NCBI RefSeq assembly: GCF_900115785.1
Contig: NZ_FOYS01000007.1
Location: 1 to 64,000, forward strand
Direction: 5' to 3'
Length of the DNA stretch: 64,000 bases
Source of the DNA: Halogeometricum limi
Lineage (GTDB): Archaea > Halobacteriota > Halobacteria > Halobacteriales > Haloferacaceae
Shown: positions 1 to 64,000 of the stretch, piece after piece
Layout: every line of letters starts with the position of its first letter
How positions within the stretch are numbered: the first letter of the stretch is position 1
Notes under the pieces: model-generated
Told to the model about the DNA's origin: nothing
What the model saw: only the letters and a program-made list of their open reading frames with translations
Databases searched by the model: none
Program-made: the position numbers and the translations under genes

Positions 1-1
1 C

Positions 2-580
2 GGCAAAGTTCGCGGTGACGGTCCCCTCGACATGTCGCCGTTCGAGCGCGAAGAGATGCGCGTCATCGGTGACGCGGCGGCCGACGGCGGCGTCGAAACC
101 GACGGCGGCACGGCGACTGCTGACCGACTGGCGGTCGAACCGTGGCTTCCGCACCAGTACAAGTGGGGCAACGTCGCGATGATTGGCCTCGTCGTCGGCA
201 TCCTCGGCGGCTACATCGCGATGACCACGGGGAGCGCGTTCCTCGCGTTCGGTATCAGCGCGGCGTCGCTGCTGTTCTTGAATCTGGGCGTCGAGAAGAT
301 TCCGGTCACCCACCACATGGCTCTACCAGGAAGCACGGCGGCACTGGCGGTGACGAACGGTGGCGAGGGGTCGCTCGTCGTCGCGCTCGTCGTCGCCGCG
401 GTCTTCGGGGTCGTCTGTGCGCTGTTCGGTGAGGTGTTCCAGCGCATCTTCTACGCGCACGGCGACACCCACTGGGACCCGCCCGCGGCGGCCATCGTCT
501 TCGGGACGTTCCTTATCGCCGTCCTCCACATCGCCGGCGTCTTCCCCAGTTCCTCCTGGGTCGCCACCCTCGGCCTCTAA
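2..580 (+). CDS. Membrane protein, C-terminal part (5' end outside window)
   Basis: The reading frame is open from base 2, ahead of the first ATG at 32, so the gene very probably starts before the window. A short acidic Gly/Asp-rich segment is followed by about four hydrophobic segments, roughly residues 48-68, 70-90, 113-135 and 147-170 counted from the ATG. The last helix ends a few residues before the stop. I recognise no catalytic motif. The gene faces the dihydroxyacetone kinase genes tail to tail, so shared function is not implied. I call it an integral membrane protein of unknown function; a permease fragment is possible. Confidence 0.7.
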   Translation, partial: GKVRGDGPLDMSPFEREEMRVIGDAAADGGVETDGGTATADRLAVEPWLPHQYKWGNVAMIGLVVGILGGYIAMTTGSAFLAFGISAASLLFLNLGVEKIPVTHHMALPGSTAALAVTNGGEGSLVVALVVAAVFGVVCALFGEVFQRIFYAHGDTHWDPPAAAIVFGTFLIAVLHIAGVFPSSSWVATLGL

Positions 581-617
581 CGCCGAACGAGGCCACCCTG
601 TTTTTCGAGTCGTCGTC

Positions 618-1007
618 TCAGTCGTTCAGTTTGTGGTAGTCGCGCGCGTCTTCTGCGGAGTCGACGACGGAGTCCAGCGTCGCCTTCGAGGACGTGGACT
701 CGACGGCGGCGTTCAGCGTTCCTTCGAGGACGGGCGCGTCGGCGATGACCGCCTCCACGTCCGTCATCTCGAACGCGAGTTCGGTGTTCATGACGGCGCT
801 CCCGAGGTCGACGAGGACGACGACGCCGTCGCCGTCGTCGGCCGTCTCGATGGCGTCGACGATTCGGTTCGCGTTCGTTCCGATTTCGCCCTCGCCGTCG
901 CCGCCGGCGGCCTCGATTCGCGCGCTGCCGCCGCCCATCTGCGCGGCGATGTCGCAGATACCTTCCGCGGCTTTCTCGCTGTGCGAGACCACGACGAGTC
1001 CGATCAT
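618..1007 (-). CDS. dhaM: PTS-dependent dihydroxyacetone kinase, phosphotransferase subunit DhaM
   Basis: At 129 aa this is the single EIIA-mannose-type domain of DhaM, without the HPr and EI domains fused to it in Escherichia coli. The phosphorylatable His lies in VSHSEKAAEGI (His9), and LVDLGSAVMNTELAFE is the second family signature. In this family DhaM takes phosphate from phospho-HPr and passes it to ADP held in DhaL, so it is cytoplasmic and needs a separate EI and HPr, which are not in this window. Its ATG overlaps the dhaL stop codon in an ATGA arrangement, which implies translational coupling. Identification is secure. Confidence 0.93.
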   Translation of the reverse strand: MIGLVVVSHSEKAAEGICDIAAQMGGGSARIEAAGGDGEGEIGTNANRIVDAIETADDGDGVVVLVDLGSAVMNTELAFEMTDVEAVIADAPVLEGTLNAAVESTSSKATLDSVVDSAEDARDYHKLND

Positions 1008-1714
1008 TTGGCCTCCTCCGGGTCTTCGTCGGGAACCGACTCGGCGACCGCTTCGGCGTCGGTCTCACCGTCTAAGTACTCCTCGGCGGTCTTCAGAATC
1101 TCTTGCATGATGAACAGCGTGCTCGTCGCGCCGGGGTCTTGATGCCCGACGGACCGCCACCCGAGGAACGACGCTCGCCCCTTCGCCGCGCGGATGGGAA
1201 CGGTAAACTCGACGCCGCGTTCGGCCGCGTCGACGGCCTTCGCGAACGCCGTCAGCGGCGGAAGGTCGTCGTGTTCGATGGACTTCTTGTACGTGTGGAC
1301 GGCGGGCGTCAGTGCATCCACCATCGTCTTCGCGCCGAGGTGGGCGTCGCCGCGGTCTTTCACCTTCTCCAGATACGCCTCCGCGAACGCGATAGACGTC
1401 TCGGCCGTAATGCCGTCTTCGAGTTCCTGGCTGGCCGACATGAGAGAGCCACCGTACAGCGGTCCGGACGCGCCGCCGACGTTGCCGATGATGGTCGTCC
1501 CCACCGTCTTCACGATGTCCGCGGGCGACATCTCCTCGAACTCGTCGACCTTCTCGACGACGGCTTCGAAACCACGGTGCATGTTGTTGCCGTGGTCGGC
1601 GTCGCCGATGGCGGAGTCGAGGTCCGTCAGCGTCGATTTCTCCGCTTCGATACGCGCCGCTACGTTCTCGATAGCGGCGATGAGCGCCTCGCGTTGGACG
1701 GATTCGTCGGCCAT
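1004..1714 (-). CDS. dhaL: Dihydroxyacetone kinase ADP-binding subunit DhaL
   Basis: This 236-aa protein has the DhaL nucleotide/Mg site DSAIGDADHGNNMHRGF near residues 40-56, the glycine-rich segment GNVGGASGPLYGGSL, and DPGATST near the C-terminus. DhaL keeps ADP bound permanently; ADP is rephosphorylated by DhaM and the phosphate is transferred to dihydroxyacetone on DhaK, giving dihydroxyacetone phosphate. I prefer the ATG at 1714 over a GTG four codons upstream, because family members start MADES-like. It lies 92 bp after dhaK and overlaps dhaM by 4 bp, so the two are co-translated. Confidence 0.93.
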   Translation of the reverse strand: MADESVQREALIAAIENVAARIEAEKSTLTDLDSAIGDADHGNNMHRGFEAVVEKVDEFEEMSPADIVKTVGTTIIGNVGGASGPLYGGSLMSASQELEDGITAETSIAFAEAYLEKVKDRGDAHLGAKTMVDALTPAVHTYKKSIEHDDLPPLTAFAKAVDAAERGVEFTVPIRAAKGRASFLGWRSVGHQDPGATSTLFIMQEILKTAEEYLDGETDAEAVAESVPDEDPEEAK

Positions 1715-1806
1715 ACCGACGTACACGGCCGCGGTCGGCTTGAAACTACGGCGGCCGGAAAAATAGACGTGTCAGTTCGCGGCAGTCGCGGCCGACGGCG
1801 TCCGAT

Positions 1807-2802
1807 TCAGTCCTTCAGCGCGGGCGTGTCCACGTCGGCGTCGAGCAGGTCCTTCAGTTCGTCGTCGACGCGACAGACGGTGACCGAACACCCCATCATG
1901 TCGAGCGAGGTCATGTAGTCGCCGACCCACGCGTCCCACGTCTCGATACCGCGGTCGTCGAGTAACTCCTGCACCTTTCGGTTCACGATGAACAGTTCCG
2001 AGAGCGGCGTCCCGCCCATCCCGTTGACGATGGTGACGACTTCCTCGCCCGCCTCGACTTCGAGGTCCGAGAGGACGTTCTCGGTCAGGTGTTCGGCCAC
2101 TTCGTCGGCCGTCATCATATCGGTGCGCTCGGTTCCGGGTTCGCCGTGGATGCCGATACCGAGTTCTATCTCGTCGTCGCCGAGGTCGAACGTCTCTTCG
2201 CCCTTCTCGGGCGTGATACACGACGTGAGCGCCATCCCCATCGTCCGCACGTTGTCGATGACTTTCTCGCCGACCGCCTGTACCTCGTCGAGACTCCCGC
2301 CCGCGGCGGCCTTCGCGCCGACGGCCTTGTGGACGAGGATGGTGCCGCAGACGCCGCGGCGACCCGACGTGTACAGCGAGTCCTCGACGGCCACGTCGTC
2401 GTTGACGACCACCTGCGCCACGTCGATGTCCTCCATCTCGGCCATCTCGGCGGCCGTATCGAAGTTCATCACGTCGCCCTCGTAGTTCTTCACGACGCAG
2501 AGGACGCCCTCGCCCGCGTCGCAGGCCTGTATCATCTCGTTCAGTTCGTTCGCCGTCGGCGAGGTGAACACCTCACCCGACGCCGCCCCGTCCAGCATCC
2601 CGTCGCCGATGTAGCCCGCGTGTGTCGGTTCGTGTCCGCTTCCCCCACCCGAGACGATGGCGACCTTTCCGTCCACCGGGCCGTCCGCCCGGACGAGCAC
2701 TTTCGTTCCGTCGAGACGCCGGAGTCTGTCGGGGTACGCCGCGGTCATCCCGTCCAGCATCTCGTCCACGTAGTCCGATGGGTCGTTTACGAGTTTCTTC
2801 AT
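1807..2802 (-). CDS. dhaK: Dihydroxyacetone kinase substrate-binding subunit DhaK
   Basis: This 331-aa protein matches full-length DhaK. It has GGGSGHEPTHAG near residues 52-63 (substrate loop) and GIGIHGEPGTERT near residues 214-226, whose His forms the covalent hemiaminal with dihydroxyacetone. It is the first gene of the dhaK-dhaL-dhaM set on the minus strand and has a TATA-like box 32 bp upstream. In haloarchaea this system feeds glycerol- or alga-derived dihydroxyacetone into the lower Embden-Meyerhof pathway. Identification is secure. Confidence 0.95.
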   Translation of the reverse strand: MKKLVNDPSDYVDEMLDGMTAAYPDRLRRLDGTKVLVRADGPVDGKVAIVSGGGSGHEPTHAGYIGDGMLDGAASGEVFTSPTANELNEMIQACDAGEGVLCVVKNYEGDVMNFDTAAEMAEMEDIDVAQVVVNDDVAVEDSLYTSGRRGVCGTILVHKAVGAKAAAGGSLDEVQAVGEKVIDNVRTMGMALTSCITPEKGEETFDLGDDEIELGIGIHGEPGTERTDMMTADEVAEHLTENVLSDLEVEAGEEVVTIVNGMGGTPLSELFIVNRKVQELLDDRGIETWDAWVGDYMTSLDMMGCSVTVCRVDDELKDLLDADVDTPALKD

Positions 2803-2830
2803 GGTCCACCGTGCACAACGGCGGACGAGA

Positions 2831-2839
2831 GCAAAAGTG
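2831..2839 (-). promoter_or_regulatory. TATA-like box of dhaK
   Basis: The minus strand reads cacttttgc, centred about 32 bp before the dhaK ATG in an otherwise GC-rich spacer. Spacing fits an archaeal promoter with a very short leader. Confidence 0.4.
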
Positions 2840-2953
2840 TTGGCTGCGGTTCAACTGGAAACCGCGGCTTCGTCGTGCGAAAAAACCGTGCGAAGGGTAA
2901 CCCAGACGGCGCGTCGAGAGGCGACCGATGTCGTCCGTGTTATCCCGTCGGTG

Positions 2954-5900
2954 TTACGCCGTTCTCGTCACGCCGATGACGATAGTCACGCCTTCGACGT
3001 CCCACTCTTCCGTGAGGTCGGTGTCGTCGCCGTCCGCGTCGAGCGTCGTCGCCCGCACTTCCTCCATGACGAGGTTGTCGTGGCGCGCGACGAGGTTCGC
3101 GACTCGGTCGTCCTGCACGTCCAAGGAGACGGCTATCTCCTCTTCGACGTCCAAGTCGAGTCGCTTTCGCATCTCTTGGATGCGGCGAATCACGTCGCGG
3201 GCGTACCCCTCGGCCTCTATCTCTTCGGTGAGCGAGGTGTCGACGTAGACGACGCCGCCCTCGCCGTCGTCGATTCCGAGGAAGTCGGCACCGTGGACGT
3301 TCTCGGGGGGTTCGGCGCGGTACTCGACCATCTCGTCGGTGAGGTCGACCGTCTCGCCGTCGACTTTGATACCGGACTCGACCTCGGCGCGCGTCGCGCC
3401 CTTCACGGCCTCCATCACCTTCTGGGCGTCGCCGCCGAAAGCGGGACCGATGACTCCCATCTGCGGGTCGGCGTACTCCACGAGTTCGTCGAACGTCTCG
3501 ACCACTTCGACGCTCCGGGTGTTCACCCGGTCGGCGAGGAGGTCGGAGAGCGCTTCGACGGCCTCGGCGACCGTCTCGTCCGCGCTCTCGACGACGACGC
3601 GCGGGACGGGCCAGCGGAGTTTGCGTTCGCCCTGTTGGCGGGCGTTCGCGGCCGCCTCTTCGACGCTCCGCAGGACGGCCATGTTGCGTTCGAGTTCGAG
3701 GTCACGCCACTCGTCGTCGACCGTCGGGTAGTCGAGTGCGTGGACGCTCGTCTCGCTCCCGTCGAGGTGCTGGTACATCCGTTCTGCGACGTACGGCGTG
3801 AACGGCGCGACGAGGCGCACCGTCTCGTTCAGCACGGTCGCGAGCGTCGCGTACGCGCCGCGTTTCGAGTCGGAGTCCTCCTCTTCCCACATCCGTTCGC
3901 GGATGGCCTTCACGTAGAACCGCGAGACGTCCTGCGTCACGAAGTCGAGCACCGCGTTCAGGGCGTCGTGAATCTCGTAGTTCTCCCACGCCTCGTCGAC
4001 GGTGGCCTTCACGGTCTGCAGGCGCGAGAGCACCCACTCGTCGACGAGAGTGAGTTCGCCATCGGAGAGGTCCGGGTTCGACGGGTCGTAGCCGTCCAGT
4101 TCCATGTACGGCAGGGGAAACCGGAAGACGTTCCAGAAGATGTTCAGAGACGACTGGGTGTCGCCGAGTCCGTCCCACTCGAACGAGAGGTCCACACCCT
4201 GCTGGTCGTGGCTCAGGAGGTACGCTCGGAGGGGGTCGCGCCCCGCCCGGTCGATGGCCTCCTCGGGGGTGACGATGTTGCCGAGCGACTTCGACATCTT
4301 CCGGCCGTTCTCGTCGTTGGCGAACCCGTGCATGAGTACCTCCTCGTACGGAATCTCGCCGAGAGCGGCGGTTCCCATGCCGAGTTGCGACCAGAACCAC
4401 CCGCGGGTCTGGTCGTGCGCTTCGACGATGAGGTCCGCGGGCCACAGTTCCTCGAAGTCGGCCTCGTTTCCGGGGTAGTCGAGCGTCCCCCACGAGGCGA
4501 CGGAGGAGTCTATCCACACGTCGAACACGTCCGGCACGCGTTCGTACGTCGTGCCGTCCTCGGTGATGGTGAGGGGGTCCACCGCGGGTCGGTGCAGGTC
4601 GAGTTCGTCGGGGTCGACGTCTTGGTCGGCGCGTTCGGCTAACTCCTCGCGCGTGCCCACGACGAGGAAGTCGCCGTCGTCGGCCTGCCAGATGGGGAGC
4701 GGAATCCCCCAGTAGCGCTGCCGCGAGATGTTCCAGTCGGGCGCGTCCGAGACGAAGTCGTGGAAGCGGTTGTCGCGCGCCCACTGCGGGTGCCACTCGG
4801 AGTCCTCGATGTTGGCGAGGAGTTCGTCTTTGATGTCGGTGACCGTGATGAACCACTGGTCGGTGGCGAGGAAGATGATGTCCGTGTCGCACCGCCAGCA
4901 GTGACCGTAGCGGTGGTGGTGTTCGCCCGAGTGGAGCAGACTCCCGTTCTCGCGCAGGTCGTCGACGATATCGTCGTTGGCGTCGCGGACGAACGCCCCG
5001 GCGTACTTACCCGCCTGTTCGGTGAACTCGCCGCGGCCGTCGACGGGAACGTACACGTCCAGTCCCAGTTCCTGACCGCGAGCGAAGTCCTCCTGCCCGT
5101 GGCCGGGTGCGGAGTGGACCAGTCCGGTCCGGTCGGCCTCGACGTAGTCGGCGGTGTACACCTCTCCGGCACCCTCGAAATCGGCGTACTCGGTGACCTC
5201 CTCGCGGAGGGGGTGGTCGTACTCCCAGCCGACCATCTCCTCGCCGGAGACTTCCGCTATGACTTCGTAGTCCTCGTAGCGACCCTTCTTCAGGACGGCC
5301 TCGACGCAGGGTTCGGCGACGTAGAGGACCTCGCTCTCGCCGTCTTTCTCGGCGCGGACGGCCTGATAGGTCATCTCGCCGTCGACGGCGACGAACGTGT
5401 TCGCGGGGATGGTCCACGGCGTCGTCGTCCAGATGACGAGGTTCCCCTCCTTCTCCTTCAGAGGGAACTTCACGTAGATGGACGGCGACTCTATCTCGTC
5501 GTACTCGACTTCGTTCGCCGCGATGGCGGTCTGACACCGCGGGCAGTAGTTGACCGAGCGTTTGCCCTGTTCGACGAGTCCGCGGTCTGCGACCTGCTGG
5601 AACGCCCACCACGCCGCCTCCATGTACTCCGGCGACATCGTCTTGTACGGGTCGTCCCAGTCCATCCAGACGCCGATAGACTGGAAGTCGTCGTCCATCG
5701 CCACGCGGTTGCGTTCGGCGAACGACTTGCACTCCTCGATGAACGCCTCCATGCCGTACTCCTCGATGTCGCGCTTGGTCTCGAAGCCGAGTTCCTCTTC
5801 GACCTTGACCTCGATGGGGAGGCCGTGCATGTCGTAGCCCGGGCGGTCCGTGACCCGGTGGCCCGTCATGCGCTTGTAGCGGATGATAGCGTCCTTCAGC

Positions 5901-6085
5901 GTCTTGTTCCACGCCGTCCCGAGGTGCATCTGTCCGGAGGTGTACGGCGGGCCGTCGACGAAGAAGAAAGCGGGGTCGTCGGCGTGCGCCTCCTTCGTCG
6001 CCTCGTAGGCGTTCTCCTCGTCCCAGTAGTCGCCGACCGCGGACTCTACGTCCGTCGGCGTGTACTGGTCGGGTAGGTCGTCCAT
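2954..6085 (-). CDS. ileS: Isoleucyl-tRNA synthetase
   Basis: This 1043-aa class I aminoacyl-tRNA synthetase charges tRNA-Ile. The HIGH-type signature is PPYTSGQMHLGT near residues 46-57 and the KMSKS loop is GRKMSKSLGN near residue 600. The editing (CP1) domain has TTTPWTIPANT and the usual GHGQEDF region, followed by the tryptophan-rich catalytic core and an anticodon-binding C-terminal half. The ATG at 6085 (MDDLPDQYTPTDVE) is chosen because a TATA box sits 25 bp upstream; an in-frame start ten codons earlier would overlap that promoter. It is monocistronic by spacing. Confidence 0.96.
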   Translation of the reverse strand: MDDLPDQYTPTDVESAVGDYWDEENAYEATKEAHADDPAFFFVDGPPYTSGQMHLGTAWNKTLKDAIIRYKRMTGHRVTDRPGYDMHGLPIEVKVEEELGFETKRDIEEYGMEAFIEECKSFAERNRVAMDDDFQSIGVWMDWDDPYKTMSPEYMEAAWWAFQQVADRGLVEQGKRSVNYCPRCQTAIAANEVEYDEIESPSIYVKFPLKEKEGNLVIWTTTPWTIPANTFVAVDGEMTYQAVRAEKDGESEVLYVAEPCVEAVLKKGRYEDYEVIAEVSGEEMVGWEYDHPLREEVTEYADFEGAGEVYTADYVEADRTGLVHSAPGHGQEDFARGQELGLDVYVPVDGRGEFTEQAGKYAGAFVRDANDDIVDDLRENGSLLHSGEHHHRYGHCWRCDTDIIFLATDQWFITVTDIKDELLANIEDSEWHPQWARDNRFHDFVSDAPDWNISRQRYWGIPLPIWQADDGDFLVVGTREELAERADQDVDPDELDLHRPAVDPLTITEDGTTYERVPDVFDVWIDSSVASWGTLDYPGNEADFEELWPADLIVEAHDQTRGWFWSQLGMGTAALGEIPYEEVLMHGFANDENGRKMSKSLGNIVTPEEAIDRAGRDPLRAYLLSHDQQGVDLSFEWDGLGDTQSSLNIFWNVFRFPLPYMELDGYDPSNPDLSDGELTLVDEWVLSRLQTVKATVDEAWENYEIHDALNAVLDFVTQDVSRFYVKAIRERMWEEEDSDSKRGAYATLATVLNETVRLVAPFTPYVAERMYQHLDGSETSVHALDYPTVDDEWRDLELERNMAVLRSVEEAAANARQQGERKLRWPVPRVVVESADETVAEAVEALSDLLADRVNTRSVEVVETFDELVEYADPQMGVIGPAFGGDAQKVMEAVKGATRAEVESGIKVDGETVDLTDEMVEYRAEPPENVHGADFLGIDDGEGGVVYVDTSLTEEIEAEGYARDVIRRIQEMRKRLDLDVEEEIAVSLDVQDDRVANLVARHDNLVMEEVRATTLDADGDDTDLTEEWDVEGVTIVIGVTRTA

Positions 6086-6105
6086 ACAGGAGGACAATTC
6101 GGGAA

Positions 6106-6114
6106 CGTATATCA
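6106..6114 (-). promoter_or_regulatory. TATA box of ileS
   Basis: The minus strand reads tgatatacg about 25 bp before the chosen ATG at 6085. This is the spacing expected for a leaderless transcript and it fixes the start codon. Confidence 0.55.
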
Positions 6115-6156
6115 AGTCCGTGGAACCGTGCGAACGGTTCCGTGACCGGGACGCGA

Positions 6157-6744
6157 CTACAACCGCGACCGCGCCGTGAGACTCCCGCTTCGCGGACTCC
6201 CCTTCTCGTCGTACACCCGAACGGTCGCCGTCTTCGGATTCCGCCTGACCTCGTACCGCGCGAGCATCGTACAGACGACTTCGTCCGCGTCACCGACTGT
6301 CTCGGGGAGGTCCGAACCGTACTCGTAACGTTCGAGAGGAAGCGAGATACCGTCGATTCCGGCCCACGCGAGTTCGCCGTGAATAGTCGTCGGCATGGCA
6401 GTGTACGCCTCCTCTCGTGAGGACTTCACCTCGAACAGGAGGAGAAAGCCCGTCGAGTAGTCGTCGTTCCGCACGTCGTTGTCGAGCGATTCCTCTCTCT
6501 GCGGATACGCCTCGGTGAACACGTCGGCGTCGTCCGGCGGCGCTTCGGCGAACAGTTCGGCGTGGTACGTCCGGTTCTCGTCCGCCGAGAGGCCGCCGCG
6601 AATCCACGGTTCGTCCGCGGGGTGAAGCGCCGCCACCGCGTGGTCCATGTCGATGCGGCCGCGGACCTGTCGCTGGGCGGCGTCGAGACAACCGGCGAGA
6701 CCGGTGGTGAGTGCGGCGGCGGAGAGGAGGGCGCGTCGTCGCAT
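6157..6744 (-). CDS. Predicted lipoprotein of unknown function
   Basis: This 195-aa protein begins MRRRALLSAAALTTGLAGC. The arginine cluster plus LAGC is a twin-arginine-like signal with a lipobox, so lipidation at Cys19 and extracytoplasmic anchoring are expected. The rest is soluble, mixed alpha/beta and acidic, with no catalytic motif I can name. Its promoter (aaaatag, 6768-6774) abuts the left end of the 82-bp palindrome at 6772-6853, so that element may have shaped its expression. Function unknown; lipoproteins of this kind are common and fast-evolving in haloarchaea. Confidence 0.75.
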   Translation of the reverse strand: MRRRALLSAAALTTGLAGCLDAAQRQVRGRIDMDHAVAALHPADEPWIRGGLSADENRTYHAELFAEAPPDDADVFTEAYPQREESLDNDVRNDDYSTGFLLLFEVKSSREEAYTAMPTTIHGELAWAGIDGISLPLERYEYGSDLPETVGDADEVVCTMLARYEVRRNPKTATVRVYDEKGSPRSGSLTARSRL

Positions 6745-6771
6745 ACGTCGACTCGTTCGCGAGCCGACAAA

Positions 6772-6853
6772 ATAGTAGCGTCTGCAACTGTCTTCGCATC
6801 CGACCGCACGCTGTCGTGCGGTCGAGTGAGTGGTGACTTACAGACGCTACTAT
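6772..6853. repeat. 82-bp perfectly symmetric nested palindrome, MITE-like
   Basis: Outer arms atagtagcgtctg (6772-6784) and cagacgctactat (6841-6853) are exact 13-bp inverted repeats. Inner arms cgaccgcacg (6801-6810) and cgtgcggtcg (6815-6824) are exact 10-bp inverted repeats around ctgt. The spacers on the two sides are both 16 bp, so the whole unit is symmetric. If the outer repeat is read from GTAGCGTCTG, both flanks carry the dinucleotide TA, as expected of a target duplication. This looks like a non-autonomous transposon remnant with terminal inverted repeats. A structured RNA or bidirectional terminator is the alternative. Confidence 0.6.
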
Positions 6854-6869
6854 AGTTTCTCACGCCGAC

Positions 6870-7328
6870 TCAGAAGTCGGGCAGGTCGTCCGGCGCTTCG
6901 TACTCGGACTCCCAGTCGATGTAGTCGTCTTTGAGCACGTCGCACACCGTCTGGCCGAACTCCGTGAGACCGGCGTTGATGCTCGACACCTGCTTCCACG
7001 ACGTGAGGTCCGGGTGGACTCCTCGCTCTTTCCAGTCCTGCGGGAGGCCGGGCGCGTGGTAGCCGACGCGTCCGGCGAAGTCGTCCCAGAAGAAGTCGAA
7101 GTCCGACCCCATCCCGAGGTCGGTGACGATTTCCCACTCCTCCTCCGTGACCGCCGCGTCGGCGGCCCACTGCTCGAACGCCTCCGCCCACGCTCCCTCG
7201 CGGAGGAACGCCGACAGTTCCTCGCGGCGGTAGTCGTCGTCGCCGACGACTTCGGCGTCGTCGTACTCGTTCGGGTCGATAGACGGACTGAGTTCCGGTG
7301 GCGACGGCGGGTCCACGTCGAGAGGCAT
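6870..7328 (-). CDS. Conserved-looking hypothetical protein
   Basis: A 152-aa acidic, soluble protein rich in Asp, Glu and Trp, with no signal peptide, membrane segment or metal motif that I can recognise. The N-terminal 30 residues are proline- and acid-rich and probably disordered; the remainder looks helical. A TATA box (cgcttttacc on the minus strand) lies about 27 bp before the ATG, which supports it as a real gene with a leaderless start. The palindromic element begins 17 bp beyond its stop codon. I do not recognise the family. Confidence 0.7.
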   Translation of the reverse strand: MPLDVDPPSPPELSPSIDPNEYDDAEVVGDDDYRREELSAFLREGAWAEAFEQWAADAAVTEEEWEIVTDLGMGSDFDFFWDDFAGRVGYHAPGLPQDWKERGVHPDLTSWKQVSSINAGLTEFGQTVCDVLKDDYIDWESEYEAPDDLPDF

Positions 7329-7350
7329 GACTCGTAGTTCGTCGTCGTCG

Positions 7351-7359
7351 GGTAAAAGC
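7351..7359 (-). promoter_or_regulatory. TATA box of the hypothetical gene at 6870-7328
   Basis: The minus strand reads gcttttacc, centred about 27 bp upstream of the ATG at 7328. Confidence 0.5.
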
Positions 7360-7396
7360 GACGCCCTCCGAGAGAGTCGGGGGGAGTCGAGAGCGG

Positions 7397-7864
7397 TTAG
7401 AAGTCCACGTCGTCGGGACCCTCGGAGGGTTCGCCCACGTCGAAGCGTTCGGGCGGTTGCCCCGCCTCGTCTAGCACTTCGTCGGAGACGACGATGGGGC
7501 AGTCGACGCGGACGGCGAGAGCGACGGCGTCGCTCGGTCTGGCGTCGAAGACGAACGTCTTCGGTTCGCCGTTCTCGTAGCGTTCCGCGTCTATCTTCGC
7601 GAAGAAGGTGCCGTCCGAGAGGTCGTCGATGCGGATGGTGTCGATGGCCCCGCCGAACTCGGTTATCATGTCCACCAAGAGGTCGTGCGTCAGCGGTCGC
7701 TCGAACGGTTCTCCGGAGAGAGCCAGTTGGATAGCCTGTGCTTGGTCGGAGGTGATGACGATGGGGAGATACTCGTTACGGGCGTGGAGGATGACCGCGG
7801 GAACGCTCCCCCCCTCGGCGTCGAGGCCGACACCGATACCCTTCACCTCGGCCCGGTGATTCAT
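7397..7864 (-). CDS. Bifunctional nuclease family (DUF151) protein
   Basis: This 155-aa protein has the DUF151/BFN pattern: an N-terminal strand MNHRAEVKGIGVG, the central YLPIVITSDQAQAIQ segment, the LTHDLLVDMITEFGG helix, and the signature FDARPSDAVALAVRVDCPI at the C-terminal third. Proteins with this domain have been linked to nuclease activity in plants; the role in archaea is not established. The ATG at 7864 is preferred to a further start at 7909 because a TATA box lies 27 bp upstream of 7864, inside the longer version. It appears to be transcribed alone. Confidence 0.85.
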   Translation of the reverse strand: MNHRAEVKGIGVGLDAEGGSVPAVILHARNEYLPIVITSDQAQAIQLALSGEPFERPLTHDLLVDMITEFGGAIDTIRIDDLSDGTFFAKIDAERYENGEPKTFVFDARPSDAVALAVRVDCPIVVSDEVLDEAGQPPERFDVGEPSEGPDDVDF

Positions 7865-7886
7865 ACGTGCGAGTTCGTGCGCGGGG

Positions 7887-7896
7887 TATGAATACC
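7887..7896 (-). promoter_or_regulatory. TATA box of the BFN gene
   Basis: The minus strand reads ggtattcata, centred about 27 bp before the ATG at 7864. It argues against the longer reading frame beginning at 7909. Confidence 0.5.
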
Positions 7897-7946
7897 TACC
7901 CCACGACACGGCGTCTCACTCCGGTCGGTCACCGCACGACGGAGGC

Positions 7947-8561
7947 TCACTCTCGCCGGAGGTACCACACCGCAGACCAGACGAGGAGCACGCTCAGTCC
8001 GCCGAGGAAGAAGACGAGTCCGGGGGGAAGACCCACGGCCGTCGCCGCCTCGTCGGCGGCCCGTGCGGCCTCGACGGTCGCCGCGTCCGCCCCGCCCGCC
8101 TCGCTCCCCGTCTGCGCGACGAACGGCAGTCCGACGATGGCCCACTGGACGAGGAGGCTGGCGAACGCGACGACGGCGACGCCCGCGAGGAGGCGGCGGA
8201 GCGCGGTCATGAGCCCCGTCGTCTCCTCTTTGTCGGCTGCGACGACCACGAGCGGTTTGTCCGAGGGGGCGTACACCTTCATCTCGCGACCCTTCTCGGA
8301 GTAGACGGTGTCGACGACTTCGACGGCCCCGGCGCCTTCCAGACGGCCGAGGTGGTACTGGACGTTCTGCAGGGAGGTGTCGATGCTGTCGGCGAGGGCG
8401 GCCGCGTTCGCCGGTTCCTCGTGGAGGACGGCGAGGAGGCGACGGGCCGTCGAAGAGGAGAGCGCCGACAGGAGGTCGTCGGCCTCGTCGTCGTCGAGAC
8501 CGATGACGCGAGGGGAGGCGTCGACTTCGGTCTTCGACGCGGAGGGCAGTAAGCGAGCCAT
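7947..8561 (-). CDS. ArsR-type winged-helix protein with C-terminal membrane anchor
   Basis: A 204-aa protein. Residues about 25-100 form a winged helix: ALSSSTARRLLAVLHEEPA, then AALADSIDTSLQNVQYHLGRLEGAGAV (recognition helix) and a beta-wing ending KVYAPS. Two hydrophobic stretches follow, about residues 120-145 and 180-198, separated by an Ala/Glu-rich linker. The arrangement is a DNA-binding domain tethered to the membrane, a form repeatedly seen in haloarchaea. The ligand and target are unknown. Neighbouring genes give no clear regulatory partner. Confidence 0.82.
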   Translation of the reverse strand: MARLLPSASKTEVDASPRVIGLDDDEADDLLSALSSSTARRLLAVLHEEPANAAALADSIDTSLQNVQYHLGRLEGAGAVEVVDTVYSEKGREMKVYAPSDKPLVVVAADKEETTGLMTALRRLLAGVAVVAFASLLVQWAIVGLPFVAQTGSEAGGADAATVEAARAADEAATAVGLPPGLVFFLGGLSVLLVWSAVWYLRRE

Positions 8562-8678
8562 GCGGACCGGTATGCCGTCACAGGATACAAACTTGTTGCT
8601 CGTCCGGGGTCCGCGCCGACCCGCCGACCAGCCGAAGCGAAGGACGGCGGTCTCGGCGAGTCCGGACGGACCGGACCG

Positions 8679-9053
8679 CTACGAGAGGTAGGCCGCGACG
8701 TCGGTGGAGGAGACCATCCCGACGTAGTCGTCGTCCACGACGGGGAGGTGCTTGATGCCGTAGGTGGTCATCATCGCGGCCACCTCCTCCATGTAGAGGT
8801 CCGGAGTCGCCGTCTCGACGTCGGTCGTCATCACGTCCGATACGTTCAGCGTCGAAACGTTCTCGCCCTCGGCGACGGCGTCCAAGACGTCCGTACTGCT
8901 GATTATCGCTCGCGGAGAGGTCTCGACCACGAGGGCGTTGATCTCTTTCTCGCGCATCCGCCGCGCGGCCTCGATTACGGTCGCCGTGGGAGAGATAGTC
9001 TCCAGCGGCGTCGACATCACGTCCGCGACGGTAACTCTGTCTTGAGAACTCAT
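8679..9053 (-). CDS. CBS-domain protein
   Basis: This 124-aa protein is essentially a tandem pair of CBS motifs: first VADVMSTPLETISPTATVIE with an ALVVETSPRAIISSTDVLDAV end, second VSDVMTTDVETATPDLYMEEV with GIKHLPVVDDDYVGMVSSTDV. CBS pairs bind adenine nucleotides and usually regulate a partner enzyme or channel; as a free-standing module its partner cannot be deduced here. A strong TATA box 27 bp upstream supports the ATG at 9053. Confidence 0.9.
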   Translation of the reverse strand: MSSQDRVTVADVMSTPLETISPTATVIEAARRMREKEINALVVETSPRAIISSTDVLDAVAEGENVSTLNVSDVMTTDVETATPDLYMEEVAAMMTTYGIKHLPVVDDDYVGMVSSTDVAAYLS

Positions 9054-9075
9054 ACCAACACGGACGAAGACGAGC

Positions 9076-9085
9076 GATATAAAGG
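9076..9085 (-). promoter_or_regulatory. TATA box of the CBS gene
   Basis: The minus strand reads cctttatatc, centred 27 bp before the ATG. It is one of the best archaeal TATA matches in the window. Confidence 0.65.
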
Positions 9086-9134
9086 TGCGAACGGACGTCG
9101 GACTCGGCGCGAGGCGCGGGAGGACGGCGGCCGC

Positions 9135-10487
9135 TCAGACGCGGTCGTCCGCCGACGCCTCCACGACCGCAACCCGCAGGTCGTTCACGTTGGTCCCCGT
9201 CGGCCCCGTCCGAATCAGGCAGTCTCGGTTGCGGAGGAACGGGAGCGCGTCGTTCTCGGCCAGCGCAGTCGCCGCCTCGCGTTCCGCGGTGATACCCTCG
9301 GCCGTCGACGCGTCCACCATCGCCCCCGCGACGGTCGTTCCCCCGTCCTCGCCGTCGCTGTCCATCGCGGCGACGACGGCGTCGGTTCCGAGTTCGCGGG
9401 CCGCCGAGAGGCAGAACTCCAGGTTCGGGCCGCCCTCGCCCTCGCCGCGGACGGTGACCGTGCACTCGCCGCCGGAGAGGACGACGGCGGGGGCCGAGAG
9501 CGGGTCGCCCGTCACCGCCATCTCTTCGGCGACGGCGACGTGGGTCTTCGCCGCCTCGCGCGCCTCGCCGCGGACGCGAGAGGAGAGGACGAGCGCGTCG
9601 TAGCCTCGCTGTTCGGCCGTCTCTCGCGCCGCCGAGAGCGCGGTGTGACCGTCGGCGAGGACGTGGTTCGTCACCCGGTCGAACGCGGCGTCACCGGGCT
9701 TCGGCGTCTCGTCGAGTTCGCCGCGTGCGCCGCGTTCGAGGCGCGTCCGGACGCTCTCGGGGACGTCGAGGCCGTACCGGTCGAGCACCGACAGGGCGTC
9801 GTCGTACGTCGTCTCGTCGGGCGCCGTGGGGCCGGAGGCGATGGTGCCCAAGTCGTTGCCGACGACGTCGCTGAGCACCAGTCCGACCACCGTCGCGGGC
9901 GCGGCGAGTCGGGCGAGTCCGCCGCCTTTCAGCGTCGAGAGGTGTTTTCTGACGGCGTTCAGTTCTCCGATGTGCGCGCCCGACTTGAGAAGCGCGTCCG
10001 TCGTCGCCTGGAGGTCCGAGAGCGAGACGCCGTCGGCGGGCGTCGGAATCACGGCGCTCGCGCCGCCGGTGACGACGGCGAGGACGAGGGTCCTCTCGTC
10101 GGCGTCCGAGAGCAACTCGACGATTCGCTCGGCGCTCTCGACGCCCTCGGCGGAGGGGACGGGGTGTGCGCCCGGAAGCCGCCGGATTCGGTCGCCGCGT
10201 CCGGGTTCTGGCGCGACGACGACGCCGCCGTCGATTCGGTCGCCGAGGACGGCTTCGAGGGCGTCCGCGACGCCGTCGCCCGCCTTCCCGCCGCCGACGA
10301 CGAGGAGGCGGTCGAAGTCGGAGAGGTCGTACGTCGCGTCGGCGACGACGAGGCCGTCGCCGTCGACGGAGACGGCGTCGCGAACGACTCGGTCTGGGAG
10401 GACGGCCGCGACGGCGTCCAAGAGACACGCGAGCGCCGTTTCGTGGGCGCTCGTCGGCGTCTCGGCGTCGAACGAGAGGTCGTGCAT
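9135..10487 (-). CDS. Glycerate 2-kinase (MOFRL / type II family)
   Basis: A 450-aa enzyme of the DUF4147-MOFRL type that phosphorylates D-glycerate to 2-phosphoglycerate. Recognisable parts are the N-terminal DUF4147 region with VVGGGKAGDGVADALE, then VTGGASAVIPTPADGVSL, the conserved NAVRKHLSTLKGGGLA, SDVVGNDLGTIASGP, and the MOFRL core GGECTVTVRGEGEGGPN with the MDSDGEDG tail. The ATG at 10487 gives a family-like N-terminus; an earlier GTG would run across the neighbouring promoter. It diverges from the TraB gene over 53 bp. In haloarchaea glycerate kinase feeds sugar-acid or serine-derived glycerate into glycolysis. Confidence 0.9.
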   Translation of the reverse strand: MHDLSFDAETPTSAHETALACLLDAVAAVLPDRVVRDAVSVDGDGLVVADATYDLSDFDRLLVVGGGKAGDGVADALEAVLGDRIDGGVVVAPEPGRGDRIRRLPGAHPVPSAEGVESAERIVELLSDADERTLVLAVVTGGASAVIPTPADGVSLSDLQATTDALLKSGAHIGELNAVRKHLSTLKGGGLARLAAPATVVGLVLSDVVGNDLGTIASGPTAPDETTYDDALSVLDRYGLDVPESVRTRLERGARGELDETPKPGDAAFDRVTNHVLADGHTALSAARETAEQRGYDALVLSSRVRGEAREAAKTHVAVAEEMAVTGDPLSAPAVVLSGGECTVTVRGEGEGGPNLEFCLSAARELGTDAVVAAMDSDGEDGGTTVAGAMVDASTAEGITAEREAATALAENDALPFLRNRDCLIRTGPTGTNVNDLRVAVVEASADDRV

Positions 10488-10510
10488 GGGTGCGAGATGC
10501 TCCGACAAGG

Positions 10511-10518
10511 GTAAAAAG
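10511..10518. promoter_or_regulatory. Shared bidirectional promoter core
   Basis: The sequence gtaaaaag is the only AT-rich element in the 53-bp spacer. Its centre is about 27 bp from both divergent start codons (10487 and 10541), so one element may act as the TATA box for both genes. Confidence 0.5.
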
Positions 10519-10540
10519 CGTGGCCCGAAATCCGGAGGTA

Positions 10541-12217
10541 ATGAGTCAGGAAGCGGCCGGAGAGGGTCGCGTCCGCGTCGTCGGGACGGCACACGTCTCC
10601 GAGGACAGCGTCCGCGAAGTCGAGGAAGTCGTCGCGGAGGAACGCCCGGACGTCGTCGCCGTCGAACTCGACGAGGGTCGGTACCGACAGATGAAGGGCG
10701 GCACGCCCGACGACATCGAGGCGAGCGACTTGCTCAGCGGCAACACCGTCTTCCAGTTCATCGCCTACTGGATGCTGTCGTACGTCCAGGCGCAACTCGG
10801 CGAGAAGTTCGACGTGCAACCGGGCGCGGACATGCTCGCGGCCGTCGAGACGGCCGAAGGGATGGGCATCGACGTCGCACTCGTGGACCGCGACATCAAC
10901 GAGACGATGCGACGCTTCTGGTCGCGGATGAGTTTCGTCGAGAAACTCCAGATGGTGGGCGGACTCGCCTTCGGCCTCGGCGACAGGCGCGGCGTCGCCG
11001 TCGTCCTCGGCCTGTTCTTGGGTCTGCTCTTCGGGCCGATAGTCGGTCTGTTCGGCGACTCGCTGGGCATCGGCCTACCGGTCCTCTCGCGCGTCACCGG
11101 CGGACTCGTCGTCTTCGTCGCCGTCGCCGCCGCCCTCTGGGTCGTCGGCAAGTCCTTCCTCGCGACGGACGAACGCGCCCTCCTCGCCGCCGGTGGCGGC
11201 GTCGCCGCCGGGATGGTCGCCGGTGTCGGCTTCGGCCTCGCCGACCCACTCGTCGCGAATCTGAGCCCGTTCTCCGTGCGGACGCTGGGGAGTCTCACCA
11301 TCGGCATCGGAACCGGCCTCCTCCTCGGCGGTCTGGCCGCGACGCTCGGCACGGCCTTCGGAAGCGGGGCGGGCGGCGACGTCGACGAGATAGAGGAGAT
11401 GGACATCAGCGCGATGACCGACACAGACGTGGTGAGCGCGATGATGGAGGAGTTCCGCGAGTTCTCGCCGGGCGGCGCGCAAGCGCTCATCGACGAACGC
11501 GACGCCTACATCGCCCACCAACTCGTCGCCCTGCGTCAGTCCGGCCGACACGTCGTCGCCGTCGTCGGCGCGGGTCACCGCGAGGGAATCGAACGCTACC
11601 TCGCGAACCCGCACGAACTGCCGCCGATGGACTCGCTGACGGGCGACCCCTCGGGCGGAGTTCCGTGGGCAAAAATCGTCGGAACGGCCATCTCGGTGGT
11701 CGTCGTCGGCTTCTTCGGCCTTCTGGCCCTCTCGACGGCCGGCAACGACACGCTGATTCGCCTGTTCGGCGCGTGGTTCCTCATCAACGGCGTGTTCGCC
11801 GCCGGACTCGCGAAACTCGCGGGCGCGCGGTGGACGTCCGCGTTCGTCGGCGGGGCCGTCGCCTGGATGACGTCCATCAACCCGTTCCTCGCGCCCGGGT
11901 GGTTCACGGGCTACATGGAACTGCAGTACCGGTCGGTGAACGTCGGCGACATCGGTCGTCTGAACGACCTGCTCGCGGACGAGGAGACGCCCATCGGCGA
12001 ACTCGTCGGGCAGATGTTCGACGTCCCGCTGTTCCGACTCATCATGGTCGTCGCCGCGACGAACGTCGGCAGTATCGTCGCCTCGGCGCTGTTCGTCGGC
12101 TACATCCTCCCGCTCTTCGCCGTCGACCTGGGCGGCCCGGCGGGCATCATCGACCTGATGTTCGAGGGGGCGAAGAACGGCTGGGAGATACTCCTCGGTC
12201 TCGTCGCGCGCGCCTGA
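10541..12217 (+). CDS. TraB/PrgY-family membrane protein
   Basis: A 558-aa protein. The N-terminal 110 residues form a TraB domain beginning RVRVVGTAHVSEDSVREVEE, with the VVAVELDEGRYRQM signature. After a soluble stretch come many hydrophobic segments, about four between residues 140 and 275 and several between 370 and 550, interrupted by a conserved soluble part ending VVAVVGAGHREGIERYL, which completes the TraB fold. The family is related to the Enterococcus pheromone-shutdown protein PrgY and to GumN; its archaeal role is unknown. GGAGGT lies directly before the ATG. It diverges from glycerate kinase. Confidence 0.9.
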   Translation: MSQEAAGEGRVRVVGTAHVSEDSVREVEEVVAEERPDVVAVELDEGRYRQMKGGTPDDIEASDLLSGNTVFQFIAYWMLSYVQAQLGEKFDVQPGADMLAAVETAEGMGIDVALVDRDINETMRRFWSRMSFVEKLQMVGGLAFGLGDRRGVAVVLGLFLGLLFGPIVGLFGDSLGIGLPVLSRVTGGLVVFVAVAAALWVVGKSFLATDERALLAAGGGVAAGMVAGVGFGLADPLVANLSPFSVRTLGSLTIGIGTGLLLGGLAATLGTAFGSGAGGDVDEIEEMDISAMTDTDVVSAMMEEFREFSPGGAQALIDERDAYIAHQLVALRQSGRHVVAVVGAGHREGIERYLANPHELPPMDSLTGDPSGGVPWAKIVGTAISVVVVGFFGLLALSTAGNDTLIRLFGAWFLINGVFAAGLAKLAGARWTSAFVGGAVAWMTSINPFLAPGWFTGYMELQYRSVNVGDIGRLNDLLADEETPIGELVGQMFDVPLFRLIMVVAATNVGSIVASALFVGYILPLFAVDLGGPAGIIDLMFEGAKNGWEILLGLVARA

Positions 12218-12229
12218 CACCACCCACAA

Positions 12230-12245
12230 GGCCCAACTACGGGCC
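12230..12245 (+). terminator. Small GC-rich hairpin after the TraB gene
   Basis: Arms ggccc and gggcc around aactac form a 5-bp stem 12 bp after the TraB stop codon. There is no following T-run, so the terminator call is weak. Confidence 0.25.
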
Positions 12246-12271
12246 GCCCGAACAGTCTCTAACTCGAACAC

Positions 12272-12913
12272 ATGAGTACGAACACGTCGCTCCAATTCAG
12301 TTCGCGCGAACTCCGTGACCTCGGACTCGCGTGGGTCGCACTCGGCTTCGCCTTCGCCATCTTCTTCGCCGGCGGCGGGATGGCAGCCATCTCGAACGTC
12401 GTCGAAGGCGGCCTCCTCGGTCCCTTCCTCGTCAGCCTCCTCACCGCCGGTATCGGCTTTCTCTTGCACGAACTCGCGCACAAAGTCGTCGCCGTCCGGT
12501 ACGGACAGGTCGCGGAGTTCCGCGCGGACTACGGGATGCTGTTTCTCGCCGTGATGAGTTCGCTCGCCGGGTTCATCTTCGCCGCGCCGGGAGCGGTCCA
12601 CCACCGCGGGATGCTCACCGAACGCGAACACGGACTCATCGCCCTCGCCGGGCCGGTGACGAACCTCTTCCTCGCCGCCGTCTTCCTGCCCGTCCTCCTC
12701 GTCGGCGTGTTCGGCGGGTCGGAGTTCGTCGGTCTCGTGGGCTCTCGCGGCGTCACCATCAACCTCTTTCTCGCCGCGTTCAACATGCTCCCGTTCGGCG
12801 CACTCGACGGCAACACCGTCATCTCGTGGAGCAAAGGGGTGTTCGCCGCCGTCTTCGTCCCGTCGCTCCTCCTCGTCGTCGGGATGTTCGTCTTCGGCTT
12901 CGGCCTGTTCTAG
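12272..12913 (+). CDS. Site-2-protease-like M50 metallopeptidase
   Basis: A 213-aa polytopic membrane protein. The zinc motif HELAH is at about residues 66-70 inside the second hydrophobic segment (GFLLHELAHKVVAVRYG), and the third zinc ligand motif appears as NMLPFGALDGNTV near residues 170-182. Five or six transmembrane segments are visible. M50 proteases cleave substrates inside the membrane; this short form lacks PDZ or CBS domains, so its substrate is unknown. It follows the TraB gene by 54 bp in the same direction and may be co-transcribed. Confidence 0.88.
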   Translation: MSTNTSLQFSSRELRDLGLAWVALGFAFAIFFAGGGMAAISNVVEGGLLGPFLVSLLTAGIGFLLHELAHKVVAVRYGQVAEFRADYGMLFLAVMSSLAGFIFAAPGAVHHRGMLTEREHGLIALAGPVTNLFLAAVFLPVLLVGVFGGSEFVGLVGSRGVTINLFLAAFNMLPFGALDGNTVISWSKGVFAAVFVPSLLLVVGMFVFGFGLF

Positions 12914-13199
12914 TCGGACGACGCGCGGGCCGCGCCGCCGAACGAGTTCGGTTCGACGTTCGTCGCCGCCGGGAGTCGGCGAAGCGCGGGCGTGAGCGCC
13001 CAGTAGACGGCGACGACGCCGGCCGACGAGTCCGACGGAGACGCCGCGTTGCTCGCGAGGTGAGAAGTCTGCGGAAGGACGACGGTAAGGGGACCGGCCG
13101 TGCGGAGGACACGGCTCGTTTCGGGGATGCGAATCGGACGCGACGTGGGAGACACGCCGTCCGGGCGTGGAGGTTCCGGGTCCGGGGTACGAGGTGTCG
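12914..13199. other. Spacer without a convincing gene
   Basis: Between the convergent M50 and 82-aa genes. A minus-strand frame at 12910-13155 could encode 81 residues from a GTG start, but it is basic rather than acidic, has no promoter, and its stop overlaps the M50 stop. I see no RNA signature. I leave it unassigned. Confidence 0.4.
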
Positions 13200-13448
13200 T
13201 CAGTCGCGGCCGTAGCCGTGTCCCGCGACGAGGGCGAACAGGTTGCAGGCGAGAAGCGCCGCGAAGTGGAGCGACTCGTCCGCGGCGAGTCCGCCGTGGA
13301 GGAGGGGGAGATACGTCAACGGGAGGAGAATAGCCGCCCAGAACGTCACCGTCTCCGCGGAACGGAGCGTGAGTTTAGCGGCCGTGTTGGCAAAGCCGAT
13401 GCTCTGTCGGACGGGCGTGTTTTCGAGGGTGGAGGGGACGCTTGACAT
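13200..13448 (-). CDS. Small membrane protein of unknown function
   Basis: An 82-aa protein with a polar N-terminus of about 30 residues and two hydrophobic helices (about residues 33-51 and 60-76), ending HGYGRD. A TATA-like stretch (gattatatgt on the minus strand, 13486-13495) lies about 40 bp before the ATG in an unusually AT-rich spacer. No family is recognised. It looks like one of the many small two-helix haloarchaeal membrane proteins. Confidence 0.65.
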   Translation of the reverse strand: MSSVPSTLENTPVRQSIGFANTAAKLTLRSAETVTFWAAILLPLTYLPLLHGGLAADESLHFAALLACNLFALVAGHGYGRD

Positions 13449-13821
13449 CGTTGGTTACCGTCACTGATTCCTACGTGTCCATCCCACATATAATCGACCG
13501 AGACTTACCGTCATTTTCGTCCCATTTACGACGCTGAACGGCGTTTTACCGACGTTTCACGAACGGTCGAGAGACGTTTAGAACGTTCATAAACTGTTTT
13601 AATTCGCTTTTGGAAGACCATGAGATACTGTGACGTGACTTGGGTTCGAAACTGCGTTTTGAACAGCCTACGCGACGAGTTGCCACCGGGTAGTAAAGAC
13701 CCGGTCGGGAGACGGCGGGCGACGGGGGCGGCGGGCGGACGCTCGGGAGACGGTGGCCGGCGGCCGCGGGCGAACGGTCGGGACGGGCAGCTTTTTGCTC
13801 CCCCGCCGCACCCGTTCGCAC
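13449..13821. other. 373-bp intergenic region with several hairpins
   Basis: No acidic-protein-like reading frame. The first 200 bp are AT-rich compared with the surroundings. It holds a near-palindrome gttta-gaacgttc-ataaac (13576-13594). A 9-bp stem with one G-T pair and a 3-base loop follows (gttcgaaac, 13644-13652; gttttgaac, 13656-13664). Next is a perfect 7-bp stem (accgggt, 13685-13691; acccggt, 13699-13705). The last 30 bp carry the purM promoter (cttttt, 13791-13796). The two adjacent stems could belong to a small RNA or a terminator; I see no full tRNA. Confidence 0.45.
13791..13796 (+). promoter_or_regulatory. TATA-like box of purM
   Basis: The T-rich core cttttt is centred about 28 bp before the ATG at 13822 within GC-rich sequence. 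Confidence 0.4.
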
Positions 13822-14826
13822 ATGACCGGTACCGACGCGGGCGACGACCCCGCGGACGAGGCGAGCGAGGACGAACTGACCTACGCCGACGCTGGCGTGG
13901 ACATCGGCGCCAGCGAAGCGGCGACGGCGGCACTCGTGGGTGCCGTCGGTGAGAGCGAAGGCGACTACGCGGGCCTGCTCGACATCGGCGACCGCTACCT
14001 CGCTCTCGCGACGGACGGCGTCGGAACCAAACTCGTCGTCGCGGAGGCGCTCGGCGACTACTCGACGGTCGGTATCGACTGTATCGCGATGAACGCGAAC
14101 GACCTCGTGGCGGCCGGCGTCCGACCCGTGGCGTTCGTCGACTACCTCGCGGTCGACGCGCCGGACGAACGGTTCGCCCGACAGATCGGCGAAGGTCTCT
14201 CGTCGGGCGCGGAGACGGCCGGCGTCGAACTCGTCGGCGGCGAGACGGCGGTGATGCCCGAGGTCATCAAGGGACTGGACCTCGCGGGCACCTGCGCCGG
14301 ACTGGCCGAGAAGGACGCGCTGTTCCCCGGCGAGGCGGAAGCCGGCGACGCACTGGTCGGCTTTCCCTCTTCGGGCATCCACTCGAACGGGCTGACGCTC
14401 GCGCGGAAGGCCGTCACGAAGGAACACGAGTACGGCGACGACTGCCCGTTCGACGGCTACGACAGCCTCGGCGAGGCCCTGTTGGAACCGACCCGCATCT
14501 ACACCGACCTCTTGGACCCGATGCGCGACCACGGCGTCCACGCCGCCGCGCACGTCACCGGCGGCGGGTGGACGAACCTCGAACGCATGGGCGAGTTCCA
14601 CTACGAGGTCGAAGACGCGTTCGACCCGCACCCGGTGTTCGATTTCGTCCAGTCGGAGGGCAACGTCTCCGACGAGGAGATGCACCGCACGTTCAACATG
14701 GGGACCGGGTTCGTCGCGGCACTCGACCCCGACGACGCCGAGTCACTCGCCGCGGAGACGGAGGGCCGAGTCATCGGCCGCGTCGAAGACGGCACCGGCG
14801 TCTCTCTCCGCGGTCTCGACCTCTGA
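13822..14826 (+). CDS. purM: Phosphoribosylformylglycinamidine cyclo-ligase (AIR synthetase)
   Basis: A 334-aa enzyme of the fifth step of purine biosynthesis, closing the imidazole ring of FGAM with ATP. Family marks are LTYADAGVDIGA at the N-terminus, LATDGVGTKLVVA, DCIAMNANDLVAAGVRPVAF, GGETAVMPEVI, FPSSGIHSNGLTLAR, and THVTGGG-type AHVTGGGWTN near the middle of the C-terminal half. The ATG at 13822 is preferred over one 69 bp upstream because a T-rich promoter core lies between them and the family N-terminus begins here. It appears monocistronic. Confidence 0.95.
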   Translation: MTGTDAGDDPADEASEDELTYADAGVDIGASEAATAALVGAVGESEGDYAGLLDIGDRYLALATDGVGTKLVVAEALGDYSTVGIDCIAMNANDLVAAGVRPVAFVDYLAVDAPDERFARQIGEGLSSGAETAGVELVGGETAVMPEVIKGLDLAGTCAGLAEKDALFPGEAEAGDALVGFPSSGIHSNGLTLARKAVTKEHEYGDDCPFDGYDSLGEALLEPTRIYTDLLDPMRDHGVHAAAHVTGGGWTNLERMGEFHYEVEDAFDPHPVFDFVQSEGNVSDEEMHRTFNMGTGFVAALDPDDAESLAAETEGRVIGRVEDGTGVSLRGLDL

Positions 14827-14902
14827 GGGACACCTCCGAGGAGTCGCGAGTCGCGCGCGACGAGTGACAGTCTTCTTGGGCGAATCCGTCGTGTCGTCCG
14901 CT

Positions 14903-16207
14903 ATGCAGAACCGACCTCGTCCGCCCGCACCGAACGGGCTTCCCCTCCTCGGCAACACCGTTTCGTTCGTCCGCGACCCGTTCGCGTTCACCGCCCGGTC
15001 CGTCGCCGAACACGGCGACGTGGTCCGTCTGTCCATCCTCGGGACGGACCGCTACATCGTCTCGCACCCCGACCTCTTCGAACGCGTCCTCGTCACCGAC
15101 CGCGACGCGTTCGTGAAGACCGACGACTTCAGCCTCGCGTTCGGCGACAGCGTCCTCGCCGTGGAGGGCGGCGACTGGCGCGAGCAACGCGACCTGTTGG
15201 ACCCCTTCTTCTTCTTCCGGAAGATAGCCGACTACGTCCCGAAGATGCGCGAACAGGCAGAGAGACGTGCCGAGTCGTGGGCTGACGGGGAGACGTACTC
15301 GATGGTCGAAGAGATGAAGAGGCTCACGTTCGACGTCCTCGCGGCGACGTTGCTGGGACTCGCCCCTGAAGAGAGAGCGGGCGACGAGTCGCTCAGACGC
15401 GCCGCCGACGACCTGAACGCCTACTTCTCCCCGTCGTCGTGGGCGCTTCCGGCGTGGGTTCCGACGCCGAGTCGTCGCCGCTTCGAGAACGCGGAGACGA
15501 CGCTCCGGACGGAGATACAGAGACTGCTGGAGGCGGACCGACCGGGGGACGGAGACCTACTCTCGGTGCTCGCGACGGCCCGAGAGGGCGACGGCTACCC
15601 GCGGTCAGACGCCGAAGTCGCGGACCAACTCGTCGGCATCCTGTTCGCGGGTCACGAGACGACGGCGCTCGCACTCACGTTCGCGTGGTACCTCCTCTCG
15701 CGGAACCCCGCAGTCCGCAGGCGAGTCGAACGGGAGGTAGACGACGTCGTCGGCGACGACCCGGTGAGCGTCGACCACCTCTCGGACCTCACCGCTCTCG
15801 AACGCGTCGTGAAGGAGACGCTTCGGCTCTACCCCCCGGTCCACACGCTCCCCCGCGTGACCACGCGCGAGGTGGAACTGGGAGGCTACCGAATTCCCGA
15901 AGGGTCGGAACTGCTGCTGTCGGTGGTGACGACGCACCGTGACGAACGGTTCTTCGAGAACCCGACCGAGTTCGACCCCGACCGATGGGGACGCGGCGAC
16001 GTGGCCGAGTACGCCTACATCCCGTTCGGCGCGGGTCCCCGCCGGTGCGTCGGACAGGCGTTCGCGACGATGGAGGCGAAAGTCGTGATGGCGGAACTCC
16101 TGAAGCGGTGGCGTATCGACTGGGCGGGCGAGGGCGAACTCGGCGTCGCGCCGCAGATGACGACGCAACCGGACGGCGACGTGCCGATGACGGTCAGCGA
16201 GCGATAG
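14903..16207 (+). CDS. Cytochrome P450
   Basis: A 434-aa soluble heme monooxygenase. The I-helix oxygen-activation motif is FAGHETTALAL, the K-helix ExxR is KETLRLYPP, and the heme loop is FGAGPRRCVGQAFA with the proximal Cys. The N-terminus (PPAPNGLPLLGNTVSF) has the proline-rich hinge but no membrane anchor. Partner ferredoxin and reductase genes are not adjacent, so the substrate cannot be inferred. An in-frame start 13 codons earlier is less likely because the chosen start gives the usual short N-terminus. Confidence 0.95.
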   Translation: MQNRPRPPAPNGLPLLGNTVSFVRDPFAFTARSVAEHGDVVRLSILGTDRYIVSHPDLFERVLVTDRDAFVKTDDFSLAFGDSVLAVEGGDWREQRDLLDPFFFFRKIADYVPKMREQAERRAESWADGETYSMVEEMKRLTFDVLAATLLGLAPEERAGDESLRRAADDLNAYFSPSSWALPAWVPTPSRRRFENAETTLRTEIQRLLEADRPGDGDLLSVLATAREGDGYPRSDAEVADQLVGILFAGHETTALALTFAWYLLSRNPAVRRRVEREVDDVVGDDPVSVDHLSDLTALERVVKETLRLYPPVHTLPRVTTREVELGGYRIPEGSELLLSVVTTHRDERFFENPTEFDPDRWGRGDVAEYAYIPFGAGPRRCVGQAFATMEAKVVMAELLKRWRIDWAGEGELGVAPQMTTQPDGDVPMTVSER

Positions 16208-16209
16208 GG

Positions 16210-16614
16210 TCAGTCGGCGGCGAGGACGGCGACGACGCCGGCAGTCGCGAGGAGGCCGCCGCCGACGCCGGTGAGAGGCAGGCCGATGGCGACGACGCGG
16301 GCCGAGGCGACGCTGTCCGTCGAGTACTGGAAGGCGAACGCGGCGATACCGACGCCGACGAGCGTCGCGAACAGTCCCGAGATGCGACCGGAGCGACCGG
16401 AGCGAGCGAAGAGGAGTCCGGTCGCGACGGCGGACGCACCGACGAGAAGCGAGTCGAAGCCGTTGAATCCGGTCTCCATCCCGGGAACGAGGATGGCGGT
16501 GACGGGGCCGGTGTGACTCGGCGGCACCACCTGCCACGGGAGGTAACAGCCGACGACGACAAGCAGTGTCCCGACGGCAGCGAGTCCGCGTGCGAGCGTC
16601 GTTCCGGAGGGCAT
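16210..16614 (-). CDS. Four-helix membrane protein of unknown function
   Basis: This 134-aa protein is mostly hydrophobic: helices at about residues 8-26, 55-72, 78-97 and 107-131, with an extracytoplasmic loop LPWQVVPPSHTGP after the first. No motif is recognised. It is convergent with the P450 gene with a 2-bp gap between stop codons, so a functional link is not implied by orientation. Confidence 0.72.
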   Translation of the reverse strand: MPSGTTLARGLAAVGTLLVVVGCYLPWQVVPPSHTGPVTAILVPGMETGFNGFDSLLVGASAVATGLLFARSGRSGRISGLFATLVGVGIAAFAFQYSTDSVASARVVAIGLPLTGVGGGLLATAGVVAVLAAD

Positions 16615-16695
16615 AGTCGAAACTCGCGTCGGGACGGCAAGAAGACGGTGAAGGCGACAGTCACTCTTTGTGTCTCGTCAGCGCCCGCTCCCGAG

Positions 16696-17235
16696 TTATA
16701 GACGCGCGGCCACGTCGGCCTCGGTGATGATGCCGACGGTCTGTCCGCCCTCGACGACGAGGACGGCGGCGTTGTGGTCCAAAGAGGAGTCTATCTCTTC
16801 GAGCGTCGCGTTCGGTTCGACCGTCGTGATGGACTCGCGCATCACTTCTGCGACGGGGAGTTCACCCACGTCCTCGTCTTGGACGCGGCGGATGTCGCCG
16901 TTCGAGATGATGCCGACGGGGCGGCCGTCGCGGATGACGGGCAGTTGCGAGAACCCCTCGTCTAACATCCGGTCGCGGGCGGTGCGCACCGAATCGTCGG
17001 GCGAGACGCTGACGACGGTGGTGTGCATCAGGTCGTCGGCGTGGACGACGCTCCCCTCCGCCTCGTCGAGTGCGTTGACGATGCGCCGGAGCGTCGACAG
17101 ACGCGGGTCCACGTCGCCGCCCTCGATACGGGCGATGAGCGGTTGCGAGACGCCCGCCATCTCGGCGAGCGTACTCTGCGTGAGGTCCAGTTCCTTCCGT
17201 CGTTGACGGAGGTCCTGTGGAGTCGGGAGTTCCAT
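16696..17235 (-). CDS. HTH (XRE) transcriptional regulator with a CBS pair
   Basis: A 179-aa protein. Residues about 5-60 are an XRE/Cro helix-turn-helix (LRQRRKELDLTQSTLAEMAGVSQPLIARIEGG). Two CBS motifs follow, DDLMHTTVVSVSPDDSVRTA with FSQLPVIRDGRPVGIISNGDI and VAEVMRESITTVEPNATLEE with VGIITEADVAARL. CBS pairs bind adenine nucleotides, so this is probably a nucleotide-sensing regulator. The ATG at 17235 is preferred over a GTG two codons upstream. A perfect inverted repeat lies between the TATA box and the start, suggesting autoregulation. Confidence 0.92.
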   Translation of the reverse strand: MELPTPQDLRQRRKELDLTQSTLAEMAGVSQPLIARIEGGDVDPRLSTLRRIVNALDEAEGSVVHADDLMHTTVVSVSPDDSVRTARDRMLDEGFSQLPVIRDGRPVGIISNGDIRRVQDEDVGELPVAEVMRESITTVEPNATLEEIDSSLDHNAAVLVVEGGQTVGIITEADVAARL

Positions 17236-17243
17236 AGCCACAG

Positions 17244-17258
17244 ATAACCGTAGGTTAT
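17244..17258. promoter_or_regulatory. Candidate operator of the HTH-CBS gene
   Basis: Perfect inverted repeat ataacc-gta-ggttat. It overlaps the TATA-like catataac (minus strand, 17253-17260), centred about 22 bp before the ATG at 17235. This is a position where a bound repressor would block transcription. Confidence 0.5.
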
Positions 17259-17280
17259 ATGAAAAGCTTTCCGGGAACGC

Positions 17281-17652
17281 TCACTCGTCGTCGCGTTCGT
17301 CGGCGTCCTCGTCCGTCTCGACGACGTCGATGACCGAGAGGGGAACGTCGCGGAGTGCGCCGCCGACTTCGCTCTTTGCGATACGGGAGGCATGCTTCTC
17401 GCCGTCGGCGTTGAACACGTCGATTTCGAGGAGCAAGCCCACGAGCGCCGTGTTCGCGGCGATGAACGCGGAGTCGAACGGTTCGCCGCAGGCGGGACAG
17501 CCCGTGACGCCGACTTCCACCTCGACGTACTCTTTGTTCTTGTCGTTCAGTCGCTTGCCCGCCTCGCTGACGGCGACGCCGATGGCGTCGTCGATATCTT
17601 CGACGTCACGGACGAGCCACGCGGCTTCCATCGCGACGAGATAGTTGCTCAT
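17281..17652 (-). CDS. DUF555 (UPF0212) family protein
   Basis: A 123-aa archaeal protein of the DUF555 family. Marks are the N-terminus MSNYLVAMEAAWLVRDVEDI, the EAGKRLN segment, the VTGCPACGEPFDSAF region with a CxxC pair, and IAKSEVGGALRDVPL. The strict conservation across euryarchaea suggests a basic function, but none is established. The ATG at 17652 matches the family start; an upstream extension to 17766 is basic and unlike the family. It may share a transcript direction with the HTH-CBS gene downstream. Confidence 0.92.
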   Translation of the reverse strand: MSNYLVAMEAAWLVRDVEDIDDAIGVAVSEAGKRLNDKNKEYVEVEVGVTGCPACGEPFDSAFIAANTALVGLLLEIDVFNADGEKHASRIAKSEVGGALRDVPLSVIDVVETDEDADERDDE

Positions 17653-17909
17653 AGGCGTCAGTAGCACCACGGGGTTTCGTGTCTTGTGGTTCCGCCGCCA
17701 CGGTGTCAGCGGTTCGCACCGTCCGTCTCGCGGGACGTTCTCGGAGCGGACGTAACCGAGATTCACGGCATAACTTATGCGAACGAGTGAGAGTGCCGAC
17801 AGAACTCCTACGCCGTGAGCGGTCCGAACGCCAGTGAGATTGCGTCGGAGACAAGTGCCGTTTAATCGATAGACAGCGCCGGGATAGGCGAATGTCGTCT
17901 GACGAAACG

Positions 17910-17917
17910 TATATATA
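17910..17917 (+). promoter_or_regulatory. TATA box of the 60-aa membrane protein gene
   Basis: Perfect tatatata about 32 bp before the ATG at 17946. It lies inside the longer frame beginning at 17892 and therefore rules out that start. Confidence 0.7.
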
Positions 17918-17945
17918 CCCCCGACGCGCCTCCCCAGTCAGCGAG

Positions 17946-18128
17946 ATGTTCAACGCGATCTCTCGGACCGTCACGTTCGCCCTCTACCAACTGACGTTGG
18001 CCCTCGGCATCCTCCTCATGCCCGTCGCCCTCCTCGCCCGTCGAGTCGGCGTCCGCCTCCCGGTCGACCGGATGGTCGACGCCGCGGCGTCCGCGTACGA
18101 CCAGACCGACGAACCACGCGGCCGGTAG
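17946..18128 (+). CDS. Small single-helix membrane protein
   Basis: A 60-aa protein MFNAISRTVTFALYQLTLA... with one long hydrophobic helix (about residues 8-30), then an arginine-rich turn and an amphipathic stretch LPVDRMVDAAASAY. The strong TATA box at 17910 fixes the start, since the longer frame from 17892 would contain the promoter. No family name is certain; the pattern is typical of small conserved haloarchaeal membrane proteins. Confidence 0.72.
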   Translation: MFNAISRTVTFALYQLTLALGILLMPVALLARRVGVRLPVDRMVDAAASAYDQTDEPRGR

Positions 18129-18263
18129 TCGGTCGTCTCGTTTCTTCGGACAGCGTCCACACCGGAAGCGACGGCCACGCCGCGACCGCCGACCCAGGAC
18201 GGCCGAAAACCGCCGGTCTGTCGGCCGAACCCGCGGTACGGGCAACAGCGGAGGGAAGGGTGG

Positions 18264-18270
18264 CATTTAT
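18264..18270 (+). promoter_or_regulatory. TATA box of psmB
   Basis: catttat, centred about 29 bp before the ATG at 18296; it excludes the in-frame start at 18260. Confidence 0.6.
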
Positions 18271-18295
18271 CAGCGCCGGGCTTCAAAAGCAGGTA

Positions 18296-19027
18296 ATGCG
18301 TACACCGACGAGCGACGACACCTCTGGCCGCCTCGACCCCCTGAACGGCGACCACTCCGGCGTGTTCGCCCCCGAACTGGGCGAGTTCCCGAACGCCGAG
18401 AATCGCGCGGGAGAGTCGGGAGCACAGGAGACGAAGACGGGGACGACGACGGTCGGTCTGAAGACCGAAGACGGCGTCGTCCTGGCGACCGACATGCGCG
18501 CCAGTCTCGGCTACATGGTCTCCTCGAAGAACGTCCAGAAGGTCGAAGAGATTCACCCGACGGGCGCACTCACCATCGCTGGCTCTGTCTCCGCCGCCCA
18601 ATCGCTCATCCGTTCGATTCGCGCCGAGGTCCGACTGTACGAGTCGCGCCGCGGCGAGGACATGAGCATGCAGGCGCTCTCGACGCTTCTCGGCAACTTC
18701 CTCCGCTCGGGCGCGTTCTACGTCGTCCAGCCCATCCTCGGCGGCGTCGACGCCGAGGGGCCGCACATCTACAGCATCGACCCCGCCGGTTCCATCCTCG
18801 AAGAGGAGTACACCGTCACCGGGTCCGGCAGCCAGTACGCCCTCGGTGTGCTCGAACAGGAGTACTCGAACGACCTGAGCATCGACGAGGCGAAGACCAT
18901 CGCCGCCCGCGCCGTCAAGAGCGCCGTCGAGCGTGACCTGGCCTCCGGGAACGGCATCAACATCTGCGTCGTCACCGAAGACGGCGTCGACATCACCCAG
19001 CACAAGGACTTCGCGGACGTTCTCTAA
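18296..19027 (+). CDS. psmB: Proteasome beta subunit
   Basis: A 243-aa proteolytic subunit of the archaeal 20S proteasome. It has a long 49-residue propeptide, as in other haloarchaea, followed by TTTVGLK. Cleavage after Gly49 would expose catalytic Thr50. Asp66 and Lys82 match the mature Asp17 and Lys33 of the active site. GSGSQYALGVLE near the C-terminal third is the other family mark. The ATG at 18296 is fixed by the TATA box 29 bp upstream. Alpha subunits are not in the window; a PAC2-family assembly-chaperone-like gene occurs at 61282. Confidence 0.96.
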   Translation: MRTPTSDDTSGRLDPLNGDHSGVFAPELGEFPNAENRAGESGAQETKTGTTTVGLKTEDGVVLATDMRASLGYMVSSKNVQKVEEIHPTGALTIAGSVSAAQSLIRSIRAEVRLYESRRGEDMSMQALSTLLGNFLRSGAFYVVQPILGGVDAEGPHIYSIDPAGSILEEEYTVTGSGSQYALGVLEQEYSNDLSIDEAKTIAARAVKSAVERDLASGNGINICVVTEDGVDITQHKDFADVL

Positions 19028-19066
19028 CTCCGGCGACGTTCTCTGCGACTTCGTCTTCGACCGATT

Positions 19067-19080
19067 CGACTCCCGAGTCG
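19067..19080. terminator. Short hairpin between convergent genes
   Basis: Arms cgactc and gagtcg around cc form a 6-bp stem 40 bp after psmB. It faces the end of the convergent ligase-like gene. A terminator role is only suggested by position. Confidence 0.25.
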
Positions 19081-19171
19081 GCGACTGGTCGAACTGTTCG
19101 CGTGTCAGAATCCTCCGTTCCGTCTCTCGCCGGAGAACGCGCGCATCGACCGCCGGCGAAACGGACCGACG

Positions 19172-20701
19172 CTACAGCCAGTCCGCGAACGAACCGTCCA
19201 GTAGCGTCTCGGTCTGTCGGCCGATGTAGTCGCGTTGCATCCGGTAGACGGCGGTGTCGAACGCGTCGCCGTCCGCGAGTCCGTCGCGCACCCGGTCGAG
19301 TTTCCACCCGGCGGGGGTCTGGCCGGACTCGGCGCGAACGCGAAGCGGGGCGACGTATCGGTCGGCTTGCGCCTCCGAACAACCGGCGGACTTCAGCCCG
19401 TCGACGGCGTGTGCGAGCAAGTCGTCGTACACCTCGACCGGGTTCGTCGTCTCGTGGCCGTCGTTGGCTATCCAGCGCTGGCCGCTGTCGAACCCGTCGC
19501 GCATCGCCGCGTAGAAGTTCTCCTTAGCCGTCTCCCAGTCCTGGTTGATCACCGGATGCCCGCGCTTCGGAAGGCTCTCCATCAGCCCCGCGAAGGCGGC
19601 TTGGAAGGCGATGGAGTCGCGGACGGTCGGTTGCGCGGCGATGGGTCGGAACTCGATGCGAGCGTTCGCCGACGACCGCGTCGGGCCGTCGAACACCGGG
19701 CGAACCCACCGCCAGAACGTCCCGTGTTTGCGCCGAAGCGTCGCGAAGGAGTCGTCGAACCGGTCGCCGCGCGGGACGGGCATCGGGACCATCGTCGCGT
19801 CGGCGGCCACTCGGTCGACCGCCTCCTCGATGTCGGTCAGGTCGTCGGGGAACCGAACCTTGTCCGGGCCCTCGGCGTTGAGCACGGACTCGAAGACGGC
19901 GATTCGGTTCTCCATGTAACCGTCCGCCAGAATCTCTTCGGGCGGCGCGTCGTCGTACAGGTCCGGAGGGAACACCGGGGAGTTGACCCCGAGGGCGAGG
20001 AGGGGGCCGGCGATGCGGAGCGCGTAGTTGAAGTACAGCGGAAGGTCGGCGGCGTGTGCGACCTGATAGTGCGGTTGGATGGAGGTGATGAGCGACTCGG
20101 GCATCACCGTGTCGGCGGTGAGTTCGACGTGCGGGGCGTCGACGCTCATCTGGTCGGCGGCGTTCGCGCCGTTGGCCATCGCGTGGTACCGTACGGAGTC
20201 GCTCATGTTCGTCGCGATTCGAACGCCGTCGTCGGAGATGCTGTCGGTGAGGTACTCGCGGGCCGTCTCGCCCGTCGGCGGTATCGTCCAGAGGCCGTCG
20301 CTGACGAGGCGCATCCCCTCCGAAGACGTGCACTGGAGCGCGGCGGTGAGGCGGGCGAGGACTTCCGACTCCTGCGCGCGGAGGCCGTGGGGGTTCAGCG
20401 GTTGGGGACTCGTCGTCATCTCGGCGTTGTGGAGGCCGAGTTCCTTCTCGAAGCCGATGAGTTCGAGGAGGCGGCGAGGGACGCGCATCAGTTCGTTGGA
20501 CCCCTCGTCCTCGGCGGCCCACCGGCCGTCGGCGACGGCGTAGAACTCGTATTCGAGGCCGACGATAGACTGGTGGTTGTCGAACGTCCCAGCCGCCAAC
20601 TCCGATTTCACGACTTCGGCGTCCGCCTCCGCTTGCCGTTCGTACTCCTCGGCGTCGACCGAGAGCACGTCGCGAACGCGGGCCGCAAGCTCGTCGCTCA
20701 T
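19172..20701 (-). CDS. Glutamate-cysteine ligase-like (GCS2 fold) protein
   Basis: A 509-aa protein. The fold marks are SIVGLEYEFYAV near residue 45 (the Glu-x-Glu metal/ATP strand), LGLHNAEMTTSPQPLNPHG, ITSIQPHYQV, and an arginine-containing SSANARIEFRPIAAQPT near residue 355, as in carboxylate-amine ligases. Haloarchaea use gamma-glutamylcysteine as their main thiol and have a shorter dedicated GshA, so this longer relative may be a different amino-acid ligase. The ATG at 20701 gives MSDELAARVRDVLS. It diverges from DNA ligase over 133 bp. Confidence 0.72.
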   Translation of the reverse strand: MSDELAARVRDVLSVDAEEYERQAEADAEVVKSELAAGTFDNHQSIVGLEYEFYAVADGRWAAEDEGSNELMRVPRRLLELIGFEKELGLHNAEMTTSPQPLNPHGLRAQESEVLARLTAALQCTSSEGMRLVSDGLWTIPPTGETAREYLTDSISDDGVRIATNMSDSVRYHAMANGANAADQMSVDAPHVELTADTVMPESLITSIQPHYQVAHAADLPLYFNYALRIAGPLLALGVNSPVFPPDLYDDAPPEEILADGYMENRIAVFESVLNAEGPDKVRFPDDLTDIEEAVDRVAADATMVPMPVPRGDRFDDSFATLRRKHGTFWRWVRPVFDGPTRSSANARIEFRPIAAQPTVRDSIAFQAAFAGLMESLPKRGHPVINQDWETAKENFYAAMRDGFDSGQRWIANDGHETTNPVEVYDDLLAHAVDGLKSAGCSEAQADRYVAPLRVRAESGQTPAGWKLDRVRDGLADGDAFDTAVYRMQRDYIGRQTETLLDGSFADWL

Positions 20702-20802
20702 ACCGCTCTCTGTGCTCCGGTGAGGCTTCAATCCCGTGGCTCCGCCGCGTCTTGGTACTGTCACGCACGTCGACGTCCGCGTGCCACGCGTCGATTCGAG
20801 GG

Positions 20803-20810
20803 GCTTTTTC
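20803..20810 (+). promoter_or_regulatory. TATA-like box of DNA ligase gene
   Basis: gctttttc, centred about 28 bp before the ATG at 20835. It lies inside the longer frame from 20736, supporting the later start. Confidence 0.45.
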
Positions 20811-20834
20811 GTCCGCGGAGACCACCGACGAGCG

Positions 20835-22667
20835 ATGCAGTTCGCCGAGTTCGCCACGCGCGCGTCGGAGATGGAGGCCGAACCCGCAGACCTCGCGACC
20901 GTCGCGTTGGTCCGGGACCTGTTCTGTGACGCCGGCGACGACCTTCCGGTCGTCGTCCGCTTCGTCCACGGCCGCGTCTTCCCGGCGTGGGACTCCACGA
21001 CGCTCGACGTCGGCCCGCGACTCCTCCGCGGAGCTATCGCTCGCGCCGCCGGGCAGAACGTCACGGCCGCGGACGTCGAGGACCGACTCGCCGAGGAAGG
21101 CGAAATCGGCGCCGTCGCCGCCGGCTACGACTTCGGCGGCCAGCGAGGACTCGCCGCGTTCGCGGGCGGCGACGACGACGGACTGACCGTCGCCGAGGTG
21201 GACGAGACGCTCCGCGAACTCGCCGCCGCCGCCGGGTCGGGCAGCGAGGACCGCAAACTCAACACGCTGTTCGGCCTGTTCAACCGCACCACTCCCGAAG
21301 AAGCGCGTTACCTCGCTCGTCTCGTCCTCGGCGAGATGCGAATCGGCGTCGGCGAGGGAACCGTTCGCGACGCCATCGCGGAGGCGTTTTTGGCGGTCGA
21401 GGAGACGGGTGAGACGACGGATTCGGAAGCTGACGACGAGCCAAACGACGAAACGAGAGACGAGACGGACGGCGAAACGAGAGACGAGAGCGAGGAACGC
21501 GCCGCGGCGGACGACGACGAAGACCCCCTCACACGCGCGACGGACGAGCAACTCCGGGCCGTCGAGCGCGCCCTGCAGGTGTCGAACGACCACGGCATGG
21601 TCGCCGCCGTCGCTCGCGACGACGGCGAATCCGGGTTGGCGGACGTCCGCCTCGAAGTCGGGCGGCCGGTGCAGGCGATGCTGGCGCAAGCGGGAACCGC
21701 CGCCGACGCACTCGACGAGTGGGGCGAGGCGGCGGTCGAACGGAAGTTCGACGGCGCGCGCGTCCAGGTCCACGTCGAACCCGACGACGAGGGTGAGACA
21801 GCGGGCGTCTCGCTGTACTCGCGGAACATGGACGACGTGACCGCCGCCCTCCCGGACGTCGTCGAGTTCGTCGAGTCCCGCGTCGACGCGCCCGTCATCC
21901 TCGACGGCGAGGTGGTGGCCGTCGACGACGACGGCGCGCCGCGTCCGTTTCAGGAGATTCTGCGTCGCTTCCGCCGAAAGCACGACGTGGACCGGATGCG
22001 AGACGCGGTCCGGGTCGAACTCCACGCCTTCGACTGTCTGCACGCCGACGGCGAGGACTTGCTCGACGCGCCCGTGACCGAACGGCACGCCCGTCTGAGC
22101 GACGTACTCGACGACGCCGGTGCCGTCTCGGACCTCCTCGTCTCCGACGACGGCGACGAGATAGCCGCCTTCGAGGAGGCCGCGTTGGAGGCGGGCCACG
22201 AGGGAATCATGCTGAAGAACCCCGCGTCGGCGTACTCGCCGGGGAACCGCGGAAAGAACTGGCTGAAGCGAAAGCCCGACGTGGAGACGGTCGACCTCGT
22301 CGTGACGGGTGCGGAGTGGGGTGAGGGTCGGCGAGCGAACCACCTCGGGACGTTCCTGCTCTCCGTGCGCGACGGCGGCGACTACGTCGAAATCGGGAAG
22401 GTGGCGACGGGTATCACCGACGAAGAGTTGGCCGACCTCTCGACGCTTCTCGAACCCGAAATCGTCTCCGAGAACGGCCAGACCGTCGAACTGAACCCGT
22501 CGGTCGTGTTCGAGGTGGGCTACGAGGAGATTCAGGCGTCGCCGACGTACTCCTCGGGGTACGCGCTCCGCTTCCCGCGGTTCGTCGCGGTTCGCGAGGA
22601 CAAGGAAGTCGCCGACGCCGACTCGCTTGCACGAATCGAGCGGTTGGCCGAATCGGAGTCCCGTTAG
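20835..22667 (+). CDS. lig: ATP-dependent DNA ligase
   Basis: A 610-aa replicative-type archaeal DNA ligase. Domains in order: an N-terminal helical DNA-binding domain (residues 1-185), an acidic linker (about 189-232), the adenylation domain with motif I VERKFDGARVQVHV (catalytic Lys304), ILDGEVVAVD, EGIMLKNP, and an OB-fold domain from KNWLKRKP. The linker contains a duplicated Asp/Glu/Arg octapeptide encoded by a 24-bp-period DNA repeat (21449-21489), which is unlike its relatives' usual simple linkers. The stop overlaps the stop of the convergent isomerase gene. Confidence 0.95.
   Translation: MQFAEFATRASEMEAEPADLATVALVRDLFCDAGDDLPVVVRFVHGRVFPAWDSTTLDVGPRLLRGAIARAAGQNVTAADVEDRLAEEGEIGAVAAGYDFGGQRGLAAFAGGDDDGLTVAEVDETLRELAAAAGSGSEDRKLNTLFGLFNRTTPEEARYLARLVLGEMRIGVGEGTVRDAIAEAFLAVEETGETTDSEADDEPNDETRDETDGETRDESEERAAADDDEDPLTRATDEQLRAVERALQVSNDHGMVAAVARDDGESGLADVRLEVGRPVQAMLAQAGTAADALDEWGEAAVERKFDGARVQVHVEPDDEGETAGVSLYSRNMDDVTAALPDVVEFVESRVDAPVILDGEVVAVDDDGAPRPFQEILRRFRRKHDVDRMRDAVRVELHAFDCLHADGEDLLDAPVTERHARLSDVLDDAGAVSDLLVSDDGDEIAAFEEAALEAGHEGIMLKNPASAYSPGNRGKNWLKRKPDVETVDLVVTGAEWGEGRRANHLGTFLLSVRDGGDYVEIGKVATGITDEELADLSTLLEPEIVSENGQTVELNPSVVFEVGYEEIQASPTYSSGYALRFPRFVAVREDKEVADADSLARIERLAESESR
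21449..21489 (+). repeat. Direct repeat in the DNA ligase linker
   Basis: The 17-mer cgaaacgagagacgaga occurs at 21449-21465 and again at 21473-21489. The 24-bp period keeps frame and duplicates eight codons. Confidence 0.7.
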
Positions 22668-23509
22668 AAGTACCGCTCTAGCGCCTCGAACGCCGTCTTC
22701 GCGGCCCAGTCGGGTCGGTCGGGGTAGGTGTACAGTTCGAGGGTGACGAAGCCGTCGTAGCCGATGGAGTCGAGCGAATCGAACACGACGTCGAAGTCCA
22801 AGTCGCCCTCGCCGGGGACGAGGTGGTAGTGCTTGCCGCGGATGCCGCCCGCGATGTCTTCGAGATGGACGCCCGTGATGTGGCCCGCGCTCTTCTCGAT
22901 GCTCTCGCGCAGGTCTTCGCCGTAGACGGCGGCGTGGCCGACGTCTAGGTTGACGCCGAGGTTGTCCCGGCCCACGTCGTCGATGAGCGTCAACACCTCG
23001 TCGGTGCACTCCACGAGGAGTTCGGGTTCGAACTCGATTCCCACCTGCACGCCGCGGGGTTCGGCGTAGTCGAGGATGGCGTGGAGCGACGAGACGAGGT
23101 GGTCGTAGGCTTCGTCCGGCATCGTTCCGGGCAGGGGTCGACCCGAGGAGAGACACACCGACGGTGCGCCCGTCGACGCCGCGAGGTCGATAGCGCGCTT
23201 CGTGTACTCGACGCGCCACGTCCTGCGGTCGGCCTCGGGGTTGATGACGCTCGGTTCGAAGAACGCCGACGGCGGCGCGTCCGAGTAGTAGCCGGAGGCG
23301 GTGTTGGCGTTGACGTTCGAGACGGCGATACCCGTCTCGGCGAGTGCGTCGCCGAGGGCGGCGACGTCGTCGGCGTCGAATTCGGGGAAGTACGCGTGCG
23401 GGACGTCGCCGAGGAGTTCGACTCCCGCGTAGCCGTGGTCGGCGATTCGCCGGACTGCGTCGGGGAGCGTGTGGTTCGTGTACGCGTTCGTGGAGAATGC
23501 GAGTTCCAT
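22664..23509 (-). CDS. TIM-barrel sugar phosphate isomerase/epimerase, EboE-like
   Basis: A 281-aa xylose-isomerase-like TIM barrel (AP endonuclease family 2). Metal ligands of the fold are visible in order: Glu in GIEFEPELLVE, Asp in VNLDVGHAAV, His in GVHLEDIAGG and Glu in VTLELYTYPD. It is the last gene of a minus-strand operon, 7 bp after the UbiA-type gene. The companion set matches bacterial ebo clusters, where an EboE isomerase-like protein occurs. The substrate is unknown. A second, diverged copy lies two genes upstream at 24452. Confidence 0.85.
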   Translation of the reverse strand: MELAFSTNAYTNHTLPDAVRRIADHGYAGVELLGDVPHAYFPEFDADDVAALGDALAETGIAVSNVNANTASGYYSDAPPSAFFEPSVINPEADRRTWRVEYTKRAIDLAASTGAPSVCLSSGRPLPGTMPDEAYDHLVSSLHAILDYAEPRGVQVGIEFEPELLVECTDEVLTLIDDVGRDNLGVNLDVGHAAVYGEDLRESIEKSAGHITGVHLEDIAGGIRGKHYHLVPGEGDLDFDVVFDSLDSIGYDGFVTLELYTYPDRPDWAAKTAFEALERYF

Positions 23510-23516
23510 GGTGTCG

Positions 23517-24449
23517 TTAGCTTACGTCGAAGTACCGAGAGAGCGTCGTCGCCGGAAGCGCGAACGCCGCGGCGGCGAGTGCGAACGCCGGTCCCCCGAC
23601 GACGGCGACGGCGGCGTCGAGGAGGACGATGCCGAGGACGCAGGTGCCGACGGCGGGGCCGACGTTCGAGGGGGCGGGGTCGGCGATGGCCGGGCCGAGT
23701 GCGCGCCAGTCCCACGCGAGAAAGCCCGCGGCGACGACCGTCGCGACGAGTCCGGTCGTCGGCGTGCCGAGAACGGTGGCGACGACGGCGACGACCATCG
23801 CCGCCACCGTCGCGCCGACGCCCGTGAGGGCGACGGCCGACCCCTCACCGCCGCCCGTCTCCGCCTCGGCCATGCGCGTCAACGCGGCGACGTAGCCGAC
23901 GACGGCGGCGGGGAACAGCAACGCGACGGGGTTCAGCGCCGCCGCACCCGCGACGGAGAGGCCCAAGAGGACGTTCAGTCCGCGGGCCGACCCCATAGCG
24001 ATGAATCCGAGCGGTCCGCCCTTCAGCAGACCGTCGTAGAGGACGACGGCGGCGGCGAGAACGAGGGCGGTGAGGCCCGTCGCGAATCCCGACACCGCCG
24101 TGGCGACGCCCACGCCCGCGAGGAGGAAGACGACGCCGAGCGAGAGCGCTTCGGAGCGCCCGACGCGCCCGGACGGAATCGGTCGTTCGGGGCGTTCGCT
24201 GGCGTCTTCGTCCACGTCGGCCACGTCGTTCAGCGTCGTCCCCGCCGCGTAGACGAGTGCCGAAGCGAGACAGAGACCGGCGACGGTAACGGGGTCGACC
24301 GTCGCGCCGAGGGCGACGGCGAGGGCGGCGCCCGCGAGGACGTCCGGCGGGGCCGTGAAGATGTTCGGGAGTCGAATCAGGTCGGCGTAATCGGTCGCGA
24401 CTCGCCGAACCCGGTCGAACGCGAGTGCGTCCTCGACTCCCGTCGCCAT
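23517..24449 (-). CDS. UbiA-family prenyltransferase, EboC-like
   Basis: A 310-aa integral membrane protein with eight to nine hydrophobic segments. The first Asp-rich motif is complete (NDVADVDEDASERPERPIPSG, about residues 88-108) and the second is reduced to YDGLLKGGPLG with the DxxxK pattern. These bind Mg-prenyl diphosphate, so transfer of an isoprenoid chain is expected. An EboC UbiA homologue is a core part of ebo clusters. The ATG at 24449 lies 2 bp from the preceding stop; a GTG at 24461 would overlap it. The acceptor is unknown. Confidence 0.9.
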   Translation of the reverse strand: MATGVEDALAFDRVRRVATDYADLIRLPNIFTAPPDVLAGAALAVALGATVDPVTVAGLCLASALVYAAGTTLNDVADVDEDASERPERPIPSGRVGRSEALSLGVVFLLAGVGVATAVSGFATGLTALVLAAAVVLYDGLLKGGPLGFIAMGSARGLNVLLGLSVAGAAALNPVALLFPAAVVGYVAALTRMAEAETGGGEGSAVALTGVGATVAAMVVAVVATVLGTPTTGLVATVVAAGFLAWDWRALGPAIADPAPSNVGPAVGTCVLGIVLLDAAVAVVGGPAFALAAAAFALPATTLSRYFDVS

Positions 24450-24451
24450 CC

Positions 24452-25288
24452 TCAGGTCCACCCGTGGTCGCGGAGGTAGTCCATCGCGCCCTGCGCCGTC
24501 TCGGCGGCCGTCTCCTGGTACGGGTAGAGTTCGACCGTCACGTAGTCGTCGTAGCCGGAGTCTTCGACCGCTTCGAGGAAGCCGTCGATGTCCATCGCGC
24601 CGTCGCCGAGTTGCGTGTGTTCGTGCTCGCGGTCCGCGGGGATGTCCTCTAAGTGATAGTGTTCGGTGTACGGTCCGAGCGTCTCGACCAGTTCCGCGGG
24701 GTCTTCGTCCACGCAGAACAGGTGGCCGGCGTCGAAGTTACAGCCGATGGCGTCGGAGTCGACGCGGTCCATCAGGTCGAGGAACTGACTCGAAGTCTCT
24801 ATCAGGAGGTCGGGTTCGGGTTCGACCAACAGGTCGACGCCCACCTCCTCCGCGTGCGGGGCGAGTTCGGCGAGAGCGTCGACGAACGTCTCCATGCCCC
24901 ACTCGTAGGACTTCTCCTCGGGGACGGGGCCGCCGGGTTCGATGGAGATGTAGTCGCAGTCGAGTTCGGCGGCGGCGTCGAGGGAGTCGCGCGTGTAGTC
25001 GATACGACGCTGGCGGTAGTCTTCGTCCACCTCGACGAACGAGGGGTGGTGGAAGTCCTCGATAGCCGTCAGCATGAACGCGTTGCAGTTGCTGATGGCG
25101 ACGTCGTTTCTATCGAGTGCCGCGCGAACCTCGTCGTACTCCTCGCCGGTCGCCTCCGGCGGGTAGAGAAACGGCTGGTCGAACAGGAGTTCGATGCCGT
25201 CGTAACCCGCGTCGGCGACGGCGTCTATCGCGCCGACGGTGGAGTACTCCCGGAAGGCGTTCATCGAGAAGCCGAACTGGAGCGACAT
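24452..25288 (-). CDS. TIM-barrel sugar phosphate isomerase/epimerase, second copy
   Basis: A 278-aa TIM barrel with the same four metal-ligand positions as the gene at 22664: Glu in LLVEPEPDLLIE, Asp in CNFDAGHLFC, His in EHYHLEDIPA and Glu in VTVELYPYQE. The two copies differ strongly elsewhere, especially around residues 60-120, so they probably act on different intermediates. It sits between the TatD gene (1-bp gap) and the UbiA gene (2-bp gap), so the four genes are surely one transcript. The function is probably sugar or cyclitol isomerisation. Confidence 0.87.
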   Translation of the reverse strand: MSLQFGFSMNAFREYSTVGAIDAVADAGYDGIELLFDQPFLYPPEATGEEYDEVRAALDRNDVAISNCNAFMLTAIEDFHHPSFVEVDEDYRQRRIDYTRDSLDAAAELDCDYISIEPGGPVPEEKSYEWGMETFVDALAELAPHAEEVGVDLLVEPEPDLLIETSSQFLDLMDRVDSDAIGCNFDAGHLFCVDEDPAELVETLGPYTEHYHLEDIPADREHEHTQLGDGAMDIDGFLEAVEDSGYDDYVTVELYPYQETAAETAQGAMDYLRDHGWT

Positions 25289-25289
25289 C

Positions 25290-26144
25290 TCACTGGCCCT
25301 CGGTGGTCGTCACCGTCTCGTTCGCCGAGGACTCGGCGGCGACGGTGCGGGCGTAGTCGAAGTTCGGCGACTGCGAGAAGAACTCCATCGGGTTCTCGAA
25401 CAGGAGTTTTCGGACGGTGTCGCGTTCCCACCCGGCGTCTATCATGGCGTCGCGCGCCTCGGGGACGGCGAGGGGGTTCGAGTCGTCCCAGTCCGCCGAG
25501 GAGTTGATGATTCGCTTGTCGGTGCCGTACTCTTCGAGGAGCGGCATGACCTCCTCGATGGATATCTTGCCCGGATAGAGCGTGAAGCCGAGCCAACAGT
25601 CCGTCGCGGCCGTCGTCTCCATCGTCCCGGGTTCGTTGTGGTCGATGATGATGCGCTCTTGGGTGACGTCCATCTCCTCGATGATGTCGACGGTCCGAAC
25701 CGCACCTTTCGGCTTCTCCGTGTGCGGGAGGTGGATGATGACCGGTTGTTCGTGTTCTTCGGCGAGGCGGAGTTGCTCGCGGAAGGCCCACTCCTCCTCG
25801 TCGGTCTGGAGGTTGAACCCGATTTCGCCGACGCCGACGACGCGGTCACGCTCTAAGTACTCCGGCAGGCGGTCGATGACCGCTTCGGACATCTCGCGGT
25901 CGACGGCCTCCTTCGGGTTGATGGAGACGGTGACGTAGTGGTCCATCCCGGCGATTCGCTCGGCGCGTTCGGTCTCGAAGTCGATGATGTGCTCGAAGTA
26001 GTCGAAGAACGACTCGGGGTACATCTTGTCCGACCCCGACCAGAACGAGGGTTCGATCACGCACTCGATGCCGGACCGCCGCATCTCGCGGTAGTCGCTC
26101 GTCGTGCGCGAAGTCATGTGCGCGTGGGAGTCGATGAGACGCAT
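25290..26144 (-). CDS. TatD-family metal-dependent hydrolase, EboB-like
   Basis: A 284-aa amidohydrolase-fold enzyme. Metal ligands are IDSHAHM (HxH), Glu in GVGEIGFN, His in VIIHLPHTEK, His in IIIDHNEPG and Asp in NSSADWDDSN. The ATG at 26144 gives MRLIDSHAHM; three extra codons upstream are possible. As the first gene of the operon it diverges from the inositol-phosphate-synthase-like gene over 189 bp. TatD-like EboB proteins are part of ebo clusters; other TatD proteins are nucleases, so the substrate cannot be read from sequence alone. Confidence 0.9.
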   Translation of the reverse strand: MRLIDSHAHMTSRTTSDYREMRRSGIECVIEPSFWSGSDKMYPESFFDYFEHIIDFETERAERIAGMDHYVTVSINPKEAVDREMSEAVIDRLPEYLERDRVVGVGEIGFNLQTDEEEWAFREQLRLAEEHEQPVIIHLPHTEKPKGAVRTVDIIEEMDVTQERIIIDHNEPGTMETTAATDCWLGFTLYPGKISIEEVMPLLEEYGTDKRIINSSADWDDSNPLAVPEARDAMIDAGWERDTVRKLLFENPMEFFSQSPNFDYARTVAAESSANETVTTTEGQ

Positions 26145-26261
26145 AGAGACCACTCCGGACTATACGGGCTTTGTTACCGACGTCATACAGGTTTAGCACC
26201 GGCGAAAGACGGGTCGGAAGCCGTAGTAGCGGACGTTTAACGGCGGGTTGCGATCGCCAGA

Positions 26262-26280
26262 GACGGCCGTTTCAGCCGTC
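26262..26280. promoter_or_regulatory. Inverted repeat in the divergent ebo-like promoter region
   Basis: Arms gacggc and gccgtc separated by cgtttca lie between the two divergent transcription units, 20 bp before the TATA-like box of the synthase gene. It is a candidate operator. Confidence 0.3.
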
Positions 26281-26299
26281 GATTCCACCGAAGCAGATG

Positions 26300-26307
26300 C
26301 ATAACTA
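26300..26307 (+). promoter_or_regulatory. TATA-like box of the inositol-phosphate-synthase-like gene
   Basis: cataacta, centred about 31 bp before the ATG at 26334. Confidence 0.45.
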
Positions 26308-26333
26308 ACCCCGTCCCGTCGCCCCCTAGGAAC

Positions 26334-27608
26334 ATGACGCGAACGCGAACGGGTGTCTGGTTCGTCGGCGCCCGCGGCAACGTCGCGACCACGGCTATCA
26401 CCGGGGCGCGAGGCATCGCTCGGGGGACGACCGACGGCACGGGCATGGTGACCGCCCGCGAACCCTGCAGTCTTCTCGACCTGCCCGACGTCGACGGCTT
26501 CGTCTTCGGCGGGCACGACATCGCGGACCGACCCCTCCTCCACACGGCGACCGAACTCGCCGACTCGGACATCGTCGACCGGGAGACGCTCGAAGCCGTC
26601 GCCGACGACCTGCGCGAGATAGACGGCCGGGTGAAGACCGGCACCGCACGCAACTGCGGGAGCGCCGTCTCTCTGGCCGACGGCGACACCCTCGACCGAG
26701 ACCACAGCGTGAGCGAGGTAGTCGAACAGATTCGTACCGACTTCGCCGACTTCGTCGACGAGACGGGCGTGGACCGCCTCGTCGTCGTCAACCTCGCCTC
26801 CTCGGAACCGCCGGTGAGAGACGCCGCGAAGTACGACACGCTGGCGGCGTTCGAGGACGCCGTCGAGTCCGACGACGCCGACCTGCCGGCGAGTTCGCTG
26901 TACGCCTACGCGGCCCTCGTGGACGGCCATCCGTACGTCAACTTCACGCCCTCGACGGGGAGCGAACTCGGCGGCCTCCGCGAGTTGGCCGACAGAGAGA
27001 ACGTCCCGCACGTCGGCCGAGACGCCAAGACCGGCGAGACGCTCCTGAAGACCGCACTCGGACCCATGTTCGCCGGACGCAACCTCGACGTGTTGTCGTG
27101 GGACGGCTTCAACATCCTCGGTAACGGCGACGGGAAGGTGCTCGAAGACGACGAGAACAAGGCCGGGAAACTGCAGAGCAAGGGCGGGGTCCTGTCGAAC
27201 ATCCTCGGCCCGAACATGCACAACCGCGTTCGCATCGACTACACGCCCTCGCTGGGCGACTGGAAGACGGCGTGGGACCACGTCCACTTCGAGGGGTTCA
27301 TGGGGACGAAGATGAGCCTCCAGTTCACGTGGCAGGGCGCTGACTCCTCGCTCGCGGCCCCTCTCGTGTTGGACCTCGTGCGCCTCGTCTCACACGCCGA
27401 CGAACGCGGCGAAGGCGGGGTACAGAAACACCTCGCGTCGTTCTTCAAAGAGCCGATGGACGTGGCCGAACACGACCTCTCGCGACAGTTCGCCATGCTG
27501 GAGTCCTACGTCGAGAGCCACCGAGACGACGCGGACGAGACGGTCGACCCCGTCTCGATGCGGACGGACGGTTCCGGCATCGACGCCGACACGGAGGCGA
27601 ACCGATGA
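26334..27608 (+). CDS. Inositol-3-phosphate synthase family protein
   Basis: A 424-aa protein of the myo-inositol-1(3)-phosphate synthase family, which cyclises glucose 6-phosphate with tightly bound NAD. The Rossmann loop is WFVGARGNVATTAI. The active-site region runs from LSWDGFNILGNGDGKVLEDD to LQSKGGVLSNILG, and the C-terminal TWQGADSSLAAPLVLDL is a family hallmark. The DGFNILGNGDG form differs from the eukaryotic SYNHLGNNDG, so a different sugar phosphate is possible. The stop codon overlaps the next ATG. It diverges from the ebo-like operon. Confidence 0.9.
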   Translation: MTRTRTGVWFVGARGNVATTAITGARGIARGTTDGTGMVTAREPCSLLDLPDVDGFVFGGHDIADRPLLHTATELADSDIVDRETLEAVADDLREIDGRVKTGTARNCGSAVSLADGDTLDRDHSVSEVVEQIRTDFADFVDETGVDRLVVVNLASSEPPVRDAAKYDTLAAFEDAVESDDADLPASSLYAYAALVDGHPYVNFTPSTGSELGGLRELADRENVPHVGRDAKTGETLLKTALGPMFAGRNLDVLSWDGFNILGNGDGKVLEDDENKAGKLQSKGGVLSNILGPNMHNRVRIDYTPSLGDWKTAWDHVHFEGFMGTKMSLQFTWQGADSSLAAPLVLDLVRLVSHADERGEGGVQKHLASFFKEPMDVAEHDLSRQFAMLESYVESHRDDADETVDPVSMRTDGSGIDADTEANR

Positions 27609-29014
27609 CGGAGCGAATCGCCGAACGAGTCGTCGTCTTGGACATCGTCGGACTCCAACCCGACCACGTCGACGCCGAAACGACGCCGAACCTCGCCCGT
27701 CTGTTCGACGACGGGGCGACGACGGGCGCCGTCCCGCCGTTCCCGGCGGTGACCATCCCCTCGCAGACGACGCTCTCGACGGGAACCGCGCCGGCGACGC
27801 ACGGCGACGTGTCGAACGCCGAGTACGACCGCGAGACCGACACCGTCGAACTGTGGGGTCGCAACAGCGGCGACCGAAAGCGCGTGTGGGAGGTCGCACG
27901 CGACGCCGGCGTCGAGACCGGCGCGCTGTTCTTCCAGCACCTCTACGGCACCTCCGCGGACGTGGCGGTGACGCCGAAGCCCATCGAGGACGAGAACAAC
28001 GACCTCATCGAGATGAACTGCTGGACGAACCCCGACGAGTTCTACGAGGAACTCCGCGAGGAGTACGGCCACTTCCCGCTTCACAACTACTGGGGGCCCG
28101 CGGCGAACGCCGAGAGCAGCAAGTGGATACTCTCCGCCGCCCGCGAGGCGACGGAGCGCTACGACCCGGAGATGCTCTGGACGTACCTCCCGCACCTCGA
28201 CTACACGGGGCAGAGCCACGGGCCGGACTCCGAGGCGTTCGCCGGCGCGCTCTCCGAAATCGACGAACTCGTCGGCGACTACCTCTCGTTCCTCGAGTCG
28301 ACTCCGGCGTGGGAGGAGACGGCCGTCGTCGTCGTCAGCGAGTACGGCTTCCACGACGTGTCGAACCCGGTGTTCCCGAACCGTGCACTCCGCGAGGCGG
28401 GCCTGATGAAGACCCGAGACGCCGACGACTCCGGGCGGATTCCGGACCTCGACGCCTCCGAGGCGTTCGCCGTCGTCGACCACCAGGTCGCGCACGTCTA
28501 CTGCGACCAAGACGCGGTCGAGACGGCAAGAGAGGCCCTCGAAGCGCTCGACGGCATCGAACGAATCCTGGACGGCGACGACCAGGCGGCGTACGGCATC
28601 GACCACCAGAACGCGGGTGACCTCGTTCTCGTCGCCGACCCCGACGCGTGGTTCGCCTACTACTGGTGGAACGAGGGCGAAACGGAGGCGATGCCGCCGT
28701 ACGCCGACAGCGTCGACATCCACGAGAAACCCGGCTACGACCCCTGCGAACTGTTCCTCGGCGACACCGGGTTCGTCTCGACGGACCCCTCGAACGTTCG
28801 CGGCTCTCACGGCCGCGTGGACGAGGAGACGATGCCGTTCTTCGGTATCGGCGGCCCCGCCGCGCCGTCGCTGTCGCTGGACGGCGACATCGACATGCGA
28901 CAGGTCGCGCCGACGGTCCTGGACCTCCTCGGCGTCCACGACGAGGTGGAGATGCCGTTCGAAGGGGCGTCCATCCTCGCGCCGACGAGCGAACTCGGCC
29001 CCGCCGACGACTGA
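27605..29014 (+). CDS. Alkaline-phosphatase-superfamily phosphohydrolase, EboF-like
   Basis: A 469-aa protein of the nucleotide pyrophosphatase/phosphodiesterase branch. The nucleophile loop is FPAVTIPSQTTLSTG (Thr near residue 46), with the first Asp in VVLDIVGLQ. The second metal site is YLPHLDYTGQSHGPDS. The usual SDHG metal motif is instead VSEYGFHDV, followed by AFAVVDHQVAHVY and the final His in GSHGRVDE. No signal peptide is present, so it is probably cytoplasmic. It overlaps the synthase gene by 4 bp, implying sequential action, for instance removing a phosphate or nucleotide from the cyclised product. Confidence 0.87.
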   Translation: MTERIAERVVVLDIVGLQPDHVDAETTPNLARLFDDGATTGAVPPFPAVTIPSQTTLSTGTAPATHGDVSNAEYDRETDTVELWGRNSGDRKRVWEVARDAGVETGALFFQHLYGTSADVAVTPKPIEDENNDLIEMNCWTNPDEFYEELREEYGHFPLHNYWGPAANAESSKWILSAAREATERYDPEMLWTYLPHLDYTGQSHGPDSEAFAGALSEIDELVGDYLSFLESTPAWEETAVVVVSEYGFHDVSNPVFPNRALREAGLMKTRDADDSGRIPDLDASEAFAVVDHQVAHVYCDQDAVETAREALEALDGIERILDGDDQAAYGIDHQNAGDLVLVADPDAWFAYYWWNEGETEAMPPYADSVDIHEKPGYDPCELFLGDTGFVSTDPSNVRGSHGRVDEETMPFFGIGGPAAPSLSLDGDIDMRQVAPTVLDLLGVHDEVEMPFEGASILAPTSELGPADD

Positions 29015-29075
29015 CTTCGCGACGAGTCGGAGGGAGAGCGAAACCTGTTATGCGTTCGCCGTACTACCGCGGGGT

Positions 29076-29792
29076 ATGACCGTCGACTTCCGGAACCTCC
29101 GCGTCTCGTGGCTGGGCTACGCCACCGCCAGAATCGAGTCCGACTCGGGGACCGTCGCCTACCTCGACCCCGGACGGTACGGCGTGTTGGACGACTACTA
29201 CGCCCGCGACGCCGACCTCGTCTGCGTCACGCACGACCACCACTACGACAGCGACGCGATTCGCTCGGTCGCGAAGGAGGACGCCACCGTCGTCGTCTTC
29301 GAGGCCGTCGACCCCGCGGGCATCGACCGCGACGTGGAGGCCGTCGAGGACCTCCCGTACGAGACGGTGCGCGTCGGCGAGGAGGACCACCGCACGGTGG
29401 GCGACGTGGACCTCTGGACCCTCCCCGCCTACAACGAGGCGGACGGGTCGCACACCCGCGACGACGGGAGCCTCGTCCACCCGCCCGGATTCGGCTGCGG
29501 CTTCCTCCTCTCCGTCGGCGGAACCAAGGTGTTCTGGCCGGGCGACAGCGACGTGCTGAAGGGGTTCGAGCGACTGTCCGTCGACCTCTTCCTCGCGAAC
29601 ATCGGCGGCACCATCGTCATGGACCGCCACGAGGCCGCGGACTTGGCGGAGGCGCTCAGACCCGGACTGGTGCTTCCCATCCACTACGACACCATCGACA
29701 TCCTCGAAGCCGACGAGGAGGCGTTCGCGGCGGACGTGGCCTCGCGCGGAATCCCCGTCGTCCTCGAAGACCCGACGGACCACGCGGTCTGA
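29076..29792 (+). CDS. MBL-fold metal-dependent hydrolase (UlaG-like)
   Basis: A 238-aa metallo-beta-lactamase-fold protein. The metal motif is CVTHDHHYDSD (HxHxxD variant) near residues 50-60; FWPGDSDVLKGFERL and VLPIHYDTID supply further ligands. The N-terminus VSWLGYATARIES is typical of the UlaG/YcbL-like branch, whose members hydrolyse lactones or phosphodiesters. The ATG at 29076 follows a TATA-like ctgttatgc by 27 bp, so the gene has its own promoter. It lies 61 bp after the EboF-like gene; involvement in the same pathway is possible but unproven. Confidence 0.85.
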   Translation: MTVDFRNLRVSWLGYATARIESDSGTVAYLDPGRYGVLDDYYARDADLVCVTHDHHYDSDAIRSVAKEDATVVVFEAVDPAGIDRDVEAVEDLPYETVRVGEEDHRTVGDVDLWTLPAYNEADGSHTRDDGSLVHPPGFGCGFLLSVGGTKVFWPGDSDVLKGFERLSVDLFLANIGGTIVMDRHEAADLAEALRPGLVLPIHYDTIDILEADEEAFAADVASRGIPVVLEDPTDHAV

Positions 29793-29877
29793 CGCCGCTC
29801 CGAAGACGGTCGACCACACCGGACGTGCGTCGACAGCGACAACGGTTTTGACGTCCCGCGCCGTCGTTTGAGGGACG

Positions 29878-30705
29878 ATGACCAGTCCTGCACTCGCGGA
29901 GCGGTACGGTCTGTTCGAGGACAGAATCCCGTACTACCGGGCGGGCGACGGCCCCGAGACGCTCGTCGTCCTCCCCGGCCTCAGCGACGCGTTCTCCGGT
30001 CGCCCGTCGAGAGCGACGGCCGAACTCCTCGCGCGGACGACGTACCGCGGCCTGACGGACGAGTTCACCGTCTGGACGGTCAGCAGACCCCGAAACCTCG
30101 ACGGAGGAACGACGACGAGGGAGATGGCGGGGGCCGTCGCGACGTTCCTCGACGAACTCGACGGCGCGCACGTGCTCGGATACTCGATGGGCGGGTTCGT
30201 CGCCCAGCACCTCGCGGCCGACTACCCCGAGTTCGTCGACAGACTCGTCCTCGGGTCCACCGCCGCGCACGTCGGCGACGCCGGACGGGCGGTCCTGGGC
30301 GACTGGCAGACGTGGGCGGAGAACGGGGACTGGGGCCGCGTGCAGGCGTCGGCGTCGCGAGAGTCGTTCACCGGGTGGCGACGGTGGGCGTACCCGCCGT
30401 TGCTCCGCGCGGTCGGACCGCTTCTCCGGCCGCCGTACCCCGACGACGTGCTGACCTCGCTTCGGGCGTGCCTCGACCACGACACCACCGACCGACTGGC
30501 GCAGATACGGACGCCGACGCTCGTCGTCGGCGGCGACGCGGACCGACTGTTCCCGCCGGAACTGCTCCGCGAGACGAAAGAGAGACTGCCGGACGCGACG
30601 CTCGCGTTGCTGTCGGGAGCGGGACACGCCGCCGCCGCAGAACAGACGAAGACGATGAATCGCGTCGTCCGCCGGTTCCTCCGCGAGGAACCGCTCCGCG
30701 GGTGA
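29878..30705 (+). CDS. Alpha/beta hydrolase
   Basis: A 275-aa alpha/beta-hydrolase-fold enzyme. The nucleophile elbow is GYSMGGFVAQ (Ser near residue 103). The strand VVLPGLSDAF ahead of it carries the oxyanion region. The acid is probably in VVGGDADRLFPPE and the His in GAGHAAAAEQ near the C-terminus. The substrate is unknown. A TATA-like ggttttgac lies 30 bp before the ATG. It is convergent with top6A. Confidence 0.88.
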   Translation: MTSPALAERYGLFEDRIPYYRAGDGPETLVVLPGLSDAFSGRPSRATAELLARTTYRGLTDEFTVWTVSRPRNLDGGTTTREMAGAVATFLDELDGAHVLGYSMGGFVAQHLAADYPEFVDRLVLGSTAAHVGDAGRAVLGDWQTWAENGDWGRVQASASRESFTGWRRWAYPPLLRAVGPLLRPPYPDDVLTSLRACLDHDTTDRLAQIRTPTLVVGGDADRLFPPELLRETKERLPDATLALLSGAGHAAAAEQTKTMNRVVRRFLREEPLRG

Positions 30706-30712
30706 CGCCGAC

Positions 30713-31807
30713 TCAGAGGACGCCCATCTCGCCGAGTCGTTCGGGGAGGTAGGTGTCCGTCACGAAGTCGAGGCCGCGCGAGGCGAGCGCCTGCTGTTCT
30801 GCCTTCTTGTCGATGTCGAGTTGGAGTTCGATCTGTTCTTCCCAGTAGTCGGTCATGAAGCGCGGGTCCTCGAGTTCCGACTGCAGGGCGTTCACGTCCG
30901 AGTCCGAGAGCGGGTCGGTCGGCAGGTCGTAGTCGACGATGTCCTGCGGTTGGATGCCGACGAACTCCGCTTCCGGCGTCGCGAGGTACTCCGAGAGGTG
31001 CGCGGACTTGATAGAGCCGTAGGCGACGGAGCCGTAGATGCGGTACGACCACGGGTCGCCGTCTGTGAAGACCACGACGGGCAGGTCGAGTTCGTCGTGG
31101 AGACGCTTCGTGATGCGGCGCGTCGCGCGGGCGGGTTGCCCCTTCAGGTGGACGACGAGACAGCCGTGCTTCTCGTCGAAGCCGTTCTCGATGAGTCGGT
31201 CGCGCATCCCACCCGTCTCCACGCAGAGGACGAACTCGATGTCGTGGTCCAGGAACTCGATGGTGTCTGGGTTGTTCGGAATCTGGTAGCCGCCCTCGCC
31301 GACGTCCTCCTGACAGTGAATCTCGCGCTCGCCGCGGCGGGTCTGCTCGCGGAGTTCCAGCGGCCCCATGAGCGTCGCGCCGGACTCCTCCGGACGCATG
31401 TGGAAGTCCTCGCGGGTGACCTTCGAGACGATTTCGAGGTCCTCGATGAGTTGGTTCGACTCGTCCTGGTCGTTGAACTGTGCCTCCTCGTTGTCCCACG
31501 ACTCGGAGAGGTAGTACAACTCACGGAGGGTCGACGAGCGGTCCTCCTCTAACTGGTTGACGAGGAACTCGATGGCGTACGTCGCCTTCAGCAGTTTTCG
31601 CGCGCCGCGGACGCTGTTCGCAGAGCGGGTGGACGTGCGGTCGCCGTACACCCACACCTTCGACTCCTCGTCGAAGACGATGTTGCTCTTCGTCCGCGTC
31701 GGGATGTCCATGTGCGGGATGTCGCCCCCGGCGAACTGGTCGTAGAACTCGACGGCGAGGTCGATGAGTCGTTCCTGCGCGAGTTCGTCGTTGTGGTTCG
31801 TACTCAT
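30713..31807 (-). CDS. top6A: DNA topoisomerase VI subunit A
   Basis: A 364-aa Spo11-related catalytic subunit. The active tyrosine lies in [12 protein letters not shown] (Tyr98/Tyr99), and the TOPRIM metal residues are in [11 protein letters not shown] (Glu) and [14 protein letters not shown] (Asp-x-Asp). Together with subunit B it makes ATP-dependent double-strand breaks to relax and decatenate DNA. It starts 2 bp after the top6B stop, so the two are co-transcribed and probably made in equal amounts. Confidence 0.97.
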
Positions 31808-31809
31808 GA

Positions 31810-34212
31810 TTAAGCGTTGACGGTCAGTTTCTCAGTCTCGACGCCGTCGACGTTGATGTCGAACGACGCGTCCGATGCGACGGTGTAGGTGAGTTCGGCC
31901 GTCTCGCCCGCCGAAACCGACGGGTTCCACTTGACGAACCACTCGCCGTCCAAGTCGACGACGGTTGCGTCGTCGGGGACGTCGGTCGGTTCCGCGGAGA
32001 CGATGTCCGTGATGTCGGGCGTCTCCGTCCGGTCGGAGTGGTTCTCCACGGCGAGGGTGACGGTGTCGCCGTCGACCGCTCGGTCGACGCTCACGTTGTT
32101 CATGATGCGGGCGAGTGCGCCGTCGATATTCGGACGTTCCCGCTTCGTGACCTCGGCGAGTTTGTCCGCCATCTCCGGCAGGATGCGGCCGAGCACGTCC
32201 TGTTTCTTCCGTCGCTTCTGCATCGACCGGCGCTTGTTCAGGTAGGACTTCAGTTCGCGAGACGCCTCGCGGATGGCGAGTTCTATCTCGTCTTCGATGG
32301 CCGGGATGTTCGCGAGCGCGTCTTTCGACTCGGAGGTGAACGGGACGTTCGTGGAGGCGACGTGGACCATGATGACCGCCGGTCCCTTCGGCATCCCCGA
32401 CCCGCCGGGTTGGTCGAGTCCGTAGTTTCGCCACCCGATTCGTTTCACCACGTCCGTCGTCGCGCACGCGCCGCGTTGATAGACGAGGGGAACGCGGTTC
32501 GCGAACCGGAGCAGGTCGACGGAGCCTTCGGCCGCAAGTTCGCCGCCGTAGGCGATACCGGCCTCGACGATGAACGGGTCGCCGCCGTGGACTTCGGCGT
32601 CGCGCGTCGCCGCCGCGTAGAAGTCGGCGTCGTACTCCTTTCGGAGGCCCGCCTCCACTAACTCGGCGGAGATGGGCGACAGACAGTTCGTCGGCGGCGC
32701 GAGGATGTCCGCCTCGCGCATCCCCTCTAACAGTTGCGAGGCCACGTCTCGGTCGTCGGCCACGTCTTTGACCTTCGGCACGTCGTCGGGGACGGTCCGC
32801 ATGACCGACCAGAGCGCGTCGGTGACGTTCTCTCTGGCCGTCTCACCGAACGTCACGTCGTCGTCGACGAGGACGTCCGCCGAGCGGTCGACGTAGTCGC
32901 GGACCTGCCGGTACGTCTCGCGGTGCGAGTCGTTCGCGCCGAACTTCTCGGCGACGCGTTCGGCGAGTCCGTGGACCGTCGCGTCGTCCTTCTGGGTGCT
33001 CGTCGCGTCGTCGACGAGTCCGTAGATATCCGTCGTTCGTTCGAGCGTCAGCACCGCCCACGCCGCCTCGACGGCGTTCTCGCGGACGGTGTCGCCGAAC
33101 GTGACGTCGAACTCGTCTCCGACGTCGTCGGCGACGGTGTCGACGATGTCTCCGAGTTCGAAGTGCGTCGTCCGCTGGCGGTTCCGGAGGGTGTCACCGA
33201 CGCGTCCGGCGAAGGCGTCCGTCGCGTCCGCGCCCTTGTTCGAGACGGCGTCGACGATGGCCGCGTCGAGGTCGACCTCCTCGCCGTCGGAGACGCTCCA
33301 CCCCATCTCGCGGCCGAAGTGGCGGTCACGGAAGTTGTCGAGAATCTTGTCGGCCGTCTTCGCGCCGACGCGGGTGAACTCCTCCTGTAGGAATCCCGAT
33401 ACCGAGTACGACTCGGTGCGCCCGAGCATCTTGATGAGCGTCCCGAGTTCGACGCCGTGCGGATGCGGGCGAATCTCTTCGGTTTCGGCGGGGAGGCCGG
33501 CGCCATCGACGCGTTCGTACCGGAGCGGTTCTTCGAGGCCCGGTTCCATCAACACCAGTCGGGCGTGCGGGTTGACGACGGCGGTGTGTTTCACGTAGTC
33601 GTGTAGCTGTTGGCGGGCGCGCATGTTCGCCTCCATCTCGACTTCGATGCGCGTGCCGTGCGTCGGCGAGAGGTCCGACTCGCCCGGGGAGAGTTCCTTC
33701 TCGACTTGAATCTCCGGTTCGTTCGTGTCCGTGTCGATAATGAGTTCGAAGTACTGTGCGGTCTCTGCACCCTTCGTTCTGGACGTTATCTTCGCCGGCT
33801 TGCCCGAGGTGAGTTGCGAGTAGAGAACCGCCGCGGAGATACCGATACCCTGCTGCCCTCGGGACTGTTCGCGGGCGTGGAACCGAGAGCCGTACAGCAG
33901 TTTCCCGAACACCTTCGGAATCTGCGGCTTCGTGATACCGGGACCGTTGTCCTCGACGACCAGCGTGTAGTAGTCGCCTGACTCGCGGATTTCGACGGAG
34001 ATGTCGGGCTTGATTCCCGCCTCCTCGGTCGCGTCGAGGGCGTTGTCCACCGCCTCCTTTACGGCGGTGACCAGCCCTCGCGCCCCCGAGTCGAACCCGA
34101 GCATGTGCTTGTTCTTTTCGAAGAACTCGGCGATGGAGATCGCGCGTTGGCTCTCGGCCAACTCCTCTGCGATCCCCGCGTCCTCGCCGAGTGTCGACTG
34201 GAACGAGGTCAT
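31810..34212 (-). CDS. top6B: DNA topoisomerase VI subunit B
   Basis: An 800-aa GHKL ATPase subunit. The Bergerat fold is shown by [20 protein letters not shown] and [10 protein letters not shown]; an H2TH-like region follows, then the transducer domain with [15 protein letters not shown] long Asp-rich segment (about residues 270-450), including repeated [10 protein letters not shown]-like and [10 protein letters not shown]-like elements, extends the protein beyond the roughly 530 residues usual in other archaea; this is a haloarchaeal trait. The C-terminal beta-domain ends at the stop. The ATG at 34212 gives [15 protein letters not shown], with a TATA box 31 bp upstream. Confidence 0.96.
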
Positions 34213-34239
34213 TCTGTGGGGGGAAATTCTGGACGGGTG

Positions 34240-34247
34240 CTTAAGTA
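34240..34247 (-). promoter_or_regulatory. TATA-like box of top6B-top6A
   Basis: The minus strand reads tacttaag, centred about 31 bp before the top6B ATG. Confidence 0.45.
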
Positions 34248-34322
34248 CTGTTCGGGAGTAGGGTGAAAGTGAAGCGCACCGACCGTGAGCCGAAAGAGAT
34301 ACAGTGACAGACGATAGCGTGA

Positions 34323-36374
<2,052 letters not shown>

Positions 36375-38918
36375 ATGAGTTCAGACGCACCAGAGGAGTT
36401 CCGTCCCGGCGCAGGTATCGCAGCGGAGATTCAGAACGCGCGCATCGAACAGGAGATGGAGCAGTCGTACATCGACTACGCGATGTCGGTCATCGCGGGT
36501 CGTGCGCTGCCCGACGTCCGTGACGGACTGAAGCCCGTCCACCGTCGCATCCTCTACGCGATGGACCAGGCGGGCGTCTCCTCGCGTTCGTCGCACCGCA
36601 AGTCCTCCTCCATCGTCGGCGAGACGATGGGTGACTACCACCCGCACGGCGACTCCGCCATCTACGACGCCCTCGCCCGCATGGCGCAGGACTTCTCGAT
36701 GCGCTACCCCCTCGTCGACGGGCAGGGGAACTTCGGCTCCGTCGACGGCGACCCGCCGGCCGCGATGCGGTACACAGAGGCCCGGATGGCCCCCATCGCA
36801 GAGGAGTTACTGGACGACATCGAAAAGGACACCGTCGACTTCCAGTCGAACTACGACGACCGCAAGCAGGAACCGGTCGTCCTCCCCTCGTCGTTCCCGA
36901 ACCTCCTCGTCAACGGGTCGTCGGGTATCGCCGTCGGGATGTCGACGAACATCCCGCCGCACAACCTCGGAGAGGTCATCGACGCCACCGTCGAACTCAT
37001 CGAGAACCCGGAGGCCACCGTCGAGGACCTGATGGAACACGTGAAGGGGCCGGACTTCCCGACGGGCGCGAACATCGTCGGTCGCAACGCCGTCCACAAG
37101 GCGTACAAGACGGGTCGCGGCCGCGTCCGCGTCCGCGCGGAGTTCGAAGTCGACGAGGACGAAGAGAACATCGTCATCACGGAACTCCCCTACCAGGAGA
37201 ACAAGGCGCGCCTCATCGAGCGAATCGCCGACAACGTCAACGACGGCACCATCGAGGGCATCCGTGACCTGCGCGACGAGTCCGACCGCGACGGCATCCG
37301 CGTCGTCGTCGAACTCAAGCGCGGCGCGAACGCCGACGTGGTGAAGAACCAACTGCTCGAACACCACCTCGAATCCACGTTCGGCGTCATCAACCTCGCT
37401 CTCGTCGACGGCCAACCCCGCGTCCTCACCCTGAAAGAGACGCTAGCGGAGTATCTCGACCACCGCCGCGACGTGGTCCGCCGCCGTTCGGAGTACGAAC
37501 TGAACGAGGCCGAAGAACGCGCGCACATCCTCGAAGGCCGCCTGAAAGCGCTCGACAACATCGACGACGTGGTGGCGACCATCCGCAACTCCGAGAGCCG
37601 AGACGACGCGAAGGCGGCCCTCCGCGGCGAGATGGTCGTCGAAGTCGAGGACCGAGAACTGCAGACGTTCGACTTCTCGGAGGCGCAGGCCGACCACATC
37701 GTCGCGATGCAACTCGGCTCTCTGACCTCGATGGAGGCCGAGGAGATAGAGACCGAGTACGAGGACGTGCAGGCACGAATCGACCGTCTGAACGAGATTC
37801 TCTCCGACGCCGACGAACTCGACGCCGTCATCGAATCCGAGCTGTTGGAGATAAAAGACGAGTACGCCGACGACCGGCGCACCTCGTTCATCGAGGACAC
37901 CGGGACGGTCACCCACGAGGACCTCATCGCGGAGGAGGACGTCGTCGTCGTCGTCAGCGAGGACGACTACATCAAACGGATGCCGCTGGACACGTTCCGC
38001 GCGCAACACCGCGGCGGAAAGGGAATCATCGGCACCGACCTGAAGGAGGGCGACAACGTCTCCTCGGTGTTCGTCGCGAGTACGCACGACTACCTGCTGT
38101 ACTTCACGAACCACGGACAGGTGTACAAGCTGAAGACGTACCAGATACCGGAGATGTCACGAACCGCCCGCGGGAAGTCGGCGGTGAACCTCCTGGAACT
38201 GGACGACGGCGAGGAGATAACCGCCGTCGTCAACACCACGGACATCGAGGACGAGACGGACAAGTTCCTCACGATGGTGACGCGGAACGGCTACGTCAAG
38301 CGCACCAGCGTCGAGAAGTTCCAGAACATCCTCTCGACGGGTATCATCGCCACGAAACTGGACGACGGCGACGAACTCGCCGACGTGGAGGTGACCGACG
38401 GCGAACACGACCTCATCCTCGCGTCGAAACAGGGGATGGCCATCCGCTTCGACGAGGACGACGTGCGCGCGATGGGCCGGTCCGCCCGCGGCGTGCGAGG
38501 GATGAAGTTGGAGGGCGACGACGAACTCGTCGGCGTCGCCGCCGTCGACGAGGAACTGCACGACTGGGTGCTCACCGTCACCGAGAACGGGTACGGCAAG
38601 CGGACGAACATCGGCAACTACCGCCCGCAGTCGCGGAACGGAAAGGGACTCATCGACATCAAGACGAACGAACGGAACGGCGCCGTCTGCGCGATGGAGA
38701 CGGTCCGGTACGGCGACCACCTGTTCGTGATGAGCAAGTCCGGTCAGATAATGCGGACGCCCGTCGAGGACATCTCGACGGTCGGTCGGAACACGATGGG
38801 CGTCATCGTGATGGAGATGGACGACGGCGACTACGTCGCGAGCGTCGACGTCCACCGCGTCACGGACGCGGACGACGAAGCCGTCGAAGCCGACGCCGAC
38901 GCCGCCGCGGGCGAGTAG
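36375..38918 (+). CDS. gyrA: DNA gyrase subunit A
   Basis: An 847-aa breakage-reunion subunit. The catalytic tyrosine is in [13 protein letters not shown], preceded by [17 protein letters not shown]. The C-terminal DNA-wrapping domain has six blade-like repeats and the gyrase-specific box QHRGGKG, which separates it from topoisomerase IV. It ends in an Asp/Glu/Ala-rich tail. The ATG directly abuts the gyrB stop codon, so the two are translated from one message. Confidence 0.97.
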
Positions 38919-38987
38919 TCGCGTCCGACGGTCTCTCTTCGGCTTCGAGTACCGGAATTTTTCACCGGAAACGCGGTGTGGCTCGTC

Positions 38988-39896
38988 TCAGAGGATGCGC
39001 TTGCCGAGACCGCTCGCCGCGAGTTCGGTCGCGAGTGCGGCCGTCTCGTTGTGTTCGTCGAGGATGGGGTTGACTTCGACCAGTTCGAGCGAGCGGAGTT
39101 CGCCGGTTCGTGCGACCGATTCGAGCGCGAAGTGCGCCTCGCGGTAGGTGACGCCGCCGCGGACGGGTGTCCCCACGCCCGGTGCCTCGCGGGGGTCCAG
39201 CCAGTCTAAATCGAGACTGACGTGGATGCCGTCGGGGGCCGCACAGGCGACTTCCAAGGCGTCGTCGACGACGGCGTCGATGCCGCGTTCGTCGATATCG
39301 GACATCGTGAAGGCGGTCACGTCGCTGTCGTTGATGGCGTCGCGTTCGACGTCGTCCACGTCGCGCAGGCCGACGACGGCGACGTTCTCCTCGCGGAGGC
39401 CGTCCGCGTTCGCCCACGGCGTGTCGGCGAAGTCGCCGACGCCGAGGACGGCGGCGAGGGGCATCCCGTGGACGTTCCCCGACGGCGACGTCGCGGGCGT
39501 GTTGAAGTCGCCGTGCGCGTCGAACCAGACGAGGCCGATGTCGGCGTCGCGGGCCGACCCGGTGACCGACCCGATGGCGACGGAGTGGTCGCCGCCGAGG
39601 ACGAGTGGTCGCTCCTCGGCCGCCAGCGTCTCCGCGACGCGGTCCGACAGCGACGTGACGACGTCGCGCGTCTCGCGGAGGAACTTCGCGCTGCCCTCGG
39701 CGGGCGCTTCCGCGTCCGGGTCGCGAACCTCGGCGGGGGGTGCCTCGACGTCGCCGTCGTCGATGGCGGTGACCCCCGCGTCGGCGAGTTGGTCGGCCAA
39801 GCCGCCGTACCGGATGGCGGACGGTCCCATGTCGACGCCGCGTCGGTTCGCGCCGTAGTCTGTCGGTGCACCGATGATTCTGACGGGTCGCGTCAT
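38988..39896 (-). CDS. rocF: Arginase
   Basis: A 302-aa ureohydrolase that splits arginine into ornithine and urea. The binuclear Mn site is shown by LGGDHSVAIGS, WFDAHGDFNTP and VSLDLDWLDP, and GNVHGMPLAAVLG is the arginase-type (not agmatinase) substrate loop. The C-terminal SLELVEVNPILDEHN is conserved. The ATG at 39896 gives MTRPVRIIGAPTDYG; an earlier in-frame start adds six residues. It lies 39 bp after a DUF389 membrane protein on the same strand, a link of unknown meaning. Confidence 0.94.
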   Translation of the reverse strand: MTRPVRIIGAPTDYGANRRGVDMGPSAIRYGGLADQLADAGVTAIDDGDVEAPPAEVRDPDAEAPAEGSAKFLRETRDVVTSLSDRVAETLAAEERPLVLGGDHSVAIGSVTGSARDADIGLVWFDAHGDFNTPATSPSGNVHGMPLAAVLGVGDFADTPWANADGLREENVAVVGLRDVDDVERDAINDSDVTAFTMSDIDERGIDAVVDDALEVACAAPDGIHVSLDLDWLDPREAPGVGTPVRGGVTYREAHFALESVARTGELRSLELVEVNPILDEHNETAALATELAASGLGKRIL

Positions 39897-39935
39897 GGCG
39901 GAAACTGCGACCACGGCACGGGTAGTGGTTGCGGT

Positions 39936-41339
39936 TCAGGAGGGGGTCGCGTCGCCGACTGACGCGAGGGCGGCGTCGCCGACGAGTCGGGCGAGTCGCT
40001 CCGAGAGCGCCGAGAACCAGCGTTCGAGTCGGCTGGGACCGCCGTCTCCGGCGGCGACCGACCGCTGGTAGTCGAGCGTGTGGACTTCGACGGTCACGTC
40101 GTGTCCCGTCCGGTCCTTGACTCGGTCTCTCACGTCCGTCGCGATGGACGGATACGTCGCGTCCGCGCCCGTGACGACGGAGACGGTGATGCTCTCGGGC
40201 GACCCGAGGACGCCCGCGTCGTCGTACTGCGTCTTCACGCCGACGAGTTCGACCTCCTCGTACTCCTCGTCGGAGAGCGCCGTCTGGACGCCCGCGTTCA
40301 CGTCCTGTTCGAAGACGACGTGCGAGTACGTCGCGGTGGCGGTCAGCGCGGTGACGACGAGGAAGCCGACGACGACGAGGGCGTACGCGCCCGTTCGCAG
40401 ACTCGGCCCCAGGTCGCGCCACGTGCTGGCGACGACCGACGACCGGTAGCCGAGGGCGACGAGGGCGAGGTACGCCGCGATGTTGATGAACACGATGTTC
40501 ATGAACAGCAAGACGACGGCCCCGAGGACGAGAACCGGCTGGCTCCAGACGGTGCCGATGGCGGCGGCGGCGACGGAGGGGACGATGGCGGCGGCAACAG
40601 CGACGCCCGCGATGGAGACGGGGAGGTCCGTCGCGAGGGCCAACGCGCCGGCAGCACCGGCGGCGATAGCGATGGCGAGTGCGAGAAGCGACGGCGTGAC
40701 GAAGAAGCCGACTTGCTCCACGCGAGCGACGGCGAGGCTGGCGGGAACGAAGAACGTTCGCCTGACGACGAACGTGACGACGACGGCGCTGGCGTAGGCG
40801 GCGAGGAGGCCGAGCAACTGCGAGACGACGCTGCGAATCAACATCTCTCTGTCGTCGATGACGGCGCCGACGGACGCCGAGAGCGACGACCCGGCGAACG
40901 GCGCGATGACCATCGCCCCGACGACGACGATGGCGGAGTCGAGGAGCAGACCGGCGGTGGCGAGCGTCGCCGAGAGCATGGCGAACGCGAGGTACGTCGC
41001 CCGTCCGGGTTGCAGGTCCTCCGCGCGTTCGCGTATCGCGGGGTGAGAGATGCCGCGGTCACCCATCGGCCCCTCGACGAACTGGTCGCGGAGGTTCTCG
41101 TTCACCGTCCGAGAGGCGTCCGCGTCCACGACGACGGTGTAAGCGTCCTCGGGAAGGCCGTTCCGGTGGAGGTGTTCGAGGAGCGGTTCGACCGCGCCGC
41201 TGTCGACGGGGACTTCGACGAACGCGCTGTCTCGCCGTTCGTCGTCGGAGAGGACGGCGTACGTCGCGTCGAGTCCGTCCAACGCCGCGACGACGGCGTC
41301 CCGCGCGTCGTCGTCCACGCGGACACGAATGAGTCGCAC
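39936..41339 (-). CDS. DUF389 (TIGR00341) membrane protein, copy 1
   Basis: A 467-aa protein with an N-terminal cytoplasmic domain of about 120 residues and a transmembrane core holding six or more helices (about residues 150-345), including DSAIVVVGAMVIAPFAGSS, the DUF389 signature. A second soluble domain follows. The start is a GTG at 41339 (VRLIRVRV), chosen because the divergent paralogue begins MRLIKLLV at the equivalent place. The family is widespread in haloarchaea and actinobacteria, and its function is unknown. Confidence 0.87.
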   Translation of the reverse strand: MRLIRVRVDDDARDAVVAALDGLDATYAVLSDDERRDSAFVEVPVDSGAVEPLLEHLHRNGLPEDAYTVVVDADASRTVNENLRDQFVEGPMGDRGISHPAIRERAEDLQPGRATYLAFAMLSATLATAGLLLDSAIVVVGAMVIAPFAGSSLSASVGAVIDDREMLIRSVVSQLLGLLAAYASAVVVTFVVRRTFFVPASLAVARVEQVGFFVTPSLLALAIAIAAGAAGALALATDLPVSIAGVAVAAAIVPSVAAAAIGTVWSQPVLVLGAVVLLFMNIVFINIAAYLALVALGYRSSVVASTWRDLGPSLRTGAYALVVVGFLVVTALTATATYSHVVFEQDVNAGVQTALSDEEYEEVELVGVKTQYDDAGVLGSPESITVSVVTGADATYPSIATDVRDRVKDRTGHDVTVEVHTLDYQRSVAAGDGGPSRLERWFSALSERLARLVGDAALASVGDATPS

Positions 41340-41484
41340 GGCGAGAGGACGCGCCCGGCCCGGTTGAGCGTTCTGGCCGAGACGGCGAACGCGGCGGCGA
41401 GAGCGAGCGTCGCAGCGTGCGGCGAGTCGCACGCGGTGGCACCGCCCACCACCCTCAAGGCGACGAGCGGCGTCCATCGAGTCG

Positions 41485-42930
41485 ATGCGGCTGATAAAAC
41501 TCCTCGTGTCCGAGGACTCGCGTTCGACGGTCCTCGACATCTTGGAGTCAGAGAACATCGACTTCGTCGTCACCAAAGACGCGACAGAGCGAGGAGACAC
41601 GGTGCTCGTCGAGTTCCCGCTTCCGACACAGGCCGTCGAGTTCGTCATGAGCGAACTCCGCGAGGCGGGCGTCGACGACAGGGAGTACACGGTCATCGCC
41701 AGCGCGGAGACGGCCAAGACCACCCACTACCACGAACTCGAAGACCGGTTCGTCGCCGGCGTCGAGGAGGACGACGCCGTCGCCCCCGAGGAGATTCGCG
41801 CGAAGGCGCTGGACATGCACCGGAACGCGCTGACGTACTACTCGCTCACCATCTTCAGTGCGCTCGTCGCGGCGGCGGGACTGCTCATGGACTCGCCGGC
41901 CGTCGTCGTCGGGGCGATGGTCATCGCCCCGCAGGTGGGCTCCGCGCTCATCTCGGCGGTGGGTATCTCGCTGAACGACCGACGGATGATTCGGATGGGG
42001 TTCATGCAACAACTGTTCGGGTTCGCCGTGGCCATCGCCGGCGCTCTCGTCCTCGGACTCACGATGAAGTCCGGCCAAGTCGTCACGTCCGTCCTCGACG
42101 TCTCGACCATCGGACAGATAAGCAAGCGAATCTCACCGGGCTTTCTCTCCGTTCTGGTCGCCCTCTGTGCCGGTGGCGCGGGAGCGTTCGGGTTGGCGAC
42201 GGCGCTGCCCGTCTCGCTCGTCGGCGTGATGATAGCCGCGGCGCTCATCCCCGCCGCCGCCGCCGTCGGTATCGGACTGGCGTGGAACCTCCCGAGCGTC
42301 GCGTTGGGGGCCATCCTCCTCCTCGTCGTGAACGCCGTCGCAGTCAACGTCTCGGCGTTCGTCGTCCTCTGGTACCTCGGCTACCGACCCGAGGAGTGGT
42401 CCGAGGAGGAGGCGGCGCGGACGAACGGCGAGACGAAGTCGGTCGGCGACAGCGCGAAGAAGTACGTTCCCGCAGTCGCGGCACTCCTGTCGCTCCTCGT
42501 CGTCTTCGTCGGCGCGGGCGGACTGCTGGTCGGCCAAATCGCGTTCGACAACGCCGTCAACACCGCCGTCGAGGACGTGATGGAGAAAGACGAGTACGAG
42601 GAACTGGAACTCGCCGCCGTCCGGACCGAAGTCGGCATGATTCGAACGCTCGACCAGACGCCGGAGGTGAGCGTCGTCGTCAGACGCCCCGCCGACACGC
42701 CGTATCCGGGTCTGGCCGAGACGGTTCGACAGCAGATACAACAGGAGACCGACCGCGAGGTGAACGTCGCCGTCGAGTTCGTGGAGGGACAGGACGCCGG
42801 ACGGGAACGGACGCGTCTGACAGCCGCCTCCACCCTGTCGGTCGGCGGCCCCGCCGCAATCGCCAGACTCCCCGCGGTCCGCGGACCTTCCGCAGTGGGT
42901 GGACCCCCCGCAGTCGCCGGAACGAACTGA
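41485..42930 (+). CDS. DUF389 (TIGR00341) membrane protein, copy 2
   Basis: A 481-aa paralogue of the divergent gene at 39936. It has the same layout: N-terminal regulatory-like domain (MRLIKLLVSEDSR), the signature DSPAVVVGAMVIAPQVGSA, about six helices, then an extracytoplasmic-looking C-terminal domain after residue 350. The last 35 residues are Ala/Pro-rich with short repeats (GGPAA, RGPSAVGGPPAV) and probably disordered. The paralogues share 145 bp of upstream DNA, in which I see no good TATA box. Confidence 0.88.
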   Translation: MRLIKLLVSEDSRSTVLDILESENIDFVVTKDATERGDTVLVEFPLPTQAVEFVMSELREAGVDDREYTVIASAETAKTTHYHELEDRFVAGVEEDDAVAPEEIRAKALDMHRNALTYYSLTIFSALVAAAGLLMDSPAVVVGAMVIAPQVGSALISAVGISLNDRRMIRMGFMQQLFGFAVAIAGALVLGLTMKSGQVVTSVLDVSTIGQISKRISPGFLSVLVALCAGGAGAFGLATALPVSLVGVMIAAALIPAAAAVGIGLAWNLPSVALGAILLLVVNAVAVNVSAFVVLWYLGYRPEEWSEEEAARTNGETKSVGDSAKKYVPAVAALLSLLVVFVGAGGLLVGQIAFDNAVNTAVEDVMEKDEYEELELAAVRTEVGMIRTLDQTPEVSVVVRRPADTPYPGLAETVRQQIQQETDREVNVAVEFVEGQDAGRERTRLTAASTLSVGGPAAIARLPAVRGPSAVGGPPAVAGTN

Positions 42931-42978
42931 CGGCGCGGGACGGACCGAACCGAAATCGCCGGAGCGTGAGAGCGCGGG

Positions 42979-43893
42979 CTACTTGTACGGTTCGCAGAGT
43001 CGCGAGACGCCTTCCTCGAAGCTTATCTCGGGTTCCCAGCCGGTGGCTTCGCGAATCTTCGTCGCGTCCGCCATCGTGTCGTGGACGTACACGTCCAGTG
43101 GGTTCTCGACGTAGACCGGTTGGACGTCGGTTCCCAACTCCTCGTTGATGAGCCGAATCATCGTGTTGAAGTCGTACGCCTCGCCCGTGCCGAGGTTGTA
43201 GATTCCCTGTAGTTCGTGTTCCGCGGCGAGTTCGATGCCGCGGACGATGTCGTCGACGTGGGTGAAATCCCGCGTCTGCGTCCCGTCGCCGAACACCTCG
43301 GGCGACTCGCCGTTGGCTATCTTGTGCGCGAACTGCGCGACGGTGTTGGCGTACTCGCCTTTGTGTTCCTCCGCGCCGCCGTAGCCCTGATACACCGAGA
43401 AGAATCGGAGTCCGGCGAGCGTCATATCGTAGTGGTGATGGAAGAAGTCGCCGTACTGTTCGCGGGCGAGTTTCGAGGCTTCGTAGCAGGTTCGGGCCTC
43501 GACGGGCATGTCCTCGGGCGAGGGTTCCGTCCGAGAGCCGTAGATAGAGGAGGTAGAGGCGTAAACGACGGTGTCACAGCCGTCTTCGCGGGCTTGTTCG
43601 ACGGCGTTGACGAAGCCTTCGACGTTCACCCGCGTCGCCTCTCGCTTGTTCTTCTCGGCCATCGTGTACGAGGAGTACGCCGCGAGGTGAAAGAGGACGT
43701 CCACGCCATCGGTGGGTAAGTCGTCGTCGAGGACGCTGGCGTCGACGAACTCCACGTCCGAGGAGAGGTTCTCCGGCGTCCCGAGGTGAAGGTCGTCGAC
43801 GGCCACCACCTCGTTCTCCGCGGCGAGGTGGTTCGCGAGGTTCGACCCGATGAATCCGGCACCGCCAGTGACCAGTATCCGCTTGTCGTGCAT
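42979..43893 (-). CDS. NAD-dependent epimerase/dehydratase (nucleotide-sugar)
   Basis: A 304-aa extended short-chain dehydrogenase. The NAD loop is LVTGGAGFIGSNLANHL, the catalytic set is ASTSSIYG and TCYEASKLAREQ (YxxxK), and FTHVDDIVRGIELA with IYNLGTGEAYDFN is the nucleotide-sugar region. It most resembles UDP-glucose/GlcNAc 4-epimerases and is likely to serve glycosylation of the S-layer or lipids. The ATG at 43893 is the family start; a longer frame to 44034 runs through the divergent promoter region. It diverges from an Rrf2-like regulator. Confidence 0.92.
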   Translation of the reverse strand: MHDKRILVTGGAGFIGSNLANHLAAENEVVAVDDLHLGTPENLSSDVEFVDASVLDDDLPTDGVDVLFHLAAYSSYTMAEKNKREATRVNVEGFVNAVEQAREDGCDTVVYASTSSIYGSRTEPSPEDMPVEARTCYEASKLAREQYGDFFHHHYDMTLAGLRFFSVYQGYGGAEEHKGEYANTVAQFAHKIANGESPEVFGDGTQTRDFTHVDDIVRGIELAAEHELQGIYNLGTGEAYDFNTMIRLINEELGTDVQPVYVENPLDVYVHDTMADATKIREATGWEPEISFEEGVSRLCEPYK

Positions 43894-44036
43894 ACGACAT
43901 TTACTGGCGGGGAGACACAAAGCAATACCGAACCGAACGGGATGTTGCGTTCTACCGACAGAAGATTTGTGAAAATAGCACACGGGAGTGCTCGAAAATA
44001 ACGGTACAGCGACCGAATACTCCCGCTCATCCATCG

Positions 44037-44045
44037 GATTTAAGG
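44037..44045 (+). promoter_or_regulatory. TATA box of the Rrf2-like gene
   Basis: gatttaagg, centred about 28 bp before the ATG at 44069; it lies inside the longer frame from 43988 and excludes that start. Confidence 0.6.
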
Positions 44046-44068
44046 ACGTATACGGCGAACGATGCTGT

Positions 44069-44602
44069 ATGTCATCAATCGAGCTGACGTCCAGTCAGAA
44101 AACGATTCTGACGGCGCTCATCAACCTCTACCGGCAGACCGAGGACGCCGTCAAGGGTGAGGACATCGCAGAGGAGGTAAACCGCAACCCCGGCACCATC
44201 CGCAACCAGATGCAGAGCCTGAAAGCGCTGCAACTGGTCGAAGGTGTCCCCGGCCCGAAGGGCGGGTACAAGCCGACGGCGAACGCCTACGAGGCACTCG
44301 ACGTCGAACAGATGGACGAACCCGCCTTCGTTCCCCTGTTCCACAACGACGAAGCCGTCGAGGGCGTCAACGTCGACGAAATCGACCTCTCGTCGGTCCA
44401 CCACCCCGAACTCTGCCGTGCGGAGATTCACGTGCAGGGGTCGGTCCGTGACTTCCACGAGGGCGACGACGTTCGCGTCGGTCCGACGCCGCTCTCGAAA
44501 CTCGTCATCGAGGGCGTCGTCGACGGCAAAGACGACACGAGCAACATCCTCATCCTCCGCATCGACGACATGCGGGCACCCGAAGGCGAGCCTTCGCACT
44601 GA
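44069..44602 (+). CDS. Rrf2-like winged-helix transcriptional regulator
   Basis: A 177-aa protein. Residues about 5-80 form a winged helix: LTSSQKTILTALINLYRQ, VKGEDIAEEVNRNPGTIRNQMQSLKALQLVEGVPGPKGGY, ending in a wing. The C-terminal part (about 100-177) is a small beta-rich domain, HPELCRAEIHVQG and LSKLVIEGVVDG, possibly for ligand binding. No Cys cluster of the Fe-S Rrf2 type is present. The ATG at 44069 is fixed by the TATA box. Its target may be the divergent epimerase, but this is only positional. Confidence 0.85.
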   Translation: MSSIELTSSQKTILTALINLYRQTEDAVKGEDIAEEVNRNPGTIRNQMQSLKALQLVEGVPGPKGGYKPTANAYEALDVEQMDEPAFVPLFHNDEAVEGVNVDEIDLSSVHHPELCRAEIHVQGSVRDFHEGDDVRVGPTPLSKLVIEGVVDGKDDTSNILILRIDDMRAPEGEPSH

Positions 44603-44682
44603 TCTTCTCTCGACGCACGCCCGCGCTGGGCGTCACTCTCCGCTTCGACGCACGGTAGTCGCTCTCTCGTCTCTCGTAAACT

Positions 44683-44740
44683 CGGTCTCGGCACGTCTCG
44701 ACGACGGTGAGCTATCGCTTCGAGCGAGAGCGAGAGACCG
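44683..44740. terminator. Inverted repeat between convergent genes
   Basis: Arms cggtctc (44683-44689) and gagaccg (44734-44740) lie between the ends of the Rrf2-like gene and ndh, amid purine-rich gagagcgagag sequence. The loop is long (44 nt), so a terminator role is tentative. Confidence 0.25.
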
Positions 44741-44797
44741 AAGAGGAGAAGAGTGCGAGAGAGAAGCGAGGACGCGGTGAGTCTCAGTTCGCCCGTT

Positions 44798-45988
44798 TCA
44801 CATACTGTCCCACGCCTCGACGGCGCGGCGCGGGGTCGTCACGTCGGCGATCCACTTCGCGGCGATACCCTTCTTGAGCGTCCGGGCGGCCGGGCCGCCG
44901 AAGACGTTGACGGGTATTTTGCCGAAGCCGGGGAGTTTGACGCCGTGAGCGACGGCGTCGTGACCGACGGAGACGACGGTCCCTTTGTCTTCGTGCGTCC
45001 ACGTCTTCAGCGGTTGCCCTTTCACCGCGCGAGCGACGTTCTCGCCGGCGACGTCGGCGGCCTGCCAGGCGGCCTGCGCCGTCGGCGGCGCGACGGAGTC
45101 GGTTCCCTGTTCGACGAGCGCGGAGTCGCCGAGCGAGAACACGCGGTCGTCGCTCGTCTGGAAGTCGGCGTCGGTGAAGATGCGGTTCGAGCGCTCGTCT
45201 TTGTCGACGTCGGCTTCGGCGACCTCTTTCTGGCCCGTGATTCCGCCGGTCCAGATGAGGACGTCGTAGTCGAGTTCTTCGGGGTCTTCGTCCTCGCCGC
45301 CGCCGAGGTAGACGTAGTCCTCGTCGACCTTCGAGATGAAGTCGCCCGTCAGAATCGAGATGTCGCGGGCTTCGAGACGCTTGCGGAGTGCGCCCTGCAG
45401 TTCGCGGTCGTTTCCGGGGAACACCTCGTCGAGACCCTCCACGATGGAGATGTCGATGGGTGCGCGGTTGTCGTCGCGGTAGCCCGCAATCTCGCCGGCC
45501 GACTGGATGCCGGAGAGACCGGCACCGCCGACGATGACCTTCGCGGGGTCGTCGCGGGTGGCGTCTTCCGCGGCCGACTCGATGGCGCTGTGAATCTCGC
45601 GAGCGTCGTCGAGACCCTTCAGTTCGTAGGAGTACTCCTGCAGGCCTTCGATGCCGTAGAACGCCGTCGCGGAGCCGAGACAGACGAGGAGGTAGTCGTA
45701 GTCGACGTCGCCGTCTTCGAGTTCGACGACGCGTTCGTCGACGTCGACGTTCTCGACGTGACCCTTGACGAACTCCGTCTCGGGCGATTTGATCTCGTCG
45801 ACGGGAATAGCGACCTTCGACTCGGCGCTCGGGTCGCGGATGCAGCGGTGTACCTCGTGGAGGACGAGGTGGTAATCGTTCTCGGAGACCCACGTGAGTT
45901 CTGCGTCGGAGCCGAGTTCTTCTTCGAGGCGTTTGACGGCGCCAGTGCCGGCGTAGCCGGAACCGAGGACGACGACCTGTGTACTCAT
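44798..45988 (-). CDS. ndh: Type II NADH dehydrogenase
   Basis: A 396-aa FAD-dependent, non-proton-pumping NADH:quinone oxidoreductase. The FAD site is VVVLGSGYAGTGAVKRLE at the N-terminus and the NADH site is VIVGGAGLSGIQSAGEIA near residue 160. VFSLGDSALVEQGT and PPTAQAAWQAADVAGEN form the quinone-side signature. No transmembrane helix is clear; binding to the membrane is probably peripheral through the C-terminal region. The ATG at 45988 lies 26 bp after a TATA box. Confidence 0.93.
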   Translation of the reverse strand: MSTQVVVLGSGYAGTGAVKRLEEELGSDAELTWVSENDYHLVLHEVHRCIRDPSAESKVAIPVDEIKSPETEFVKGHVENVDVDERVVELEDGDVDYDYLLVCLGSATAFYGIEGLQEYSYELKGLDDAREIHSAIESAAEDATRDDPAKVIVGGAGLSGIQSAGEIAGYRDDNRAPIDISIVEGLDEVFPGNDRELQGALRKRLEARDISILTGDFISKVDEDYVYLGGGEDEDPEELDYDVLIWTGGITGQKEVAEADVDKDERSNRIFTDADFQTSDDRVFSLGDSALVEQGTDSVAPPTAQAAWQAADVAGENVARAVKGQPLKTWTHEDKGTVVSVGHDAVAHGVKLPGFGKIPVNVFGGPAARTLKKGIAAKWIADVTTPRRAVEAWDSM

Positions 45989-46010
45989 GCGAAACTCTCC
46001 GTAGGCATCG

Positions 46011-46019
46011 GATAAATGG
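46011..46019 (-). promoter_or_regulatory. TATA box of ndh
   Basis: The minus strand reads ccatttatc, centred 26 bp before the ATG at 45988; it rules out the longer frame to 46072. Confidence 0.6.
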
Positions 46020-46133
46020 CCTTTGGAACGTCTTTCGGACGGAATCGGTATACTGCGTCGGGGTGCGGTCAAAATTGCCGGAGAAACGCCGTTGCATAAA
46101 GCCGAGTATCGTCGCGGAGTCCGACCGAGCGTC

Positions 46134-46952
46134 TCAGTCCAACGACAGACCGGCGTGCCACCGGTCGACGCCCGCCTCGCGCTTCACCTCGTCCATCTTC
46201 GCGAGGAGGTGCACGGCGAGACTCCCCGTCTCGGCGGCGCGCGACTCGCCCTCGGTGCGGAACTCGCCGGTGACGCGGTTGGCGTACACCGAACAGACGG
46301 CACCGGCGCGGAGGCCGTAGACGTTGGCGATGGTGAGCAACGCGGACGCCTCCATCTCGATGTTCTTCACGTTCGCGTCCTGTAACTCCTCGACGAGAGC
46401 GTCCGAACCCGCAGCGCGGAACTCCTCGAACCCGGGCCGACCCTGTCCGGTGTAGAACGAGTCGGCGCTCATCGTCAGGCCGACGTGGTAGTCGTAGCCG
46501 AGGCGTTCGGCGGCGGCGACGAGGGCGGAGACGACTTCGTGGTCGGCGACGGCCGGGTAGTCCTCGCGGACGTACTCCTTCGAGGTACCCTCCTGTCGGA
46601 CGGCCCCCGAGGTGATGACCAGGTCGCCGACGTCCATCTCGGGTTGGATGGCCCCGCAGGACCCGACCCGGATGAACGTGTCCGACCCGACGCGCGCGAG
46701 TTCCTCGACGGCGATGGCCGCGGACGGACTGCCGATGCCCGTCGAGGTGACGGAGATGGGTGAACCTTCGTAGTGACCCGTCGCCGTGCGGTACTCGCGG
46801 TGGTACGCCTTCTCTTCGGCGGCGTCCCACAGTGCGGTGACCTTGTCGACTCGTTCGGGGTTGCCGGGGAGGAGAACGGCGTCCGCGACGTCTTCGGGGC
46901 CGACTTCGAGGTGGTACTGGACCTCGGCGTTCGGGTCCTCGCTATCGTTCAT
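46134..46952 (-). CDS. udp: Uridine phosphorylase
   Basis: A 272-aa nucleoside phosphorylase of the PNP/UDP family that splits uridine with phosphate. Marks are LLPGNPERV (phosphate loop), STGIGSPSAAIAVEEL, RVGSCGAIQPEMDVGDLVI and the ribose-binding NIEMEASALLTIA. It lies 57 bp downstream of cytidine deaminase on the same strand; together they convert cytidine to uridine and then to uracil plus ribose 1-phosphate. Confidence 0.93.
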   Translation of the reverse strand: MNDSEDPNAEVQYHLEVGPEDVADAVLLPGNPERVDKVTALWDAAEEKAYHREYRTATGHYEGSPISVTSTGIGSPSAAIAVEELARVGSDTFIRVGSCGAIQPEMDVGDLVITSGAVRQEGTSKEYVREDYPAVADHEVVSALVAAAERLGYDYHVGLTMSADSFYTGQGRPGFEEFRAAGSDALVEELQDANVKNIEMEASALLTIANVYGLRAGAVCSVYANRVTGEFRTEGESRAAETGSLAVHLLAKMDEVKREAGVDRWHAGLSLD

Positions 46953-47009
46953 GATTCCTCTCTGTCGAGGGGGATTGAAGGGTTTGTGTTTCCGCGCGTC
47001 GCCGACGGA

Positions 47010-47423
47010 CTACTCCTCGTCGCGTTTCGCCGCTTCCAGCGTGTCGAACGAGATGGTGTTCGGCAGGAGTTCAGAGAGCGTGTACTCCGTCGTCTCCTCG
47101 CCGCCCTCGTCACAGACGACGACCATCTCCGGGTCGCAGAACTCCGCGAGCGTCTGTCTGCACATCCCGCACGGCGTGACGCCGTCGCGTGCGCCCGAGG
47201 TGACGGCGAGTCTGTCGAACTCGCGGTGGCCCTGCTTCACCGCCTCCGCGATGGCGACTTCCTCGGCGTGGAGGCTGTTCGAGTAGTTCGCGTTCTCGAT
47301 GTTACAGCCGACGAACACCTCGCCGTCGGCGGTTCTGAGCGCGGCCCCGACGCGGTACTCCGAGTACGGGACGTGAGCGTGTTCGAGAACGTCGCGGGCC
47401 TGCGTGACGAGTGGTTCGGGCAT
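47010..47423 (-). CDS. cdd: Cytidine deaminase
   Basis: A 137-aa zinc enzyme deaminating cytidine and deoxycytidine. The proton shuttle and first zinc ligand are in SNSLHAEEVAIAEA, and the other ligands in TPCGMCRQTLAEF. The first ligand is His as in the large E. coli enzyme, although the length is that of the small tetrameric type, which normally has Cys. NIENANYS is the substrate-binding motif. It is the first gene of a pyrimidine salvage pair with udp. Confidence 0.94.
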   Translation of the reverse strand: MPEPLVTQARDVLEHAHVPYSEYRVGAALRTADGEVFVGCNIENANYSNSLHAEEVAIAEAVKQGHREFDRLAVTSGARDGVTPCGMCRQTLAEFCDPEMVVVCDEGGEETTEYTLSELLPNTISFDTLEAAKRDEE

Positions 47424-47512
47424 GTGTGACGGAGTTGGGCGGGTGCGTTCAAGAGTGTACGCAGTCGCCGTCGAAGAGTAAGCGCAAAGCGTCCGGCGTC
47501 CGTACTGCGAGT

Positions 47513-47809
47513 GTGCAACCACAATCCGACACGTCCGTCGAGGCGGCGACGGGGCGGCCGGGTCTCGGCCGGTCGATTCTCCTCGTCGTCGGACTCAGCG
47601 TCGTCGCCATCTCGGGACTTCTCGGAGCCTTCATCGGGAGCAACGGCGCGGAAGCGGTCCCCGAGGCGGCGGTCCTCGGCGGACTTCTCGTGCTCCCGAC
47701 GACGCCGCTCTCCATGGCGCTCTACGGTGTCGTCCTCGCGAGCGTCGTCCTCGCCGCCCTGTTCGGCCTCGTCGAACTCGCCTCGCGGATGGAAGACGGC
47801 GGGCGCTGA
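47513..47809 (+). CDS. Small membrane protein of unknown function
   Basis: A 98-aa protein from a GTG start with two hydrophobic helices, about residues 20-45 and 55-85, ending ELASRMEDGGR. The GTG at 47513 is chosen because the upstream part of the frame overlaps cdd on the other strand. It resembles the small two-helix haloarchaeal proteins often found near respiratory genes, but I cannot name it with certainty. Confidence 0.6.
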   Translation: MQPQSDTSVEAATGRPGLGRSILLVVGLSVVAISGLLGAFIGSNGAEAVPEAAVLGGLLVLPTTPLSMALYGVVLASVVLAALFGLVELASRMEDGGR

Positions 47810-47866
47810 GCGGTCCGCCGCGCGGCCGACGCCGCAGAGAGACCGACGCGAGTCCGGAGACGCGGC

Positions 47867-47875
47867 GCTTTTAGG
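47867..47875 (+). promoter_or_regulatory. TATA box of the 94-aa membrane protein gene
   Basis: gcttttagg, centred 26 bp before the ATG at 47897. Confidence 0.55.
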
Positions 47876-47896
47876 AGTCCGCCCCCGAACACGAGT

Positions 47897-48181
47897 ATGC
47901 GCAGTTCCGCCACCACGTCCGACGAGGAGACAGCGGAGGCGGCGTTCGACGGCGAGTTCGACCCGGACAACCCCCTCGGCGACGACGAGAAAGAGAAGAA
48001 CCGGAAGCGGGCTGTCCTCGCCGTCCTACCGTTCTTGAGCATCGGACTGCTCTGCGTCCTCCTGCTGTTCGGGTGGGGGCTCGAACCGCTCTGGGCGTTC
48101 GCCATCCTCCCGCCCATCTTCTTCTGCTGTATCCTCGCTTACATCGTCTTCAGCACCGACTTCTTAGAGGACCGGACCTGA
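47897..48181 (+). CDS. Small membrane protein with acidic N-terminus
   Basis: A 94-aa protein. The first 38 residues are acidic and polar (EFDPDNPLGDDEKEKNRKR). Two adjacent hydrophobic helices, about residues 40-60 and 65-87, follow, with FFCCIL in the second. Its own TATA box supports the start. It is convergent with the acetyltransferase gene. Function unknown. Confidence 0.7.
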   Translation: MRSSATTSDEETAEAAFDGEFDPDNPLGDDEKEKNRKRAVLAVLPFLSIGLLCVLLLFGWGLEPLWAFAILPPIFFCCILAYIVFSTDFLEDRT

Positions 48182-48190
48182 AGTCGACCG

Positions 48191-48784
48191 CTACCGTCCC
48201 GTATCGTACTTGTACGTCGTCTTCTCGGGGTCGATACCGAAGTCTTCGGCCGTCTCCTCTATCGCCACCTCGTCGGGGGCGGGTTCGTCCACCGGGCGGG
48301 CCGACTTGAAGCGTTCGCGGAGTTCGTCGGGCATCCGGAAGCGACCCGGTTGGAGGCGCATCGCGATAGTGTCGTCGCCGCGTTCGTCTCGGACGGCGTC
48401 CAGTCGCTCCCGGAGTTCGTCCGGCAGGTCGGCGCTGTCGACCGGTTCGAAGCCGAACGTGAGGAAGTAGTCCGGTTCCCTCGTGAACGTGTAGACGCGG
48501 TCGAAGTCGTCGTCGGCGGCTTTCGTCACCAGTCGTTCGACGACGTGCGCGCCGACGCCCTGGTCGCGCCACGCAGAGAGCGTGAGAACGAACGCGAGTT
48601 CGCAGAACTCCTCGTCGTCGGTCTTGTGGAGGCGAATTCGACCGAATCCGGCCCGCGTGTTCGTCGTCTCGTCGAGGGCGATGACGTAGTCGCGCGAACG
48701 GAACGCCGGGTCTTCGAGCGCCGACTCCTCGATGCGGTCGAGCAACCAAACCTCGTCGCGGTTCTTGGCGTCCCGTACGTACAT
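48191..48784 (-). CDS. GNAT-family N-acetyltransferase
   Basis: A 197-aa protein with the GNAT fold: strand VIALDETTNTRAGFGRIRL, the acetyl-CoA loop LTLSAWRDQGVGAHVVERLV, and RVYTFTREPDYFLTFGFEPV as the closing part. The C-terminal 70 residues form an acidic extension ending TTYKYDTGR that is unusual for simple GNATs. The DYFLTFGFEPV element resembles N-acetylglutamate-synthase-like and related small acetyltransferases. The substrate is unknown. Confidence 0.84.
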   Translation of the reverse strand: MYVRDAKNRDEVWLLDRIEESALEDPAFRSRDYVIALDETTNTRAGFGRIRLHKTDDEEFCELAFVLTLSAWRDQGVGAHVVERLVTKAADDDFDRVYTFTREPDYFLTFGFEPVDSADLPDELRERLDAVRDERGDDTIAMRLQPGRFRMPDELRERFKSARPVDEPAPDEVAIEETAEDFGIDPEKTTYKYDTGR

Positions 48785-48853
48785 GGAGGTGTCTACGTCG
48801 TCGGCCGGAAAATGGTTTGCGGGGGACCGCCGCGGAGAAAACTGCCTCGTGGT

Positions 48854-50263
48854 TCAGTAGGGGATAAAGATGAGTCCCACGGCGAGGAAGGGGACGAGAA
48901 GCAACATCATCGTCACGCCGTAGCCGAACATGTCGCGAGCGCGGATGCCCGTGATTCCGAGGAGCGGAAGCGCCCAGAACGGTTGCAGGAGGTTGGTGTG
49001 GGCGTCGCCGACGGCGTAGGCGATAGTCGCCTGTCCGGCGGGCACGCCGAGTTCGTTGGCGGCCTGTAGGACAGTGGTGCCGATGACCGTCCACTCGCCG
49101 CCGCCCGAGGGGACGAAGACGTTGATTATCCCCGCGGTAATCCACGCGACGGCCGGGAACGTCGCCTCCGTCGACAGCGAGACGAGTGCCTCGGCCATCG
49201 TCGCCGAGAGCCCCGAGTTGTTCATCATCCCGATGATACCAGCGTAGAGGGGGAACTGCAGGACGATGCCGCCCGTCGAAGAGATGGCGTCGTAGAACTG
49301 CTCCTGATAGGCTTTCGGGCGCGTGTAGAGAAGCAGTCCGAGAAAGAGGAACCCGAAGTTGACGATGTTGAGGTTCAGCGCGGCGAGACCCTGCGTGTAG
49401 AACGTGTAGGCGGCGAAGACGACGCCCGTGAGCGCCACGATGCCACCGACGAGTCGACTCTGGTTTATCTTCTCGCCCACGGTGTTCGGGTCCGCCGCCG
49501 CACTCGTGTCGGCGTCGCCGCCGTCGGCGGACGCCCCGAACAGTTGCGACTCGGGGACGTACGCCGTGATACTCTCGGCCTCTTCGGCTTCGGGCGCGAG
49601 GAGGTAGAGGACGAGCGACGTGTAGAGGATGCCCGTGACGACGAGCGTCAGCGTGTACGGGTGAAACACCGTCTCGGAGGTCGGAATCAGGCCGGAGACG
49701 ACCCCCTGTTCGACGAAGACGTTCCCGGGCGTGTTCATGAGAAGCGGTGCGGACCCGGCGAGGCCCCAGTGCCACGTCAGTCCCATGCCCATGTAGCCGG
49801 CCAGACAGAGAAGCGGGTAGTGAACCTGCAAGTCGCGCTTCGCGGCCTGTCGACCCATCTCGCGAGCCATCACTGCGCCGACGATGAGGCCGAGGCCCCA
49901 GTGAACCCACGCGACGGTCATGGAGATGACACCGACGAGGACGGCGGCCTGTTTCCCGTCGTTCGGAATCGCGGTCAGGCGTTCGATACCGCGCTGGACG
50001 AACGGGTGATACGCGAGTGCGTATCCGGTGACGAGGATGAGCACCATCTGCATCGCGAAGCTGAGAAGCACCCAGAAGCCGTCGTACCAGTACGTCACCA
50101 TCGTCGCCGGGTTCGTCCCCTCGATGAGGACGCCGCCGACGAACACGACGTAACTGAGCAGGATGGCGAAGAGGAACGGACTCGGCATCACCCGCTCGAC
50201 GACGCTCGCCATCCGCGCGCCGAAGCGCTGGATGGCCGACCCTGACGTGGTGTCTGTTGACAT
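48854..50263 (-). CDS. Short-chain fatty acid transporter (AtoE family)
   Basis: A 469-aa permease with about 11 hydrophobic segments. AtoE-family signatures are MPSPFLFAILLSYVVF, VAWVHWGLGLIVGAVMAREM, GYMGMGLTWHWGLAGSAPL and FVPSGGGEWTVIGT. It is expected to import acetate-to-butyrate-sized carboxylates. Between helices 6 and 7 is an acidic loop of about 45 residues. It diverges over 98 bp from an acyl-CoA synthetase, forming an uptake and activation pair. Confidence 0.92.
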   Translation of the reverse strand: MSTDTTSGSAIQRFGARMASVVERVMPSPFLFAILLSYVVFVGGVLIEGTNPATMVTYWYDGFWVLLSFAMQMVLILVTGYALAYHPFVQRGIERLTAIPNDGKQAAVLVGVISMTVAWVHWGLGLIVGAVMAREMGRQAAKRDLQVHYPLLCLAGYMGMGLTWHWGLAGSAPLLMNTPGNVFVEQGVVSGLIPTSETVFHPYTLTLVVTGILYTSLVLYLLAPEAEEAESITAYVPESQLFGASADGGDADTSAAADPNTVGEKINQSRLVGGIVALTGVVFAAYTFYTQGLAALNLNIVNFGFLFLGLLLYTRPKAYQEQFYDAISSTGGIVLQFPLYAGIIGMMNNSGLSATMAEALVSLSTEATFPAVAWITAGIINVFVPSGGGEWTVIGTTVLQAANELGVPAGQATIAYAVGDAHTNLLQPFWALPLLGITGIRARDMFGYGVTMMLLLVPFLAVGLIFIPY

Positions 50264-50289
50264 ACGAGGTGATGGCTAGACGTGAGCCA

Positions 50290-50297
50290 GATAAGCG
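50290..50297 (-). promoter_or_regulatory. TATA-like box of the fatty acid transporter
   Basis: The minus strand reads cgcttatc, centred 30 bp before the ATG at 50263. Confidence 0.45.
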
Positions 50298-50324
50298 TTC
50301 CGAGTTCCGGACAATCGTTCGGGA

Positions 50325-50332
50325 AAGTTACT
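50325..50332 (+). promoter_or_regulatory. TATA-like box of the acyl-CoA synthetase
   Basis: aagttact, centred about 33 bp before the ATG at 50362. Confidence 0.35.
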
Positions 50333-50361
50333 TGGCCGGACGCGGAGAACTGCCGGACGTG

Positions 50362-52368
50362 ATGGAGGTACCCGACACGGACGAGGTGGTCCACGAACCG
50401 ACGCGGGAGTTCGTCGAGTCCACGAACGTCCACGCGTTCATGCAGGAGTACGGCATCGCCGACTACGACGAACTGATTCGACGGACCTGCACGGACGTAG
50501 ACGGCGTCGAAGCGTCCGGCGTGGACTGGTTCTGGGACGAACTCGTCGACTACCTCGGCGTGGAGTTCTACGCCGACTACGACACCGTCCGTGACAGCGC
50601 GGACGGCCCGCAGTTCACCGACTGGTACCCCGGCGGGACGATAAACGTCGCCCACAACGTCGTCGACAGACACGGCAGACCCGACGCGGAGAACCGAAAC
50701 AAGGTCGCACTCCTCTGGGAGGGCGAACCCGGCGACGAACGCCGTGTCACCTACCACGACCTGTACCGAGAGTCGAACCGCGTGGCGAACGCCCTCGAAG
50801 ACTACGGGATAGAGACGGGCGACACCGTCGGCCTCTACATGCCGATGGTGCCCGAAGTCGTCTCCATCCTCTACGGCTGTCTGAAGGTCGGTGCCATCGC
50901 CGTCCCCATCTTCTCGGGGTTCGGCGTGGACGCGACGGCGACGCGCATCGAGGACTCCGGGTGTTCGGTGCTCTTCACCGCCGACGGCTTCCACCGCCGG
51001 GGGAGCGAGGTGACGCTGAAGGACACCGCCGACGCGGCTATCAAACAGGCGGGCACCGTCGAACACACCGTCGTCTACGACCGACTGGGCGTCGAAGCGA
51101 GCGAGGAGAAGACCATCCGGTGGACCACGCGGGACGACTGGTGGCACGAGACGGTCGGCGAGGCGTCGAGCGCGTACGAGACGAAAGAACTCCCCTCGGC
51201 GCAGGAGTCGATGCTCCTCTACTCGTCGGGAACGACGGGCAAGCCGAAGGGCATCGTCCACACGCACGCGGGCGTGCAGATGCAGACGGCCAAGGAGATA
51301 TTCTTCGGCTTCGACCACAAGCCCTCGGACCGCTTCTTCTGGGTGTCCGACATCGGATGGATGATGGGACCGTGGACGCTCGTCGGCAATCACACGTTCG
51401 GCGGGACGGTGTTCATGTACGAGGGCGCGCCGGACTACCCCGAACCGGACCGGTTCTGGGACATGATCGAACGCCACGGCCTCTCGGTGTTCGGCATCTC
51501 GCCGACGGCCGTCCGCGCCCTGCGGAAGTACGACGACGAACTCGTGGCGAAACACGACCTCTCGACGCTCAGACTCCTCGGGTCGACGGGCGAACCGTGG
51601 GACCCCGAGTCGTGGCAGTGGTTCTACGAGCACGTCGGCGGCGGCGACACGCCTATCATCAACATCTCCGGCGGCACCGAAATCTGCGGCTGTTTCCTCA
51701 TGCCGATGCCCAACCAACCTCTCAAGCCCTGTTCGCTCGGCGGCCCCGGGTTGGGAATGGACATCGACATCGTGGACGAGACGGGCGCGAGCATCGCCGA
51801 CACGCACGAACGCGGCTACCTCGTCGCTCGTGACTCCTGCCCGTCGATGACGAAGAGCCTCTGGAGCGGCGACGAACGCTACCTCGAAGAGTACTGGTCG
51901 GCGTTCGAGGACCCGCCGTTGTGGAACCACGGCGACTGGGCGCAGAAAGACGAGGACGGGTTCTGGTTCCTCCACGGGCGCGCCGACGACGCCCTGAACG
52001 TGGCCGGTCGGAAGGTCGGACCCGCCGAGATAGAGGGCGTGCTCATCGAACACGACGCGGTGAACCAAGCCGCCGCCGTCGGCGTCGACGACGACACCAC
52101 CGGAACCGCCGTCGTCGCCTACGTCGTCCTCGAAGACGGCGTCGACCCGAGCGACGAGTTGCGAGACGAACTCCGCGAACTCGTCGGCGACGAGCAAGGA
52201 AAGCCGTTCCGCCCGCGCGAACTCCTGTTCGTCTCGGAGTTCCCGAAGACGCAGTCGGGCAAGATAATCCGTCGGGCCATCGCCGCCGTCCATCAGGGCG
52301 AGGACCCCGGTGACCTCTCCAGCATCGAGAACCCGAGCGCGCTAGACGAGATACGCGACGCGCGGTAG
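50362..52368 (+). CDS. Acetyl-CoA / short-chain acyl-CoA synthetase (AMP-forming)
   Basis: A 668-aa adenylate-forming enzyme. Motifs in order are YSSGTTGKPKGIVHTHAG (P-loop), the SDIGWMMGPW and INISGGTEICG regions, GDWAQKDEDGFWFLHGRADDALNVAGRKVGPAEIE, and KTQSGKIIRRAI with the catalytic C-terminal Lys. I choose the ATG at 50362 because a frame from 50257 would overlap the divergent transporter's start and promoter; 50272 is an alternative. It probably activates the acid imported by the divergent AtoE-like permease. Confidence 0.9.
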   Translation: MEVPDTDEVVHEPTREFVESTNVHAFMQEYGIADYDELIRRTCTDVDGVEASGVDWFWDELVDYLGVEFYADYDTVRDSADGPQFTDWYPGGTINVAHNVVDRHGRPDAENRNKVALLWEGEPGDERRVTYHDLYRESNRVANALEDYGIETGDTVGLYMPMVPEVVSILYGCLKVGAIAVPIFSGFGVDATATRIEDSGCSVLFTADGFHRRGSEVTLKDTADAAIKQAGTVEHTVVYDRLGVEASEEKTIRWTTRDDWWHETVGEASSAYETKELPSAQESMLLYSSGTTGKPKGIVHTHAGVQMQTAKEIFFGFDHKPSDRFFWVSDIGWMMGPWTLVGNHTFGGTVFMYEGAPDYPEPDRFWDMIERHGLSVFGISPTAVRALRKYDDELVAKHDLSTLRLLGSTGEPWDPESWQWFYEHVGGGDTPIINISGGTEICGCFLMPMPNQPLKPCSLGGPGLGMDIDIVDETGASIADTHERGYLVARDSCPSMTKSLWSGDERYLEEYWSAFEDPPLWNHGDWAQKDEDGFWFLHGRADDALNVAGRKVGPAEIEGVLIEHDAVNQAAAVGVDDDTTGTAVVAYVVLEDGVDPSDELRDELRELVGDEQGKPFRPRELLFVSEFPKTQSGKIIRRAIAAVHQGEDPGDLSSIENPSALDEIRDAR

Positions 52369-52413
52369 CGAGCGGAGATTCGAAGGGAAATTCCAGAAAG
52401 AGACGCCGCGGCG

Positions 52414-53151
52414 TCAGCAGACGCCGTCGGGGTCGACCGCTCTCTCCTCCGGGCCCGACCCCACGGCCACGTCACCGACCGTCTCCGCGTCGGGGAAGAC
52501 GACGACGGCACCGGCGAGTACGGGCGCGAGGAGTCCGGCGACGACGGCACCCGCCTCCGTCAAGGAAGCGCGGACGACGACGTCGTCGCCCGGTTCGATT
52601 CCCGCGTCCTCGACCACCGACAGGGCCGCGTCGAGGACCCCCTCGTGCGTGTACGTCTCGTCCGCGGCGCTGAGGACGGGTGCGGAAGCCTCCACGGCGA
52701 CGGGGTGGACGGCGGGGTTCTCGCTCCACACCTCCTGTTCCCAGTGCGTCGTCTCCGGGCGTTCCGGCGGGCCGCCGTAGACGGCGAGTTTGTGTCCCGC
52801 CGGGAGTTCGAAGTCGGCCTCGCGTTCGACGCCGACGACGGTGGCGCGCGGGGGGTCGTCGGCGTCGGGCGAGAAGGAGGTGACCGCCGCCAACTGGGCG
52901 GCCCCGTAGAACACGAGTGGCGCTTCGGGCCGGGCGTCGGGGGCGACGGCGACGCCGTCCCCGTCGCGGACGCCGAGGTATCTGAGGACGTTCCCCGCCT
53001 TGTACGTCGTCGTCACGAAGTCGTGGTAACTGTACGACCGGTCGGAGACGTCGTCGCGGAGGGCGGGTGCCGCGGTGCGTCTATCGCGTGCGACGAGGTC
53101 ACCGACCACCGTGGGAGCAGTCACGGGACTCGGCGGGGCGTCGTGCGTCAC
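52414..53151 (-). CDS. Degenerate AMP-ligase-like protein
   Basis: A 245-aa protein (from a GTG; start uncertain, 53124 possible) that recalls the first part of acyl-CoA synthetases: RSYSYHDFVTTTYKAGNVLRYLGVRDGDGVAVA, a region with FYGAAQLAAVTSFSPD, and later THEGVLDAALSVVEDAGIEPGDDVVV. The P-loop, the adenylation GRxDD loop and the C-terminal lysine domain are absent, so catalysis is unlikely. It is convergent with the true synthetase. It may be a regulatory or structural derivative of such enzymes, and its length suggests an established family rather than recent decay. Confidence 0.65.
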   Translation of the reverse strand: MTHDAPPSPVTAPTVVGDLVARDRRTAAPALRDDVSDRSYSYHDFVTTTYKAGNVLRYLGVRDGDGVAVAPDARPEAPLVFYGAAQLAAVTSFSPDADDPPRATVVGVEREADFELPAGHKLAVYGGPPERPETTHWEQEVWSENPAVHPVAVEASAPVLSAADETYTHEGVLDAALSVVEDAGIEPGDDVVVRASLTEAGAVVAGLLAPVLAGAVVVFPDAETVGDVAVGSGPEERAVDPDGVC

Positions 53152-53274
53152 GTCCGAGAGGAGGGAGGCACTCGACAAAGGTCCGTCGTCTGACCCGCGT
53201 CGGGTCGCCGGAGCGTCCGGTCGGTGTTCGGTTCCGCTGCGCGGCGTTCGACAGTGTGGGGAGGTCGAAAAGAA

Positions 53275-53385
53275 CGCACCAGATACTATCACCTACAATT
53301 TTATAACAAAACATCATGATAGTCACAGTAGTACGTAAAATGACATAATAATCAGACGACCGCAGTATAGAGTGGTGGCAACACA
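53275..53385. promoter_or_regulatory. AT-rich divergent control region
   Basis: This is one of the most AT-rich stretches in the window. It contains aattttataac (53297-53307), the inverted pair actatc (53285-53290) and gatagt (53317-53322), the palindrome atcatgat (53313-53320) and acataataatc (53343-53353). These are candidate TATA elements and operators for the dehydrogenase on the plus strand and the ligase-like gene on the minus strand. Confidence 0.45.
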
Positions 53386-54561
53386 ATGTCAATGAGAGCA
53401 GTGGTCTACAAGGGACCGAAAGAAGTGGCGGTCGAGGAGGTAGACGAACCACAGATAGAACACCCGAACGACGTTCTCATCGAGATTACGACGTCGTGCA
53501 TCTGTGGGTCGGACCTCCACATGTACGAGGGCCGAACGGCGGCGGAACCGGGAATCGTGTTCGGGCACGAGAACATGGGTATCGTGACGGAGGTGGGCGA
53601 CGGGGTGAGCACGCTGAAAGAGGGTGACCGCGTCGTCGCCCCGTTCAACGTCGCCTGTGGGTTCTGTAAGAACTGCGAGGAGGGCTTTACGGGGTTCTGT
53701 ACCAACGTCAACCCCGGGTTCGCCGGCGGTGCCTACGGCTACGTCGCGATGGGGCCGTACAAGGGGGGACAGGCGGAGAAACTTCGCATCCCCTACGCCG
53801 ACTTCAACGCGCTGAAACTGCCGGAGGGCAGAGAACACGAGGACTCGTTCGCACTCCTCGCGGACATCTTCCCGACGGGGTGGCACGGGACGGAACTCGC
53901 CGGACTGCAACCGGGCGAGTCCATCGCCATCTACGGTGCGGGTCCGGTCGGCCTGATGGCGGCGTACAGCGCGAAAATCAAGGGCGCCTCCGAGATATAC
54001 GTCGTCGACCGAGTTCCGAGTCGCCTCGAACTCGCCGAGAAGCACTGCGACGCGACGACCATCAACTTCGAGGAGGGCAACCCCGTCGACCAGATTATCG
54101 ACGCGCACGGCGACGAAGTCGATAGAGGCGTCGACGCCGTCGGCTATCAGGCCATCGACCCCGAGAAGGCCCGCGACGCCGACGACGACGACCCGTACGA
54201 CCCCGCCCGCGAGAACCCGGCCGTCGTCCTCAACCAACTCATCCGAACCGTCAGACCGACGGGGCAACTCGGGATACCGGGACTGTACGTCCCCTCGGAC
54301 CCCGGCGCGCCGGACGAGATGTCCGCGGAGGGTCGACTCGGTATCGACTTCGGGAAACTGTTCGAGAAGGGACAGAAACTCGGCACCGGCCAGTGTAACG
54401 TGAAAGACTACAACCGGGAACTCCGCGACCTGATAATCGAGGGGCGCGCGGACCCGAGTTTCGTCGTCTCACACCGCGTCGGCCTCGACGAGGCACCGGA
54501 GATGTACGAGGCGTTCGACAAGCGCGAAGAGGGCGTGACGAAGGTACTCCTCGAACCGTAG
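53386..54561 (+). CDS. Zinc-dependent dehydrogenase, glutathione-independent formaldehyde dehydrogenase type
   Basis: A 391-aa medium-chain dehydrogenase. Catalytic zinc ligands are in CICGSDLHMYEG and GHENMG; the structural zinc is held by ACGFCKNCEEGFTGFC (four Cys). The NAD loop is IYGAGPVGLMAAYSA. The insertion FAGGAYGYVAMGPYKGGQAE is characteristic of the glutathione-independent formaldehyde dehydrogenase branch (Pseudomonas type). Formaldehyde or another aldehyde is the probable substrate. The ATG at 53386 may be replaced by one two codons later. Confidence 0.88.
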   Translation: MSMRAVVYKGPKEVAVEEVDEPQIEHPNDVLIEITTSCICGSDLHMYEGRTAAEPGIVFGHENMGIVTEVGDGVSTLKEGDRVVAPFNVACGFCKNCEEGFTGFCTNVNPGFAGGAYGYVAMGPYKGGQAEKLRIPYADFNALKLPEGREHEDSFALLADIFPTGWHGTELAGLQPGESIAIYGAGPVGLMAAYSAKIKGASEIYVVDRVPSRLELAEKHCDATTINFEEGNPVDQIIDAHGDEVDRGVDAVGYQAIDPEKARDADDDDPYDPARENPAVVLNQLIRTVRPTGQLGIPGLYVPSDPGAPDEMSAEGRLGIDFGKLFEKGQKLGTGQCNVKDYNRELRDLIIEGRADPSFVVSHRVGLDEAPEMYEAFDKREEGVTKVLLEP

Positions 54562-54601
54562 TCGAACGGACGGACGCGCAGTCGCCGAGACGGACCGACT
54601 C

Positions 54602-54757
54602 TCAGGCGTGTAACCACGCCGTCGGGTGGTCCGCCCGGAGGTGGTCGTGGTACATCTCGACCATCTCGGGGTACGACGTCGCGAGTGCTTCCCACTGGCA
54701 GTGGTTGCACTCGCCCGTGACGACCGCGCGGTATGCTGACACGATTTCTCGACTCAT
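54602..54757 (-). CDS. 51-aa Cys/His micro-protein
   Basis: A small gene missed by ordinary length cut-offs. The protein starts MSREIVSAYRAVVTGECNHC and ends DHPTAWLHA. Cys17 and Cys20 (CNHC) with His37/His39 and His44 (YHDHLRADH) make a plausible zinc finger of C2H2 kind. A perfect TATA box 28 bp upstream supports it. Haloarchaea contain many zinc-finger micro-proteins of this size. It sits between a zinc dehydrogenase and a CobW GTPase. Confidence 0.72.
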   Translation of the reverse strand: MSREIVSAYRAVVTGECNHCQWEALATSYPEMVEMYHDHLRADHPTAWLHA

Positions 54758-54779
54758 CACCAGCACCAATTCGCGCGCA

Positions 54780-54790
54780 TAGATATATCT
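54780..54790 (-). promoter_or_regulatory. TATA box of the 51-aa gene
   Basis: The minus strand reads agatatatcta, centred 28 bp before the ATG at 54757. It is a very good match and a strong argument that the small gene is real. Confidence 0.65.
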
Positions 54791-54879
54791 TCCGAGAAGA
54801 CTGTCAGTCGTATTACGAAATTCGTGTCGTCGTGGTGGGGTAACGACCTTGCCGATGCGAGGAGTGAACTAGACGAGCG

Positions 54880-55047
54880 ATGTGTCTCTACTGCATGATG
54901 AACGAGGGGTGGCACAGACTGCTGGAGTACGACGACGTCTACCAGACCGCCCAGGCGAAGGCACGAGAACGGGAGTCGAACTACGGGTTCGAGGAGTCGT
55001 GGGACGAACTTCGAGACCAGGTTACGCCGTCGGGAACGGGTCGCTGA
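54880..55047 (+). CDS. 55-aa CxxC micro-protein
   Basis: The protein starts MCLYCMMNEGWHRLLEYDDV, continues with a charged helix and ends QVTPSGTGR. Cys2 and Cys5 form a CxxC pair at the extreme N-terminus with His12 nearby. Composition is acidic and codon use is haloarchaeal. The 3' end overlaps the convergent CobW gene by 26 bp, which is unusual and lowers confidence. No TATA box is convincing. Confidence 0.55.
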   Translation: MCLYCMMNEGWHRLLEYDDVYQTAQAKARERESNYGFEESWDELRDQVTPSGTGR

Positions 55048-56107
55048 GTTCCTCGGTGGGGACCTCCGCTCCGTCTTCGACGAGACACGCGTCCAGTTGC
55101 TCTCGAATCGCTTCTTCGTCCAACTCCGCGCCGATGAAGACGAGTCTCGTCGTCGGTTCGTCGTCCGGTTGCCAGCGACCGATGGGTCCGGCCGTGACCG
55201 AGGGACCGGCGCGGTTCAACCCCATGACCGTCTCCGGACGGGTCGAGAGGAGGAAAAACCCCTTCGCGCGGTAGACGCCCGGCGGCCACTCGTCCATCCA
55301 CGCCTCGAACCGTTCGGGGTGGAACGGGCGCGTCGTCTCGTAGCAGAACGACGAGACGCCGTGCGCGTTGCCGTGGTCGTGGTCGTGACCATGGTGGTCC
55401 TCGGCGAGTCGTCGTTTCCATCCCGCAGAGCGTCGAATCGCGTCGAAGTCGAACAGGTTCGTGTCCAGAACCGTCTCGGCGGGGACGTCGGCGTGCGTCG
55501 TCCGGTGGATACCCGCCCGCGGTTGCATCTCGCGGACGACGCTCTCGACGCCGTCTAACTCGTCGTGGGGGACGAGGTCACACTTGTTCAACAACAACAC
55601 GTCGCAGAACTCCACCTGGTCGACGAGGACGTCCGCGAGTTCTCGCCCGCCGGCAGCCTGTTCGGTCGGCCGGTTCGTCTCGGGGTCGAACTCCTTCCAG
55701 AAGCCGTACGCGTCCAGTACGGACACCATCGTGTCCAACCGATAGCGCTCGGCGACGGCGTCGTTCTCGACGAACGTCCGCGCGATGGGGAACGGTTCGC
55801 TGATTCCCGACGCCTCCACGAGGAGGCAGTCGAACACTCGCTCGTCGGCGAGACGCGTCACCTCGCTCGCTAAATCGTCCTGCAACCGACAGCAGATACA
55901 GCCGTTCGTGAGGTCTATCACGTCGTCGTCCGTCGACCCGGCGACGAGTTCGGCGTCGACGTTCACCTCGCCCATGTCGTTGACGAGGACGGCGACGTCG
56001 TACCCCGCGTCGTTCTCTAAGATGCGGTTCACGAGCGTCGTCTTCCCCGCACCGAGCGTTCCGCTGACGATGGTGACGGGTATCGTTTCGGCACTACCGG
56101 CGGTCAT
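55022..56107 (-). CDS. CobW/P47K (COG0523) family GTPase
   Basis: A 361-aa G3E GTPase probably acting as a metal (zinc or cobalt) chaperone. The P-loop is SGTLGAGKTTLVNRIL, the metal motif is TNGCICCRLQ (CxCC), the Walker-B-like segment is LLVEASGISEP and the guanine motif is LLNKCDL. A histidine-rich loop HHGHDHDHGNAHG (about residues 237-249) can bind metal. The C-terminal CobW_C domain follows. The ATG at 56107 is preferred to an adjacent GTG, with a TATA box 26 bp upstream. Confidence 0.92.
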   Translation of the reverse strand: MTAGSAETIPVTIVSGTLGAGKTTLVNRILENDAGYDVAVLVNDMGEVNVDAELVAGSTDDDVIDLTNGCICCRLQDDLASEVTRLADERVFDCLLVEASGISEPFPIARTFVENDAVAERYRLDTMVSVLDAYGFWKEFDPETNRPTEQAAGGRELADVLVDQVEFCDVLLLNKCDLVPHDELDGVESVVREMQPRAGIHRTTHADVPAETVLDTNLFDFDAIRRSAGWKRRLAEDHHGHDHDHGNAHGVSSFCYETTRPFHPERFEAWMDEWPPGVYRAKGFFLLSTRPETVMGLNRAGPSVTAGPIGRWQPDDEPTTRLVFIGAELDEEAIREQLDACLVEDGAEVPTEELSDPFPTA

Positions 56108-56129
56108 CACTGCCAGTAGACGAGACGAA

Positions 56130-56137
56130 GTAAGATA
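56130..56137 (-). promoter_or_regulatory. TATA-like box of the CobW gene
   Basis: The minus strand reads ttatctta, centred 26 bp before the ATG at 56107. Confidence 0.5.
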
Positions 56138-56288
56138 ACGTTCCGGAACCGTCCGCTTCGAAGAAGTAGTGTTAGACTAGATACCAGTTGCGTTCACGCC
56201 GCCGGCGCGGAGACGAGACGCGAACGCCTGCCCGGAGACCGAGAGCGGAATTCAACGGCCTACACGGTGGTGGGAGAACGAGGAGGCG

Positions 56289-56417
56289 CTACAGCGAGTT
56301 CTTGATCTTCTCGAAGAAGCCCTCTTTCACGTTCACCTCTTCGCCGCCCGCCTCGGCGAACGCTTCGAGCGCTTCGCGTTGCTCTTTGTTCAGTTTCTCG
56401 GGGGTGACCACATCCAC
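56289..56417 (-). pseudogene. dnaJ: Severed 3' end of dnaJ
   Basis: Directly after the TAA that ends dnaJ (56418-56420) the same frame continues for 42 codons, VDVVTPEKLNKEQ, then a helical and Glu-rich stretch ending EGFFEKIKNSL, to a normal TAG. This is the expected end of a DnaJ protein (C-terminal dimerisation segment). The first codon after the stop is GTG, so re-initiation is conceivable. Confidence 0.8.
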
Positions 56418-57455
56418 TTACACGTGGAGGTCACCGCTGCCGCGGCCCCGCAGGTGGGGCATCCCCTCGCCGCGGACGCGGAACGACTCGCCGCTCTGCG
56501 TTCCCTCGGGTACCTCGAACTCCGTCGTCCCCGTGACGGTCGGAATCTCCACCGTCGCGCCGAAGACGGCCTGCGGGAAGGAGACGGCGAGGTTGTGGTA
56601 CAGGTCGTCGCCGTCGCGTTCGAACGCGTCGTGGTCCCGGATTCCCACCTCGATGAGGAGGTCACCGTTCGGCCCGCCGTTCTCGCCGGGCGCGCCCTCG
56701 CGTTCCATCCGGAGCGTCTGGCCGTCGCGGATGCCGGCCGGGATGGTGACCGTCAGCGTCGCCTCCTCTTCGACGACGCCGTCGCCGTCGCAGTCCGGAC
56801 AGCGTTCGCTGTACGTCTGGCCCTCGCCGCGGCACTGCGGACAGGTCTGCGTCTGCTGGACGCGGCCGAGTGGCGTGTCGCGGACGGTGGTCGTCTGTCC
56901 CTGCCCGTTGCACTGCGGACAGGTGTTCACCTCGGCGTCCTCGGGGTGACCGTCGCCGTCGCACTCTGGACAGCGTTCCGGGCGCGTGACGGTGAACTGC
57001 TTTTCGACGCCCTCGTACGCCTCTTCGAGGTCCAACCGAACCCGCGTGCGGAGGTTCTGTCCCTGTCGGGGACGGTTGCGCTGGCGACCCTGCCCGCCCA
57101 TGCCGCCACCGCCGCCGAAGAACTGGTTGAAGATGTCCTCGAAGGGGTTGCCCTGTCCGCCCGCGCCGCCGAACGGGTTGCCCTGCCCGCCCATGCCGCC
57201 GGCACCGCCGCCGACGCCGCCGCGCTTCTCGGCTTGCTCGTAGCGGTCGTGGCCCATCTGGTCGTACTGCTGGCGCTTCTGGTCGTCCGTCAGCACCTCT
57301 TTGGCCTTCTTGACCTTCTTGAACTTCTCCTCGGCGTCGGGGTCGTCGGAGACGTCGGGGTGATACTCTGCGGCCTTTTTGCGGTAGGCCTTCTTTATCT
57401 CGTCCTCGGACGCGTTGCGTGACACTCCGAGTGCGTCGTAGAAGTCCTCGCTCAT
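56418..57455 (-). CDS. dnaJ: Chaperone DnaJ, ended early by an in-frame TAA
   Basis: A 345-residue product against about 388 for the intact frame. Domains are J ([15 protein letters not shown], with HPD in YHPDVSDD), a Gly/Phe-rich linker (about 75-125), four CxxCxGxG zinc repeats ([32 protein letters not shown]) and the substrate-binding beta domains to [13 protein letters not shown] follows, with the normal C-terminus still readable behind it. The change could be CAA, AAA or GAA to TAA. DnaJ stimulates DnaK ATPase; loss of the tail should impair dimer formation. Sequencing error is possible. Confidence 0.9.
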
Positions 57456-57554
57456 TCGTTGTCACCGTTACTCGGTTGAACTACTTCAAAAGAACGGGTC
57501 GAAGACGACAGAATTGGGAGTGAAGACGATAGCGTCGGGGGTCAGGTGACGACT

Positions 57555-59447
57555 CTACGAGTCGTCTTCGTCGTCCACGTCCTCGAAGTCGGCGTCGACG
57601 TACTCGTCGTCGTCGCCGCCGTCGGGTTCCTGACCGCCCATGCCGCCCATGCCACCCATGCCGCCGGGTCCGGCACCGCCGCCGGCCTGCGCTTGCTGGG
57701 CCTGACCCTGGTACATCTGCTTGCCGATCTCTTGGAGTTCCGTCGAGAGGTCTTCGGTCGCGCCTTCGAGGTCCTCCGTCGTCGCGTCCTCGTCTTCGAG
57801 GGTGGCTTCGACGTCCTCGATTGCCGCCTCGATGTCGGCGCGCAGGTCGTCGTCTATCTGCTCGTCGTTCTCTTCGAGGAGGGTCTCGGCGCGCTGAACG
57901 GCGCTCTCGGCCTCGTTGCGGGCCTCGATGCGCTCGCGGCGTTCTTTGTCCTCTTCGGCGTGCTTCTCGGCCTCCTCTTGCATCTTGTCTATCTGCTCGT
58001 CGGAGAGGCCGGCGCCGCCTTCGATGGTGATGGACTCGGCGTTGCCGGAGCCTTTGTCCTCGGCTTCGACGTTGACGATGCCGTTCTCGTCGATGTTGAA
58101 CGTGACCTCGATCTGCGGCGTTCCGGCCGGTGCTGGCGGGATACCGTTCAACTGGAACTCGCCGAGGAGTTCGTTCTCGTTGGCTATCTCGCGTTCACCC
58201 TGGAAGACGCGGACCTGCACGGACGTCTGGTTCGCCGCGGCCGTGGTGAATATCTTCGACTCCTCGGTCGGGATGGTCGTGTTCTTCTCGATGAGTCGCT
58301 CGAACAGACCGCCTTTCACCTCGATACCGAGGCTGAGCGGCGTCACGTCGAGGAGGACGATGTCGTCGACTTCGCCGCCGAGAACGCCGCCCTGGATGGC
58401 CGCACCGAGGGCGACGGCTTCGTCGGGGTTGACGTTCTTCTTCGGTTCGCTCCCGAGAATCTCGGTGACCTTGTCGTGGACCTGCGGCATCCGGGTGGAG
58501 CCGCCGACGAGGATGACGTCGTCGATGTCGTCGGCGGCGTAGCCGGCGTCTTCGAGGGCTTGCTCCGTCGGGCCGACGGTGCGGTCGATGAGGTCGGAGG
58601 TGAGCGACTCGAACTTCGCGCGCGTCAGTTTCTGTTCGAGGTGGACCGGACCGGAGTCCGTCGCGGTGATGAACGGCAGGTTGATGGTCGTCTCCTTGCG
58701 CGAGGAGAGCTCTATCTTCGCCTCTTCGGCGGCGTCTTTCAGTCGCTGGAGGGCCTGTCGGTCCTCGCGGAGGTCGATGTTGTGGTTGTTCTTGAACTCC
58801 TCTGCGAGGTGGTCGATGATGGCCTCGTCCCAGTCGTCGCCGCCGAGGCTGTTGTCCCCGTTCGTCGCGACGACTTCGTAGACGCCGCCGCCGAGGTCGA
58901 GGACCGACACGTCGAACGTCCCGCCGCCGAGGTCGTACACGAGGACGGTCTGGTCGGAGTCGTCGTCCAGTCCGTAGGCCATGGAGGCCGCGGTCGGTTC
59001 GTTGATGATGCGTTCGACCTCGAAGCCGGCGATTTCGCCGGCGTCTTTCGTCGCCTGTCGCTGTCGGTCGTTGAAGTACGCCGGAACGGTGATGACCGCC
59101 TTCTCCACCTCGTCGCCGAGGTAGTCTTCGGCGTCGCGCTTGATCTTCTGGAGGATCATCGCCGATATCTGCTCGGGCGTGTAGTCCTCACCGTCTATCT
59201 CGACGGTGTAGTCCTCTTCGCCCATGTGGCGCTTTATGGACCGAATCGTTCGGTCGGGGTTCTGAATCGCCTGGTTCTTCGCGGGCTTCCCGACGAGGCG
59301 CTCTCCGTCCTCGGTGAACGCGAGCACGGAGGGTGTGGTGCGGTCTCCCTCGGCGTTTACGATGATTTCGGGGTCGCCGCCCTCCATCACCGCAAATGCA
59401 CTGTTCGTGGTACCGAGGTCGATACCGAGAATCTTGTTGCTCGCCAT
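57555..59447 (-). CDS. dnaK: Chaperone DnaK (Hsp70)
   Basis: A 630-aa Hsp70. Marks are [49 protein letters not shown] and [13 protein letters not shown] in the ATPase domain; the substrate domain begins [13 protein letters not shown]. The tail ends in a Gly/Met-rich segment [10 protein letters not shown] and an acidic stretch. It is 99 bp upstream of dnaJ, which has its own TATA-like box (57486-57492). Hsp70 genes in archaea were gained from bacteria. Confidence 0.97.
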
Positions 59448-59473
59448 CTTGACGCCAACTACTGGTCTAAATC

Positions 59474-59482
59474 GGTTAAAGG
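59474..59482 (-). promoter_or_regulatory. Proximal TATA box of dnaK
   Basis: The minus strand reads cctttaacc, centred 31 bp before the ATG at 59447. Confidence 0.5.
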
Positions 59483-59565
59483 TTACTAGACGGGAGCGTG
59501 AACCGCGGACAGGCGGGTCGCCGCTGTCTGTCGATTTGGTCGTTCGCCGGAGCGTCGTGTGACAG

Positions 59566-59575
59566 GTTTTATATC
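59566..59575 (-). promoter_or_regulatory. Distal TATA-like box upstream of dnaK
   Basis: The minus strand reads gatataaaac, a strong match about 120 bp before the dnaK ATG. No reading frame lies between, so it would give dnaK a leader of about 95 nt. On the plus strand it faces only the end of the hydrolase gene. Confidence 0.4.
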
Positions 59576-59636
59576 GAACCGCACGCAGTCGGTCCAGTCA
59601 AACCGCCGCGGCGTCGTCGGTGCGGCGGGACAGCCG

Positions 59637-60395
59637 CTACCGAATCGCTTCGACGCCCTCGTCCAAGGCGGCCATCACGTCTTCGACCACCGCTTCTCGT
59701 CCGGACGAGGCGAAGAACTCGTGGCCGCCGTCGTACGGCCGGAGGTTCGCGGCGGGCGTCCGGTCGCCGATGGCTCGGACGCTCACGATGCGGTCCGACA
59801 GCGACGCGAACACCACGTCCTCGTCGTCGAACGCGGGGAGGCGCGCCTGCGCGTCGAGGATAGTCCGCAGGAACGCCGGTGAGAGTCCGTCCGGGCCGTC
59901 GTCGTACTCGTCTTCGGACTTCAGGTCGCCGATGGCGGAGACGTCCCGGTCCGGTCGAAAGAGGCGCTTGCTGGTCGGTATCCGGAGAAAGTACGGCAGA
60001 ACGACCGACTCGAACCCCTCGTTCGGGGCCGTCCCCCACCACGGACTCAAGAAGACGTTTCTCACCCCGTCGACGGCGTCCGAGAGGTGTTCGGCGACGA
60101 GTCCACCCGTGCTGTGACTCAACACCACCTCGAAGTCGCGATTCTCGTAGTACGCCCGCACGGGCGCGAGGTACTGGTCGTCGAAGTCCCATCCGTTCGT
60201 CGGGATGGTGACGGCGTGGACGCGGTAGTCGTCGGTGAGTCGGTCGACGAGCCACGAGACGTGTTCGTGCTCCGGTTCGTTGCCCCACCCTAGCACGAAC
60301 AACAGGTCGTCGCCGGTGTCGCCGTCGCTGTCGCCGTGGACAGAAAAGCGCATTCGAGGCGTCTCACGGAAGCGGTTTCTGAACGAGAGTTTCAT
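59637..60395 (-). CDS. Alpha/beta hydrolase
   Basis: A 252-aa hydrolase-fold protein. The nucleophile elbow is VVLSHSTGGLVAEHL (Ser near residue 92), the N-terminal strand is LLFVLGWGNEPEHEHVSWLV, and DGGHEFFASSG near the C-terminus carries the His. VSVRAIGDRTPAANL probably holds the acid. It is located between grpE and dnaK in the same direction (78 bp from grpE, 189 bp to dnaK), so it may belong to the stress regulon. An internal ATG gives a version 14 residues shorter. Confidence 0.83.
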   Translation of the reverse strand: MKLSFRNRFRETPRMRFSVHGDSDGDTGDDLLFVLGWGNEPEHEHVSWLVDRLTDDYRVHAVTIPTNGWDFDDQYLAPVRAYYENRDFEVVLSHSTGGLVAEHLSDAVDGVRNVFLSPWWGTAPNEGFESVVLPYFLRIPTSKRLFRPDRDVSAIGDLKSEDEYDDGPDGLSPAFLRTILDAQARLPAFDDEDVVFASLSDRIVSVRAIGDRTPAANLRPYDGGHEFFASSGREAVVEDVMAALDEGVEAIR

Positions 60396-60473
60396 GCCTG
60401 CGAGTGACACGCCGTCGACAAAAACGTACGCGAAGCGGTGAGTTCCTCTCGCGAGTCGGCCCGGGAGACCGAG

Positions 60474-61184
60474 TTACTCTTCGTCTTCGCCGGTGCTGAC
60501 GGTTATCTGCGCGGCGCGGATGACCTTCTCCGCCATCTCGTAACCGGGTTGGTAGACGTCGGCGACGGTGCCTTCGGGTTGCTCGCTGTCGACGCGCATC
60601 ATCACTTCGTGTCGCGCCGGGTCGACTTCCTTTCCGGGTTCGGGGTCGATGGTCGTCACGTTCTCCGTAGAGAGGATGCGGTCGAACTCCTCTAACGTGG
60701 ACTCGACGCCCGGCCGGATGTCGGCGTCCTCGTCCTGGTCGAGCGCGCGAACGAGGTTGTCGCGGACCGTGACGACGCGTTCGACGAAGTCCTCGGTGGC
60801 CGTCTCGCGTATCTGGTCTTGCCGCTTCTTCGCGCGTTTCTTGTAGTTCTGGAAGTCGGCCTGCGTCCGCTTGAGACGGTCGGTGAGTTCGTCCCGTTCC
60901 TCTTCGGTCGCCGCGAGTTCCGTCTCCAGTCGCTGGACGCGGCCCCGAAGCGCCGCGACGTCGTCGGCGAGTTCCTCGTCGTACTCGGCGACGCGCGAGA
61001 CGAGTTCCTCGCCGTGCGTCCCCTCGCCCGCGGTGGCGGCGTCCGCGCCCTCTTCGGGGGCGGCGTCTCCGTCGGACGCGTCCGAGTCGGGCGTCGCGTC
61101 GGACCCGTCGACTGCGCCGCGGTCGGGTGTCTCGTCGACGTCTGCGCGTCCGGAGGTGCGTCCGTCGGGAGAGTCGTCGGTCAT
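60474..61184 (-). CDS. grpE: Nucleotide exchange factor GrpE
   Basis: A 236-aa co-chaperone that releases ADP from DnaK. A very acidic, probably disordered N-terminal 55 residues precede a long coiled coil (about 60-135) and the beta-domain signature VDPARHEVMMRVDSEQPEGTV, VYQPGYEMAEKVIRAAQITVS. The acidic extension is typical of haloarchaea. A TATA-like box lies 28 bp upstream. It heads the grpE, hydrolase, dnaK, dnaJ group. Confidence 0.95.
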   Translation of the reverse strand: MTDDSPDGRTSGRADVDETPDRGAVDGSDATPDSDASDGDAAPEEGADAATAGEGTHGEELVSRVAEYDEELADDVAALRGRVQRLETELAATEEERDELTDRLKRTQADFQNYKKRAKKRQDQIRETATEDFVERVVTVRDNLVRALDQDEDADIRPGVESTLEEFDRILSTENVTTIDPEPGKEVDPARHEVMMRVDSEQPEGTVADVYQPGYEMAEKVIRAAQITVSTGEDEE

Positions 61185-61207
61185 GTCTGACCAAAACGGG
61201 TGACGCG

Positions 61208-61215
61208 GCTTAAGG
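61208..61215 (-). promoter_or_regulatory. TATA-like box of grpE
   Basis: The minus strand reads ccttaagc, centred 28 bp before the ATG at 61184. Confidence 0.45.
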
Positions 61216-61281
61216 TTGTACGACTCGGTCTGTGGGGCCGAAGACGACGCCCAGTCGGCCGGTACTCGGACGCTCCGGTCG

Positions 61282-62019
61282 TTACTGGTACATCCGAAGC
61301 GGTTGCGCCTGCGTGCTCTCCTCGTCGCCCTCCTGCATCCGGCGGGCGAGTTGCTCCTTCGCGTTTCGAATCTCTTCTGCGCGTTCGACCAGGTTGTCGA
61401 CGGAGACGTCGATGCCGGCGAGGGGTTCGATGCCCGATTTGATGATGACGCGGGCCGCCTCGGGGTCCGGGAACTGCGGGTCCGACTCGACGACGAGTCC
61501 GACCGCCGTCCGGTCGTGTTCGACTGCGTCGTTCAACAGCGCACCGGTCGGCCCCGAGATGAGGCCCATCTCGCTCGGGAGGTCGATTCCCGCCTCGGTG
61601 ACCAACGTCGCGCCGTCGCCCGACGCGACGGCGTACAGGTGGGGCACGTCGTCGGACTTCTCGCGCGGGAGACCGGAGAGGAAGATGGGCGTCACCGCCG
61701 TCTCGTCGAACCACTCCGAGAGGCAGGTGGCGAGTTCCGCGGCCGCCTTCGGCGCGATGGGGACGTCGCTCTGCAGGACGAGCAAGTTGTGTTCCTCGTC
61801 GGCGTACAGGCGGACGGGCGAGGAGAGCGACGCGTCGCCCTCGTGGTAGACGGCGACTTTCGGGATGCCGTCGCAGTGGAGGTTCGCGTAGTGGACCATG
61901 TCGAACGTCTCGACGAGGTGGTCCGCGGCTATCTTGCCGACCAGTCCGATTCCCGGGAGGCCCTCGACCATCGCCGGTTCCGACAGCGACACGTCGTCGA
62001 GGATGCGTATTTGAGCCAT
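61282..62019 (-). CDS. PAC2-family (proteasome assembly chaperone-like) protein
   Basis: A 245-aa protein of the PAC2/DUF75 superfamily. Signatures are VEGLPGIGLVGKIAADHLVE at residues 18-37, VRLYADEEHNLLVLQSDVPI, FLSGLPREKSDDVPHLYAVA and GPTGALLNDAVEHDRTAVGLVVESDPQFPDPEAA, ending in a coiled-coil-like helix. Archaeal members are related to eukaryotic proteasome assembly factor PAC2 and may assist the 20S core. A TATA-like box lies 28 bp upstream. Confidence 0.93.
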   Translation of the reverse strand: MAQIRILDDVSLSEPAMVEGLPGIGLVGKIAADHLVETFDMVHYANLHCDGIPKVAVYHEGDASLSSPVRLYADEEHNLLVLQSDVPIAPKAAAELATCLSEWFDETAVTPIFLSGLPREKSDDVPHLYAVASGDGATLVTEAGIDLPSEMGLISGPTGALLNDAVEHDRTAVGLVVESDPQFPDPEAARVIIKSGIEPLAGIDVSVDNLVERAEEIRNAKEQLARRMQEGDEESTQAQPLRMYQ

Positions 62020-62043
62020 GATTCACCTTGACACGCCGAGGAG

Positions 62044-62051
62044 GTAAAAGC
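62044..62051 (-). promoter_or_regulatory. TATA-like box of the PAC2 gene
   Basis: The minus strand reads gcttttac, centred 28 bp before the ATG at 62019. Confidence 0.5.
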
Positions 62052-62176
62052 GCGGTGTCGGGGCATCGGCGACGCGAATCCGTCGGTCCGGGGCGGTGCC
62101 GCGTCGACCGTGGACGTTCGAGAGCGCGGCGCGCACTCCGAAACCCACAAGCGGCCCCCTCGGGTAGAAGCGTGCA

Positions 62177-63115
62177 ATGAACCCCTTAGAGCGGTACGCG
62201 CCGCTCGTGGACGACGAGGAGGCGTTCTTCGAGGCCTGCGACCGGCCGCTTCCGTCCGTCGTTCGCGTCAACGGCATCAAGACGACGGTAGAGCGCGCGC
62301 GTTCGGCACTCGACGCCGGCGACGTCGGCTACGAGGCGACCGACTGGCATCCGGGAATCCTGAAACTGGACGAACGCGGCCCCGGGACGACGTGGCCCTA
62401 CTTCCACGGGTGGCTCCACGGCCAAGAAGAAGTGTCGGCGCTCCCCGCACTCGCACTCGACCCGCAACCGGGAGAGGTCATCTGGGACGCCTGTGCCGCC
62501 CCCGGAAGCAAGACGACGCAACTCGCGGACCTGATGGACGACACGGGAACGCTCATCGGCAACGACAACAACCTCGGCCGCCTCTCCGCTCTGCGGCACA
62601 ACGCCGAACGCCTCGGCGTGAGCAACCTCGTCGTGACCAATCAGGACGCGCGAAACTACTCGCTGAAGCCGTTCGGCGAGGACACGGACGACCCCGAAGC
62701 GATAGACGCGTTCGACCGGGCACTCGTGGACGCGCCGTGTTCCTGCGAGGGGACGATTCGGAAGAACCCCGACGCGCTGGACCGGTGGACGATGAACCAC
62801 GTCCACAGCGTCGCCGGAATCCAGAAAGGCATCCTTCGCCGCGCGGTGCAAGCGACGCGCGAGGGCGGCACCGTCGTCTACTCGACGTGCACGTTCGCGC
62901 CCGAGGAGAACGAAGCCGTACTGGACCACGTGCTCGGCGAGGAGGACTGCCAGATGGTCGAATGGGACGCGCCCGACGGCTTCGAGACGGCCCTCGGCGT
63001 GACCGAGTGGGACGGCGACGAGTACGACCCCTCCGTGGAACTGGCACACCGCGTCTACCCGCACCACAACGACACGGGCGGGTTCTTCTGCGCGAAACTG
63101 GAGGTGACCGCATGA
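62177..63115 (+). CDS. RsmB/NOL1/NOP2-family RNA m5C methyltransferase
   Basis: A 312-aa SAM-dependent RNA cytosine-C5 methyltransferase. The SAM site is WDACAAPGSKTTQLADLM, with GNDNNLGRLSALRHNAERL following. The first catalytic Cys motif is VDAPCSCEGTIRKNP, and the nucleophile is in VYSTCTFAPEENE. The substrate is tRNA or rRNA. It has no RNA-binding PUA domain of its own; the next gene, overlapping by 4 bp (ATGA), encodes a PUA-like protein that probably supplies it. Confidence 0.93.
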   Translation: MNPLERYAPLVDDEEAFFEACDRPLPSVVRVNGIKTTVERARSALDAGDVGYEATDWHPGILKLDERGPGTTWPYFHGWLHGQEEVSALPALALDPQPGEVIWDACAAPGSKTTQLADLMDDTGTLIGNDNNLGRLSALRHNAERLGVSNLVVTNQDARNYSLKPFGEDTDDPEAIDAFDRALVDAPCSCEGTIRKNPDALDRWTMNHVHSVAGIQKGILRRAVQATREGGTVVYSTCTFAPEENEAVLDHVLGEEDCQMVEWDAPDGFETALGVTEWDGDEYDPSVELAHRVYPHHNDTGGFFCAKLEVTA

Positions 63116-63645
63116 GCGACGACACCGGCGACCAGAGGCCCGAGAACGACGGCCAGCGGTTCGACCGCCTGCCCGCGACGAGCGACGAACGCGTCGTCGC
63201 CGGGCGACCCACCCGCGAGGAAGTCGTCGGCTGGTGGGAACAGCGCTACGGACTCCCGCCGGAGACGTGGGACGGACACACGTTCTGGGAGAAAGGCAAC
63301 GGGAAGATTTGGGCGTTCGCCGCCGACCTGGTGAGTCCGAACCCCGTCGAGGGTCTCGGTCTGCGCATCCTCCGCGCGCGGCAGGAACACTGGAAACCCT
63401 CGACCAACGCCGTCCAGCGTTTCTGCGGCGCGGCGTCGAAGAACGTCGTCCTGTTGGACGAAGACGAGGCGGAGACGTTCGCCCGCGGCGACGACCAGGA
63501 ACTCGAACGCTGGGAGGGCGACTGGGGCTACGTCGTCGCCGCCCACGAGTTCGAGGGCGCGGTCGAACCCATCGGCGTCGGCCTCTATCTCCACGGCGAA
63601 CTGCGGTCGACGGTGCCGAAAGGGCGGCAGGAAGACCTGTCGTAA
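63112..63645 (+). CDS. PUA-like partner of the RNA methyltransferase
   Basis: A 177-aa protein overlapping the methyltransferase stop by 4 bp. After a disordered acidic start there is a tryptophan-rich segment REEVVGWWEQRYG, FWEKGNGKIWAF. The C-terminal half resembles the PUA-like domain of NOL1/NOP2/RsmF proteins: GLRILRARQEHWKPSTNAVQ, VVLLDEDEAETFARGDD, GYVVAAHEFEGAVEPIGVG and STVPKGRQEDLS. The split of catalytic and RNA-binding parts into overlapping genes suggests a heteromeric enzyme. Confidence 0.82.
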   Translation: MSDDTGDQRPENDGQRFDRLPATSDERVVAGRPTREEVVGWWEQRYGLPPETWDGHTFWEKGNGKIWAFAADLVSPNPVEGLGLRILRARQEHWKPSTNAVQRFCGAASKNVVLLDEDEAETFARGDDQELERWEGDWGYVVAAHEFEGAVEPIGVGLYLHGELRSTVPKGRQEDLS

Positions 63646-63658
63646 GGTCGTCTCTCGG

Positions 63659-64000
63659 TCACTCCTTCTCTCGAAGCGTCCCGCCGCCCAGTCCCTCCCA
63701 CGCCACTCGGTAGCCGAGTCGCGACAACACCGCCGAGGACTCAGTGACCCCTCGGCGCTCCAAAACCGCCTCCGCCTCCGACAGCGACATCCCCGCGTCT
63801 AACTCCTCGGCGAGAGCGTCAAGCACCGCGGGCCGAAAGAGCGTCCGTCCGACGAGTTCGTGGTCGGGGAACGCCACCGCCGAGAGGGCGTTTTCGGCGA
63901 CGCCGTGAGCCTCCGCCAGCGACGCGAGCGAAACCACGTCCTCGTCGGGCGCGAGTTCCGCGGGCAACTCGGCGGCCGCGTCGGCGACTAACTCCGCCTC
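63659..64000 (-). CDS. Unknown protein, C-terminal part (5' end outside window)
   Basis: The frame runs open through the last base of the window, so only about 113 C-terminal residues are seen. They are acidic and helical, for example VVSLASLAEAHGVAENALSAV and MSLSEAEAVLERRGVTESS, ending GGGTLREKE. The stop lies 13 bp after the convergent PUA-like gene. The repeated helix-turn-helix-like phrasing might mean nucleic-acid binding, but I do not recognise a family. Confidence 0.65.
   Translation of the reverse strand, partial: EAELVADAAAELPAELAPDEDVVSLASLAEAHGVAENALSAVAFPDHELVGRTLFRPAVLDALAEELDAGMSLSEAEAVLERRGVTESSAVLSRLGYRVAWEGLGGGTLREKE

Follow-up and report, generated by a model that had tools for sequence, protein, structure and literature searches.

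The ebo operon (eboA–F) occurs in Bacteroidetes, cyanobacteria and eustigmatophyte plastids (PMC5133447, PMC6282210), and a published survey found it in bacteria and plastids only (PMC5133447). Its role in metabolite export across a membrane is shown only in Nostoc punctiforme (PMC6282210), and EboD has been proposed to make a cyclitol (PMC5133447). In Streptomyces coelicolor, SCO3242 is designated a transferase and SCO3243 a myo-inositol phosphate synthase (PMC3610822). Our literature search, with most subscription papers outside its reach, returned no archaeal ebo cluster and none with a myo-inositol-phosphate synthase (MIPS).

The window analyzed here, a 64,000-nucleotide stretch of Halogeometricum limi DNA, contains a six-gene set sharing with the ebo operon adjoining homologues of EboB, EboC and EboF, a sugar-phosphate cyclase and xylose-isomerase-like TIM barrels. 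The set differs from the operon in lacking EboA, in possessing MIPS for EboD and two short TIM barrels (TIM1 and TIM2) for the long EboE, in its divergent 4+2 layout and in its archaeal host.

Layout of the locus

All six open reading frames lie where the earlier note had placed them, and the gaps of 1, 2 and 7 bp on the minus strand (with ATG starts taken), the overlapping plus-strand pair and the 189-bp spacer are as it described (Table 1). The overlap between the MIPS and EboF genes comprises 4 bp (27605–27608). Each protein exceeds the gathering score of its Pfam family (PF01026, PF01261 twice, PF01040, PF07994 with PF01658, and PF01663). The spacer had also been read as a control region shared by both cluster halves. 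Its length stands; since the spacer varies from 170 to 667 bp across genera without conservation of sequence between them, and a search across genera found no common or regulatory motif in it, such sharing can only be presumed.

Table 1. Features of the six-gene locus, in window coordinates
Feature	Position	Strand	Basis and remarks
TIM2, xylose-isomerase-like TIM barrel (PF01261), 281 aa	22664..23509	-	Pfam, tree, metal-site motif
UbiA-family membrane prenyltransferase, EboC/SCO3242 clade	23517..24449	-	NCBIfam, tree; ATG start 24449, alternative GTG start 24461
TIM1, xylose-isomerase-like TIM barrel (PF01261), 278 aa	24452..25288	-	Pfam, structure model; ketose-3-epimerase-like fold
EboB, TatD-like metal-dependent hydrolase	25290..26144	-	Identity to EboB; ATG start 26144, alternative GTG start 26153
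Divergent intergenic spacer, 189 bp, presumed promoters	26145..26333		
MIPS, myo-inositol-phosphate synthase (PF07994 + PF01658), 424 aa, in EboD's place	26334..27608	+	
EboF, type I phosphodiesterase-like (PF01663), 469 aa	27605..29014	+	Pfam, identity to EboF

Relationship of the six proteins to ebo families

The earlier note took the locus for an archaeal version of ebo. This holds for EboB, the EboC clade and EboF, judged by full-length similarity and trees, but not for the cyclase, a true MIPS and no relative of EboD, nor for the two isomerases, which fall far below the EboE model. The trees used throughout are quick ones with SH-aLRT support only.

The TatD-like protein shares 38–41% full-length identity with EboB of EboD-type clusters from Aureibacter, Azospirillum, Deinococcus, Salipiger and Mycetohabitans; its match to E. 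coli TatD covers just 91 aa at 27%. Both identity and tree place it with EboB of the ebo operon, and its metal ligands are conserved in all 30 proteins compared.

In the search against EboA–F families that the earlier note had suggested, the UbiA protein matches the NCBIfam EboC model best (183.8 bits), followed by the SCO3242 model (164.7 bits) and, as the next best unrelated model, an archaeal lipid enzyme (63 bits). The EboC score lies below the curated cut-off of 250 bits; the same model gives only 89 bits to an EboC encoded within a genuine ebo cluster of Azospirillum. In the tree, the UbiA protein forms a clade with EboC, actinobacterial SCO3242 and bacterial MIPS-linked UbiAs (SH-aLRT 94), apart from other haloarchaeal UbiAs, and the haloarchaeal cluster UbiAs constitute a single group (SH-aLRT 99). 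The NDxxDxxxD motif of the protein is invariant. A role in archaetidylinositol synthesis was considered and set aside, as the tree puts the protein in the EboC clade and not among the archaeal lipid enzymes.

The phosphatase-like protein is an EboF: it aligns with EboF from actinobacterial and EboD-type clusters along more than 420 residues, at 33–39% identity. Both it and the UbiA protein group with ebo families and not with unrelated ones, as the earlier note had expected. Aligned to the pyrophosphatase/phosphodiesterase 2gsn, EboF keeps the nucleophile Thr50 and D199, and three of its metal-ligand positions are altered (D to V15, H to Q, and DH to E246-Y247), so that the canonical two-zinc site of nucleotide pyrophosphatases/phosphodiesterases with a Thr nucleophile is absent. 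The E246-Y247 replacement is shared by this PF01663 subfamily, both residues being invariant in 27 archaeal and bacterial EboF proteins. Because the usual zinc ligands are lost, a phosphatase role for EboF is doubtful, and, judging from these alignments, no EboF should be credited by default with the activity of an ordinary phosphodiesterase. The predicted structure of the protein is poor (mean pLDDT 56).

TIM1 and TIM2 score 24.7 and 21.5 bits on the EboE model against a cut-off of 250; neither is the long TIM barrel of the ebo operon, and no protein exceeds the curated EboE cut-off in any of 391 Halobacteria genomes. TIM1, TIM2, EboE and a TIM barrel of actinobacterial clusters (SPI) form one clade (SH-aLRT 95), with the six other PF01261 proteins of the window genome included in the tree all outside it; TIM1 and TIM2 are nonetheless the nearest kin of EboE in haloarchaeal genomes. 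The acidic and histidine residues of the metal site are invariant and common to all four proteins. The TIM1 model (pLDDT 96.7) resembles ketose 3-epimerases and sugar isomerases, the nearest structures being the D-tagatose 3-epimerase-like 3wqo and the isomerase Art22. The VIA-align list contains many sugar isomerases at tied Z, and hence points to no specific substrate.

As the earlier note stated, EboA is not found: model NF035938 gave no match in 10 cluster-bearing haloarchaeal genomes, being equally silent in control genomes, and tblastn with three EboA proteins gave none in the cluster loci. The haloarchaeal loci likewise contain no match to EboD, a dehydroquinate-synthase-related sugar-phosphate cyclase, and nine haloarchaeal genomes, the window's own included, have no PF01761 protein above cut-off. 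The cyclase gene present is that of MIPS. Its product has the A. fulgidus synthase 1u1i as best solved relative (residues 8–392, E 2e-87) and combines the MIPS fold with K279, K283, K311 and K372, invariant in 17 aligned MIPS sequences. We take these four lysines to be catalytic, based on established work on the A. fulgidus enzyme and on the alignment. None of the loci compared carries both MIPS and EboD. EboD has thus been replaced by an unrelated enzyme, as the two cyclases belong to different families (PF07994 versus PF01761). Both MIPS and EboD-type cyclases form a carbocycle from a sugar phosphate. The presence of MIPS in the place of EboD agrees with the proposal of an EboD-made cyclitol (PMC5133447). 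As EboA, EboD and EboE are not recognized at the locus, it should be named ebo-like and not a strict member of ebo.

Distribution in Halobacteria and bacterial counterparts

In a sample of 116 Halobacteria genomes, the synthase and a close UbiA (at least 46% identity) are found in exactly the same 10 genomes. In eight of these 10 loci, the genes TatD-TIM1-UbiA-TIM2 face MIPS-EboF divergently; in one genome, TIM2 is placed beyond EboF. Another genome (G020) has a scattered arrangement, in which a TatD-TIM1-UbiA block, MIPS, TIM2 and EboF occupy four separate sites, EboF being of bacterial type (47% identity to Azospirillum). All six functions persist in this broken-up cluster, which argues for their functional linkage. 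Some genomes have additional genes between UbiA and TIM2; these vary, and no constant extra partner was found among them.

The neighbourhood survey that the earlier note had called for, conducted on 391 Halobacteria genomes, finds the neighbours conserved. The synthase occurs in 54 genomes (two carrying only fragments) from 20 genera, counting weak matches. Weak matches to the EboE model (up to 31 bits) occur in 55 genomes, 52 of which also carry the synthase (hypergeometric 1.7e-58, uncorrected for relatedness of the genomes). Of 90 such matches, 73 are no more than 8 kb from the synthase; 48 synthase loci have an EboE-like TIM barrel within this distance, and the layout is divergent in 43 of them. 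The six-gene set is not a chance neighbourhood. The synthase is plasmid-borne in Halocatena, Natronococcus, Halobaculum and Halomarina, and the UbiA gene in Haladaptatus; the patchy distribution, plasmid copies included, suggests horizontal spread.

Three genomes (G298, G368 and G324) retain the other five genes with no MIPS at the locus, and a PF07994 search found none elsewhere in them. In a fourth (G358), MIPS is cut to about 110 codons by an internal in-frame deletion, its neighbours being intact. The latter genome is a close relative of the window genome. Two further genomes (G207 and G383) carry MIPS flanked on each side by about 7.5 kb or more devoid of cluster genes, and genome-wide they have no EboE-like TIM barrels. 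Because MIPS alone is lost and also occurs without the cluster, the core seems to consist of EboB, EboC, EboF, TIM1 and TIM2, with MIPS supplying a precursor obtainable otherwise. The simplest guess is that inositol uptake replaces its product in MIPS-less genomes. Alternatively, these four losses may mark MIPS as an optional extra.

Bacterial counterparts are found in Actinobacteria. A plasmid of Streptomyces sp. NBC_00826 encodes, in a row, MIPS, a SCO3242-type UbiA, a TIM barrel, EboA, a TatD-like EboB, EboE and EboF, and the same cluster is found in Embleya, Nonomuraea, Planosporangium, Thermomonospora and Georgenia. With the Streptomyces cluster the haloarchaeal set has in common MIPS (43% identity), the SCO3242-type UbiA, a TIM barrel, EboB (41%) and EboF (38%). 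In contrast to the haloarchaeal set, the actinobacterial cluster possesses EboA and a true EboE in a single operon, and the tree assigns its SPI to neither TIM1 nor TIM2. These clusters bridge the haloarchaeal set and ebo.

The full six-gene set also occurs in a proteobacterial MAG (L037), where MIPS, TIM2, EboB, TIM1, UbiA and EboF lie within 12 kb, with TIM1 and TIM2 orthologue-like to the archaeal ones. Unlike in haloarchaea, all genes are on one strand, the set is interrupted by genes for a TonB-dependent receptor and a TonB protein, and an upstream isopentenyl-diphosphate (IPP) isomerase gene (166 bits, cut-off 127) overlaps the MIPS start by one base. Planctomycetota have MIPS-TIM1-UbiA loci, which differ from the haloarchaeal set in being without EboF and mostly without EboB nearby. 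In the trees, archaeal EboB adjoins L037 (SH-aLRT 90), TIM1 groups with L037 and two further loci, L064 and L109 (95), and TIM2 with L037 and another bacterial locus, L092 (95); a bacterial source of the haloarchaeal set is likely on these groupings.

Proposed product and competing readings

We consider it somewhat probable that the locus is a horizontally spread ebo variant, devoid of EboA and with a swapped cyclase, that makes a prenylated cyclitol-derived membrane compound, the cyclitol presumably stemming from inositol. MIPS, given its conserved catalytic residues, would convert glucose 6-phosphate to inositol phosphate, and EboF, despite its altered metal site, might act on the phosphate or on a phospho-intermediate. 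TIM1 and TIM2, as their fold and metal-site residues suggest, may use a divalent metal to isomerize, epimerize or dehydrate the cyclitol in a keto form, and EboB could hydrolyze or trim an intermediate. The membrane-embedded UbiA would then join an isoprenoid chain to the cyclitol-derived acceptor, in keeping with its NDxxDxxxD motif and with the IPP isomerase of the bacterial operon version. By analogy with Nostoc ebo mutants, we speculate that the compound helps to move or anchor a metabolite. Genomes with five genes and no MIPS are as expected under this reading if the MIPS product is available elsewhere, for example by inositol uptake. Against it counts that the compound which the EboC protein Ubi-297 prenylates in vitro is aromatic and not a cyclitol (PMC9235831).

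The shortfall of the UbiA and TIM proteins from the NCBIfam EboC and EboE cut-offs and the absence of EboA and of EboE proper also count against this reading. Together with the lack of EboD, they are what one would see if an unrelated haloarchaeal operon merely drew on the same superfamilies as ebo. Such a chance resemblance is scarcely credible, however, given that EboB and EboF match their counterparts in EboD-type clusters at 33–41% full-length identity, that UbiA lies in the EboC clade, that bridging actinobacterial clusters exist and that a genuine Azospirillum EboC scores under the window UbiA on the EboC model.

The main rival is a lipid-carrier model, in which UbiA, like decaprenyl-phosphate phosphoribosyltransferase, loads a phosphorylated cyclitol or sugar onto polyprenyl phosphate, EboF removes a phosphate, a TIM barrel epimerizes the head group and the loaded carrier crosses the membrane. 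A UbiA, a phosphatase-family protein and isomerase-type enzymes do adjoin here as it requires, but UbiA groups with EboC and SCO3242 and matches the phosphoribosyltransferase model weakly (24 bits), and no flippase is linked to the cluster, making this model rather unlikely. We give still less credence to a unit for inositol use or breakdown, with the TIM barrels, the TatD-like hydrolase and the phosphodiesterase processing inositol or phosphoinositols and UbiA as a passenger. The TIM barrels resemble IolI, IolO and ketose 3-epimerases, sugar ABC transporter genes flank the Halocatena cluster, and the five other genes are retained where MIPS is missing, as would fit an external supply of inositol. 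However, UbiA is retained as consistently as the rest of the set in both haloarchaea and bacteria, a biosynthetic MIPS would be out of place in a breakdown unit, and EboB, EboC and EboF are common to clusters that make no inositol.

Extending the prenylated-cyclitol reading to ebo as a whole, we tentatively raise the possibility of a cyclitol-precursor system with a swappable cyclase: most bacteria would use EboD, Actinobacteria, haloarchaea and some other bacteria would use MIPS, and genomes that may import the cyclitol would have no cyclase. EboB, EboC and EboF with xylose-isomerase-like TIM barrels might then turn this cyclitol into prenylated membrane compounds of a new class, shared by Archaea and Bacteria. 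In an operon first named in 2016, the replacement of EboD by an unrelated, well-understood cyclase points to a precursor with an inositol-type ring, so that inositol labelling offers a direct test of the cyclitol hypothesis; haloarchaeal strains that differ in MIPS while keeping the rest come close to a natural knock-out.

Flanks and spacer of the haloarchaeal cluster

The gene for an ATP-dependent DNA ligase ends at TIM2, the xylose-isomerase-like TIM barrel gene at the edge of the window's cluster, and this ligase gene likewise adjoins the cluster at L030, L193, L194, L200 and L201; the insertion place is partly shared. In two genomes (loci L016 and L018), the divergent spacer between the TatD-like gene and MIPS, the myo-inositol-phosphate synthase gene, holds a small conserved CxxC-type reading frame.

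State of MIPS and EboF

In G358, whose genome is closely related to that of the window, an in-frame internal deletion leaves a MIPS gene of about 110 codons, the other five cluster genes being intact. The EboF protein of the window and 26 further ones have lost canonical zinc ligands of their family and retain the Thr nucleophile. In G020, a haloarchaeal genome with scattered cluster genes, there is an EboF of bacterial type (47% to that of Azospirillum), and its neighbourhood holds no further ebo gene; this copy may substitute for the absent haloarchaeal EboF.

Bacterial loci

A further MIPS cluster, its genes in a single row, lies on a Hymenobacter plasmid. The six-gene cluster of a proteobacterial MAG (L037) encloses genes for a TonB-dependent receptor and a TonB C-terminal protein, a hint that the product or a ligand may be transported.

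Coordinates of the features discussed
Feature	Locus	Position
ATP-dependent DNA ligase gene	window	20736-22667
EboF	window	27605-29014
MIPS gene shortened by deletion	L201 (G358:C5)	~6050-6380
Bacterial-type EboF	L158 (G020:C2)	36327-37466
TonB-dependent receptor and TonB C-terminal protein within the six-gene cluster	L037	7685-10907
MIPS, HD-domain protein, Gfo/Idh/MocA oxidoreductases, YcaO protein, TIM barrel of the type of the actinobacterial SPI protein, PIG-L deacetylase	L026	7782-16483
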